64,000 nucleotides of DNA from Coptis chinensis (taxonomy: Eukaryota > Streptophyta > Magnoliopsida > Ranunculales > Ranunculaceae): contig CM027384.1 in the NCBI GenBank assembly GCA_015680905.1, positions 78,835,501 to 78,899,500 of the forward strand. Reading direction: 5' to 3'. A program made the position numbers and the translations under genes. Under the pieces are notes generated by a model that saw nothing but the letters and a program-made list of their open reading frames with translations, was not told the origin of the DNA and did not search any database. Positions 1 to 64,000 of this stretch are shown in pieces (positions within the stretch are counted from its first letter, which is position 1; each line of letters opens with the position of its first letter).

Positions 1-1955
1 ATCTCCTGTAGACCTATTTGTTTATATAAATATTAAGGGAGTAAGTTAACACTTGCCCCCAGGTCTAATAAAGTAGTGGTCGTGTGAGTATCCCCTAAGG
101 TGTATTATACAGTAGGACGACCAGGGTCCTTGTACTTAACGATTTCATTGTGTTCCGTTAAAGTTGGAAACTGTTTAGTTAAAAAAGTATCTTTAGGAAT
201 CTTTGTCTTACGCCTAGTAGTGCACAACTCTTTTAGAAACTTAGCAATGTGAGGTAACTTTTTAATTGCTTCAAGAAAAGGTAAGTTTATCGTTAGATTT
301 TTAAAAACTTCCTTAATCTCGTCAAAATTTGTATCCTTGTTTAACATAGCTAATCTCTGAGGAAACAGTGGTTTCTCTTTATATTTAGCATATGGATCAA
401 CATGATGTTTAACCTTGGCTTTCTGTTTCTTAGGTTATGGTTTAACTGGTACCTCTACAGGGGTAGGATCTTCAGTTTCTATTTCGGTATCTAGTTCAAT
501 ATCTAGTGTAAGGACCACTGGTGGGGTAACTATAGGCATAGTTAAGGCGTTATCAACCACTCTGCCAGAACGAAGGGTGGTGATGGCATTTAGCTCACCT
601 ACGTTTCCATTTTCATTACTAGTATTACCGTTTACCTCAAAAGCTGTGTTTGTTGTTTTAGGATTAGGTATCGCTTGTCCTGGAAACACACCTTTTGGAT
701 GTACTTTCTCTTGTGCTAAATGTTGTAAGGAAAGTTGTATGGCTTATAAAATCTGTTGTTGGGTTTGCATAAAGGTGTCAAAACGATCCGGTTGTGGAGG
801 AGTGTTAGCTATAGGTTGTGTGACAGGAACTATGTCACGTTGATTATTAATGGGTGGATTTTGGTAGTTATTATTTACCGGAACGATTCCTCTATTAGCA
901 TTATAATTATTATTGTTATAATTATTATAATTCCCTTGTCCTTGTCCTTGCCTCGGTGGAGCTTGGTTGTAATTATTTGTTGGCCTAACATTTTGGTTAT
1001 TAAACCTTGGAGGTTGTTGATTATTTCACCAACCGGAGTTGTTCGCTATTAATGGAACAAACATTATCTTGTTATGATTGTTGTTGTTCATAGGCGAGAG
1101 GACAATAGGAGTCGGGATGCTTTGGACTCAAACAAAAATTACATGGATTGGAGTTGATATTTATGACGGGGATAAGCTTTTGTTGAACAGAAATAGCCTC
1201 TACCTTTTTAGTGAGAGATTCGATTAAAGTTTTTAGTTCAGGATCGGATTTCATCTCAAACATACCGGCGGCCTTAACTGTTGTAGAAGAACTAGCAGAA
1301 CGGGAGATATCGTCACTACCCCCCCAATTATTATTACGCTTTGTCTGATCTTCTAGAAATTTATAAGCCTCTGAGGCTCCCTTACTGAGCAAACTACCCC
1401 CATTCATTATGTCAAGCACCTCTTTGTGGTGGTGTAACAGTCCCTTGAAAAAGGCACGAACTAACGTGTCTTTCGCGAGGTTATGGTGTGGACACTCCAT
1501 AAGAAGATCGGTGAAACATTTCCAAGCCTCTGAAAATGATTCATGAGGATTCTGTCGAAAGAAATGAATCTTGAAAAACATTTCATCGGTCTTCAGTGGT
1601 GGGCAAAAATGTTCTATAAATAGTTGAACAAGTTTGGCCCATGAGTCCATAGAATTAGGCGCTTGGGTAGTTAACCAAGACGCCGCCTTATCGGCTAAGG
1701 TGAAAGGAAACACCGTTAGTTTAATTTGTTCAGCACCAACCGTAGGATGGTGGAATATGGTAAGGACTTGGTCAATCTTACGCATGTGCTGATAAGGTTT
1801 TCATGGTCTAACCCATGAAAAACGGGTAACAAATTAAAAATATTTGGGGGGATTCGAAAATCCCCCACTGGGTCTGATAGAACGATGCAAGATTTTGGGC
1901 TATCGTTCAAGGCTTTGTAAAATTCAGAGAGAGGAGACTCTCTTTCTTCAGCCAT
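1..1955 (-). pseudogene. gag-protease of Element 1, frameshifted
   Basis: The reading begins at the ATG complementary to 1953-1955 (MAEERESPLSEF) and continues as a retrotransposon capsid domain: PVFHGLDHEN, then after a frameshift near 1790 the KAASWLTTQAP and FSEAWKCFTDLL blocks, and a zinc-knuckle-like CNFC-x4-H-x4-C at about 1090-1140. An Asn/Gln-rich low-complexity linker (about 880-1030) follows, then the block ITTLRSGRV (about 580) and the segment before protease (105-347). Antisense to 1-72 lies LDLGASVNLL, the aspartic protease active-site region. Stops and at least one frameshift make it nonfunctional. Gag would form the cytoplasmic virus-like particle and protease would process it. 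Confidence 0.85.
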
Positions 1956-2645
1956 TATTTCAGGTGTAGTGTGTGGTATATTAGCTAGAGGTGTAGTGAG
2001 TGGTATACTAGAAAGGCGTGTTTGTTAACGTTGCCGATTGATTACGTTAGGTGTTTTTCTTCTACCTGACCTTAATCTTCATGCAAGGCTAAGACCAATC
2101 TTAACTAAACATGACAATACTCAAAACAATCCTGATATGCTAGTATAAACCTCTAACAGGAGATGCGAGGAGTAGAAGAAAGAAGTACCTGAATGCCTCC
2201 TTGCTTCGCTTATGAATAGTGTCTTGTATACGTGAGCTCAATGTATTTAACAAGTTAGAACACTGAATAACTTGAAGAAATGGAAGTTTGAACTAACCTG
2301 TGGAAATCGGGCGGTTCAGAATAGGGCGCGGGGTGTGCTCTGGTTAAGCCTTGGGAGGGCGCAGGTCGCGCTCAGGTGAAACTCAAGTTCCAAGCGCTTC
2401 AGGGGAGGGGGCGCTCGAACTTTGCCTTGGTAGGGCGCGGGTCACGCTCAAGTCCAATTCGAGTTCCAGGCGCTTTAGTGCGGGGGGCGCTCGAGCTTTG
2501 CCTTGGTAGGGCGCGGGGCGCGCTTAGGCTTGTTCTTGGAAATTTTTTTAGTTTTTTAACCAGACAATCACTGTTAGAATCAAACAAGGGTGGGTTGGTT
2601 TAATGGGACTTCAGGAAGACTAACAATACTAAAGGGAACTAAGAT
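1956..2645 (-). other. Untranslated leader of Element 1
   Basis: Region between primer-binding site and gag start on the minus strand. No ORF with retrotransposon similarity is visible. It contains the GC-rich minisatellite listed separately at 2348-2535. Confidence 0.7.
2348..2535. repeat. GC-rich minisatellite, 76-bp period
   Basis: Units start at 2348, 2424 and 2500 (gccttgg.agggcgc.gg), giving about 2.4 copies with exactly 76-bp spacing. Each unit contains two GGGCGC blocks alternating with CGCTC/GCGCTT blocks. The GC content contrasts sharply with the AT-rich surroundings. Similar GC blocks recur in the LTR of Element 2 and in the copia LTRs. Confidence 0.85.
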
Positions 2646-2658
2646 GGCAACGACGCCA
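2646..2658 (-). promoter_or_regulatory. Primer-binding site of Element 1 (tRNA-Asp type)
   Basis: The plus strand reads ggcaacgacgcca, which matches the 3' end of plant tRNA-Asp (GGCAACGGCGCCA) at 12 of 13 positions. It lies 2 bp from the LTR edge, as expected for first-strand cDNA priming on the minus strand. Confidence 0.85.
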
Positions 2659-2660
2659 TT

Positions 2661-4235
2661 TGATAAAGGTAAAAATGATAGTTTTACCTACGAATAAGCG
2701 ACGAAAACTTAACGCAAGTAAAACTAAAACTAAACTTTATGCTTGATTATCAAAGTTTTTTACTCTCGATGCTATTGCACTAAGTGGAGTAGAAGATTCG
2801 TTCCACTCCTAGTTATTTAGAATTCGCGTTAACTAAGATTATCGGTCCTACCAAAGTCAATGAGAGTAATATGGAATTATATTACGATGGCAATTCAAAT
2901 ACTAAACAAGATACGAATAACTCAACTACGAAATGCTAAATTGATACTAGATAAAGAATTAGGGGAATTTGATTCCACCTTGAATCCAACTTAATAAACT
3001 AGCATAGATTGTTGTAATCCAATTCTTACGTTCTTACGATAAGAATTGGTGGTTCTAATCCCTAATCAATCATGACAATCTTTACCAACTAATGACTAGC
3101 ATGTGAGGAAGTTCAACCCATTCTCATGGCGAATCAACTACTTTTTAGAGTGGAATAGACTCTTACAACTATTTTTACACTACACAATCAAGTTTTCATC
3201 AAGGCTTCCTCAAATCCCTCTAATGGAGGTTTAGCCTTGAGTCATAAAACAATCATTTTTATACGAATTTAAGCAAGACATGATATAAAGATTGTAAATT
3301 TACTAATTTGAACTACTCAAGAATTTAAAACTAAATCAACAACTAAGAAATGATTTATAACTAAATGATTGAAATTAGATCTAAGTGATTTAATACTTGA
3401 AACTAGATTATGAGTAACAACTAACTTATTGATCTAATGAAACTAAATTGAATTGAAAAACTAATACTTTATTGTAAAACTAAAATTGATTCTAAAATAA
3501 TAATCTACTTTGTTCTAACTAATCTATTGGAATTGAAAAACTAATTAACTGAATGCATAAAAATCTAGATCTAAAACAAGCTATTGAAACTAATTAATGG
3601 AGTCTAAAAGCTAGATGTAGAATTATTGGCTAATAGCTACCTAAAAAACTAGATGCTTAAGAGTTAAGTCTTGTGTCCTCAAATGGAGGAGACAAGATCC
3701 ACATTTTCGTGCATGGGCTGAGGAGCCATGTTTTGGGTCGGAAAATCGAGCCCAAAACCCAATTTCTTCAGTCCACAGAGGCTTTTTCAGCTGGATTTTG
3801 CTTCAATAGACTTTTCATCCACTTATGCTCCTCTTATTGGATCAAGGTTTGGACCATTGGAAATCTCTTTCCAAGACGGTTGTTTTGACATAAGGTAGGA
3901 CCAATTCCAAGGTCTGAGTCAAAAGATACGGTCTTCGAAAGTTCTGCTGACTTTTGTGCGCTGTTTCTTCCCACGTTGACTTTGACTTTTCAGCTTTGAC
4001 CAGGATTTAAAAAGGCTTTTTCTCTTTGAATCTTGATCTTTAATCACAGAACTTCTTAGCAACCAACCTTTGCTCATTTATCTTGCAAAAGTGATGCATT
4101 TCTGCACATAATCGACTCCAATGCCTGAAATATATAAAAACACGTAATCAGTATTAACTCTTATTTATTACTCACATAATTGGTCTAAAAGTATTATTGT
4201 TAGGGGGTTAAAACTACAGTTTTGGGCTCTTATCA
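2661..4235 (-). repeat. 5' LTR of Element 1
   Basis: Begins TGATAAAGG and ends CTCTTATCA on the plus strand, giving matched TGATAA..TTATCA ends, 1575 bp. It abuts the primer site at 2658. On the minus strand the U3 side starts TGATAAGAGCCC. An AT-rich TTTAAA at about 4007-4013 is a possible TATA element. No ORF inside is supported. Confidence 0.8.
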
Positions 4236-5177
4236 CTAATGAAAGGCTCAGTGGGGCGACTAGCAGAAAAAAATATTCTTTAGGTTGGAATTTCTGGCTA
4301 TATCGATCCAAAGAGGGCCTAAATTCTCGCTTAGGATATGGTATGGTGATCAAGCAAGTGGACCTGTGATTTCTCTACTCAGAATTAACTTTTCTCTTGT
4401 GTCATCACTCAGATATCAACTCATATGAGACTTTTAGGCTAGAGTCTCACAGGATATGTAAATTAAGCACTCTAACCTAGGTCTCAGAAAAGTACTGCCA
4501 AATACAATTATAATGTTCATGCAAGACATTTATGAAAAGATGCAAAGACTATTACCTATTTATTAACCTAAGTTTCTAATAACTACTCTTAATTCTAATG
4601 CTAAATGAGATTTCTAGACTATTATCATCATAGAAAAGGAAACAATATCATTATCACAAAGTGCATAGTATAAATAATGTTTATTTTTCGCTTAAACAAA
4701 ACATTTTGTTCCCACCCCCAAACTTATTTTAGACATTGTCCTCAATGTTGACATATATGTGCAAATGAAAAAGATAACAATATGGACAAGTAAAGACAAA
4801 GGGAAGAGGTTACCAATAGCTTCATGAACGCAAAAATAAAGCTCAAGTCACCTGTAGAAATTAGTACTGTACCAAAGATATAACAGTGATAATATATATA
4901 AGGAACTAAATTACTACAACGACTAACATGTGTCACATATCTCATTCCATAGAGTTACACGTATCCAAAAAGACGGAGAAAAGGTGCGAAAGTGGAATGC
5001 ATGAGATGTGTACACAAGACTCAAAAATAAAAACATGGGTTGCCTCGCTCGCTCGCTCCCACAAGCGCTACATTTTACGTCTCTAGTAGACGACTGCTTC
5101 TCATAATAAAACCTTGGATTTAGATACCCAATCATAAGCAAAACAACATGCAAAACAACATTTAAGCATACCATGTA

Positions 5178-5519
5178 TCACCTATCACTATCACTAAAGT
5201 GGGTTGATCTAACATTGAAGAACCCAAAAGAAACAGGTAACCAAAAATCATCATCAAGGTCATCACCCAATAGTGGACCATTGGTCCCAACCAAATTGAA
5301 TTCACAAAGACCATCCGACTCTCTTTGTTGTTGGCTTACATTAAAACCATCACTGATCCTAGGGTGGGGTTCCAACTGGTTTTGGAGTTCTCTCTCATTA
5401 TTTTCCTCCATAGATTTTACTAACTGATTGACACAAGTTTCAAGTAGTTGGGTTGCCTTATAGGTAGCTAGTGCCTCTCTCTGGTCCTTTTGCATCTTCA
5501 ATAAACTTTGCATGTTCAA
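5178..5519 (-). CDS. Unrecognised 113-residue ORF in Element 2
   Basis: Open minus-strand frame starting MNMQSLLKMQKDQREALATY. The N-terminal half is Gln/Glu/Lys-rich and probably helical; the C-terminal half is acidic (LGDDLDDDFW). I recognise no domain and it may be a chance ORF or a remnant. It is not gag. Confidence 0.2.
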   Translation of the reverse strand: MNMQSLLKMQKDQREALATYKATQLLETCVNQLVKSMEENNERELQNQLEPHPRISDGFNVSQQQRESDGLCEFNLVGTNGPLLGDDLDDDFWLPVSFGFFNVRSTHFSDSDR

Positions 5520-6302
5520 TGTATTTTGCTCTATTTGAGCAAGAGTGTGTGCTATAGAAAATGAAAGTGTAGAAGGATTGTATGAGTTATAACTCCATTT
5601 TTTTTTGAATCTTTAAAAACGACAATCCACACAAACAATATCAAACAAGTATATCAATTCCAATTTAAAAATAATATGTTTGAATATTGTTGCTCCTAAA
5701 CCCAAATAACACGATTTCTAGTTCTTGTGCAAAAGCACCGTCACTCAATCCACGTGTCAAAAAGGTTTTCCTAATGAGCGGGCTTAACCCGTCTTAATAC
5801 AAAATGCCTAGGGATAGTCAAGGTGAATTATCCTTTCTAAATACAAGAAAAACAAAACACACGATGAAAGCAAATTCAATCAACAAGTCAAAAGTGTACC
5901 TCCCTTTTTCACTGTGTCCTACAGCACTAGAACACTTGTGCGAGCAAAATTCTAGATCCTACACACCAACTGGAAGTAGCCTGCAAAAGATAAAAAATAA
6001 TTCAGTAGAACTCAAGGCGCGGGCGTGCTCAGAAAACACTGGAATATAGTGCATGCACGCTTTCTGCGTAATTTGCTGGGAAACAAGGCAATAATAGCGG
6101 GCGCGCTCTGAGTTTCTCACAGGTAGATCTACAATTTTTCAGAGAGGTTCCTACAAATGTCAGGAACTTATTAATGTGGTCGTATGCAGAAAAATCTAAA
6201 TAAACATTTAACTATAAATTAACAAAAAACTACGACTAAACTAAAAACAAAAAATAACGAATTACGTAAAGTAAGACTCTAAAACTCAATTGTACCACTG
6301 CA

Positions 6303-6321
6303 ATCCCCGGTAGCGGCGCCA
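6303..6321 (-). promoter_or_regulatory. Primer-binding site of Element 2 (tRNA-Asp type)
   Basis: The plus strand reads atccccggtagcggcgcca, matching the tRNA-Asp 3' end (ATCCCCGGCAACGGCGCCA) except for two bases in the centre. The LTR begins 6 bp further right. Confidence 0.9.
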
Positions 6322-6327
6322 AAAACT

Positions 6328-7791
6328 TGATAGATATTTAACCGACCTAAATTAACAGCCTAATTAAATAATATTTTACTTATACTAATACTTGCAAGAT
6401 CACGAGGTCTACTGTAGTAGGTGTGCAAATACGAGGTTGACCCCACAGAGAATACGTGTTGGGTATAATTGAATATTAAAATACTATTTAACCTAATCCG
6501 AACAATATTATTTTAATGGAATTTTAATTAACTAATAACTAGTCCTATTTAACTTAATTATGAAAACTATAAAACTTATATTAAATTATCAATGGAGAGA
6601 ATACTAAGGCATTCGAATCCACCCTAGACTATTGTAAGTTATCCTAATTCAATTAATTCAAAGTTCTCTTTTAATTATGAGTAGCACGAGGGAAATGTAA
6701 CCCTAGCTTTCTCGAAGATGTGAACGTTGAGCTCTTATATAAATCTATATATTGGTTTGATTGAATTTCAGCAAACGAGAATATAAACTCCTAGCAAAAA
6801 TCATCTTCTTATAACACGACTTCTCACAAGTTTACGTAAACGATAAAATCAATGCTTTTATAAGAACAAAATATTAATCCAACTATTAACTAGTCAAGTC
6901 ATAACATAACATGCAAGATATAATCAATGAAGGTAAACCACTAATATCAATATGAAAACAATCAATGAATCTTTAAGTTCCGAGAACAATGAATCAACTA
7001 AACAGTATAAACCTATGCAAGTCTAGGGTTTCCTTTAAGCCCTAGCTTATTATTTAGCTAGACATATTAACTGGAACAGTAAAAACAGATGAAAAAGACT
7101 CCCTTAACAAAACCGTGAGGTTGCTGTGGTGTCTTCTTCTCCAACTCTCCTATCCCAAAGTTCTAACAGTTGTGCACCTAGCTCCAAGTATTGGCCTTAA
7201 AGGATGTAACCTGTTTCGGCTTGGTGAGACTCCTCTCCTGTTATCTTTCTTCTTCTCTCTAGAGCTCTATCTCCTATTTCTCTCTTTCTTCTTTCATGTT
7301 TTCTTGTGTTCTGGAGAGCTCTTCTTTTGTCTCTTCATTTTGCTTTGTATATATAGAGGCTTTGATTAGGGAATGCAAGCCTTGGAACTGCTTTAGAAAG
7401 GTTCCTTTCCACGTTTTAATCACTTTTGGAACTATCCAAATCGAGTTCAAGTGGTGGAGATAAGCTGCGAAGGAAGCGCGGGCGTGCTTTGTCATAGACT
7501 TCTTCAGGCGCGGGCGTGCTTTGACCTCTTGACAACAATACCTCAACTTTTTATAGTAGCTTTATAATGTCATACACATGTTATTTCATATCTTGTTTTG
7601 CGTATTCTCTCTGTAATCAAGACATAAGAATCTCATAACTCCATAAAGTCATCAGTCTTAGCCCGTTTATTTGTATTTGCGTTGATTTCTGTAAAACCAA
7701 GGAAATAGACTAATCAAAGGAACTTATATTAATTAACTAGACAATATAACATAAATATGGGCATACATGTATAACATTTATGTGCTTATCA
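6328..7791 (-). repeat. 5' LTR of Element 2
   Basis: Starts TGATAGATAT and ends GTGCTTATCA on the plus strand (1464 bp). A minus-strand TATA box (CTATATATAC, about 7347-7358) lies about 435 bp from the U3 edge, supporting minus orientation. The plus-strand sequence contains GCGCGGGCGTGCT near 7477 and 7508, resembling blocks in other elements of this window. Confidence 0.85.
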
Positions 7792-8824
7792 ACCGCTCTA
7801 CTGGGAGTGGGTCTGGTGCTTTACCTGAGTGAACTGGGGGTAAGGGGGTGAGGAGTTCGAGGTCTAGGGCCTGACTCAACCTGGCGATACCTGATCTGGA
7901 TAGTTTTGAGAAGGGGCTCGCTTTGACTGCTGATGTTGGTGGGAAAGGGAAGGGGAAGGTCGCTGCCACAAAAGCTGGCAAGACGACCTCCCAAAAGGGT
8001 GATGATTTGGATCGGAACCTTGTTTATATGAACCCGAAGTCTGGGAAGAAGCATCTGGTCAAGAGGTCAAATTGTAGTTATAAATCTGCACCTATTGCTG
8101 CATGTTTGCTTGATGTTGTTGTTCTGGATAATGATCGTAAGGATTTGGATGGTAAAGACTTGGCTGAAAATTTGAGGGCGATGGATTTAGCCCATTGTTT
8201 GGTACGTCTTTTAACTTTTATTGTGGTTGGTTGGCTATATAAGTAGTTATTTTAACACTTGGTATTTTTGTGTAGCTTCTAGCTGGTTATCAGAAGCTAA
8301 AACAGATGGTTCAGATTAGTGAGTTTGAGAAGGAAGAATTGGAGAAAGTAAAAGATGAACTGGTCAATGTGAGGGACGTTCAGGTGGCAGAAAAGAAAGA
8401 GTTAGACGAGCTGAAGAGGCTATACAATGATGCCATTCTAGAGAAGCTGACTATGAGCGGCTCGATTGCAGAGCTTGAGGAGAAGGTGGCTTATGTTACT
8501 GAGTACGCTAAAACTTATAAACCGGTTGCTTAGAGGGCTTAGCAGGCTTACGATGGTTTGGGGCAAGATTTCGACGAACTGGAGCAGATGTATTTTTAAT
8601 TGAAAGAAGAGCATGAAAGTGGGGCTCTCGGTACATTAGTGATCGACGTACCTAGAGATGCTAGTAATGCTCCATCTGCTAGTACTGTCGTCCCTACTAA
8701 ACTAACTGAGGATGCTGTCAATACTCTTTCTGTTGATGTTCTTCCCGTTGATGTTGATGGTGGTGCTGCTACTCCGGACGAATTGGATCCTTTGCAGATG
8801 GAGTCCTTGACCAATGTTGCTTGA
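7792..8824 (+). pseudogene. Antisense additional ORF of Element 3, 3' part
   Basis: Coding on the strand opposite to pol. The exon ending at 8201 (..DLAHCL) is joined by a consensus 74-bp intron (GTACGT at 8202, TGTAG ending 8275) to an exon starting LLAGYQKLKQM. A coiled coil follows (EKEELEKVKDEL.. to about 8533), then a stop at 8531-8533 and a degenerate acidic tail ending LQMESLTNVA at 8824. The 5' part is missing because Element 2 inserted at 7791. Position, intron placement and coiled coil match the better preserved antisense ORF of Element 5, which has a gypsy-type transposon domain resembling Pfam PF04195. Function is unknown. Confidence 0.6.
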
Positions 8825-8889
8825 TTCCTTCTTTGTCTTTGAAAATAATGATGTTTTTGGCCGTTCCTTGAATTTGTAAGATTGTCTGA

Positions 8890-9190
8890 AAGTGGTGGAG
8901 ATATACTAGAGTTGGTTTCCTGGGCTTGCCTAGGCAGTTCGCCTTATTATTAGTTGTATGGCGTGACCCAGATACATGAAGAGCTGATAACCTGGGGCGA
9001 CCTGGGTAGTTCGCCTTTATTATTTGCTTTAATGTTGGTATGTGGACAAACTGGTTTCTCAGAATGTTCTGGGCAGTTCGGCTTGACTTTGCGATCATGT
9101 TAACCGAGCTGGTTTTCTGGGATGTCTTGGTAGCTCGGTTAGTATATGAACTGGGTTCCTGAGTCTGTTCAGGCAGTTCATAATTGACAT
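8890..9190. repeat. Degenerate minisatellite beyond the antisense ORF
   Basis: About five imperfect copies of a 60-75 bp unit built on ctggtttcctggg..ggcagttcgcc, visible near 8915, 8990, 9048, 9110 and 9150. GAACTG/CAGTTC half-sites recur. An equivalent array is at 25080-25340 in Element 5, again between pol and the antisense ORF. Confidence 0.6.
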
Positions 9191-9278
9191 TTATAAACTG
9201 CATACATATTTCTTTCGTCTTTTTGCTTATGTCTTGAATGCAATTGCCTTCAATTTTGATATTTGCACCTAATTTTAA

Positions 9279-9819
9279 GGATAAACTACTGTTTTGACAC
9301 TTGTACTCTTGGTCAACTAACATTTTCCCCCTTGTACAAATTTAACATCTTAAAACACATTATACTCTTGGTCAACTAACATTCTCCCCCTTGTACAAAT
9401 TTAACAGCTTAAAACATATTATACTCTTAGTCAACTAACATTCTCACCCTTGTACACGTGGGCATAACCTGATGACTAGGATATTGTGTGTTTAGTGAGA
9501 AAAAAAAAGTGTGTTACAATAAAGTTTTTTTTTTTAAATTACGCTAAACACACAATATCCTAGTCATCGGGTTATGCCCACGTGTACAAGGGTGAGAATG
9601 TTAGTTGACTAAGAGTACAATGTGTTTTAAGCTGTTAAATTTGTACAAGGGGGAGAATGTTAGTTGACCAAGAGTACAATGTATTTTAAGCTATTAAATT
9701 TGTACAAGGGGGAGAATGTTAGTTGACCAAGAGTACAATGTATTTTAAGCTATTAAATTTGTACAAGGGGGAGAATGTTAGTTGACCAAGAGTACAAGGG
9801 TTAAAACAGTAGTTTATCC
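9279..9819. mobile_element. Mutator-type MITE with minisatellite arms
   Basis: 541-bp foldback element. The ends GGATAAACTACTGTTTT and AAAACAGTAGTTTATCC are perfect inverted repeats, flanked by the 9-bp duplication taattttaa (9270-9278 and 9820-9828), the length typical of Mutator-like elements. Each arm contains tandem copies of a 58-59 bp unit (ctcttggtcaactaacattc..): three core copies on the left and four on the right, with a short AT-rich loop around 9486-9540. No coding capacity. Confidence 0.85.
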
Positions 9820-9859
9820 TAATTTTAACGTAGAAGTGTATATTTTGCAAGAGCAATAA

Positions 9860-10780
9860 GGCTATAGAGAGCTTTGGGATTGAGTGATCGAGTTGTTGTG
9901 TAGCTCTTAGAGCTGGAGTAAGTGTTTTACTCCAGTGATTATTTTAGCCTATGTAAGTGTGTTGCTTTTAGTGGACATTTTGCACATAGTTGACCCTAGA
10001 AGTGTAGGTTTCCAACTAATGAGTAGTGTTTAAGTTATGTAGTCGGTGAGCTCGAATGAACGTTTTAGCTCTAGAGAACGTGTTAGTTCAAGTAAACGTT
10101 CTACACTAAGTTTATCCTAGAATTGTAGGTCCTTAACTAGTGAGAAATGTTAAGGCTAAGTAGCCTGTGAGCTATGTAGCCCTGAGCTCGAGTGAGCATT
10201 TTATTATGTAGAACGTGTAAGCTCTGGAGAGCATTTAAGTTCAAGCAATTGTGTGGCTCTTAGATAGTGTTCTGCACTTAGTTGACCCTCGAAGTGTAGG
10301 TATCCAACTAGTGAGAAGTGTGTGAGCTATGTAGCCTTGAGCTCGAGTGAGCGTTTAATTGTGTAGAATGTTTAAGCTCCAAAAAGCATTTAAGTTTAAA
10401 TAATGGGTTAGATAGACTTACCCCATTTTGTAAGATCCAACGGTCGATTTCTTCATCTAAAAAAAAAAAAAATCATCTCAGTGAGTCCGTTGGATCTTGC
10501 AATCAGTACCACCAATATTTTTTGAAAATGGGGCTAACACTAATTGCAACTATTAATGGGGGGGTTAGTCTAACTAACCCTTAAATAATTGTGTGGCTCT
10601 TAGAGAGCGTTATGTACTGAGTTGACCCTAGAAGTGTAGGTATCCAACTAGTGAGAAGTGTGTGAGCTATGTAGCCCTAAGCTCCAGTGAGCGTTTTAGC
10701 ACAGAGAACGTTTGAGCTCTGGAGAGCGTTTTAGTTCAAGTTAGCATTTTGCTCTTAGAGAGCGAGCTGTGCGTTTATTT
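9860..10780. repeat. Minisatellite of about 160-170 bp in Element 3 spacer
   Basis: The phrase gttgaccctagaagtgtagg..ccaactagtgag recurs at about 9987, 10110, 10277 and 10620, each followed by gagctc..gagagcgtt phrases. After removing the MITE at 10405-10580 the spacing of the last pair is about 158 bp. Non-coding, located just beyond the pol stop. Confidence 0.7.
10405..10580. mobile_element. Small Mutator-type MITE
   Basis: 176 bp, ends GGGTTAG and CTAACCC, subterminal inverted blocks CCCCATTTT and AAAATGGGG. The flanking 9-bp duplication ttaaataat (10396-10404, 10581-10589) is exact. Removing element plus one duplication restores the surrounding minisatellite unit, which confirms insertion. 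Confidence 0.88.
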
Positions 10781-10868
10781 AATAACATTGAGAGATTGCA
10801 GTGCATTGATGCAAAATAAAAACTATGTGTATAGTGTTAAGAGTAAGAGCTCATGGAAATAGAATTTT

Positions 10869-13422
10869 TTATTGATAAAATTTCTTTAACAAGAAAGTAT
10901 TCCAAGGACGTGGTAATGCCTGACCGTCTTGGGTCTTGATCCAATATGCTCCATTGCCAACGACTCGTTCAACTATGTAAGGGCATTCCCATGTTGGTGC
11001 CAGTTTCGAGTCATTCTTAGTCTTTTTCAAGACGAGGTCCCTAGGTTGGAAGCTTCGAGGGTTTACTCACTTGTTGTATGTCTTTCTCAAAGTTTAGTGG
11101 TATGATGCCACTCGAATGGCTGCTAGGTTGCGATGTTCTTCAAGTAAATCGACCTCTCGAGCAAGAATAGAATCGTTCTGACCAGATTTGACAATCTCAG
11201 ATCGAGTCATCGTAACAGTTAGCTCAGTAAGAATGACAGCCTCAGTACCATAGCATAGTGAGAATGGTGACTCGCCTGTACTAGAATGAGATGTTGTTCT
11301 ATGAGCCCATAGGATGTTTTCTAGCTGCATTGGTCATTGGCTCTTGTTCTTTTTAATCTTCTTCTTTAAGTTCTCTAGGATTGCCTTGTTGCTGACTTCT
11401 GCTTGACCGTTGCTTTGAGCGTACTGGGGGGTGGAGAACGGGTGAACTATTTTCCACTTAGCCAAAAATTCCTTGACTATTTTTCCCTTAAACTGGGAGC
11501 CATTGTCTATCACCAATGTGTGGGGTAGGCCAAATATGGTGATGATGTTGGTCCAGATGAAGCTTCTGACATTAGATTCTTTGACATGAGCCAAGGGAAT
11601 TGCTTCCACCCATTTGGTGAAGTAATCTGTTGCAGCTAGGACGAATCGGAAGCCTGTGTTTTTTTGTGGAATGAATGGACCCATGATGTCCAAGCCTCAC
11701 ATGTGAAATGGCCAAGGTCTGGCAATTTTGATGAGTTCTCGAGCTGGCTGGATGATATTGTGGCCAAATGTTTGGCATTTCATTTCATGCATTTGAGTAC
11801 ATACTTCTTGGTATCGATCTACATTCTTGGCTAGAAGTATCCTTGTGAGATCACTTTGTGAGCCAAAGAGTGGCCTCCTACGTGGTTTCCGCATTCTCCC
11901 TCGTGGATCTCTGCGAAAATCATCTGACCCTACTCTGGGCTTATGCACTTCAGATGGGGTCCTCCGGCGGACTTTTTGAAAAGTTTGCCATTTGCTAAGT
12001 AGTAGCGACCTGACTAGTATTGAACCTGTCTGGCCTTGGTGCGATCTGTTGGTGCTTTGCTTAGCTGGATATAATCTATGATAGGTTGCATCCATGTTTG
12101 ACTCATCTGAGTGTCAGAGAGTGGGCATAGGTCACTGATTTCTAGGACGCGCTCATTTTGGTAAGCATGTCTATTAATTACTTTGATGAGTAGTTTCCTA
12201 GGGTCACAGTTCGGTGTTTGGGTCGCGAGGTACACCAAGCTGTCAGCGTGGCGATTCTCTTCCTGTAGGAAATGGTGTATGGTGACTTTTTTAAAAGAAG
12301 GCAATAATTGATTTACAACTTGAAGGTACTTAGAAAGGTTACCTTTATTGGTGGTATACTTGTTGGCGACCTGGAGAATGACTAGTTGTGAATCGCTGAA
12401 GACCTTAAGCTCCTGAACATTGAGTTCTAATGCCATGCGAAGCCCCATGATTAGGGCTTCATACTCAGCTTCATTGTTAAAGGTCGTGAAATCAATGCGA
12501 ACTGATTTTTTCACCATTGTGCCATCCGGTGATACTAGGACTACTCCGACTCCGCTGCCACCTGGATTGCTAGCTCCATCCATGAAGAGTGACCATACCG
12601 ACGGGTCGTGTTGCTTAGAGGTCGGGGTGTCGACCTTTAGTTCCCAACTCAGGTCATCAACTGGGAAATCTGCTAAGAAATCAGCAACGACCTGGGGATG
12701 TTCTTGGGGTGAACTCAATGTAGTGTTCACCTAGTTCTTCTGCCTATACTGCCATGCGAGTTATCTTGTTGGCTTTTAAAAGGATCTTCTTTAGTGGCAG
12801 GTTGGTTAGCATTTTGATTAGATGTGCTTGAAAGTATGGTCTAAACTTTCTTGCTAAGTACAGTAATGCAAGTACTGCATTTTCAATGTGGGAGTAGTTC
12901 TTCTCAGCTGACAACAATGTTTTACTTGTGAAGTAGATTGGTTTCTCTGCGTTCTGTTCCTTTTTGAAGAGAACTAAACTGATAGCGAAGCTAGACACAG
13001 CTAAGTACAACCCTAGTGTTTCACCATCATTTGGTTTTGCCAGCACAGGTGGTGTTGACAAGTACTCCTTGAGAGTAGAGAATGCCTGGTGGCATTGCTC
13101 GTTCCACGAAAACTGTTCACCCTTCTTGAGAATTTGCAGGAAAAGTCGGCATTTGTCTGATGCTCTCGATATGAATCGGTTTAGAGCTGACATCATTCCA
13201 GACAGTTTCTGTATTTGCTTATTTGTTTTTGGGTCGGGCATATCCAAGAACGCTTTAATCTGATATGGGTTTGCTTCTATCCCCCGTTGTGAGACCTGAT
13301 ACCCCAAAAATTTCCCAAATAACGCTCCAAAGAGGCATTTCTCGGGGCTAAGTTTCAGCTGAGTTCACCGAAGTCTAGATAACGCTTGTGTTAGATGATC
13401 TAAGTGATCTCCAGACTAGACC
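10869..13422 (-). pseudogene. pol 3' part of Element 3: RT end, RNase H, second RNase H, integrase
   Basis: Minus-strand order: end of reverse transcriptase (KCLFGALFGKFLGYQVSQRG near 13330), RT-associated RNase H (LYLAVSSFAISLVLF, PIYFTSKTL; about 13300-12750), a second RNase H (WSLFMDGASNPGGSG, NNEAEYEALI, VFSDSQLV; about 12620-12230), the integrase HHCC remnant (about 12000-11760), integrase core (MDIMGPF, FTKWVEAIPLA, VIDNGSQFKGK, NGQAEVSNK; 11693-11340) and a C-terminal end ..LPRPWNTFLLKKFYQ with its stop at 10869-10871. The second RNase H marks the Tat lineage. Several stops and frameshifts inactivate it. Confidence 0.88.
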
Positions 13423-14300
13423 ATAACAACAATTTTGTGACGCTGGGTTTTTTTCATTTGTGACAACAAAATGGCGTGAGTAAGGCGTCACTAATGAGCA
13501 AAAGAATCTTTCCCTCGAACTGAACTCTCTCCCCTCTTCTTACTTTATCTAACCTTCTCTCTCCTCTCTCACACTCAACTGTTCAACACGCCTTTAATAG
13601 GCAAGAGAACCCGATGACCAGGTTAGTTGATTTTCTTCTTTTGATTCTTTGATTTCTCTGTACATCAAATTTATTTTCAGTTTGAACTACGGAAGAAAAT
13701 CAACTAAATTTCTTTTCTAGGCGTAAGTCGTAACTATTGATAAATTTGGGTGTTTGGTGACCTAAACTTACATATTTAATGATTTCACTGATGGATGTTT
13801 TTGGAATTGGGATTAATTAGATTTCCATTTGAACTAGTTCTAGGCTTCTTCCCAACTTTCTGGAACTTAGGTTACTCAAAGATTCACAATGTTATGTTCA
13901 AACAATGAAAGCTTCAATTCTAGATGGGCTAACTAAATTAAATTCAAGACACATGAATGTATTTGTTTCCTTGAAAAGTTGTCGTCAAGCTGTATTTTTT
14001 AAACACTACTGTGTAACTGTGTGGATTTGCTTCGTGCACAAGCAGTTTCCATTTCTTTTTATTAGGAGTGTAGATCATCATTTATCGATATGAAAAACGC
14101 ATTATAATGGGAACAAGAAAATAAGAATCATAGAACTCAATAAATGAAACTAGTGAAATTTATTACTTTTGAATTCCAAAGTTTAATATGGAAAGTCTGC
14201 GTCTTTAATCATACACAAGGCAACAAGTTGACCTTTACTGTCTACTGCAGTTACATAAAAATTTAAATTCATTATATTTATAAGCCTCACTTTTGTGCAG

Positions 14301-14428
14301 CTCTTCCCCCAAGCATGAATTTCTTATCGGTTAGTGGGGATTACATAGAGGGTGAGAAATTGATCGCTCCATATGGATATATAGCGGGTCATGAAGGAAA
14401 TTGTCTTTACAATTGGTATATTCACAAG
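14301..14428 (+). pseudogene. Captured exon, probably AIR9-like
   Basis: Flanked by a consensus acceptor (tgcag ending 14300) and donor (gtaatt at 14429). It encodes LPPSMNFLSVSGDYIEGEKL followed by IAPYGYIAGHEGNCLYNWYI and HK. The pattern (G-D-x-I-E-G, Y-G-Y-I-x-G-H-E-G, Y-N-W-Y-I-H) matches my memory of the A9 repeats of AIR9, a plant microtubule-associated protein of the division site. Only one exon of the gene is recognised. Assignment from memory; a database search would settle it. Confidence 0.5.
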
Positions 14429-14536
14429 GTAATTTACTTATTAACATTTTTTTTAATGGATAAAACTTTGGACTATCATCATGCATATCTGTATGAGCCA
14501 ATCGTGTATATATTATGTACATAGAATATTGTATGT

Positions 14537-14538
<2 letters not shown>

Positions 14539-14585
<47 letters not shown>
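14539..14585. repeat. (TA)n microsatellite
   Basis: Uninterrupted TA dinucleotides for about 45 bp inside the CACTA-like element. Confidence 0.95.
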
Positions 14586-14588
<3 letters not shown>

Positions 14589-17196
14589 GTGAGGGGAGGT
14601 TGTCTAAGGATTGGTACTGTGGATAAGAGTTCGCTCCCTTGTTCATATAGTGTTCCTGCTTCCTAGTCTGCTATATGTGAAGGTGATAGGCCCATCAAAT
14701 TAAGCATCTATCTCATGGTCATTTGTGTAATAAGATTAAGCGTGTTGGTTTGTTGGTGTCTGTCACGGATGCAAGGTTTTAGCATTGTGTTGTAATTGGT
14801 TTCAAATTTGTGTGAACTAGTTTGAGAATGATTAAGTTTCTTTGGTTTGCATTATTTATATTGTGTTAAGCGGTTTGGAATTTGTTCATGGGTTGTTATG
14901 CCGCTGATTACAAAAGGGTTGATTGTCTACTTTAGCCAATGTGGACTTATTAACTTCAGATTTCATAAACCTTGTAGAGCACATGTTTGGGTTAGACAAT
15001 TTGTTGCTACACTTGCTTACCACCGGTACATAAAGAACTGAAGGTTGAACTGTAAACCAGTTCTCTAGGACTTGTATGCTCTTTGTTAGTTCTTTTAATT
15101 ATTTTGTCATGAAATTTTGGTTTGACTATTTGAGGAATGGATGACTTGGGATTGAATTCTATTTTGGGTGCATCAGGAAGTAATGTCATTTAATATATTG
15201 TAGTGAGTTAGTAAAGTGAAAGTGACGTTTGGATGGACTTTGGATTTGGTACTTGGTATCCTGATTAATGCATTTTGATTCCTTGGTTGCTTCCTTGGAG
15301 TTTGTAAGAAATTTTTTGGCAATGTATTTGTTAGTCTAGTGGTGAATGAAATTCTTATGTAGGGTATTTGTTATTAGGTGTTTCTATGAAAAAGTAATCT
15401 ATTTGTTTACATTAGTGATTCTTGGAGTAACTGTTCAGAGCAAGGGCAGGTGGAACTCCTATTGTTTGAGGAATGCCTTACGCTATATAAAGTGGGTTTG
15501 TCGAGCGGGTCTTCAATGTATTTTATATGCTGCACCTTTAACTTAATTCATCTTTTATTTTTTGGATCACAATTTAAATTGTGTGAACATATTAATTGTA
15601 TCCTAGATTTTTTATAATAAGAAATGTACTTTCCTTTAGACTTATGGTCCACTATGTACACATATTTCCCGTGTTAGAGGACTTAACAAAACGTATATAT
15701 CACGTGTTTACAGCCTTGTTTGTTAAGTGCCGAAGACAAGGCATGGATCACTAATTATTGGATTAGGACAACCTGTAAAGGATGGTACAACTAGTTTTGT
15801 GGAGCTCTTTTAGGTCATAAGGTCCTATTAGATTAATCTATTTTAACACACTGTCTAAACATTAAGATGATTTTTTTACTATGAACTTGTACCATGTCAG
15901 CAACTCTCGGATTAATTAATTTCAAATTCACTAGTGGTGGAGCAAACCTAGAAGTTATATGTTTAGTATGTCTTGACTGTCTTTAGTGTATGGGGTACTA
16001 TTATGTTATGATTTGATGGGAGCAAAAATGGATTCTTGTTTTCTTATCTTTATGTAAACTATCATGTCTTGGGTACTAGTATGTGTTAGCAGTTACACAT
16101 TCGTGTAAGCATATAAGCTTCGACAAATGGCTTAATCATATTACACGTCCACGTTGCGTGTGTGCGCTATATATGGTCAGTTCACAATAATGAACATGAG
16201 GGGTTTTGGGTGTTGTCATGTTTAAGTGAACCTCCCCCTATTGTTTAGTATGATGGGCGTTAAAATACAAAGGCATGAAGCTATTGCTGGCGGGTAGTAG
16301 TATGTATGGTTGTCTTCATTTAGTTTTCTTTTGGGTTGTTGGATTTCTTAGTATCTAAGTACTTCAAAGCACTGAAGTAAGCTCCAATGGACCTTTGACT
16401 CAAGAAGGTAATCTCTACTCGGGTATTGCAAGAACTAAATTTGGAAAACTTATTGGGTGTTTATTGACTTGGGATCAGTTTGTTTGTAACAAAACTTGCC
16501 CACTTAGGACTAAAAACTTTGGCAGATTTATATTGTTTAGGAATAAGTTTTGTATTTTCTTTTCTTTAATTTGTTGGCAGGTTTGTCTGGTGGTTCATGA
16601 ACATTTAGACGTGGACAAATAGTTATGGTGTATTGAACACTATTTTTGTTATGTTAAATTTACTTTATTTTGTTTGAACGTTTGGTTGGTTTGTTTTTCG
16701 GGTGGCTTAAGTTCAACTCACCGGAGCATACTCTTTCAGTTGTTAGGTGTTGGCTTGGACAACCTAAATCATAAAGGTTAGTTCAGCTTATAGCTACTTC
16801 AGCCGCTTAAGTATTTAACTCATAGCTGATTGGTCATTGGTAGTATGTTAGTTCCTTGTTTTGTGGTGGTATTGCTATTTCAGTTTTTGTTGTACCAAGG
16901 AGATTCATATTTTTTGTGTATTCGTTTTGCAGGACTTCCACAATTAATAAGTGCCTATACAAGTAAGTTGCCCATCATATATTTGGCAAGTGTTGCTTCT
17001 TTTTATTACTTGTCTTGCTTCCTTTCTCCTGCTGTCCTGCATATATATATATTTGGGAAAGTTAATAAAGTAGATTACTATAAGGTGTCCTGCATATATA
17101 TTTTACAAGTGTTGCTTCTTTTTATTACTTGTCTTCACACTTCATTATTGTTTTATTGAATGGTGTATGACTTAAACAAATGAAGTTAATGTGTAG

Positions 17197-17269
17197 ATGG
17201 GTCTACGAAGGTGTGATTGATGATCCTTATGACGAATTCTTCATTGCTGAAAACAAATCACTCCAAAAG
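17197..17269 (+). pseudogene. GCP2: Captured exon of gamma-tubulin complex component 2
   Basis: An acceptor (gtgtag ending 17196) and donor (gtattc at 17270) flank 73 bp encoding WVYEGVIDDPYDEFFIAENK and SLQK. This matches the conserved W-V-Y-E-G-x-I-D-D-P-Y-x-E-F-F-I-A-E-N block of plant GCP2 (SPC97/SPC98 family), which nucleates microtubules in the gamma-tubulin complex. No neighbouring GCP2 exon was found, so it is a captured fragment. Confidence 0.85.
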
Positions 17270-18127
17270 GTATTCAAAGTTTACCTATTGTTGTGAGCCC
17301 CTGAGCCAATTGTTTCAGCTTTACACGTTTACTTGTATTTTTTTTAATATAAAATCCACCTAGTTCTAACAGAAACCAAAAGAAATTGATTTTTCAAAGG
17401 CTTGGTCTTGTCTGTGCTTGTTTTTTGGCTTATTGTTGGTGCACCTTTGTTGGTTTCGAGAGTCTAGCTAGGGTTGGATATGCACAAGATACATACTTAA
17501 CATAAAAGCTAAGTTACATTGAGGTGGATCCACATGTCCGTATCCAACGTGGCAAAATATCAAAAATTGAGGTATAACACATACAACATGTGTCTAACAC
17601 GGATACGTGGATCGATAAACACAGATTATTCTTATAAATATGGCGTGTCCACGTAACATATCATGAAGTTGTTAATTTCCTGGTCAAAAGTGTAGAAGTA
17701 GTTATTCTTTTTACTTAATTACCATATTGAGTGTATGCTTGAAATATTGTTGTATATATCTCTCGTAACATTTTAAGGTAGAAGTCTATCTAAACTCTTT
17801 TGTTAAATGAAACAGGTAATACATGTGGCATTTGTTTGTTGCCGACCTTGAAGGATGGAGGTGGTTGATATTGCCACTTGGACACTTTCTAATAAGAAGA
17901 CTTTCTTTCTAGCTAGTTGTAAGCATAATGCAATGTATTTTTTTGCTTGGAAAATTGAAGTACTTGGTGTTTACAAGTGACTTGATAATTTTGAGTGAGG
18001 GAATGAATGTTTTATTTTTGAATAGGATTGACGGTGTGATTGTGTATTTTATGGAATAGACTTAAAAGAGTTGTATCTTGGCTAGTTCATATAGTAACCG
18101 GTGGTGGCTAGGGCTACTTGTATCTTG

Positions 18128-18151
18128 AATAATAATAATAATAATAATAAT
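18128..18151. repeat. (AAT)n microsatellite
   Basis: Eight AAT triplets just before the right subterminal repeat cluster of the CACTA-like element. Confidence 0.95.
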
Positions 18152-18191
18152 TGGTTGTTGTATAACAACTATTTTTTTTTCTAAAATATAT

Positions 18192-18425
18192 TGTGACGCC
18201 AAAACGACGTCACAAAATTTGTGACGCCTAACATTTTGTGATGTCATTTTGACGTCACAAATATTCATGATGTCATTAATTTGTGGCGTTACAAAATATA
18301 GTGACGCCATTTTGACGTCACAAAAATAATTGACACCAAATTATGACACTATATTTGTGATGCCAAAATGGTGTCACTAAAATTATTTGTAACGCCATTT
18401 TGGCGACACAAAAAAGCTGTTTTGA
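18192..18425. repeat. Subterminal repeat cluster of the CACTA-like element
   Basis: At least eight copies, in both orientations, of a near-palindromic 12-20 bp motif (gtgacgcc, ttttgacgtcac and variants). In CACTA elements such clusters bind the element's own regulatory protein. Confidence 0.65.
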
Positions 18426-18431
18426 TGTAAT

Positions 18432-18457
18432 TTCTTACTTTTGACAACCATGTCGTT
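18432..18457 (-). pseudogene. Fragment of Element 3 reverse transcriptase
   Basis: On the minus strand this 26-bp piece, joined to 29507 onward, reads ..MEVYIDDMVVKSK, so it is the bridge between the two halves of the reverse transcriptase. It is isolated by the CACTA-like element on its left and Element 5 on its right. Confidence 0.85.
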
Positions 18458-19143
18458 TGTAAGGGAGATTTCCCATCATTGATTAGATGATACGTTGATG
18501 GGAAATAACCTAGGACTATGGATACCTGGAATAAGACGAGAATCATAGGATTAGTTTTGGGAATAAGTTATCTTGTGATTATCACGAGTGTGTCGTAAGC
18601 ATGTGCTAGTCACGTGACGACTCGCCTCTGAATATACCAGTTCTCAAAATCGTTAGGAACTGATAAAGATAGTTCCCTGAATAGAAGGAAACTGGAGAGG
18701 GCGATCTTTGATGATAAGGAAGGAATCAGAATAACATATCTTTAAGAGTTACCTTTTAGATCTAATCTTCTCATATGCGATGGGATATTATGATCAATAA
18801 GGAAACCTACCTCTAATAAGATATGGTCCAGATTTAGACTTCCATAAGGAGAGGATTCGTAATAGGAAGGTAGAGTCCAAAGATGGAAGGAAACTCACAA
18901 GCGGTGAGGTTAACCCTAACCCTAGGACTCCCAAGGCTCTTTCTATATAAACCATAGGAATTCGCTCTTAGGAACTACGCAAAATAGGGTTTTATTCTTC
19001 TAAATAAATAAGGAGATACGTAGGCAGCCGCCAGACAGTTCAACCCTGAACACTAAATCATCTTATCCTTTCTCTATCAAGAAAATGGTTATGAATCACA
19101 AGGCACAGAGGAGGATCAGGGGATACTCTAAAAATCCCCTACA
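18458..19143 (+). repeat. 5' LTR of Element 5
   Basis: TGTAAGGG..CCCCTACA, 686 bp. TATA box ctatataaacc at about 18943-18953 on the plus strand. Confidence 0.92.
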
Positions 19144-19148
19144 TCTTT

Positions 19149-19166
19149 TGGCGCTGTCTGTGGGGA
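19149..19166 (+). promoter_or_regulatory. Primer-binding site of Element 5
   Basis: tggcgctgtctgtgggga, five bases after the LTR. It resembles the TGGCGCCGTCTGTGGGGA site common in plant Tat elements; I do not assign the tRNA with certainty. Confidence 0.8.
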
Positions 19167-19226
19167 TGAAAGCAGGTAAACATTCGTTATGATGACTGAT
19201 TTAGTTTAAAAACTCTTACCATTGTG

Positions 19227-20992
19227 ATGGCAGGAACTAAGAAAACAAAAGGTGGCGCTAAGAAGAGCACGAGATGCCTGAAGGGGGAGAATGTCGATCA
19301 TCATTATGCCAGTAATCCCCTTCATGGATAGGTAACTAGCACCGACGGACTAGTTGCTCCCGGTGCAGGCCCTGGAAATAACATTCAAGGAGAACGCCAA
19401 AATGGTGAGAATGCTATCCTTACCAACCCAGAGTCTGTTCAGGCAAGTCAAGCGGTACAGGCTCTGGAATAGCAAAGAAGCAACCCTGAGCGCGAGGTAC
19501 TGCTGCTGAGGTATTTGTATCAATCTGACACAGGGAAAGAGCTGCTCATCGATCTCGATGGGGACGACTTTCCAGAGGGTGGTCGAGCTAGGAACCCAAG
19601 GTGTGGGGATCTAGTTTGATACGAACCCTCATAATCAGAGTACAGTAATTCGGATGAGAACTTAGGTACGACATCAGAATCAGAGTCCATTGACCAGGAT
19701 CGTGATGTCAACCCCCGACACCGAAAAAGAATCTAGAACAAGAGACTTTCTACCAAAGAAAGCGCATATGAGACTGAGAAAAATGACCTGATCCATCAGA
19801 TGTATAGGATGACTGGTAAAGGAAGAACAATGCAAGACTCCCTTGTTTAATCCGCTATAATGGGGGCATACATATCTTTTTTCTCATCACGAGTAATGAG
19901 AAAGCCCTATCCTGGCGGTTACAGACAACCAAAGTTCAGTATCTTCAGTGGCAAGTCAGATCCAGTGGATCACGTATTCAGATATCGTGCCACCATAGGA
20001 CAGTATGAAAGGTATGACCACGTCATGTTTCAAGAGTTCAAAGCTTCCCTGTCTGGATCCACACTTCAGTGGTACCATAGGTTACCTGAGCGGCAGATCA
20101 GGTCCTCAGAAGAGCTGTTTAGAACCTTCATCGACAGATACTCGTGCAATAAGCACCAACCGAAATGGATCGATGCACTGTTTAACATCAATAAAAAGGA
20201 CGGAGAGGCATTGAGATCCTACATGCAACGGTTTATGAAAATTTCAATTCAGGTAGAGTTTTGTGACGAACAGACTGCTATAATGGCTTTCAAACAAGGG
20301 TTGGACGAAAACATCGCCTTATTCGGGTCCCTCTCCAGGAAACCACCCCGTGATTTGGAGAAACTCCTAGACAGGGTTGAAACTCATGCAGGGTGGGAGG
20401 AGGATGTCCTTAACAGATGTCAGGAAGTAAAGAAGATTAATCGGGCAAACCATCTGGTCGCACGAGAGGGGACCGACAACTCTTCACCTCAAAAGCCAAA
20501 GAGAGATCGCCATCGTGGTCGCCAAAGGGCTGAATCCCCATCAAAGGGACGAATGCCAAGAGGGTAGTACCAAAATTTAGCGAGCAATAGAGATGGAAAA
20601 CCACAAAAGAAGCCATGGATGGAAGGAGTTGAAAAAGCTCTTCCCTCGATGGACAGAAACTTTGCTCCTCTGAACAAAATACCAGACGAGGTCTTGAACT
20701 CGATCAAGGACCAGAGCTACCTCAAATGGCCAGCTCCTCCCAAGCCAGGCTCCCTGGGTACCATAAACCAGCGGACTTAGTGCAAGTTCCACAAGAGTAA
20801 GGGTCACAGTACCAGGGCCTATAGGACCCTGAAAAATGAACTACAGGATCTGATTGAAAGGGGGTACTTGAAGCAATTTGTAGTACATGAGTATGCGAAC
20901 GCAGTACAACCTGAGGAGATCAGCACATCAGTTCAGGATCCCTCAAATATTGGACCACTCAATGGCCGCGTCCAGATAAACATGATTTCTGG
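19227..20992 (+). pseudogene. gag of Element 5, several nonsense codons
   Basis: From the ATG at 19227 (MAGTKKTKGGAKK) one frame runs through stops to the capsid domain beginning near 19860 (FSIFSGKSDPVDHVFRYRAT, GSTLQWYHRLPERQI, EALRSYMQRFMK) and a basic tail to 20567. After that stop it continues as KKPWMEGVEKALPSMDRNFA and a degenerate zinc knuckle, C-x2-H-x4-H-x4-Y (about 20781-20830), followed by LKNELQDLIERGYLKQF and INMISGK (about 20979). Most stops can be read as CAG, CGA or TGG changed by one transition. Confidence 0.85.
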
Positions 20993-20999
20993 AAAGGCG

Positions 21000-21646
21000 A
21001 GCAAGCGAAGTGGACAGGCCACAGAAAAGGGTGCGTGATACCAAATGCGCGTCGCCAAGCAAATGGGGATCATGAACAACGAATTGACTGTGGATTGCGG
21101 TCAAGTCAACGCGTTGCCCCACAAAGATCCACTTATTCTGTTCGCTGAAGCTGACTGTCTAGTATCCAGAGTCCTCATGAGGATGCACTGGTTCTTACAC
21201 TTCCTTTTGGAGACTACGATTTGCATCGCATATTGGTTGATCCAGGAAGTTCAGTAGATGTGTTATACTATGACACATTAAAAAAACTGCAGATTCCTAA
21301 CTCAGAGATGGTCACAACCAACTCCAACCTGTATGGATTCAGCGGAGACAAAGCCATAACAGTTGGGGAGGTCCAGCTACCCGTAGCTACCGGTCTGGTA
21401 ATCCTTATCAAAAATATTATTGTGGTAAAAGCTAACACACCTTATCATATGATCCTGGGTAGGACCTGGCTACATAGACTTTGTGCTGTTCCCAGCACCT
21501 ATCACCAATATCTAAAATTCTCACATAATGGGAAAATTAAGATAATCAGAGGAGATCAGGTGGCTGCCAAAACATGCTACGCTCTAGCGACAAAGCAGTC
21601 CCCACTCCCTTCCGAACCAATGGAGGTGGGGCAACCCTCCAAATAG
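21000..21646 (+). pseudogene. Aspartic protease region of Element 5
   Basis: HRILVDPGSSVDVLYYDTLK at about 21222-21281 contains the retropepsin active site D-x-G-S-S. Downstream NTPYHMILGRTWLHRLCAV is the conserved ILGR..L block. Upstream the frame (QVNALPHKDPLILFAEADCL) is broken before the active site, so more than one frame is needed. It would cleave Gag-Pol in the particle. Confidence 0.85.
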
Positions 21647-21655
21647 CAATTACAG

Positions 21656-23246
21656 ATGGATCCCCCTTTACCGGACTTGGTCCCAAGAGAGAGGGAGGAT
21701 TCCCCTTCACTGGAGGTGTTAGATATGGGAGGAAGCTTGCCCAAAACCATTTTCATTGGCACCTTGTTGAGTTTTGAAGAGCGCCAGGCTCTAATACACT
21801 TCCTCCGAGAACACAAGGATGTATTTGCTTGGTCATTCGAAGAAATTCCAGGAATTGACCCCCATATGGCATGCCACCGGCTAAATGTCCATTGTGATGC
21901 AGTAGTAGTCAAACAGAAACTGAGAAAAATAGGTGCTGACAGATCCAAAGCAGTGAAAGCCAAAGTTGAAAAGTTGAAGGCAGCTAATTTTGTCAGGGAA
22001 ATCAATTTCCCCACCTGGATTTCTAACATTGTCCCAGTACCTAAGAAGAATGGCTCATGGAGAATCTATATAGACTTCACAGATCTGAACCGCGCGTGTC
22101 CAAAAGACAGTTACCCTCTGCCACGAATTGACAAGTTGGTGGATGCAACGTCTGGACATGAATTGTTATCCTTTACAGATTCCATTGCATGAGGAAGACC
22201 ACAAGCATGCTAGTTTCACAACCGAGGATGGCCTGTACTGTTATCAATTCATGCCGTTCGGACTGAAAAATGCGGGTGCCATGTACCAACGTTTGGTAAA
22301 CAAGATGTTCGAGGGATTGATAGGCAATATTATGGCCGAAGGTATATGTAGATGACCTCTTGATCAAAAGTCTAAGACGTGGAGATCACCTCTCCCACCT
22401 GAAACGTGCATTTGACATTCTGCGAGAGTATTGTATGAAACTTAACCCAGCGAAATGCGCTTTTGCTATCTCATCAGGGAAGTTTTAGGGTATTTGGTTA
22501 CTAAGCGAGGAATCGAGACAAACCTCGACCAGATCCGGGCGCTTATAGAAATGCCTTCACCTAAAAACATGAAAGAGGTCCAAAAAGTCACAGGCAAGTT
22601 AGTAGCTCTGAACATGTTCATTTCTAAGAGTTGAGATAAGTGCAGACCTCTGTTCCAACTACTGTGAAAAAATACCTCATTTGCATGGATGGAAAACTGC
22701 CGAAAAGCATTCGATTAGCTCAAAACATACCTAGGGTCACCACCGATTCTTTCCAAACCAGTTAAGGGGGAAGTTTTAGGTCTTTATCTCTCTTCATTTG
22801 ACTACAATTTTAGTTATATACTGATACGTGTGGATGAAAAGAAGATTGAAAAACCTGTCTATTTCTTGAGTCGAACACTCCTATCAACAGAAACAAGGCA
22901 CCTTAAACTCGAAAGAGTCGCTTTAGTACTCGTTTTTGCGGCAGAGAAATTATGACCATATTTCCAGTCCCACACTATCAGAGTAATCTCAGAATACCCG
23001 TTATGATTAGTTTTGGAAAGATCAAACAGGTCAGGAAGGTTAGCTAAATGGTCCGTGCAACTGTCAGAGTATGATATAATCTACATCCCACGAATCTCAG
23101 AGAAGGGTCAGGCACTAGCAGAATTCTTGGGAGATTTCCCAATGACTTACAATGGGTACGACTCAACAACCCCCAGTTTAGATGATGGTGCCCCACCGGG
23201 ATCTCCAAGTATGCGTCCAGACCCTTGGGAGCCACGCTCCGAATGA
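21656..23246 (+). pseudogene. Reverse transcriptase and RNase H of Element 5
   Basis: Reads FAWSFEEIPGIDPHMACHRL, WISNIVPVPKKNGSWRI, FTDLNRACPKDSYPLPRIDK, then a frameshift near 22180, LYCYQFMPFGLKNAGAMYQR and YVDD at 22345-22356, followed by KCAFAISSGKF*GYLVTKRG, and the RNase H block PVYFLSRTLLSTETRHLKLE with AKWSVQLSEYDIIYIPR (to about 23110). The catalytic YVDD is intact but stops (22487, 22633 and others) and the frameshift make it inactive. Confidence 0.88.
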
Positions 23247-23700
23247 CGACTGTTTGTGGATGGATCTTCAAATGACAGAAGTGCAGGAGTTGGAGCTGTG
23301 TTAGTTACTCCTGACAACATGCGACTAGAGAAATCTATTCGGTTAGGTTGGAATGCCTATAACAATGAAGCAGAGTATGAGGCGACTCTTGCTGGCCTCA
23401 CAATGGCTCTCGACCTGGGCTTAACACACCTCACAGTTTTTAGTGACTTACAGCTGGTTGTGTTTCAAGTTGATGGAGGTTACAAGGGCAGAGATGAATG
23501 AATGGCTAAATACCTGGAGCTGGTAAGGGGTCTTTAGAGTAAGTTTGAGAATATTCAGTTTTATCAGTTGCCTCGATCAGAAAATTGACACGCAAATGTG
23601 CTGGCATATGTTAGACAATAGCGAGTCTCGCCCATTCCTATAGAGTTCCAGGATAAACCTAGTATCCATGCACCCACTGTTACAACATTTTGTGTTATTC
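23247..23700 (+). pseudogene. Second RNase H of Element 5
   Basis: RLFVDGSSNDRSAGVGAVLV (23247 on), NNEAEYEATLAGLTMALDLG, LTVFSDLQLVVFQVDGGYKG, then FYQLPRSEN*HANVLAYV. The D, E, D residues of the RNase H1-type fold are present. A second RNase H after the RT-RNase H is the hallmark of Tat elements. Confidence 0.85.
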
Positions 23701-23720
23701 CAGTCACCACACCAAACTAG

Positions 23721-24930
23721 ATGGATCCATACAAGTCTTACCTTAAGGACATGATACTTCCAGAGGATAGGAACACGGCCAGACACCTGCTTGCAAAGGT
23801 ACCAAGATTCACCCTCATTGGGGATGATCTATACAAGAAGTCATTCCTGGGACCTCACCTGCGATGTCTCTCCCCAGACCTCGCTGAACAAGTAATGCGA
23901 GAGGTTCACGAAGGAATATGTGGCAACCGCGCTGGGGGCAGAACACTCACTCTCAAGATCCTAAGGCAAGGGTATTTTTGGCCCTTCATGCAAAAGGATG
24001 CTCAAGTTTTTGCCCACAAATGTGAAAAGTGTCAGCGACATGCTCCGCTTATCCATTCTCTCATGACAGAGCTGCACCCATTGGCCAGTCCCTGGCCATT
24101 TGCACAATGGGGAACTGACATTGTAGGACCCTTGCCACCCGCCCCCGACAATGTTATATTCTTACTAGTTGCGATAGATTACTTCACCAAGTGGATAGAG
24201 GCAGTTCCCATTGTCTTCATTTGAGAACAAGACGTCAGAAAGTTCATTTGGAACAACATTATCTGTAGGTTTGGCATACCCAAGGTCATCATCTCAGATA
24301 ATGGGCAACAATTCCTTGGCGGATTGGTGGCCGAACTCTGTGAAGAACTACACATCACCCATCTTTTCTCAACCCCATGATATCCACAAGGTAATGGCCA
24401 GGTTGAGGTCTCCAATATGGTTATTTTAGATAACATGAAGTGCAAACTAGATGATGCGAAGGGTTTGTGGATCGAGGAACTACCTAAGGTCCTATGGGTG
24501 TACCGAATTGCACCCAGATGATCGACTGGTGAGTCTCCATTTTCATTGACCTACAGAACTGAAGCTGTCATACCTCCCAAACTTGTAGCCCCCACTCAGA
24601 AGTTGGACGTTGTGCACACACTGGACATTGAAGAATTGTTATACAGAGAAATGGATCTCCTAGATGAAAAGCAAGAAGGCGCCACATTGCGCTTGGCTGC
24701 CAACCAGCAGATTCTGAAAAGATCATACAAGAGAGTCCGAATTTGAGCTTTCAAATCTAGCAATCTGGTTCTGCGTGAGATCTCAAAGCATAATGACAAG
24801 CTTGGGACAAACTGGGAGGGACCCTACATCATCGACAAGGTTGGCCGAACTGGTTTTTACTATTTACGTACTGTTGAAGGGACGTTCTTGTCAAACCATG
24901 GAATGCATAACACCTCTGCAAGTACTATCA
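23721..24930 (+). pseudogene. Integrase of Element 5
   Basis: Zinc-binding HHCC region (EVHEGICGNRAGGRTL, H-K-C-E-K-C-Q-R-H, about 23900-24040), core WGTDIVGPLPPAP, VAIDYFTKWIEAVPIV, ISDNGQQFLGG and QGNGQVEVSN (about 24110-24420), then STGESPFSLTYRTEAVIPPK and the C-terminal WEGPYIIDKVGRTGFYYL (about 24820). The catalytic D, D and E positions are recognisable. About six stops, mostly TGA in place of CGA, inactivate it. It would insert the cDNA into host chromatin. Confidence 0.88.
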
Positions 24931-24999
24931 ATAAATTGTTATTTAATGCTTCTTTATGCATTATTTATTCTCTCTAGTTATCAATAAAGTTCCTCACCT

Positions 25000-26011
25000 T
25001 GCAATCGAATTTCTTCCTTACGTCAACTCTTTATTTATTATCCATAATGGACTAAGTCTTTAGGGAATTAACTTCTCACTATCTGTTCAAGAATATTATA
25101 TGCCAATTTGCTTTGGAACCAGAGATACTGACTTTAGGGATGCCAAACTGTATGCCAGTTCCCTTCTCATCCCTATGTAACATGAACTGTATGCCAGTTC
25201 TTTAAGACTAAGATTATCCTCGATGGGTTAAGCCTTTAGGGAATCTAACTATACTAACTGTTCAATAAACTGTATGCTAGCTTGACTTGGAACCGGAGAT
25301 AGTATTCTTGAGAGCCCGAACTGTATGCCAGTTCCTTGCATTCTCATAACATCACTAATGGGGGTTGCTGGGAAGATTTGTGTTGGATCCAGATCCTAGC
25401 ATGCAATCATTGGCCTAGAATTATATCGGCATGATGGTGCGGAGGAAGACTCCCCCACTATTGTTCTGGCGATAACCTATTTATTTTTTAAATAAACAGG
25501 ACCTATCGTTGTTAAACACAGTGTTGTGCTCAAGGCACCAAGTTACCTTCGCATAAACATATAGCTCCTCTGTGACACTGTTTTTCTATTACGACCGAAC
25601 TCTCAGTTACGGTTAAACTTGGACGGCTCCCATGATATCTTGATCAGATTCTGGTTATGCCTTAATTTAACCTGTTTAGCCTATTAGGGTAACCTATTGT
25701 TGTTCCAAATGAACTTTGGGGGCATTAGGGGTAGGATAGGCATAGTAGTTCATGTCATAATATGTTATATAACATAGAATATTTAAATGCATGCATAAAC
25801 TAGAAGAGCTGCAGAGCTCAGTAAGTAAATAGTATGTGAGCAACATAGCTCAATATTATAGACCCATAGAAATATTGTTTCAAAATAAATGTTTTCTAAA
25901 TCATGAACTGAATAGATAAGTTTTTACTTAGCCTGTTGAGCAGGGGTACGTAGAATCGAATTTTGGTTCAGCATCAGTACTTGCTACTATACTAGCATCA
26001 AGAGTTCACTC
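25000..26011. other. Non-coding spacer between integrase and antisense ORF
   Basis: About 1 kb without coding signal. It contains the hairpin-forming minisatellite at 25080-25340 and lies where the plus-strand pol and minus-strand ORF converge. Confidence 0.7.
25080..25340. repeat. Hairpin-forming minisatellite in Element 5
   Basis: The near-palindrome gaactgtatgccagttc is exact at 25184-25200 and 25318-25334, with variants at 25146-25163, 25269-25283 and 25094. Copies are embedded in longer phrases (ggaaccggagata, cctttagggaat) repeated about 170-180 bp apart. Confidence 0.75.
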
Positions 26012-28853
26012 TCAAGAACTGAATGTGTAGTTGGATTGGCTGGGGATGGTTGGAGGCTGAGCAGAACATTCACTTGAAACGGGCACAGGCAAAAAATGAA
26101 ACTGGACGGCAAGCATGCCATCATCGGTGTATTCTCCATAATATGAGGAAGCATCAGGCATAAGTTCATTCTGAATCGCTGAGATACTGATATTTATGTC
26201 AAGAAATAAGATGAAAAGGTTAGTCACTCACCCCTTATCATCCACCTAAGAAACATACCCAATATCCTCAATAGCCTCCTCAAACTTAACTTGTTTGGCT
26301 GCATTGAAGGAGTCTTCAGAAACATCAAGTACTCTCATAGCAAAACAAATAGCATTTTCAGCTGACCTCTTCTTCACCTCCTACACCACCTTGGAATAGA
26401 ACTCAGAGGTATCCACCAAAAGATCACCAGCCTTCTTTTCAGAATGTAAACACTTCTCTTTGAGAGTCCTCTCATAGCCTGTCATGACTTTATTTGCATG
26501 AGTAATGGCTTAGCCAAGGGTTCTCATCTCGGTATTCCTATGGTGAAGCTCCCCCTGGACTTAGTCATTCTTTGCTTGCAGTGTGGTGAATTAGGAGCGT
26601 AGTTCCAAGAATTTCACTTTCTAAGAAGCAGCCTCGGCAGCTCCCTTTTGGGCCTTGTCTAGAGAGTTTCGCAAGTTGGTAATCGTCTCTCTCATGTTCC
26701 TGAAACTAGCATCTGACTTCTTCTCTCTGGCCAAAAGTTGGTCTACATGGGTTTGCAGTTCCTCAGCCCTTTTCTCAGCAGCCTTTCTTGCTCACTTCAG
26801 CTCGCCAGTGGCCATGTCATCGGCAATTGTACTGGCTGAGGTCGCAAAGATTGGTTCTTTTATGGCCAAGAAGTTATTCACTAACTGAAAAAGAATATAG
26901 GGTGTGTAAGCAACATAATAAGAAAAACATAACATTGTACAGAGAAGGAAGTTTTACCTTGGCAAGATAAACGACAAATCTATGAAAAGACAGATCCAGA
27001 CTATCAGCCATACTAGCTTCAGCTCTATCAACAGGAAGTCGTGCAGCTTCCAAAACTCCAAACGCGATGTCAACATCATTAACTGAGTGCTTATTGGTAA
27101 CAGGAAGCTCATCAGGTCTGCCCCATTGCCTTATCTCCACGATCATCTCTCTTTCAGGAGAGTCTGGGGATTCTGGTGAGAAGGGGATATCATCTGCTCT
27201 TCTCCACTTATGTCCATCCCCAGTTCGAGGAGGAAGGAGAGCAGCAGTTACAGCGGCCGTCTCAACGATGCCTTTCCCTTTTCGGCCATCAGGGAGGGTA
27301 AGATTAGAAGTCATCGGTACATGGTCACCAGCCTGTTCAGAACCTAGGAGACGGTCTGGAACTGGCAGTGGTGGAGTAGCTTCCTCAGAAAACTTAACAT
27401 AACTTGAAACATTCACAGGAGCTTTGAAAAGACTTTTTTCATCTACAAATAAAATACAAAATTTGGTTCTCTTACTTGAGGGTGCAGCACTAGGAACAAA
27501 AGCAGAATCAGTTCTCTTTGACTTTGAGCGGTTGGACGCGCGTACCTCCCTCTTAAAATTGCTAGCTGCCAGAAGTTCGTGCGGCAGTTCAGGGCCTTTT
27601 CCACCAGTGATTATACAATCATCACTGACATCAAGCTCCTAAACTGTACCCGATATGGCAACATCACTAGAAGTCACAATAGAACTCTTCTCTTTACAGT
27701 TCCCCTTTTTTCTAGTGTTAAGAGAATATTCATCCTGACCTGGAGGAGGAAGAAGACTAGCATCTTGATCTACAGGAGGAGGGAGTACTGTGCGCCTAGT
27801 GTTCACAGTGTTAACCCCAAACGGAGAAAAGTCGGGGGCAAGGGCTAGCAGTTCTTCAGTAGACATGTTGAAATACTTAAGGAGGCTGGTGGGATCAGGA
27901 ACTACCACCCAGGGCATCCTCTGATCTTTGGAGATCTTATTGATGAAATCCACAGTAGTTGCATCAGTTGCGGTAAGTTGGTTCCATGGGGAAGAGTCAT
28001 CTAAAGGATAATAACAAGAGAAATCAGTTGAAAGCACTTATGGAGGATTTGTAAATTCATGAGAAAGTATGCTTACTAGTCAGTGCATGAGTATGTTTTC
28101 TGGGAACAGGAATTCCCACTGATTCACCATGAGCATCTTGAGGACGAAGGTCCCACTCATAACCCAGCACCCGGATGTGGTGATCAGCCCAACCCTCATC
28201 ACTGTGCTTTCCCTCAAAGAAGACGATCGGAGCATTCTTGTCCCTAGTCATGAGATAGTAGTAAGACTGGTCCTGAATGCGACAGACCTTATAAAAATAC
28301 CCAAACACCCATATGTTCAAGACGAATCCATGCCTCTTTGCCAGTATGGCAGAGTACATGACAGTTCTGTAGAACATGGGTGCCGCTTGACCAAGGGTGA
28401 GATTGAAGTGGATCAGACACTCCCTTAACAATGGGTGGAGAGGAAGAGTGAGACCGGCCCTGAGTTGACCAATTATGATGAGCGCAACCTCCTTGTAGGC
28501 CAACTCATCAGATAATCTCCCCCACTCAAGCCCAATGTTGGCAGGGATGCGAAATTTCTCTCTAATTAGCTATAGGGAGGAGAGATCCACAAAGTTGATA
28601 AGTGACTAATTTAGGTTCGCAATAGTCAGATGGGATGGACGGTTACGATTAACCCAAGCGTTGCGCCTTTTCGGGATGGAACTGCCATCATTACCTTTTT
28701 CGGGAAACAACGTGTCTGCTCGAGCCGTCTTTTCTGAGCCTTAATTAGGTGAGTCCATAAGCAGTTCCAACAACTGTTTATGAAAAAGATTCTCGTGCCC
28801 AAAAGTAGTGTTGCTTCAAGCGCCCACATGCTAGATGACACGAGAGGGGGCAT
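26012..28853 (-). pseudogene. Antisense spliced additional ORF of Element 5 (gypsy-type transposon domain, PF04195-like)
   Basis: Runs opposite to gag-pol. The N-terminal part (about 28600-28080) reads GLTLPLHPLLRECLIHFNLT then LGQAAPMFYRTVMY, the pattern I associate with the Pfam putative gypsy-type transposon domain. Introns have consensus edges: 28001-28076, 26885-26957 and possibly 26179-26231. The middle is Pro/Ser-rich and basic (RASNRSKSKRTDSAF); after the intron at 26885 a long coiled coil follows (ARKAAEKRAEELQTHVDQLL .. to about 26240), and the last exon ends at 26012. Several stops are present. Established knowledge: Tat elements often carry additional ORFs of unknown role, in either orientation. 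Confidence 0.75.
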
Positions 28854-28854
28854 A

Positions 28855-29506
28855 TGTAAGGGGGATTTCCCGTCATTTATTAGATGAGACGTGGACTATG
28901 GATACCTAGAATAAGATGAGAACTATCGGATTAGTTCTGACAATAAGTTATCTCGTGTTTATCACGAGTGTGTCGTAAGCATGTGCTAGTCATGTGATGA
29001 CCCGCCTATGAATATACCAGTTCTCCAAGTCGTTAGGAACTGATAAAGACAGTTCCTGAATATAAGGAAACTAGAGAGGGCAATCTTTGATGATAAAGAA
29101 AGAATTAGAATGGCATATCTTTAAGAGTTACCTTTTAGATCTAATCTTCCCATATGCGATGTGATATTATGACCAACAAGAAAACCTACCTCTAATAAGA
29201 TATGGTCCAGATTCAGACTTCTATGAGGAGAGAATTCCTAATAGGAAGGCAGAGTCCAAAGATGGAAGGGAACTCACAAGCGGTTAGGTTAACCCTAACC
29301 CTAGGACTCTCAAGGCTTTTCCTATATAAACCATAGGAATTCGCTCGTAGGAACTACACAAAATAGGGTTTGATTCTTCTAAATAAGAAGCCGCCAGACG
29401 GTTCAACCCTGAACACTAAATCATCTTATCCCTCCTCTATCAAGAAAAAAGTTCTGAATCACAAGGCATAGAGGATGATCATGGGATACTCAGAAAATCC
29501 CCTACA
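28855..29506 (+). repeat. 3' LTR of Element 5
   Basis: 652 bp, TGTAAGGGGG..CCCCTACA. It lacks about 20 bp after position 35 relative to the 5' LTR and part of the segment before the final 130 bp. TATA box at about 29321. The polypurine run gagaggggg lies immediately upstream. Confidence 0.92.
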
Positions 29507-30177
29507 TCGTCTATGTAGACTTCCATGGTGTCACCTAACATGTCTTGAAACATATCAGTGACGAGTCATTGGTAGGTCGCTCCAGCGTTCTTGAGGTCGA
29601 ACGGGAGGACGTTGTAACAGTAAATTTCTTGCTCTGTTACGAATGAGGTTTTCTCTTGGTCTTCTTCTGTCAGTGGGATTTGGTTGTAGCCATTGTAGGC
29701 ATCCATGAATGATAAGAGCTCGTGGCCACAGGTCTGGTCCACAAGTCGGTTGATTCTTGGTAAGGGGAAGCTATCCTTAGGAGTTTCCTGATTTAAGTTG
29801 GCAAAGTCCACGCAAAGGCGAACTGTGCCATTCTTTTTTAGGATTGCTACTATGTTAGTGACCCATTCAGGATAATCGACCTTCCTAATGAAGCCAACTT
29901 TTTTGAGATTTTTGACCTCTTCATTGATTGTTTTTTTAAATCGAAAAGATAACTTTCGAGGTCGTTGGCGAACTGGTTTAGCATTTGAATTAATATTTAA
30001 CTTATGACATACAACATTAGGATCAATTCCAGGCACATCGATGTACGACCAAGCAAAAATATATTTATTTAATGATAAAAAGCTTACAAGTTGTGTCTTG
30101 AGAGTAGGATCAATGTTAGCTCTTACATAAATGAACTTAAGGTCATCCTCAGTTACTAGGTTGACCTTTTCCTTCAA
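29507..30177 (-). pseudogene. Reverse transcriptase N-terminal half of Element 3
   Basis: LNKYIFAWSYIDVPGIDPNV, WVTNIVAILKKNGTVRLCVD, DSFPLPRINRLVDQTCGHEL, SFMDAYNGYNQIPLTEEDQE and VLPFDLKNAGATYQ are conserved RT blocks; a stop follows, then ..GDTMEVYIDD interrupted by Element 5. The palm and fingers are otherwise well preserved. Confidence 0.9.
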
Positions 30178-30331
30178 CTCAGGCTGAGCAGCCGCCGTAG
30201 TGGCCTGAGCGACCTATGGGGTCTTGGTCTCTTGCACGGTGTCTCCTTGACCTAAAGGGGTGGGGCGACCTCTAGGTATTGGCTTCTAGAGGGACATTTT
30301 TTACCGAGCCCCTAGTGTACTCCTTTGTCAG

Positions 30332-30900
30332 CTAGTTTCGAGGGGTCTTGGTTAAGGTCGTGACCTTATAGATGAAGTCTCCTGCCAACTTGGTTTTGGC
30401 AATCTCTCCCTTGTTTTTGAGTGAAGCCCCAACAGGCATGTTGACTGAGAGGATCTGGTTGCAATTGTGAGCATCGAGTTGGTTGCTTTTAAGTTTTGTC
30501 ATGCCTCTGGGGCCAAGGAAGTGTAAAACCTGATAGAGTGTTGATGGCACTGCTTGTATCTTGTGGATCCAACAACTTCCTAAAATAACAGTATAAGGCG
30601 AGTTAACATCCAGAACGCTGAAGCGCGTGTTGATGCTGACTTTATCTTCGCGTGACCCGACTGAGATAGGTAGAATTATGTCTCCAATTCGATCAGCTTG
30701 AGATCCATTGAAGCCATAGAGGGGGGCTATTGGATTGATCATAACCAACCTAGGCAAGTTCATCTCCTTGAGGGTTTGATAGAATAGAATGTCGCACTGC
30801 CTGGGTCGATCAGGACGCGCTTGATTGTCCAGTTGCTGATTTTGATGTGGACAACTAAGGCATCATTATGGAGGAGGCAAACCTTGTTGAAGTCATCATC
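30332..30900 (-). pseudogene. Aspartic protease of Element 3
   Basis: On the minus strand, TIKRVLIDPGSATFYS near 30800-30760 contains the D-x-G-S active site. After a frameshift, LPRLVMINPIAPLYGFNGSQ and NSPYTVILGSCWIHKIQAVP follow. It is equivalent to the protease of Element 5. Confidence 0.82.
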
Positions 30901-31104
30901 AATGAAGGTTATGTCTCCTGAGCTATGGTCAGCTTGTCGTGGAACGGTGACCTCTTGGGAGGAGAACTGGTATACTTCTTGGAGAGTGCCAAATCTTATC
31001 CTATTCTCCCTAGAGGACGTGACAGAATCATCCTAGAAAATGATCATGTTGATCGTTCTATTATTATCTCTGTCAGATGAGTGCAGGCAGCACTCATGAC
31101 GAGA

Positions 31105-32321
31105 TCACTCATTTGAGAGTCCTCGAGCGTAAGAGCATTCCCTGTTAGTGTTGCATTGTGGAGTTCGGCTTCGCTCTCTCCGAGCCATGAGCTTATGACA
31201 CAGGTCACCATCGGCAATATCAGTATAATGCTTGATATGCCCTACCTCGATGAGGTCTTGAAGGTAATGCTTAAGCCTGCAACATTCGTTGGTCTCATGA
31301 CACTTTGCTTTTTGGAAAACACAATACAGCTTTCTTGGTGTGTCTTCTGGCCATTTTACCTCAGGTCGATAATAGGCCGTTGTTTTTATTTTCTCCAGTA
31401 TGTAGCTTAGAGATCTTGTCAATACAGCGAACTCGCATTTCGTGTGCGTCCTGGTACCAGACTTCTATCTTTGTGGTATGGGTTGCTTTTTAAAGACGGG
31501 GCAGCGTCTGAGATTGATGTGACTTCCCCTTGTTCGCCTTCATGGTCTAAAGCTTCCTGTAACATTATATACTTGTACATGCGAGTGTACAAGTCTTCCA
31601 ATTTTTCAGGACCCTCCTTCATGAGTGACCTGTATAGCCAGGTGTTTTTCTAAATCGCCTTGGTGAATGCCAAGGTTGTGAAGAACTCTTTGAGGTTGCT
31701 ATCCATAGACAACAACTCCGTCTTGAATCGTCCTAAAAAGGAGCGGATTGACTCATCTTTCTTCGGAGACAACATGAAGAGTGAGTCGACATCGGTTTTC
31801 TTACGTCTGTTGTGGACGTAATGGTTAGCGAACTGATCGGTTAGCTTCTCGAAGCTATCGATGGAGTTCAGTTCCAATTAGTTGAACCAGTCGAGAGCTC
31901 CTTCTTTCAGGCTTGTAGGAAACAAGCGGCATTGCAAGTAGTCGAACTCTTGTGCACTAGCGAGCTACGTGTTGACCGGAACATGTACTGCCATCATCGC
32001 AAAGTGCGGCTGGATGAAATCGTATGGGGAGGGTTTACTGACTACCTCCGCTGTGAATGGGGATGCTCGATAGGTTTTCAGCATTTTCTGGACGATCTGA
32101 GTGGCGTCCTTCTTCACAGTACTCTGGTCGATTCACTGGGACAACTCGTTGATTTGCTAGTTCACCTTATTTATGCCGTCCTCAGCGGTGACTTCGTTTG
32201 GGTTCTGGGCTGCCACCTAAGTTTTTAGTGCGGAGTTTTCCTATCTTAAGAGGTTGATGTTGTCATTCATGGCACCCATCTGGGTGGCCATACTCTTTAT
32301 TTGGTCTTGGAGGCTTTCCAT
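31105..32321 (-). pseudogene. gag of Element 3
   Basis: Start ATG complementary to 32319-32321 (MESLQDQIKSMATQMGAMND, a predicted coiled coil). Capsid blocks include KEGALDWFN, LELNSIDSFEKLTDQFANHY and KKDESIRSFLGRFKTELLSM; a degenerate zinc-knuckle region YCVFQKAKCHETNECCRLKH and DLIEVGHIKHY lies near 31330-31230. Multiple stops (for example in the first 60 codons) are present. Confidence 0.85.
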
Positions 32322-32371
32322 GCTTCGTGGGTTTGAGATTTGTTTGAAAGTTTTTGTGGACTCAAAACATC

Positions 32372-32389
32372 GAGCCACAAATGGCGTCA
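32372..32389 (-). promoter_or_regulatory. Primer-binding site of Element 3 (degenerate)
   Basis: The minus strand reads TGACGCCATTTGTGGCTC, resembling TGGCGCCGTCTGTGGGGA of related elements with several transitions. One base separates it from the LTR. Confidence 0.7.
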
Positions 32390-32390
32390 A

Positions 32391-32981
32391 TGTAAAGGTT
32401 GTATTTCATTTAACCTTACTGATGTAGGCAAATGGGGGAGAAAGGATTGTTTGATTGGGTTTGACCGAGTTCGTGTGGACGAACTGCCTATGTATCAAGT
32501 TGTCTCTATTGAGGGGAGACTTGAATCAGGTCAGACATAGTTCCTCATCCTTTTTATATAGGCAAGGTGCCCGCACCTCTTGCTTTCCTGTGTCAGGTCA
32601 GATCCAGGTCTCCAGATCATTTGCGAGCCATGATGGCGAGTTAAGGACATTTATTGCGAAGCGTGCCTAAAGCCTCGGCATTGATGGCTGTATTAAAGAC
32701 TTACGTTATGAGCCGTTGTGGATGAGAGGATTGAGCGCTATGGAGGACTAATGGGTGAGATCGCTTATTCGACTCAAGTCGCTTTGAAGCGAGCTCGCAG
32801 GACGAGTACGTGAGATTGGTTGATGGTGACATCGCTCTAGGCGCGAGTTGAATAGGTTGCTTGCCTGAGTTGAGTCACTATGAAGCAATCTCTGAGGATA
32901 AGGACATGAGGTCTGTTGGTAGTTCTGTATATGCTGGACACGTGTGCGATATTCATTGGATATGAATATTACTCCCTTACA
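32391..32981 (-). repeat. 5' LTR of Element 3
   Basis: 591 bp, TGTAAAGG..CCCTTACA on the plus strand. A minus-strand TATA box (CTATATAAAAAGG, about 32549-32561) supports the orientation. Ends resemble those of the Element 5 LTR, so the two families are related. Confidence 0.85.
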
Positions 32982-33024
32982 CCACCCTCACAAGATAGAT
33001 ATCTTCTCTCTTCTTCACCAACTT

Positions 33025-34990
33025 CTATTCCAGTTTTTGTGGCATTAGAACACCATCCAGTTTAAGAGAGATGTCTTTTAACTTCTGTTCCAGCCCTTGT
33101 GGCATTGCAACACCATCTAGTTTAAGAGAGATGTCTTCTAACTTCTTAATCATCTTCCTTTCCACCCCTTCAAGATCCACACCATCAATTTTCTGAAGTA
33201 GTTCTTTATTACTCTTTAGCAATAGCCCATCACCACGAATCAAATCTACAGTTAATGTCTTCAGCTCTGTACTTAGTTTTGTAGCCATATCTGTCTCGTA
33301 CAACTTTTGAAACGCTCTTGAAACCCCACCGACCACATAATTCCCAATTGAACGGCTTAATTTGTTCTTTGCCCTGGCTGCAAAGAACAAATTATTATAT
33401 TATATGTAAAATGTATCCATGAAGTACCAAACAAATACATAATATAAGACACAAATGATGTGATCTAGTTACCATGACAACGAGATCATAAGTAATTAGA
33501 AAAGCAATAGTTCAATTTCGAACTACTCACTTTTCAAGGCAAGAATTATAGAATTGGGATTCATCAAAGCGCAATCAGCTATAATAGGCCTTCTCAACGG
33601 TTGATTAGGCATACTCATATCAATAATCACAACACTATTCTGTGGCGATATTTCTCGTACACATATATACTTATTCAATTCCTTTGTCACATGTGTAAAC
33701 GTTATGAATTGCGGATTGATTCCAATACTAGGCAACTACATGTTGTATATGTTATCAGAATACCTATTTTTTTATGGACTTTAAAACTTCTTTAGACTTG
33801 ACTCCATTTTCAATTAGCTCTGACACGTACTCGAACTGTGGAACGGTCAAACGAGTAGCAAATACATGTCCTTCAAGGGCCTTCAGCAATGGATGGTTGT
33901 GAAAACCATTAACAACAACAATTTTCTAACTATCAACAGTGTCGCGCTAAAAAAAAAATCTTAACTGAAATGGATGGGACATCCACATTTCCTGATTCTC
34001 GTCTTTATCTTATTAGCCTTCTTTTAACCTACCTTCTTGTGTGACCGATACACACCCGAACACTTGCAAGCTAAATCCAGGCTTAGTAGTTGGTTCCATA
34101 AACATTATGCGACTTCCTAATTACTATAGCCCATTACATTGTTTAATTTCCTCTAGTGGTTGCCCAACCAATTACCTCATTACGTGTATGAAAGACCTAA
34201 AGACATGAAAAAAACTAACAATCAATGCACTAATATAATTCCATTTAGCAAATAAGAACAAATGAAATCAATGCATACCCTGTACCTCTTCCGTAGTAAA
34301 TATTTCCCTTGTATCCCTTAAAAGCGGTTGAACATCATCTGCGTCATTTGAGTTTACAGGGTTCTCAAATTGCAGCAAAGGATCCTATAAGAAGATCAAT
34401 TGATTAGTGATGTATTATACTCCAAATGACCCAGTAACATTGCATGCGAAGCGTTATAAATGATCCAACCACATTGTTTGATCTGACAGGGTCGTTTAAG
34501 AATGTTATGAACGACCCAGCCAAATCATTTAGTATAAAGTTAGGACGATCTTACCGGGTCGTTGTATCGGGTGTTTTAATATTTTTTTTTGGCAACCTAA
34601 AGAGATTTAGTAGTATGGGCGATTTTGGGGGCAATAACAACTTCTATACACATAATGTAATAGTAGGTTTACCTTATTAATTGGTTGTCTTGGTCGTCGA
34701 TGATTTCTTAGCACCTCATTGTCTTGCTTGTCTACTTCTTCAGTTTCCATTACACCTTCTTCAGTTGCCATTGCAACTTCTTCACTTTCCACATTCCTCT
34801 TATTTAGTCATCTTTCATTCCTCTCTCATCTTCATTATCTCCCATTTCATATATCATTTTATGATCCGCTCTCATTTATCTAATTTCTTGTTGCACCTGT
34901 TATCTCATTTATCTAATTTGTTGTTGTACCTCAAGCATTTGTTCTTCAAGTTGTTCATTTTCATGTTTTAAAAAGTTGGGGCTTTCCATT
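33025..34990 (-). pseudogene. Mutator-like transposase pseudogene joined to a clathrin heavy chain exon
   Basis: Minus-strand pieces in order: MESPNFLKHENEQLEEQMLE (34990), DPLLQFENPVNSNDADDVQP (about 34385), NEVIGWATTRGN and WAIVIRKSHN (about 34180), RIRKCGCPIHFS (about 34000), WKIVVVNGFHNHPLLKALEG and VSELIENGVKSKEVLKS (33940-33770), RYSDNIYNM. These match the N-terminal FAR1/MULE DNA-binding region. One in-frame TAG later the clathrin exon (33531-33735) begins. A final exon at 33025-33390 (acceptor gcag) has no recognised homology and contains two copies of ISLKLDGV.MPQ. Transposase catalytic residues are absent. Several stops and a damaged splice donor show decay. Confidence 0.7.
33531..33735 (-). 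pseudogene. Clathrin heavy chain exon, captured
   Basis: Encodes [40 protein letters not shown] and [20 protein letters not shown], almost the plant clathrin heavy chain N-terminal propeller (about residues 15-85 by memory). It ends ALK at a normal donor (GTGAGT, 33525-33530). The next clathrin exon is absent. In the intact protein this region binds adaptors at coated pits. Confidence 0.92.
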
Positions 34991-35160
34991 TTATTGTTTT
35001 GATTATGTTTGATTGAGTTGTTTAGGACTCAGAGTATAGTTTTTAGGGATTAGGGATTAGGGTTTAGGAATTTTTTAGGACTCGTGAGTTTTAAATGTGG
35101 GGAGAAAAAGTGGAGGGAGAAAGGGGACAACACAAAATATATTTTTTAGGTCAATGAAAA

Positions 35161-35831
35161 ACTTGTAATAAATCTTTTTTTTTTGGGTCTGCCCAACACG
35201 AAATGGAAGGTGCCCGTAGCGAAGGGTTTTTAGTTATATAACAACCAATTACCTTTTAATTTTAGGATTCTAGTTCTTCATGTGTGTTCTTTTTAAGATT
35301 CACTTTTATACACATTTTTATTGTTCTTATGTGTACCAAATACACACAAATACCGGAGGATATGTCATTTTTCAAAAAATGATATAAATCATTATTTTAT
35401 TTATTTCTATTTTTTATGCTAAAGAACAATCTAGTCCGATTTTGGTTTTGATACGATCGACATGTTTTTTTGTTAAAAGAAGCACTTGATTATATATGGT
35501 TCTAAATAGTCTGGTTCTCTTTAGTACCCACTTTTATATGGCTCTTAAAAATAGGAATTTTATTTGCATTTCTGATTTTGGTTAAACGGGTACCCATTGA
35601 CACTCCTATGTAAATCTCTTTGATAAGAAAAAAAAAACTTTAACATGAAAGTTGGAAATTTGGCTAGGTCTTCAATTAAAACAACAAAGCTATCAGTGAG
35701 GCAGACCAATAAGAAATAATATCCTCAACTACACCCTGTCATATCTTATGTTAGAAAGTTATCAGACCAATAAGAAATAATATCGTCAACTACACCCTGT
35801 CATATCTGATGTTAGAAAGTTATTATTATTA
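35161..35831. other. AT-rich intergenic stretch with a 61-bp tandem duplication
   Basis: No coding signal. At 35702-35823 a 61-bp unit (cagaccaataagaaataatatc..) occurs twice with a few mismatches, ending at the Helitron terminus. Confidence 0.7.
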
Positions 35832-38800
35832 CTAGCAAGATGCACGTGCTTTGCACGTTGTTGACAAACAAATTTATTAGAGATTATATAAAGATTAGTA
35901 AAATATGTGCATTTGGGTGATGTGAGCATTGTTCATGTGTAACATGCATGTATAGGGACTTCTTTAAAGTTTGTTTGACGACCATCACATATAGAACACA
36001 TCCTAAAGCACCAGTCAATTATAGAATTTATTGATGGTTAGCTTTTTTTGAAGAAAATGAATTGTATTATCATAAACTTTGACATGTTTTCTAATATTAA
36101 TAGGTAAGTTTTTTTTAGGCCTAGCTTGTAAGCAAAAGGCAAAGGGAGAGGGGAGACTCCACTTATTGGCTTGGAGCGTAGAGGGACAAAAAGCGCCCAA
36201 AGATCATTTCTAGCCTTCTAGGTGCAAACAGAAATGTCGAACCAACCAGTAAGCTTGACACTCTATTGTAATGGTTTGGTCACTTAATTTCTGCAAGGGA
36301 AAAACAAATCAGTAATCGTATAGTTTAGGTATCATGCCAATTATTATATTTTCTATCACCACCAAAATATCACATACAACCAATATCGGAACAGAGTAGA
36401 AATAGACTGTGTATACTTCCTTGTTTATGCACGTAGATGACAAAATAACTTGACCAAGAATGTGGTATTTAAGGTACCTTATAAATGTAGTGTGTGCATT
36501 CCAGTGAATATTGCGAATAAAGGATTGGTTTGGAAATGTTTTTTTTTTTCATTGGTCTAATTGGAATGATGTATTTTGTTAACAAAACCAATTTCAGGTG
36601 TGACAGGTCCGTGGCTCTCAAGAGGCAATTGGATTGTTTGATAAGTTGCATTTTGTTTGTCTATTTCATAGATTGTTGATTTCATATCTCAACCATAAGC
36701 TCTACTGTTGAATGTCAACAAACTTATTGAATGTCCAGAGGCAGGAACCTCATCATTCACATTTGCTTTGTCATTGGTTTAGTCTGAATCTCACGTGTAT
36801 AAACTATAGTGAAAGCGTCAAATAAGTTACAGTCAGACTTGGGTTAAAGGCTGGTTACCTTAACCATATGATGGCCATAATGATTACCATGTCTAAGTCC
36901 TTTTAAAACTGAAGAGTCTTGATGAGTTTTGTTGTGTATATACGCTCAAGTTTTTTAGATGCAGCTTCCTTGGCAGAAGGGATATGCTGGTTGATATGCT
37001 GAACCAGCATATCAGTGAAGCCTGTGGTAGATCCAAAAAACCAAGTTGCAAGACAACCTTAGCAAAGGCTGGGCACTGGACCTATGTGCTGCATTACTAA
37101 AAGTGAGACCAAATCTCAAGTGGTTTCTCAAATAGATGCATGTACTTGTTAGGAGTTAAGCGAGACACTAAATGACCGAAATACTTCATATTGATGAACC
37201 CCTCAATTAAATACAATTTATGAGCTTCTTAAATTGTAAGAAAAATAGTTACATGAACTTAAATAGTAGTTCACACAAACCCATACATGTATTGAAATTC
37301 ATTTTCTTGCTAACTGTAGAAGAACATGGCATCCTTGCAAGTGAGAACACCACTATTAGGCATGCATAATCAGATGAAGAGTAATCTCCATGCCAAGCTC
37401 CTCTCCTACAAAAGAAGCAGAAAAGTCACACCCCAAAAAATATAACATTGAAATCATCGACAGTGTGCCTAGGTTACAATTTGACTTTTAATAGAGTATT
37501 TTTGATTGAATCATATGAAATTACAATGTTCAATAGTTTTAGCATCTCAACGGTGTAAGTTACAAATCAAACTGTGTTGCTAGAATCAAGGTGACTTCTT
37601 GTAACGTTTAAGATTAATTCATTAATTTAAGAATTTTTTTACATAAATAACTATATGGAATACATTCTCAGCAGTACCTAACATCACCTGAAAGTCTGCA
37701 GTTCGCAACGATGGAGCACAGAAGATGACATAGAGAAACTTCTTGAAATTATTCACTTCCTACCAATGATGGATTGATCCTAACCTTAAGCACTTCTTCA
37801 TGGTGATATGTAGTGACAGTCTGCCCAACAATTAGGCAGCCTGGAAGTTCCTTTAACCACAAATAGAAAAAATTCTCAATCCAAAGTTCCAAACTATTCA
37901 TCTAAAGCTCAAAATTGATGCAGGATATGTTACAACTTAATCAACAATTTTAGCCGACAACTACTTGCACACACATGCGCACGAAATCAAGTTGGTGCAA
38001 TGATTTAGTCTAGATAACCTGCTTGTCATCCGAATAACAACAAAACCTTCCCTTATGCTAGAGAAAAGAAATTTGGGGTTTGTACAACAATCCCTTACCC
38101 TCTACTCAAAAACCCCTCTCATCGCATATCATCAGCTCATAAAAAAACGAACGAGGAATAACAAAACCAATAAATTGTAAGGTAGTGAAGGTACATACCC
38201 AAAAAGCGAAGTAAATAAGTATATTTACAAAACCCCCGTATATAAAAGCCTACAAGCATGGTTTCAGTCAGTATAATATAAAACCCTTAATCGGTGTTAT
38301 AATCTACAACAATGAGTTTAACAATGAGACAGTGAGCCATCAAGGTGACAATGTTCTCAAAGGGTAAAAAACAAATATAATGTCCAAAAGTAAACTTACA
38401 TGATGCACAAAAAACATGCAAAGATAGTGACTGTTGAGATTGTATTCCAAATGAATACTCGTAAGGACGTTGTGTATCATGTCACATTAAACATCGAATG
38501 ACCTTTCAACATGGCTTTTATAAATAATTAAATATGCATACGAAATTAGGAGTAAAATCATTCCAAGCAAGAACATGGTCACAAAGTGTCAGGTTAGACA
38601 TTTGCCAAGTCGTTGCAAAGAATGGGGAGGGACTTCAAATCTTTGTAGGTAGCTGGGAGGAATTGTCAGATCTCCAGTTAATTAATTATTGCATACTCTG
38701 TTTTGGTAATGCGTCAATGCAGATTGGAGACAAAAGATCATAAAACTCAACTACTAAACCGCCTTGGTCAAAGGTGCAATAAAGGCTAAATAACCACAAA

Positions 38801-39340
38801 ATCATATTATAATCATCCACAAATCAAAACACCCTAAGAAAAAAAGCAGAAATATACAAACACAACAAATCTAAGAGAAGTATCAAATTGTTCAAATAAA
38901 AGGTAAGAGTAAACAGCCGTAGAAAATGTCTGTACCCAGATGAGTTAGCTCCAAGTTCAACTTCGATTCAATCAGTGAACCTACAATCCAACCCAAGTAA
39001 CTAATAAATGACCCATCCCACACTCTTTGCTTAAAGTAATTTTTTGTAAACAATCAAATCCATTTTTTTTTGTGAATATTATGAAATTGAAACCAAAGAA
39101 TGCAAATGAAATGATTTTCCCCTTCATATTCTCTCATTATCTCTCTAGTCTTTTCATTTTGTAAACTTCTAATTAAATTGCTAATGAATTAAAAGGCATT
39201 TATAGTGCGTATCATTCAAAAAATGATGCGTGGATTTGGAATTTTAAATAACTGCCACATGAAATGACTGATTACCCCCATTCAAATGTCTTAAGCAATA
39301 TTTAAAACCCCCCACGAAGAGACTATGCGACTTAAAACAC
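35832..39340 (-). mobile_element. Helitron-like element, 3' end preserved, 5' end decayed
   Basis: On the minus strand the terminus reads ACGTGCAAAGCACGTGCA then TCTTGCTAG followed by T: a stem, a short spacer, CTAG, then host T, the Helitron 3' signature. At 39100-39330 the plus strand resembles 62300-62450 (ctagtcttttcattt.., gatgcgtggatttgg), which is near the 5' end of a related element, but the final TC end is missing. Exon-like minus-strand stretches inside (GFTDMLVQHINQHIPSAKEA near 36990; LPGCLIVGQTVTTYHHEEVL near 37830) suggest a captured gene that I cannot name. Confidence 0.5.
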
Positions 39341-41662
39341 AGAACAACACAATATTGATTTCGAAACGAATAGTCAAAAGAATAATGACTTGCAAATGAA
39401 CCAATACTCTATAAGTCTTAGGTCTAAAATTGCAATGAACCAATATTTAGAGAACACTTACAAACCAACTTCTTAACAGATAAACGTGCATCGGGAATAA
39501 AGAGCACGGACAATATATACCTGAAACCAATGGAAAAAAAGCAAGTATAATCAGTTTAAATCTAACAATAATGAAGCTGTACAATGATTATACGAGTAAA
39601 CGTCAGATTCTCTAGAAGCTAGAGTACACATAATTTAACATTCGAGTACAACATGACTAACTAATTAAACTTATTAAGTAGACTACAATAAGGTGGCCAC
39701 TTAACTAATGCTAATTTCTCTAAGAACCATTTACAACAACTTTCACAATCATTACCATTAGTTTTATATCTTTCCCTCTCTATATCTATCTCTTTAGTGG
39801 GGAATGGGAAAGCTACAGTACATAAAGCATTTTAGAGACTTGGGTTTGTCTATTGAGATGCAATTTTAACACAATACATCCACTCAACATAAGACTTTTG
39901 ATGGCGTACTATTGAAGTAGGGTGGGTATCTCATAAAAAAAGTGAGGCAGATAATGGTAAAGTGAACAAATTCATAGGTAAAAGTAGAGTTTCGATACAA
40001 TGATCCTGAGTTCCAAGACCGGGTAACCTTTCGGAATCTCAGACCACACAATCATGGATTTAAACAAACAATAATAAGTTAATAACAAATTTTCATGAAT
40101 TTATTTCATAGCTAATGCAAGTACTTCAATTTTAAAGCTCGAGTTGTTAGCTTACCAAAGGAGTGTTTATGTGTTTTTGAAGACACATAGGATGCAACTG
40201 GGAATCAACAACATTTACTACTAACTTTCTCAAGAGAACGTTCAACTGCATTTCCAGAAAACTCGAACCCTTTTTTGTACAACAAAAATCAGTTCCCTAA
40301 TCTTTCTGCCCTTTCCCACCAAAAGCGAACATGACCACACTTTGGTCATCGAGCCTGCAACCATCAATAATACTTCAAGGAAAGGTAGTCAAACGATTAT
40401 ATCTCAAGCAATATATATATATATATATAAAAAAGATCTATCCACCACCTTTCAAATATGCTCTCCATAAGAAGGGCAGCCAAATTTAGGTGAAATAATG
40501 GTGTCGTCTCTTACCTCATAAGCTTAAATTACACCAAGAATCTAATTATAATAACTGCAAGAAGTTTGTGATTCCTATTTACGATTACTATATGCTAAAT
40601 AAATATACAATAAAATAAAATAAAATAAAAATGAAGGGTTATTATTTACTAGTTGAGGATTAATTTTAGTTATGAGAGTCACAGCTCCTCCATCAATATT
40701 AACAAAGCCTTGTTGTAAGCTGCAAAACCTAGTTTGTTACATATATGCAAACATACCCACCATGAGTAGCATATAGCGTAGTCATCAAAATTCAAGTAGA
40801 ACAACTAGTTGTTCAAGAAGATCTAAGTTAAGGAAATAAAGACAAAAAAATAGAGAAATCATAATATCAACTCAAATTTTATATTATTCCTAAACGTCTC
40901 AACCGAGAGCATTAGTTTTTGAATTCATGGTTGTATTCCATCAAGTGGAAATTTTCAGATCATGTCAAACTATCGCACTTGCGTAACAACTTCGAAATTC
41001 ATAGCCACTACTCATTCTACATCTCTCCATATAACATAGAGACTGACAGAAGCAAAAGTGTTTTACTTATAAAGTTTAATAAACGCATTACTACGCTTAA
41101 AGAAACAATCCATAGTTCTTTTAAAATGACTCAACCCAAACGGATAAGTTGAAGGTAAAATTTAATCAGCATAACAACTCAATCAGATTAAATGTTTTAG
41201 TATACCTCTAATTGCATCCATGAATGCTCTTCTGAACTCTGTAATTTACAACTGAAATTGAACAAAACCCAAAAGTTTCAAATTTCCTTATTCATACTAA
41301 GATATTCCAACTTTCAAAGAACATCAAAATGTTAGAGTAATACATACTTGGATTATGAGTTGAACATAATCGATCAAAATTCATTATATCACTGTCGTAC
41401 CATGAAATTGTAGACCACGAGAGAGTCGGAGAGGCAATATAATCGCGGGTAGCAATTGTGAGAAACCCACTTTTCACAGATGTTTATCAAAAAAAAAAAA
41501 CAAGACTTGGATGAACTGTTCCCGTGAGCTAGATAGACAAAAAACCCGACTGGGGAAGAGAACGATGGCTTGCAGTTTAATAACTGAAAAGCCTCGTAAC
41601 TGAAATTGAGATGACTGAGAAAGAAAAAATGGAAGAATCAATGGAAAAAGGATGAGCATGAA
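39341..41662. other. AT-rich region without a recognised gene
   Basis: Short ORFs only. The segment 41292-41477 on the minus strand looks like a 5' UTR or first exon (CT-rich, MKSGFLTIATRDYIASPTLS) but nothing recognisable follows. A (TA)n run lies at 40409-40428. Confidence 0.5.
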
Positions 41663-42252
41663 CCTTTGACACCCTCCGGTCCAAGCAGTGGAGAGCATGA
41701 TCATGTAAAACGTCGTTTGACATAACAAGGCCCTAGCCACAGAGGGGAAGGCAATAAAGTTCCCCCAAGTTTTTTTGTGAAAGATCCTTTGACACCCTCT
41801 GGTCCAAGTAGTGGAGAGCATAATCATGTGAAACGTCGTTTGACATACCAAGGACCTAGCCATAGAGGGGAAGGCAATAAAGTCTCCCCAAGTGTTTTTG
41901 TGAAAGATACTTTGACACCCTCTGGTCCAAGCAGTAGAGAGCATGATCATGTAAAACGTCATTTGACATACCAAGGCCCTAGCCATAGAGGGGAAGGCAA
42001 TAAAGTCCCCCCAAGTATTTTTGTGAAAGATTCTTTGACACCTTCCAATTCAAGCATTGGAGAGCCTGATCATGTAAAACGTTGTTTGACATACCAAGGC
42101 CCTAGCCATAGAGGAGAAGGCGATAAAATTCTCCCAATTTTTTTTGTAAAAGATCTTTTGACACCGTTTGGTCCAAGCACTGGAGAGCATAATCATGTAA
42201 AACATCGTTTGACATACCAAGGCCCTAGCCATAGAGGGGAAGGCGATAAAGT
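41663..42252 (+). pseudogene. SGPS repeat-precursor gene, copy A, 5' part lost
   Basis: Five 123-bp units start at 41663, 41786, 41909, 42032 and 42155. Each encodes 41 residues of the form VKDPLTPSGPSSGEHNHVKR then RLTYQGPSHRGEGNKVSPS. Promoter, start codon and signal peptide are missing: repeats begin abruptly at 41663. The first unit has TAA in place of the Q codon (cataacaagg region). A copia element splits the gene at 42252; the terminal unit resumes at 47843-47972 and ends with the family stop (KVPRIF*). It is a truncated paralogue of copies B-D. Confidence 0.8.
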
Positions 42253-42944
42253 TGTTGGGTTTGTGGAACTGTCGACCTTTGCTCCGGTGTCCGATGCCGC
42301 ATTCACGGTTTTTTGTTTGGAGAAGGGGGCACGACCTGCACTCAAGTTGGCCTTGTAGAAGGCGCACCCCGCGCTTATGCTTGCGAAAGTTACTGGAAGT
42401 TGTTAACAAAGGGGGCGCGATCTGCGCTCGACCACGCCTTATCCAGGGCGCACCCCACGCTCATGCCTTCCGAAATTTTCACTAATTTTTTGATATTTCG
42501 GCCCAAAGCCCATTTTCTCACCTTTTTCTATATGTACCTATATAAAAGAAATAGAATAGGGTTTTGAGACAACTTTAAGAGATTCATTTCATAGGAATAG
42601 TGGGAGCTCTATTGAGTTTAGGTTTAAGTGAGGTCTCTTGTTCTTGATTCTTGTTACCTCTTGTAAACTCTCTAATCTTTACTATAAAGGAAACTCGGGT
42701 CTTGTGTGGTCGTAGGTAACATTTACCGAACCACCTTAAATCTTTGTGTCTCTTTGCATTTACTTCCATATTTATTGTTTGCTATGATTGTGATGATAAA
42801 TTAGTGGTTTTGCTTGTTGAGTTTGTTGTGATAACTACCAAAGTCTTGGGTGGGTGATTTCCTTGGTGTGAGCTTCAAGTTGAAATCATTTGGGATAGAA
42901 AGTAACTAGATTAAGGTGTGACTTTCTAGTGAAATCTCCCAACA
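42253..42944 (+). repeat. 5' LTR of the copia element
   Basis: TGTTGGGTTTGTGG..CTCCCAACA, TATA box tatataaaag at about 42539. Contains GC blocks gggggcgcgatctgcgctc and gggcgcaccccacgctc near 42411-42462. Confidence 0.95.
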
Positions 42945-42946
42945 AG

Positions 42947-42958
42947 TGGTATTAGAGC
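42947..42958 (+). promoter_or_regulatory. Primer-binding site of the copia element
   Basis: tggtattagagc, one base from the canonical TGGTATCAGAGC site complementary to initiator tRNA-Met. Confidence 0.9.
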
Positions 42959-43072
42959 TTGGTTCCTGAATTTGTGTGTGAAGAAAAGACTCTACCTTTA
43001 GCATTGGAAGCTAGGTGTTTGTAGAAATTCCTCTGAGAGGGTCTCCACCATTATTTTGGCTCATTAAAAGTC

Positions 43073-46000
43073 ATGACGACCGAAAAAGAAAGCTACAAGA
43101 TAGAGAAGTTTGATGGTACAAACTTCGGCTATTGGAAAATGCAAATTGAGGACGTACTCTATCAAAAGGATTTGATGGAAACTTTGATAAATGAGAAGCC
43201 CGATGAGATTCTGCAAGGCATATGGGATTTGCAAGATAGAAAGGCATTGGCCACAATCTGATTTAGTTTCTCAAAGTCGGTAGCCTTTAATATTAAAACT
43301 GAGAAGATGGCGAAGTCTCTCATGGAGGCACTTACTACCATGTATGAACAACCCTCGGCCATGAACAAAGTTTATTTGATCACCAAGTTGTTTAGTATAA
43401 AAATATTGGAGGGGACCTCCTTTAAGGATAACCTAAATGAATTCAACTAAACTAAGGACCAATTAGAGTCGGTTGAGATTACATTTAGTGATAAGGTGCT
43501 AGCCTTGGCGATACTTGGACAATTGCCTCCAAGTTGGAAGGCAACTATGGTGGCTATTAGTGGCTTTGTAGGAATGACCAAGTTGAAGTTTGAGCACGTT
43601 GTTAGTATGGTACTAACCAAAGAAATCCGAAGACAGGATTGTCCTTCATCTTCGGAGTCAACTTCGGGGTCAGCATTGAGCACTAAAAGTAGATGAAGAA
43701 ATTCATACAGGAGTCGTGGTAAGAAAAAGTGGAGGGGGAGATCGAAATCTCAAGCCCTCCGATTGCAAAGTGTTGAACACAATCCTCGAGATATAAGTGA
43801 AGTTATATGCTACAATTGTGGTAAACCTGGCCACTATAGTAGCAATTGCCCGGCACTAAGAAACAACAACAACATTAATAGGAACAAGAAAAAGAATCAA
43901 GAAGCTAATGTTATTGAGATGGTAAATGATGCTTTAACATATTCGATGGAGCATAAGAAGGAGTCTTGGGCACTTGATTCCGGCGCATCTTTCCATGCTA
44001 CCTCACATCGAGAGTTCTTTGAGAACTACACCAAAGGTGACCTTGGAACAGTCTTTCTCAGCGATGACCAACCTTGTGACATTGTCGGCAAGGGTGACGT
44101 GCATGTCAAGATGAATGGCTTGTCATGGTTATTGAGGGACATCAGACAGGTTCCAGATTTGAGGAAGAATTTGATTTCTGTGGGGATATTGGCAAATGAA
44201 GGAATTGTTACAGTGATCACCAGTAACACTTGGAAGGACTCGAAGGGTTCAATGGTTGTTGTAAATGGTAAGAAAGATGGTACTCTCTACATGACTACAC
44301 ATGGTTGTGAGTTGATTGTCGTGGCACATGGAAAAAAGGATCTGAATGTTTGGCACCGCAGACTTGAGTCACATGAGTGAGAAAGGAATGCAAATCCTTC
44401 ACTCTTCTGGTAAACTCCCAAAGTTACAGTCGACTAAAATTGACTTCTGTGAGAACTGTGTATTTGGAAAGTAGAAGCGGGTGAGTTTTCAGAGAATGGG
44501 TCAGACTCTAAAAGCTAGCAAGCTTGAGTTGATTCATACAGATGTCTGGGGGCCAGCTAATGTCTCTTCACTTGGCGGAAAGTCATATTTTGTGACTTTC
44601 ATTGATGACCATACTAGGAAGGTGTGGGTCTATTTCTTGAGACACAAGTCAGAAGTATTTGAAGTGTTTAAGACTTGGAAGGCCATGGTTGAGAATGAGA
44701 CAAGCTTGAAAGTAAAGAAGCTGAGATCCGACAACAGTGGAGAGTATGAGGATTCAGGTTTTAAGAAGTACTGTGCTTATAATGGCATCAAGATGGAAAA
44801 GACTTTGCCAGGGACACCTTAGCAGAATGGGGTTGCAGAGCAGATGAATAGAACACTGACAGAGAGATCTAGGTGTATGCATACACTAGCAGGTTTGCCC
44901 AAGCAGTTATGGGCAGAAATTGTTAGCACAACAGCTTACCTGATCAATAGAGGACCGTCAGTACCTTTGGATTTTAAAATTCCAGAGGAAGTGTGGAGCA
45001 GGAAGGATGTGAACATTTCCCATTTGAAGGTGTTTGGTTGTGTGTCCTATGTCCACATTAGTGACCAAGCTAGAAGCAAGCTTGATGCTAAGTCACTAAA
45101 GTGCACCTTCATTGGCTATGGCGGTGATGATTTTGGGTATCGCTTTTGGGATGATCAAAATTGGAAAATCATTCGTAGTAGAGATGTTGTGTTTAATGAG
45201 AAGGTGATGTACAAGAACAGAGATGAAACACAAACCAAGGAATCGGTTACAGAGAGTGGCACAGAGTATGTTGAGTTGGAAGACTTTGATGTAAGTCGTG
45301 GTATAGTGGAAGCCCCACAGTCAGAGGATGACAGTAGTAGTGACTCAGATAACAATGAGGATACTACACCACAGAGTCCATCTCCACCTTGTGCCCCAAT
45401 GAAGACATCTAGGCCACATGTACTGAGTACAAGATATCCACCTTTCACCTATGTGAATTACTTGCTACTTACTGATGGTGGCTAGCCTCAATGCTATGAT
45501 AAAGCATTAAAGGTGAGTGATGTAAGCAAGTGGGAGCTTGCTATGCAAGATGAGATGAAGTCCCTCATCTCTAATGGCACTTGGGAGTTAGCCAAACTAC
45601 CCATGGGCAAGAAGGCTCTACAGAACAAATGGGTGTTTAGAGTCAAAGAGGGACATGATGGTTCCAAGAGATACAAAGCGAGGTTAGTCGTCAAGGGATT
45701 TCAGCATAAAGCAGGTGTTGACTTCACAGAGATATTCTCCCCAGTGGTGAAACTGAATACCATTCAGTCAGTGTTGAGTATTATTGCAGCGGAAGATTTG
45801 TATCTTGAGCAGTTGGATGTTAAAACTGCCTTCCTCCATGGTAACCTAGTTGAGGAAATTTATATGCAGCAACCGAAGGGTTTCATTAAGAAGGGTAAGG
45901 AGAATATGGTATGCAGGCTTAGAAAAAGCTTGTATGGTTTGAAACAAGCCCCTAGGCAGTGGTATAAGAAGTTTGATAACTTAATGCAAGGAAATGGCTA

Positions 46001-47035
46001 CTATAAGTATAACGCTGGCCATTGTTGCTACTTCAAGAGGTTTGACTCCAGCTACATCATCATATTACTATATGTTGATAATATGTTAGTAGCGAGTTCT
46101 GATATATTAGAAGTTGGGAGATTGAAAGAGAAGTTGGCAAGTGAGTTCTCTATGAAGGACTTGGGTACAGTGACACAGATTCTAGGGATGAGGATCAGAA
46201 GAGATAGGTAGAAAGGTATTCTGGAGTTGTCTCAGGCTGAGTATATTGAGAAGCTGGTATTGAAGAGGTTCAACATGGGTAGTGTGAAACCAGTTTGCAC
46301 ACCTTTGGCAGTCCACTTCAAGTTGTCCAAGGAACACTCTTCCAAAACTGTTGAGGAAAGAAACTTCATGGCTAAGGTACCATACGCCTCTGCCATTGGA
46401 AGTCTTATGTATGTCATGGTTTGTACGCGTCCGGATGTAGCCCAAGCAGTAGGAGCTGTCAGTCGATTTATGTCTAATCCTGGCAAGTAACATTGGGAAG
46501 CCGTGAAGTGGATATTGAGATATCTGAGAGGTACTACTGAGAAATGCCTATGTTATGGAAGGAGCATTGTGAACTTGCAAGGGTATGTGGATGCCAACTT
46601 TGCAGGTGAGGTAGATCGCAGAAGAAGCACTACTGGTTGTGTTTTTACAGTAGGTGCTACTGCAGTGAGTTGGATTTCTCAGTTACAGAAGATTGTTGTT
46701 TTGTCTACCATAGAAGCAGAGTATGTAGCCGTTACAGAAGCAAGCAAAGAGATGATTTGGTTACAGGGATTGATGGAAGAACTAGGGATGAAGCAAGAGA
46801 GGAGTGTGTTACACAGTGACAGTCAGAGTGTTATACATCTTGCTAAGAATTCCGCCTTTCATTCTAGGACCAAGCACATTGGTCTTCGGTATCATTTTAT
46901 CCGATCTCTGTTGAAGGATGAAGTTTTGACACTTGAGAAGATCCAAGGGAGTGAGAATCCGGCGGATATGTTGACCAAGACCGTGCCTACTGAGAAGTTG
47001 AAGTTGTGTTCAACTTCGGTAGGTATTCTTGCTTG
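43073..47035 (+). pseudogene. copia gag-pol polyprotein, nonsense codons and one frameshift
   Basis: Order: gag from ATG 43073 (YKIEKFDGTNFGYWKMQIED; CCHC CYNCGKPGHYSSNC at about 43810), protease LDSGAS (about 43975), pre-integrase VWHRRLES (about 44350), integrase (HTDVWGP, FIDDHTRKVWVYFLRHKSE, SDNSGEY, QNGVAEQMNRTL), reverse transcriptase (WVFRVKEGHDGSKRYKARLV, LDVKTAFLHGNL, SLYGLKQAPRQWY, YVDN) and RNase H (DANFAGEVDRRRSTTGCVFT, SDSQSVIHLAKN, RTKHIGLRYHFIR). A one-base insertion near 44375 and about eight stops break it. The RT motif is YVDN rather than YVDD (about 46071-46082), removing a catalytic aspartate. Size and order are normal for plant copia. Confidence 0.92.
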
Positions 47036-47135
47036 AAGACCATGATGGATGAGCCGAGTGTTTCATTAGTAAATTGGATTTGGATTGAGTTGTTACAATT
47101 GAGATGTGATGTGCATGTAAAATCTCGAAGGTTCC

Positions 47136-47146
47136 AAGTGGGAGAT
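47136..47146 (+). promoter_or_regulatory. Polypurine tract of the copia element
   Basis: aagtgggagat immediately before the 3' LTR; primes plus-strand DNA synthesis. Confidence 0.85.
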
Positions 47147-47837
47147 TGTTGGGTTTGTGGAACTATTGAGATTTGCGACAGCGTCCGATGCCGCGTTCAC
47201 GGTTTTCTGTTTGGAGAAGGGGGCGCGACCTATGCTCAAGTTGGCCTTGTAGAAGGCGCACCCTGCGCTCATGCTTGCGAAAGTTACTGGAAGTTGGTAA
47301 CAAAGGGGGCGCGATTTGCGCTCAACCACGCCTTATCCATGGCGCACCCCGCGCTCGTGCCTTCCGAAATTTTCACTGATTTTTTGATATTTCGGCCCAA
47401 AGCCAATATTCTCACATTTTTCTATGTGTACCTATATAAAGGAAATAGAATAGGATTTTGAGACAACTTTGAGAGATTCATTTCATGGGAATAGTGGGAG
47501 CTCTATTGAGCTAGGGTTTGAGTGAGGCCTCTTGTTCTTGATTTTTGTTACCTCTTGTAAACTCTTCAATCTTTACTATAAAGGAAACTCGGGTCTTGTG
47601 TGGACGTAGGTAACATTTACCGAACCACCTTAAATCTTTGTGTCTCTTTGTATTTACTTCCATATTTATTGTTTGCTATGATTGTGATGATAAATTAGTG
47701 GTTTTCTTGTTGAGTTTGTTGTGATAACTACCAAAGTCTTGGGTGGGTGATTTTCTTGGTGTGAGCTCTAAATTGAAATCATTTGGGATAGAAAGTAACT
47801 AGATTGAGGTGTGACTTTCTAGTGAAATCTCCCAACA
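47147..47837 (+). repeat. 3' LTR of the copia element
   Basis: 691 bp, same ends and GC blocks as the 5' LTR, with scattered differences such as actattgag for actgtcgac after the first 17 bp. Confidence 0.95.
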
Positions 47838-47842
47838 AAAGT

Positions 47843-47972
47843 TTTCCCAAGTTTTTTGTGAAAGATAATTTAATATCCTCCGGTCCAAGCAGTGGAGATT
47901 ATATAAAACGTCGTTTGACATACGAAGGCCTTAACTATATAGGGGAAGGCGATAAAGTTCCCAGAATTTTTT
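47843..47972 (+). pseudogene. Terminal unit of copy A after the copia insertion
   Basis: Encodes VKDNLISSGPSSGDYIKRRL then TYEGLNYIGEGDKVPRIF and stop. This degenerate last unit, lacking a few residues of the first motif, occurs in all copies and marks the end of the gene. Confidence 0.75.
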
Positions 47973-48084
47973 AGTCCAAGCATTGGGAAGGATGACTCAC
48001 ATTTCTATAATCTAAGAACCCACAATTTTTTTTTTTCGATAAAGATAGTTATTATCTTATAAAAGAGTGTAACTTTTATATGCA

Positions 48085-48893
48085 CTAGCAAAATGCACGT
48101 GCTCTGCACATGGATGGAAAATAGATAATGTTGACAGGTATTTGTATTTGAATATAATATCGGTGTCTACATTTCATTTTTATTATGAAATTATATTAGC
48201 ATACTCAGTTCATTAGCTTTCGAAACTGGCATGCTAAAAGAATATGGAAGATGGAAGCCGTTAAATACCATCATACCATATATCTGCTTGTACATACAAA
48301 AAAATTTCAAATATGATCGTGTGTTCACAGAGTGGTGACATATATAATCTTAGAAAAAATGTTACGTGGTTTTAGAGGTGGAACTTGGAAGTGTGGAACA
48401 CAATTAGATAATACTGTGTAAGTTCATAAAAAGTAAAAAAATGCAATTGTCCATCATAAGTTCAAAGTTGAATTGCAGTCCTGACGACATGGGTAAACAT
48501 AGGCACGAAGAATAATTGTTTCCTCTAAATTTGATGAAAAAAGGTAGTAATTGCCCCCTCCGTTCGAAAGGGTTTTCTTTTAATGTTTGGTATTTATGAT
48601 AATTAATGTTGGTACTTATGGTGCGTACAATTCAAATGATGCGTGGATTTGTTTTTTTTATTCAACAACACATGAAATGACCAATTACTCGTCTAAAGTG
48701 ATAAGCAATACTTTGATTTAAGGATAATATGGGAACAAGAAAATTCACAAAAGCGAAAAAGACCAAGTAGTCCTTATAAACAGCATTTGGGTATGTTTAT
48801 TTAATTTTTCATTTAGGGGTATTATGCGTAAGAAAAATACCCAGATGAATTTAAGAGGCAAGGTTGATTATAGGAGATACTACTAGTAGAGAT
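48085..48893 (-). mobile_element. Short Helitron, copy in unit A
   Basis: On the minus strand it begins TCTCTACTAGTAGTATCTCC and ends GTGCAGAGCACGTGCATTTT then GCTAG. Flanks are A before TC and T after CTAG, the Helitron insertion preference. A stem (GTGCAGAGCAC) lies near the 3' end. 809 bp, no coding sequence: non-autonomous. Confidence 0.75.
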
Positions 48894-49637
48894 TATGTGT
48901 AGATTTTTTTTTCGATAATACAATTTTGTATGTAGATTAAAAACAAAAAAACTACCCTCACATCAATGTATTATTATATAGGTCGATTGATCCTCAAAAT
49001 GGACTCAGATGTGTTTAAGTGTTGACATTGATTTCATATAAAAAATCATTATATTGAAACTATTAATTAGGCTTATTATTTGTGAGATTGAAATAGCATA
49101 TATTCCATCCATTGTTTCTTTAAATCTTGGAAATCACTAGATCTTAATCCCAGCCCAGCCAAAATATTGATTGAAAAATAACCAAATTGCTCCTCACCAA
49201 TTGAAACATTGCTCATTTCAAACTGTGCTCAATTTCAATGAGATTTTAGATCTATAGTAAATATAAGATGTAGTTATTTGTGAGATTGAAATAGCATACA
49301 TCCATTGTTTCTTTAATTTGTAAATCAAAAAGGCCAATATGTTGAAAAATAACCAATTGACCAATGCAAACATTGGGCTAATTTTTAGATCAATTATGAT
49401 CATAACTCCTCGGAGATCTTTTTTAAATCTAAAAAGGCCAATAAATTAGGAAAAACACTTTCGAAAAAAATAGTAATAAGATAAAATTAAACAAATAATG
49501 TTACTTGGTCTGCTACTATGTTAGAACTAATTCAGGTGAAGCCATTTATCAACGGCCTTTGACTTTGAACAATAATGAGGTAATTTGAGCTCTACTATGA
49601 TAAGCAAAAGAGCCTGGCTTATGTTGGAGAGCTATTA
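48894..49637. other. Upstream region of copy B
   Basis: AT-rich, no ORF supported; homologous stretches precede copies C and D. It contains a poly-T run after the Helitron. Confidence 0.7.
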
Positions 49638-49647
49638 ATGAGAATAG

Positions 49648-49710
49648 TAGCTCCTAAATCTAAGGAGCTAAACCAAGTGTATACAATTTGTCCGACAAAG
49701 TATATAAACC
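49648..49710 (+). promoter_or_regulatory. Promoter of copy B: palindrome and TATA box
   Basis: An 8-bp inverted repeat, TAGCTCCT and AGGAGCTA separated by 7 bp (about 49648-49670), is followed by tatataaacc at 49701-49710, about 70 bp before the ATG. Copy C has tatatacacc (52831) and copy D tatagaaacc (55251), so the box is weakened there. Confidence 0.6.
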
Positions 49711-49771
49711 CGCTAAACATTATACACTCTTCAGTCCTGCCACCATCCTTTCTGACGTACATAACTAGGCC

Positions 49772-51109
49772 ATGGCTATCAGAGTATCAGCTTCTCCAAA
49801 TCTCACACATTCATCTTCAACCTCACCATCCTCACTATATTCATAACATTCCAAATTTGTGCATCTCAAATTCTTGAAGATGGAGCTAATTCATACAAGA
49901 AGCCAGAGATGGCAGTACACCATCTTACTTCAAGTTTTTTTGTGAAAGATCCTTTGACACCCTCCGGTCCAAGCAGTGGAGAGCATGATCATGTAAAACG
50001 TCGTTTGACATACCAAGGCCCTAGCCATAGATGGGAAGGCAATAAAGTCCCCCCAAGTTTTTTTGTGAAAGATCCTTTGACACCCTTCGATCGAAGCATT
50101 GGAGAGCCTGATCATGTAAAACGTCGTTTGACATACCAAGGCCCTAGCCATAGATGAGAAGGCGATAAAGTTCCCCCAATTTTTTTTGTGAAAGATCTTT
50201 TGACACCCTCTGGTCCAAGCACTGGAGAACATAATCATGTAAAACATCGTTTGACATACCAAGGCCCTAGCCATAGAGGGGAAGGAGATAAAATTGTTGG
50301 GTTTGTGGTACCGTCGAGTTTTGCTCCGGTGTATGATGCCGCGTTCACTGTTTTCTGTTTGGAGAAAGGGGTGCGACTTGCGCTATAGTTGGCCTTGTAA
50401 AAGGCGCACCCCGCGCTCATGCTTTCGAAAGTTACTGGAAGTTGGTAACGAAGGGGGCGCGACCTGCGCTCGACCACGCCTTATCCAAGGGGCTCCCTGC
50501 GCTCATGCCTTCTGAAATTTTCCATGATTTTTTGTTATTTCGGCCCGAAGCCCATTTTCTCACATTTTTCTATGTGTACCTATATAAAGGAAATAGAATA
50601 GGGTTTTGAGACAACTTTGAGAGATTCATTTCATGGGATTAGTGGGAGCTCTATTGAGCTTGGGTTTGAGTGAGGCATCTTGTTCTTGATTCTTGTTATC
50701 TATTGTAAACTCTCTAATCTTTACTATAAAGGAAACTCATGTCTTGTGTGGACGTAGGTAATATTTACCGAACCACCTTAAATCTTTGTGTCTCTTTGCA
50801 TTTACTTCCATATTTATTGTTTGCTATGATTGTGATGATAAAGTAGTGGGTTTGCTTGTTGAGTTTGTTGTGATAACTACCAAAGTCTTGGGTGGGTGAT
50901 TTCCTTGGTGTAAGCTCCAAGTTGAAATCATTTAGGATAGAAAGTAACTAGATTGAGGTGTGACTTTCTAGTGAAATCTCCCAACAAAAGTTCCCCCAAG
51001 TTTTTTGTGAAAGATCATTTAATATCCTCCGGTCCAAGCAGTGGAGATCATATAAAACGTCGTTCAACACACGAAGGCCCTAACTATATAGGGGAAGGCG
51101 ATAAAGTTC
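49772..51109 (+). pseudogene. SGPS repeat-precursor gene, copy B, frameshifted and split by a solo LTR
   Basis: ATG at 49772, but an 8-bp duplication directly after MAI shifts the frame, so the signal peptide seen in C and D is lost. Three 123-bp units follow (49951, 50074, 50197) with PLTPSGPSSGEHDHVKRRLT and YQGPSHR; the second ends in TGA within HR*EG. A copia solo LTR (50295-50986) lies at the same point as the copia element in copy A, and the terminal unit follows it. Otherwise as copy C. Confidence 0.8.
50290..50991 (+). mobile_element. Solo copia LTR in copy B
   Basis: 692-bp LTR (50295-50986) of the same family as 42253-42944, flanked by aaaat and aaagt. It occupies the same position in the repeat gene as the full element in copy A. 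A solo LTR arises by recombination between the two LTRs of a full element. Confidence 0.92.
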
Positions 51110-51242
51110 CCAGAATTTTTTAGTCCAACCATTGGGAAGGATGACTCACATTTCAATAATCTAAGAACCCACAATTTTTTTTTTTTTTTTTTTTTTTTAA
51201 AGATAGTTAATATCTTAAAAAAGAGTGTAACTTTTATATGCA

Positions 51243-52049
51243 CTAGCAAAATGCACATGCTCTACACATGGATGGCAAATAGATAATGTTGGTAGGTATT
51301 TGTATTTGAATATAATATCGGTGTCTACATTTCATTTTTATTATGAAATTATATTAGCATACTCAGTTCATTAGCTTCCGAAACTGGCATGCTAAAAGAA
51401 TATGGAAGATGGAAGTCGTTAAATACCGTCATACCATATATCTGCCTATACATACAAAAAAAATTCAAATATGACCGTGTGTTCATAGAGTGGCGACATA
51501 TATAATCTTAGAAAAAATGTTACGTGGTTTTAGAGGTGGAACTTGGAAGTGTGGAATACAATTAGATAATACTGTGTAAGTTCATAAAAAGTGAAAAAAA
51601 AAGCAATTCTCCATAAGTTGAATTGAAGTCCTGAAGACATGGTAAACATAGGCACGAAGAATAATTGTTTCCTCTAAATTTGACGAAAAAAGATAGTATA
51701 TGTAATTGCCCCCTCCGTTCGAAAAGGTTTTCTTTTAATGTTTGGTATTTATTATAATTAATGTTGGTACTTATGGTGCGTACAATTCAAATGATGCGTG
51801 GATTTGTTTTTTTTGTTCACCAACACATGAAATGACCAATTACTCTTGTCTAAGGTGATAAGGAATACTTTGATTTAAGGATAATATGGGCACCAAAAAA
51901 TTCACAAAAGCGAAAAAGACCAAGTAGTCCTTATAAACAACATTTGGGTATGTTTATTTAATTTTTCATTTAGGGGTATTATACGTAAGGAAAATACTCA
52001 GATGAATTTAGGAGTCAAGGTTCATTATAGAAGATACTACTAGTAGAGA
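51243..52049 (-). mobile_element. Short Helitron, copy in unit B
   Basis: Same ends as 48085-48893: CTAG at the 3' end on the minus strand with a T flank, TCTCTACTAG at the 5' end with an A flank. 807 bp. Confidence 0.75.
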
Positions 52050-52057
52050 TTATCTGT

Positions 52058-52093
<36 letters not shown>

Positions 52094-52902
52094 ACAATTT
52101 TATATGTAGATTAAGGACAAAAAAACTACCCTCCCATCAATGTATTATTATATAGGTCGATAGATCCTAAGAATGGTCTCAGATGTGTTTAAGTGTTTAC
52201 ATTGATTTCATATAAAAAATCATTATATTGAAACGATTAATTATTAGGCTTATTATTTGTGAGATTGAAGTAGCATATATTCCATTGTTTCTTTAAATCT
52301 TGGAAATCACTAGATCTTAATCCCGGCCCAGTCAAAATATTGATTGAAAAATAACTGAATTGCTCCTTACTAATTGAAACATTGCTCATTTCAAACCGTG
52401 GTTCATTTCAATGAGATTTTAGATCTATAGTAAATATAAGCTGACGTGTTGTACATACTTAATTTGTAACGGAAAAAAAAAGGCCAATATGTAAAAATCT
52501 AATTGAAGATATGATACAGCAAGGGACTAATCGCAATTATGATCATAACTCCTGGGATATCTTTTTTCTGAAAAATTAGAAAAAACACTTTCGAAAAAAA
52601 TAGCAATAAGATAAAATTAAACAAATACTGTTACACGGTCTGATACACTGTTAGAACTAATTCACGTGAAGCCATTTATCAACTGCCTTTGACTTTGAAC
52701 AATAATGACGTAATTTGAGCTCTACTAAGATAAACAAAAGAGCCTAGCTTGTGTTGGAGAGCTATTAATGAGAATAGTAGCTCCTAAATCTATGGAGCTA
52801 AACCAAGTGTATACAATTTGTCTGACCAAGTATATACACCCGCTAAACATTATGCACTCCTCAATCCTACCACCATCCTTCTTGACGTACATAACTAGGG
52901 CC

Positions 52903-53555
52903 ATGGCTATCAACTTCTCCAAATCTCACACATTCATTTTCAACCTCACCATCGTCACTATATTCATAACATTCCAAATTTGTGCAGCTCAAATTCTTGA
53001 AGATGGAGCTAATTCATACAAGAAGCCAGAGAGGGCAGTACACTATCTTACTTCAAGTTTTTTTGTGAAAGATCCTTTGACAGCCTCCGGTCCAAGCAGT
53101 GGAGAGTATGATCATGTAAAACATCGTTTGACATATCAAGGCCCTAGCCATAGAGGGGAAGGCAATAAAGTCCCCCCAAGTTTTTTTGAGAGAGATCCTT
53201 TGACACCATCCAGTCGAAGCAGTGGAGAGCATGATCACGTAATACGTCGTTTAACATACCAAGGCCCTAGCCATAGGGGAAAAGGCAATAAAGTCCCCCC
53301 AAATTTTTTTGTGAAAGATCCTTTGACACCCTCCGGTCCAAGCAGTGGAGAGCCTGATCATGTAAACGTCGTTTGACATACCAAGGCCCTAGCCATAGAG
53401 GAGAAGGCGATAAAGTTCCCCCAAGTTTTTTTGTCAAAGATCTTTTGACACCCTCTGGTCCAAGCACTGGAGAGCATTATCATGTAAAACGTCGTTTGAC
53501 ATACCAAGGCCCTAACTATATAGGGGAAGGCGATAAAGTTCCCACAATTTTTTAG
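52903..53555 (+). pseudogene. SGPS repeat-precursor gene, copy C: secreted multi-peptide precursor, one frameshift
   Basis: Best preserved copy. ATG 52903 gives MAINFSKSHTFIFNLTIVTI and FITFQICAAQ, a classic signal peptide (cleavage likely after CAA). A short spacer (ILEDGANSYKKPERAVHYL) precedes units at 53074, 53197, 53320 and 53442. Each 41-residue unit has motif 1 (LTASGPSSGEYDH), a basic site KRR or KHR, and motif 2 (LTYQGPSHRGEGNK). A 1-bp deletion in unit 3 stops translation at 53376 (157 residues); in the shifted frame it would run to KVPTIF* at 53555. The last unit joins the start of a penultimate unit to the end of the terminal one. The SGPS core with following G and H recalls PIP/PIPL peptides of plant immunity and growth signalling; no receptor or function is shown here. 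Confidence 0.65.
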
Positions 53556-53663
53556 TCCAAGCATTAGGAAGGATGACTCACATTTCTATAATCTAAGTTC
53601 CCATAAATTTTTTTTTTTTCGATAAAGATAGTTATTATCTTATAAAAGAGTGTAACTTTTATA

Positions 53664-54473
53664 TGCACGTGCTCTGCACATGGATGGCAAATAGATAATG
53701 TTGACAGGTATTTGTATTTGAATATAATATCCGTGTCTACATTTCATTTTTATGAAATTATATTAGCATACTAAGTTCATTAGCTTCCGAAACTGGCATG
53801 CTAAATGGATATGGAAGATGGAAGCCGTTAAATACTGTCATACCATATATCTGCATGTACATACAAAATAAATTCAAATATGATCGTGTGTTAACAGAGT
53901 GGTGACATATATAATCTTTGAAAAAATGTTACGTGGTTTTAGAGGTGAAACTTGGAAGTGTGGAACACAATTAGATAAGACTGTGTAAGTTCATAAAAAG
54001 TAAAAAAAAATGCAATTGTACATCATAAGTTCTAAGTTTAATTGAAGTCCTGACGACATGGTAAACATAGGCACGAAGAATAATTGTTTCCTCTAAATTT
54101 GACGAAAAAATATAGTATATGTAATTGCCCCCTCCATTCGAAAGGGTTTTCTTTTAATGTTTGGTATTTAAGATAATTAATGTTGGAACTTATGGAGCGT
54201 GTACAATTCAAATGATGCGTGGATTTGTTTTTTTTATTCACCAACACATGGAATGACCAATTAATCTTGTCTAAGGTGATAAGCAATACTTTGATTTAAG
54301 GATAATATGGGCACAAGAAAATTCATAAAAGCGAAAAAGACCAAGCAGTCCTTATAAATGGCATTTGGGTATGTTTATTTAATTTTTCATTTAGGGGTAT
54401 TATGCGTAAGAAAAATACCCAGATGAATTTAGGAGTCAAGGTTCATTATAGGAGATACTATTACTAGTAGGGA
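53664..54473 (-). mobile_element. Short Helitron, copy in unit C, 3' terminus deleted
   Basis: Homologous to 48085-48893, but the plus strand reads tatatgcacgtgctctg instead of tatatgcactagcaaaatgc then acgtg: 13 bp between two tgcac repeats are missing, taking the CTAG end with them. It therefore cannot move by itself. Confidence 0.75.
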
Positions 54474-54475
54474 TT

Positions 54476-54507
<32 letters not shown>

Positions 54508-55323
54508 AGATAATACAATTTTATATGTAGATTAAGGACAAAAAAACTACCCTCACATCAATGTATTATTATATAGGTCGATTGATCCTAAGAATGGTCT
54601 CAGATATGTTTAAGTGTTGACATTGATTTCATATAAAAAATCATTATATTGAAACGATTAATTATTAGGCTTATTATTTGTAAGATTGAAGTAGCATATA
54701 TTCCATTGTTTCATTAAATCTTGGAAATCACTAGATCTTAATCCCAGCCCACTCAAAATATTGATTGAAAAATAACCGAATTGCTCCTAACCAATTGAAA
54801 CATTGCTCATTTCAAACCGTGCTCCATTTCAATTAGATTTTAGATATATAGTAAATATAAGCTGAGGTGTTGTACATACTTAATTTGTAACGGAAAAAAA
54901 AGGCCAATATGTAAAAATCTAATTGAAGATAGTATGCAGCGAGGGACTAATCACAATTATGATCATAACTCTTAAGAGATCTTTTTTCTGAAAAATTAGG
55001 AAAAACACTTTCGAAAAAAATAGTAATAAGATAAAATTAAACAAATACTGTTACTCAGTCTTCTACTCTGTTAGAACTAATTCAGGTTAAGCCATTTATC
55101 AACTGCCTTTGACTTTGAATAATAATGAGGTAATTAGAGCTCTACTATGATAAGCAAAAGAGCCTGGCTTGTGTTGGAGAGCTATTAATGAGAATAGTAG
55201 CTCCTAAATCTAAGGAGCTAAACCAAGTGTATACAATTTGTCCGACCAAGTATAGAAACCCGCTAAACATTATGCACTCCTCAGCCCTGCCACCATCCTT
55301 CTTGACATACATAACTAGGGCCA

Positions 55324-56340
55324 TGGCTATCAGCTTCTCCAAATCTCACACATTCATCTTCAACCTCACCATCCTCACTATATTCATAACATTCCAAATT
55401 TGTGCAGCCCAAATTCTTGAAGATGGAGCTAATTCATACAAGAAGCCAGAGTGGGCAGTACACCATCTTACTCCAAGTTTTTTTTAAAGATCCTTTGACA
55501 CCCTCTGGTTCAAGCAGTGGAGAGCATGATCATGTAAAACGTCGTTTGACATACTAAGGCCCTAGCCATAGAGGGGAAGGCAATAAAGTCCTCCCAAGTT
55601 TTTTTGTGAAAGATCCTTCGACGCCCTCCGGTCTAAGCAGTGGAGAGCATGATCATGTAAAACGTCGTTTGACATACTAAGGCCCTAGCCATAGAGGGGA
55701 AGGCAATAAAGTCCTCCCAAGTTTTTTTGTGAAAGATCCTTCGACGCCCTCCTGTCCAAGCAGTGGAGAGCATGATCATGTAAAACGTCGTTTGACATAC
55801 CAAGGCCCTAGCCATAGAGGGGAAGGCAATAAAGTCCCCCCAAGTTTTTTTGTTGAAGATCCTTTGACACCTTCTTGTCCAAGCAGTGGAGAGCATGATC
55901 ATGTAAAACGTCGTTTGACATACCAAGGCCCTAGCCATAGAGGGGAAGGCAATAAAGTATCCCCAAGTTTTTTTGTGAAAGATCCTTTGACACCCTCCGG
56001 TCCAAGCAGTGGAGAGCCTGATATTGTAAACCGTCGTTTTACATACCAAGGCCCTAGCCATAGAGGAGAAGGCGATAAAGTTCCCCAAAGCTTTTTTGTG
56101 AAAGATCTTTTGACATCCTTTGGTCCAAGCACTAGAGAGCATAATCATGTAAAACGTCGTTTGACATACCAAGGCCCTAGCCATAGAAGGGAAAGCGATA
56201 AAGTTCCCCTAAGTTTTTTTTTGTTAAAGATCATTTAATATCCTCTGATCCAAGCAGTGGAGATCATATAAAACGTCGTTTTACATACTAAGGCCCTAAC
56301 TATATAGGGGAAGGCGATAAAGTTCCCACAATTTTTTAGT
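55324..56340 (+). pseudogene. SGPS repeat-precursor gene, copy D, longest array
   Basis: ATG 55324: MAISFSKSHTFIFNLTILTI FITFQICAAQ signal peptide, then ILEDGANSYKKPEW. A small indel at 55482-55488 (tttttttaaag) stops the frame before unit 1. Six full units start at 55492, 55615, 55738, 55861, 55984 and 56107, then the terminal unit ending near 56340. Units 1 and 2 share TAC TAA in place of TAC CAA and the variant ccttcgacgcc. Units 3-6 are open. It has more repeats than B or C. Confidence 0.8.
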
Positions 56341-57389
56341 CCAAGCATTGGGAAGGATGACTCACATTTCTATAATCTAAGAGCCCACAAAAAAAAATCG
56401 ATAAAGATAATTATTATCTTATAAAAGAGTGTAACTTTTATATGCACGTGCTCTGCACTTGGATGGCGAATAGATAATGTTGGCAGGTATTTGTATTTGA
56501 ATATAATATCGGTGTCTACATTTCATTTTTATGAAATTATGTTAGCATACTCTATTCATTAGCTTCCGAAACTGGCATGCTAAAAGAATATGGAAGATGG
56601 AAGCCGTTAAATACCGTCATACCATATATCTGCATGTACATACAAAAAAAATTCAAATATGACCGTGTGTTCACAGAGTGGCGACATATATAATCTTAGA
56701 AAAAATGTTACGTGGTTTTAGAGGTGGAACACAATTAAATAATACTGTGTAAGTTCATAAAAAGTAAAAAAATACAATTGTCCATCATAAGCTCTAAATT
56801 GAATTAAAGTCTTGACGACATGGCAAACATAGGCACGAAGAATAATTGTTTCCTCTAAATTTGACGAGAAAAGATTGTAATTGCCCCCTCCGTTCCATAG
56901 ACATAAAATAATAATAATAGTAGTAATAATAATAAAACTTCTACTAAATAAGCAATCTGTAAGGTGCGGACTTTCCTTAACTACAACAGACACCTTAAAG
57001 GGTCATTGACTATAATTAAAATACAAATGACGTGAATACTAATCATTAATGTTTTCTTAATGTTCACAATTTGACTAGTATTACAAATAATTTTTTTCCC
57101 CACCTTCTAAATAGACATGCTGAAATGGCAATATGCATATACAAGGTACATCCTTGAATGAATCTTATAGAGCAACTTTAGATACGAGAATGACACCCAA
57201 ATCAAGTACATCAGTGAACGCACGAAACCGATAAGACCCTTCGCATCACTCCCCAGCATGCCCATCCAGTGCGTCCTGTGAGAATTAAACACTACAATTA
57301 CTATATATATTGGTAAATACCGACTTACTACATACTATCTCAGAGGCTCCAGTCAACTGCTTTTCCTTGATGAAGTTTTAAGTAGCATA

Positions 57390-59872
57390 AATTAATCCCT
57401 CGCGTCAAGGTGTTGGCTTTCATGTATTGCTCTGTAGCACTTGAGACTGCACAATGGAAGCTCTGACTTGGAATCTCGATATACATATGGATTGGTGCAG
57501 GAAGAACCAGCACATTTTTCACGAGGAGGTGGGTAACTGAAAGTCCAAGCCAAATACCTCATCAATTTTGTAAAAGAATGTAATGTGTATATAGTTTAGA
57601 GATGGGGATAGGCATATCATGTCTCAATTTTGATCCCACGAACATGAAGCCTGGAGGGATTTTCACCTGCAAGGCTTTGAGCTAAGTACTTGGTAAGCCA
57701 ACATCTTCTGAGAATCTAACAATTGTCCCAGTAGGACGAATGACCCATCTAATAGTATTTGGTGGAAGTGTCCATGCATTGGCAGCCTTCTCCTGTCAGC
57801 AAGAAAAAAATATTGATGGCATAAACAAAGGGCTGTAGATACCCGACAATAATTTTTAACACAAAGATTAAAATTTTCAATAGGCCTCTGTACCTATGCT
57901 AACTCATCGCAACGCTTCTTTAGCTTATCTTCTCAGTTTTTCCTATTCGAATCTTGACCCAGTATTTTCCTAATAGCCTCAGCCGAAAAAGCCCCTAGTT
58001 AATCATTTGTTCACTTAGAATTCTAGAGGTTGACACTTAAGGAAATATTGGGAAATACAAATTATAGAAGATGTTATACATAAATAATAGACAAATTAAC
58101 CTAAGACTCCTTAGCCGCCTTCGCTACTTGCACTCTACGTCTTTGAGCAACCTCTGCCTTTTTCAGCTGTTGCTCCACTTCAGTAAGCTTTTCTTTATGC
58201 TTTGCTCACCCAATAACCAAAAAAAATAGAGAAGCTTAATGGGAAACCAACAGGTTCATCTAAGAAAATTCAAAGGACGACAAAAGAAAGGTTAAAAATT
58301 GTTACTTGTAGGTGGAGTAGGAGGCAACCCATTTGGGAATTCAATCAAACTTGTCGATGCATCTTTGCCCGACTGAAGCGCTCGTTGACGTCTTGTAAGA
58401 GACATTTCCTTTTTCGCCTCAATTGATGAATAAATAGAATCCTTTTGTAAAATGTCTGATATAAGTTCTTCTTCCACAAGATCCTTATTCTCATATTGTC
58501 TTTCTGACCTTGACTTCTTACCATCTGATCTTAAAACCTTCCTTTGATGCTTATCCTCACCATCTCATAATTGAAGTCACAATCAGAAGTAACCTTAAGA
58601 CTCCTGAGTTTCTCAAGATAGCGAATTTCCTCATCATTAACACCATCATCAAATTGTTCATCTAACACATGCCGCTTGGGGACACACCTGCTCTTACGAA
58701 CAGGCTCCGACTTGTCTGTTTTCTTCCCAACTCACCATCTCCAGGCATCTTGTTTTTCGAAGACCCCTTCTTCCTGAGACTAAAGCTTCCTCCAGAGAAA
58801 TCCTTCCATAGGACTCCTTGCAAACCAAACACTGGTTTTGAAGTGTTATCAATGTCCATTGTATCCTAAACCCAGAAAATATTCAAGCAAAAGATTTGCT
58901 AAGATTTATAGATCTTTTTCATCATAATGCAATAAAAAATTATTGAGAAGATAAATTATATTTGCGTGAAACTTTCGGAATTTGGCATATAAAAGGTCGT
59001 GTTCCTCAGCTGTCTAATAAATTGGGATTAATATAGGTAATGCCAATATCCATAAAGAAATTAGACAAGGGACCCATTCAACCTACTCGGAATGGCCATA
59101 AAATCTGAAAACTACTATAACATGGCTAGGATCTCAACATTTTTGGCACATAGCAATGCAATCATAATCATTATATAGATACCTTAAAAAGTCAAAAGAA
59201 ATTTTCAATTGCTGGAGTTAGAAACTCAAACTTAATCTCACACCTAGAAAGATGACCATCTTTTGAAATTGTACTAGGAGACCTTTTCCAATTTTGTATT
59301 CCATTTCAAAATTTGACAGAGTGAATAAGGGATCACCTGAAGATTCACCTTTTTTATGACTGAGCATCCAGAGAGCAAGAAAGCTTCAAATTCAACAACA
59401 CAGTATCATCCGCAAACGGTTGGTATGTGTCGCACGAGTAATGCCTCCCACTCTGAGCTTTACTTTACTTAGTTTGTATTGATTTACTAATCTATCTGAA
59501 TATCCTGAAGTCCGGCAGTCACTTGTCATTGTGTTGTCTATATTGGTACCAAACTTTTCCAACTGCAAGTGTAAATTTCCTATAATCCTATGCATCCTTT
59601 TATCCATATCACCAACATTGCAACAATTGACATCTGACCCGCACATGAGAAGTTCAAAACAAATTGGTTTATATTAACTCTTTCTTATGAAGACCAGTAT
59701 TACAACCATCGTTTTCATTACTGGATACGTTCCTCAAAATGTCGGACATTGGCGTCGATGGTACTGACAAGACATCATGACTGATTGGAAATGGCTCCGA
59801 CAGAGGCCGCGTGGACGTCTTATTTCTCTTCCTCCTTACAGTTACTTCTCCAGAATAGGATAGCGAACCCAT
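57390..59872 (-). pseudogene. INO80 complex subunit B-like (PAPA-1 / zf-HIT) pseudogene
   Basis: Minus-strand exons in order: VRRKRNKTSTRPLSEPFPIS and SNENDGCNTG (59870-59669); KVKLRVGGITRATHTNR (about 59450); KPVFGLQGVLWKDFSGGSFS (58859 on); DEQFDDGVNDEEIRYLEKLR (about 58650); MSLTRRQRALQSGKDASTSL and IEFPNGLPPTPP (58410-58310); KEKLTEVEQQLKKAEVAQRR (about 58190); AEAIRKILGQDSNRKN* (57980); NTIRWVIRPTGTIVRFSEDV (about 57760); zinc finger HIT region PREKCAGSSCTNPYVYRDSK then SELPLCSLKCYRAIHES (57525-57400). These follow the plant INO80B-like chromatin-remodelling subunit almost end to end. Stops and frameshifts show it is dead. Confidence 0.85.
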
Positions 59873-59879
59873 ACGTCCC

Positions 59880-62370
59880 TCGATTCAGAAGTTATTAAGA
59901 ATAAACTTTCAACCTAAACCACATAGATAGTAGGAAGTTGTGGTCTGCAACTAATCTAGAAATTCTGAACATATGAAAAAACGGATTCAAGCTATATTAT
60001 ATGAAAGAGATAAAGAAAATAAAAGAGTTAGTGGCCGCAAAGGAAAACAAATTATAAAACCAAACTCACAAGATATATACTGAAGGGCCTTCTTAAAAGA
60101 ATAACCTAGCTAAAAGTATGAAATAGTAGCTAACTCCAGTGGCAAAGTAAGTAGGTATATATGGTTTGATGGCAATTCAATGCATCATATACAAAATCAG
60201 CAGCTAGCCTTCCATTACACTAAGGTTTAAGAATATAATTAAGTATGAAACATACGAAAAACAACCTAATTAATAAATTAAGTAGAAGCCAACAAACAAA
60301 TTAAGGGAACTAACTTATTTATAATCCTCCTCACATCTTAAAGGCAGGTCGAGAGCCTTAATATTTTAAGTTTTGAAGATATATTCATTAAACTTTCACA
60401 TCAGAAGTATATATACTAAGCATCCAAAAAGCAGCATGTGACTTTCTCAAGAGTCAAAACAGACTTATATACGAATTGGAAGACAGATTTAAAGTGATAA
60501 ATAGCAAATATATTCATCCAAAATGAAATCAACTTTAGTCTATTGACTTGAATTCCTGTAAAATGGGTGAGCCAAGGATTTACATGTAAAATCCCATTGT
60601 TGCAAATGTTACGAATAAGCATTACATATGCTACGAAGGACCCCTTAATTATCCTATAAACACCTTAAACAGGTTGAGTAGCAGAAGTTGAAATACAATT
60701 CAAACTTTTGTGAAATATGAGTGAGAATATATTTATGAACTGGTTCGCTGTATCAGTCCTTTCAAAAGCATTATCGGAGCCAATGCTCTAACCCAAGATA
60801 TTGCTCCCATGCTCCATAGACATCGCTTATCTATGGGCAAAATGATAGAAAATAAAACAATTATCGCCTGAAAATAACATAACAAATTAAATACAAACCA
60901 AGAAACAAAGTTTAGGGTATTCATATACAGAAAAACTGTTGTTGCACCGTACGATCTGAAAAGTGGAGACGTTCTAAAAATTCAATAAGACAATGGACAA
61001 AATAATCACACGGTACTTTTCATTGATCTCTCACTAACTAACTGTTTTAAAATTCTAGTCACGGAGTCAGGGGCCAGCAACTTCCAAGGCATGAAGCATG
61101 CCTATGGCTCAGATAAGCGATGCCTCCTTGTTTGTGTAACTGCTGGAAAATTGTTGCAAGTTTTCCAGATGAATTCTATGAGCCGATTGAGGTGTCAATT
61201 GTACTTTCTATACACTTTATTGGTCCTTTTTCTTCTCTCATCTAGGAAGACCGGAGCAAATCACAAAGGCTTGTGAGGAGAGAACTATCTTTGTAAGAGG
61301 TTTCTTATACAGATACACCTCTAACATCTCGTAAGTCATATCAAATTTTTTTTCTTAGTATGTTTGAAGCAGACTCCTAAAATTGCTAAATGAACCTCAA
61401 ACAAATGAAAGCGTAACCACTTTCTGCGAGGACATAAGTGAATGAATACCTTCAAACGACAGAGTCATGAATTTCCATTCACCATATATTATCAACATAG
61501 TCATACAACCTAATGGATGAATTACACTATGAAAGAAGGAACTTCCATTCACCATATATTATCAACATAGTCATACAACCTCATGGATGAATTACACTAT
61601 GAAAGAAGGTTCACTTACCAAAAAAATTACAACCCTGATTCTTCTTTAGCATATGGATTAACCTTCATCCTTCCATTGCTCTGAGAAAGATCATAGAAAT
61701 TGATCAAGATTTGCAGATTATAAATATATATCAAATAAAAAAGAAAATTAGATTTCATACATACATTTAATCTAGATGTAGTATCAAAGGCAAAACTAAT
61801 TAGAGGCACTAAAATGACAACAATTAGAATGTGAATAGTCAATATTTGATTAAAACCACATACCATAAAAAATTCAAATCACTAAAACATCAAAACCACA
61901 AACCAATTCAAAACAAAAATCATTCAAAATCGATTAAAGAAAATTGAAACTATAAAATCGATTAAATGGCAGAAAGGCAAACAATTGCAGATTAGATGTA
62001 ACAAAATGCAAATTAAGGTACTTACTTGTACATCAGAATGGAATCAAATTGAAATCGAGATGGATTGGAATTTGAGGAACAATATCTAAGAGTTTGGACA
62101 TATTGAAGGGTGCGAATTTGTGCGAAAAAAAGAAAGAAATGGAGAGAAGATGAAGTGAGAGACATGGAGAGGCGGGGATTTATTACAATAGGATCTCTGT
62201 TTGTTTGTTTGTTTGTTTTTTTTTTTTTTTTTGCTTGTAGATTTTAGGAAAAAGCAAATGAGGGGAGAGTTAAGAGAGATGCGTGGAAGAGAGAAATGGA
62301 GGCTGGGAGAGAGAAGTCATAACGTACTCTCTCTCTCTACCGTCTTTTCATTTGTTTGCTAATTAAATTG
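59880..62370 (-). other. Leader and introns upstream of the INO80B-like pseudogene
   Basis: No coding exon is clear. A CT-rich minus-strand stretch at 62170-62030 looks like a 5' UTR ending in a donor-like GTAAGT near 62028. A 70-bp tandem duplication lies at 61472-61611. Confidence 0.45.
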
Positions 62371-62534
62371 CTAATTAATTACATTTATTGTGGCGCACAA
62401 TTCAAAATGAGAGGCGTGGATTTGAAATTTTACCATAAATATTATATGGGTGTTTTTATTTAAGTATTCATTCAGGGGCATTATGCGGAAAAAAAATACC
62501 CGTATGAATTTAAGGGTTAGTTATAAGAGATACT

Positions 62535-62962
62535 ACTAGTAGAAATTTTTTTTGATGGGCAAACATGTTTTAATGAGATCAATAATTCTTTGATGCTGGC
62601 GGGTTCGAGCCTTAGACCTATGGTATCATCACCTATAGGTTTTACCTACTTTGCTAGTCCTTACCTGTAAAGTTATTTATATGCTATAGGTTATATAGGT
62701 TGCTATTCCTACAACGTAAATTATAAAGCAAAAAAAAAAAAAAAAAAAAAAATGTATTTGTAATTTTGTATTGATCTAAGGTGCAAAGTGCATGTACTGA
62801 AAAACTGAAAAGTTGATATATTATCTCTAACGGAAAATAATAACTATCATAAAGAGAGAGAGAGAGGGACAAGATTAAAATGAATCAAAATGCACTGGGT
62901 GTATGACTGGAGAATTTATATAGTACAATTAGAAAAACTTTCGTGGAATCAAAGTTGAATTA

Positions 62963-63001
<39 letters not shown>

Positions 63002-63416
63002 ATACTACTTATCATACCCAATCTGTGTCTAATCATAATGAGCCGAATAATTAAACTGTTTGTAGAATTAGAAGTCCATAATTATAAATTATTCGACCAA
63101 TTTGTGCATCCAAAGTCCAAACAACCTTAATAGTCACCTAAAAATAGTACTTACCTTTTCACAGATTGACTAAACAGTATGACAGAAAATCTGTACTCGA
63201 ATATTATCTGCAGTAACATTTAAGTAGTTGATTAAATTCACCAACTTAACAAAAAAAAAATCAGATTACTTCCTTGGCCACCAAGGTTTAAAATAAAACC
63301 CTACTCCCCTAAATTTGAGTACTCCCCTAATTTCTCTCAAATTTCTATTTCCTCTTTCTTCTTAACCTACGCTTCCCACTGTCTAACGTATCCTACGCAC
63401 ACACCCCCCCTCTCTA
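62535..63416. other. Intergenic spacer and promoter of the Agenet gene
   Basis: AT-rich, with a poly-A run (62730-62751), a (GA)n run (62857-62867) and an (AT)n run (62967-62997). The CT-rich stretch 63300-63416 directly before the ATG fits a 5' UTR. No clear TATA box was chosen. Confidence 0.6.
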
Positions 63417-64000
63417 ATGGCTGCTTTACTCCAACCATGTCCTGAAAACAGAAAAAAACGCAAGAGGAAAGAAGATACACTCATTGAAAAGTTCCCCATC
63501 GATGACACTGTCGAGGTAAAAAACTTGTACTATATAAGAAAAGAAGATACACGCAAGAGGAAAGAAGAAAAAAACTTTTTTGGAAAGTTTTCTTCTTTTT
63601 ACTGTTTTTACTAATTGTGTTTTGGTACATTGTAGGTGAGAAGTGATGAAGATGGGTTTCAAGGGTCATGGCATGCAGCAGTTATAACAAAGTGTGATGG
63701 GCTAGTTCGGGAAGTGAGGTATAAGTTTATTAATAAAGATGAAGTTTCTGGCGAACCATTAATTGAAACTGTAAATTATGTTGGTAGAATAAGGCATGTG
63801 CCACCTACATCTGTAATTAGTCACTGGAGTCTTCATTATGGACTATGTGTAGATGCTTTTTATAATGATGCTTGGTGGGAGGGTGTAGTTTTAGACCATG
63901 ATAATGGTTTAGATGAAAGGTTGGTGTTTTTTCCTGACATGGGTGATGTGGAAACTATCAAGTTTGAAAATTTAAGGGTTACACTTGATTGGGATGAAGT
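63417..64000 (+). CDS. Agenet/Tudor-like domain protein, 5' end (gene continues beyond the window)
   Basis: Exon 1 is 63417-63515: MAALLQPCPENRKKRKRKED and a spacer, with a basic cluster that could be a nuclear localisation signal. The intron (63516-63635) has GT..TTGTAG edges and joins phase 0 to exon 2, which stays open to the end. Exon 2 starts VRSDEDGFQGSWHAAVITKC, a first Agenet repeat, and continues GLCVDAFYNDAWWEGVVLDH and VFFPDMGDVETIKFENLRVT then LDWDEV, a second one. The pair resembles the N-terminal region of plant IDM1/ROS4-type and other Agenet proteins, thought to read histone tails. No lesion is seen, so this is probably a working host gene. The downstream domains that would name it lie outside. 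Confidence 0.82.

Follow-up and report, generated by a model that had tools for sequence, protein, structure and literature searches.

IDA/IDL and PIP/PIPL peptides are described as related yet separate hormone families, and multi-domain CLE and HypSys precursors contain several peptides per precursor, in motifs that differ from the repeat units described below. Literature passages on PIP precursors give one or two SGPS motifs per precursor (PMC4154866, PMC4526919, PMC10704477, PMC5427549, PMC10667265), and no paper on alternating IDA- and PIP-like motifs, or on PIP precursors with at least three motifs, was found in the article listings and passages searched. Here we describe a window of 64,000 nucleotides (the whole stretch analysed; C8:78835501-78899500 of the 935.6-Mb Coptis chinensis genome), which on balance we read as containing a decaying tandem array for a secreted IDA/PIP-type ('SGP-rich') peptide-hormone precursor whose two-motif region was multiplied in Coptis.

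The published motif number, which the original prediction had adopted, agrees with these passages and fails in the databases: among the 120 listed of 245 PIP relatives, 66 have at least three motifs, 35 at least four and 6 at least five, the 66/120 share not being a frequency because a four-motif query was used and long proteins pass the length filter preferentially. Many of the listed multi-motif relatives are named hypothetical, transmembrane, CEP16-like or UDP-glucosyl transferase. Pattern searches of the Coptis genome for canonical PIPs gave 5 and 23 matches, among which are the following PIP2-type genes.

C1: genes with two motifs
C5: gene with one exact motif and a degenerate second
C2:110.77M: gene with five motifs
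C2:102.88M: gene with eight motifs, and a near-identical neighbour at 102.886M
C6:19.08M: gene with five motifs in its first open part
C6:19.14M: gene with four motifs

Canonical PIP precursors with three to eight motifs therefore occur in Coptis and other plants, and motif number alone is not unique to the window family.

In the window, 123-bp tandem arrays are located at 41663-42253, 49931-50292, 53054-53553 and 55473-56337 and encode a 41-residue unit with the consensus PSFFVKDPLTPSGPSSGEHDHVKRRLTYQGPSHRGEGNKVP. The units are real, lie where they had been predicted, and exceed chance, with 52 matches in the C. chinensis genome (best E 1.7e-21). The predicted unit numbers for copies A to D (6, 4, 4 and 7) equal our counts of 5+1, 3+1, 4 and 6+1, the last of the four units of copy C having merged with the terminal piece. 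The end of A and copies B, C and D follow one another at 2.4-3.2-kb intervals, and the flanks are part of the repeat. The features are listed below.

41653-42251, + strand: copy A, five units, no start or signal sequence, TAA in unit 1 at 41723-41725
42252-47838, + strand: copia-type LTR element within copy A, LTRs at 42252-42945 and 47146-47838, target duplication AAAGT
47846-47962, + strand: degenerate terminal repeat of copy A, 3' of a stop codon
49772-50293, + strand: copy B, ATG with an 8-bp duplication, three units at 49931-50292, TGA at 50155-50157 in unit 2
50294-50987, + strand: solo LTR in copy B, whose position in the unit equals that of the copia element in A
50995-51111, + strand: degenerate terminal repeat of copy B, 3' of a stop codon
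52903-53376, + strand: open frame of copy C, 157 codons with signal sequence, two full units and the first motif of the third
53054-53553, + strand: repeat array of copy C, four 123-bp units, frame shift in unit 3 from one lost base
55323-55487, + strand: signal sequence and pro-region of copy D, 54 codons, stop ahead of unit 1
55473-56337, + strand: repeats of copy D, six units and the terminal repeat without a single open frame, TAA in units 1 and 2

Four tandem genes had been proposed; there are four tandem copies, but every one is damaged and no intact long precursor is found among A to D. Copies B, C and D have signal-like sequence ahead of their units, as expected of the proposed signal peptide, but copy A has none and that of copy B is out of frame because of the 8-bp duplication at the ATG (49772). 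The copia element has RVT_2 and integrase matches, and its LTRs are 93.2% identical; at a generic plant rate, 7% LTR divergence would correspond to two to three million years. Since the solo LTR in B occupies the same unit position as the element in A, the insertion probably predates the separation of these two copies. The layout proposed for each unit, SGPSSGEHDH and QGPSHRGEGNK separated by KRR, is present as a type, but the motifs vary: among the 43 non-terminal units of eight copies (four in the window and four elsewhere), exact matches number 24 for SGPS, 29 for KRR, 36 for QGPS and 26 for QGPSHRGEG, and the Lys before motif 1 is retained in 40.

The four multi-unit loci outside the window are as follows.

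C4:24.406M: seven units and terminal repeat
C6:98.889M (98888898-98889554; L009:3399-4055, minus strand on L009): four units and terminal repeat, intact
C7:23.51M: five units and terminal repeat
C7:48.05M: nine units and terminal repeat

The C6 copy, which supplies the intact paralogue that the original prediction had proposed to look for, is the sole intact one of the eight, with an open frame of 218 codons, a signal peptide and four units; it may be active and still release peptides. As far as the first damage, the C4 copy has 201 codons with the signal sequence and three units in frame, and one of the C7 copies (C7a) has 129 codons with the signal sequence and two units. The N-terminus, judged by eye, is hydrophobic in C6, C4, C7a, C and D, and the flanks of C6 and copy C are approximately 93% identical. 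A TATA-like box is seen by eye 70-75 bases upstream of the ATG in B, C6 and L014, and is altered in C, D and C4. No relative of the C6 protein was found at E<=10 among 5.8 billion database proteins (4025 candidates); the same database contains C. chinensis proteins, yet the C6 protein was not found there. Pfam and NCBIfam gave only sub-cut-off matches (GETHR, E 1.4e-4, 21.6 bits vs 22.4; EKR, 0.0023), and a GETHR or EKR identity was rejected, the matches being of low complexity and below the curated cut-offs. The PDB search returned FUS3 only (E 0.19-0.21).

The signal sequence and pro-region match six further places in Coptis (L014-L019).

L015 and L016: ORFs of 89 codons, each with two SGxS motifs, sharing signal and pro-region with the multi-unit family
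L017: broken sister
L014: broken copy
L018 and L019: frameshifted copies that read LLSKGF[QH]PPSGPSSGMTDPNF, sharing the stretch LLSKGF[QH]PPSGPSSG

The two-motif end of L016 aligns opposite one unit, with unlike motif letters (3424 of 5000 shuffles as good).

A profile built from six family members and searched against 5.8 billion sequences finds a protein of Thalictrum thalictroides, P0121 (E=1, one match of 45 candidates), so that a relative with a signal peptide exists in another species, as the original prediction implied. Its database names are 'hypothetical' or 'Transmembrane protein' only. The best Coptis match of P0121 (E 1.3e-9, 40% identical) is an intact precursor on C9.

C9:77446198-77446527 (L082:199-525): precursor of 109 residues, intact

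Both proteins have an IDA-like core, LAKGxxPPSGPSxxGHN, and a C-terminal PSPxAGH; their best-kept stretches include NLLAKG-HFPPSGPSRKGHN / NFLAKGLHYPPSGPSHRGHN and PSPEAGH / PSPGAGH. The first motif resembles the IDA EPIP, whereas the second is like PIP and CEP peptide ends. In hhalign comparisons with the window family, P0121 scored 95% (E 3.6e-8) and C9 82% (E 1e-5), vs 0.5%, 19%, 0.5% and 10% for the PIP-type controls P0001, P0038, P0046 and P0067, respectively; the alignments with P0121 and C9 cover mainly the signal sequence and extend to SGPS. P0121 also matches L019 via the IDA-like stretch (E 0.017), and its match to L018 (E 0.46) ranks no higher than unrelated ones (E 0.18 and 0.32). 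For the unit itself, 365 of 5000 shuffles were as good against C9 and 233 against Thalictrum (13 comparisons, uncorrected), and the best Thalictrum alignment places the IDA-like core opposite motif 2 (GPSHRG), not motif 1. Among the relatives found outside Coptis, the closest is a predicted two-motif Thalictrum precursor and not a canonical PIP, and the 41-residue unit is probably the multiplied counterpart of such a two-motif region. The proposal that two different SGP-type motifs alternate in a family of secreted precursors is supported by the intact copy with its signal peptide and by the Thalictrum relative.

The terminal piece, which had been counted as a unit, lies 3' of a stop codon and is noncoding. 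The stop directly follows the last full unit in five of eight copies (A, B, C6, C7a and C4) and stands four codons past it in C7b; the end of copy D differs, with a longer T-run. Given a stop just behind the last full unit, the ancestral precursor probably ended there.

It is possible, though we doubt it, that no member of the multi-unit family is alive any more, that its internal repeats expanded in minisatellite fashion within what was once a peptide gene, and that chance alone keeps the C6 frame open. The 107 distinct variants of the 43 non-terminal units comprise 76 nonsynonymous, 28 synonymous and 3 stop changes vs 79.5, 24.3 and 3.2 expected, and are spread evenly over the codon positions (37/34/36), with similar counts in the other five frames. 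In the prepro region of five copies, pN/pS is 0.55-0.98 in nine of ten pairs, with five nonsynonymous and no synonymous changes between C and C6, for which pN/pS over units 1-4 is 0.80; neither the unit nor the prepro substitution counts detect constraint since amplification. These figures favour a dead family, as do the damage to seven of eight copies and the lack of a database entry for the C6 protein. Against it, C6 is open over its full length, three other copies retain the signal sequence and two to three units, and in 15 of 21 pairs the prepro region is less diverged than the upstream 570 bases, six being opposite and the upstream ends perhaps not all homologous. For the prepro region, dN/dS relative to distant paralogues is too noisy for use, at 0.37-1.25 over eight pairs with one undefined, and an indication of purifying selection on motif 2 (piN/piS 0.39 vs 0.76 and 0.68) was lost in the distinct-variant count (P 0.22). 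The neutral-looking substitutions among units suggest that the multi-unit form may be dying.

A many-copy PIP/PIPL precursor in which both motifs are altered PIP cores is improbable. Motif 2 is close to PIP, with 19 of 5000 shuffles as good for GPSHRGEGN vs AtPIP1 GPSPRGRGH and 108 for StPIP1_1 GPSPRGPGH (13 comparisons, uncorrected), and BLASTP aligns the C6 protein with the PIP at C2:110.77M (E 0.004, 34 residues across both motifs), one of the multi-motif PIPs of the same genome, and with that at C6:19.14M at E 1.7. But the C6 protein has no strict SGPSxxGxGH core (the relaxed GPSxxGxG is present three times), the four PIP-type controls stay low in hhalign, and the multi-motif PIP genome search, with 13 matches listed, includes none from the window family; direct PIP/PIPL membership is unsupported. 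We favour motif 1 (FFVKDPLTPSGPSSGEHDH) as IDA-like because PSGPSSG is common to L018 and L019 and PLTPSGPS to GmIDA1a; its likeness to AtPIP1 leads us to take motif 2 (QGPSHRGEGNK) as PIP-like. The Thalictrum alignment that pairs the IDA-like core with motif 2, and the weak direct shuffle tests with C9 and Thalictrum, speak against this assignment. Through PSGPSSG, 38 of 5000 shuffles were as good for the unit vs L018/L019 (13 comparisons, uncorrected); through PLTPSGPS, 27 were as good vs GmIDA1a, and 189 vs AtIDA (uncorrected). The canonical IDA core was searched for and none was found. It is very improbable that the sense frame is beside the point and that the array serves as a satellite or RNA element or codes on the opposite strand. 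ORFs of 191 codons, counted from stop to stop, run antisense across A and D, and the sense protein has the weak GETHR match, but the antisense frames stay open because the repeat period is divisible by three, and antisense frame 0 has nonsynonymous and synonymous counts of 78:25 vs 73:27.9 expected. No RNA structure was found in the 123-bp unit, which folds no better than shuffles (z 0.46), and the sense frame has a signal sequence, a stop and relatives.

Under the preferred reading, that of a multiplied IDA/PIP-type precursor, the ancestral precursor would have consisted of a signal peptide and a two-motif region, which on one Coptis branch would have become the 41-residue unit and been multiplied three to nine times. 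By way of its signal peptide, the precursor would reach the apoplast. Cleavage behind the Lys of FFVK ahead of motif 1, modelled on the cleavage of IDA between Lys and Gly of LPKG given in a passage of PMC6681299, and a further cut near KRR would yield two peptides of different sequence from each unit, approximately DPLTPSGPSSGEHDH and LTYQGPSHRGEGNK. The prolines in SGPS and QGPS may be hydroxylated, and the peptides may be recognized by IDA- or PIP-type receptor kinases, the IDA/IDL family being marked by perception through HAE/HSL2 and PIP/PIPL by elicitor induction and perception through RLK7. Weighing against the preferred reading are the neutral-looking unit substitutions, the bias of the hhalign matches towards the signal sequence, the poor direct matches of the unit to C9 and Thalictrum, and the damage to every window copy. 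As judged from sequence, the family is a multi-unit expansion of an IDA/PIP-type secreted precursor, so far known only in Coptis, with a putative function.

An extension of this reading, that Ranunculaceae dual-ligand precursors pair an IDA-type with a PIP/CEP-type peptide, that Coptis multiplied the pair three to nine times and that C6 releases both in a fixed ratio, is unlikely. If true, C6 would be one gene with two signals for two receptor systems, and the window array a form born and lost. An IDA-like and a PIP/CEP-like motif in one precursor of two Ranunculaceae genera would bear on the split between the families, and the alternating repeats would offer a natural test of two-ligand co-release. 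The intact C6 gene, not found among database proteins, marks an annotation gap. Of the by-products, the two-motif precursor common to Coptis and Thalictrum is the most useful.

Compared with known systems, the window family is like IDA/IDL in being secreted and in its PSGPS core after a Lys-containing FxxK stretch, cf. GmIDA1a FNFLPKGVPIPPSGPSKRHN (in an excerpt of PMC5972575). It differs in its many copies, in an EPIP away from the C-terminus and in precursor size, the C6 protein having 218 residues and four units vs the single C-terminal motif in fewer than 100 residues of IDA/IDL; the EPIP end KRHN/RKHN is also absent, the unit reading TPSGPSSGEHDH and C9 and Thalictrum PPSGPS[RH][KR]GHN. 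PIP/PIPL precursors are likewise secreted and may have several motifs, and motif 2 is like GPSPRGxGH, but the strict SGPSxxGxGH and the TLGGIKxSGPSPGxGH repeat of canonical multi-motif PIPs are missing and profile similarity is low. CLE was rejected: the RxVPSGPxPxHx 12-mer does not fit, and PSGP is all that AtCLV3p has in common with the unit (317 of 5000 shuffles were as good). On inspection, the CEP SPG(I/V)GH is absent from the unit consensus and the C6 protein; CEPs are similar in having multi-motif precursors, five in CEP9 according to a passage of PMC4526919. The Thalictrum and C9 precursors are unlike the window family in having a single motif pair in 109-117 residues, other motif letters and 31 residues between cores vs about 13 in the units, and are like it in the signal sequence and in having a second motif after an SGPS-type one.

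An intact two-motif precursor lies elsewhere in the Coptis chinensis genome, on chromosome C9; it has 109 residues and carries an IDA-like core with an additional Gly and the C-terminal motif PSPEAGH. Its identity to P0121, the two-motif precursor of Thalictrum thalictroides, is 40%. Two apparently unannotated ORFs have a signal region in common with the window family, and both end in SGPSPIHD.

C9:77446198-77446524 (L082:199-525), intact two-motif precursor
C8:91.4467M (L015), 89-codon ORF
C3:89.5617M (L016), 89-codon ORF

On the minus strand, antisense frames lie over the 123-bp arrays of copies A and D, and neither of the two shows any sign of selection.

window 41474-42049, minus, 191 codons stop to stop, over array
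window 55633-56208, minus, 191 codons stop to stop, over array

Separately, clusters of gene pieces resembling coclaurine and tetrahydroprotoberberine N-methyltransferases were seen at C3:1.25-1.45M, C3:3.38-3.47M and C2:1.7-2.4M, and one stretch of locus L029 is identical to a stretch of PDB 6gkv.

Among known families, Coptis has canonical PIP precursors with 4-8 SGPS-GxGH motifs each at the loci below, and the protein relatives listed for them include many multi-motif precursors from other plants.

C2:102.88M (L047/L050), canonical multi-motif PIP
C2:110.77M (L053), canonical multi-motif PIP
C6:19.08M (L056), canonical multi-motif PIP
C6:19.14M (L062), canonical multi-motif PIP

Across the whole genome, none of 26 pattern matches had the canonical IDA/IDL core S[GA]PS[KR][KR]HN, and PPS[GA]PSxxH had no match, although both IDA motif types are reported from each eudicot tested in a survey (PMC4627355). 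This may come from a gap in the assembly, or the change may be real. Motif 2 of the window unit, with its tail, resembles a root-knot nematode IDA mimic peptide published in PMC5972575 (34 of 5000 shuffles aligned as well), and this likeness is probably convergence on the same core.
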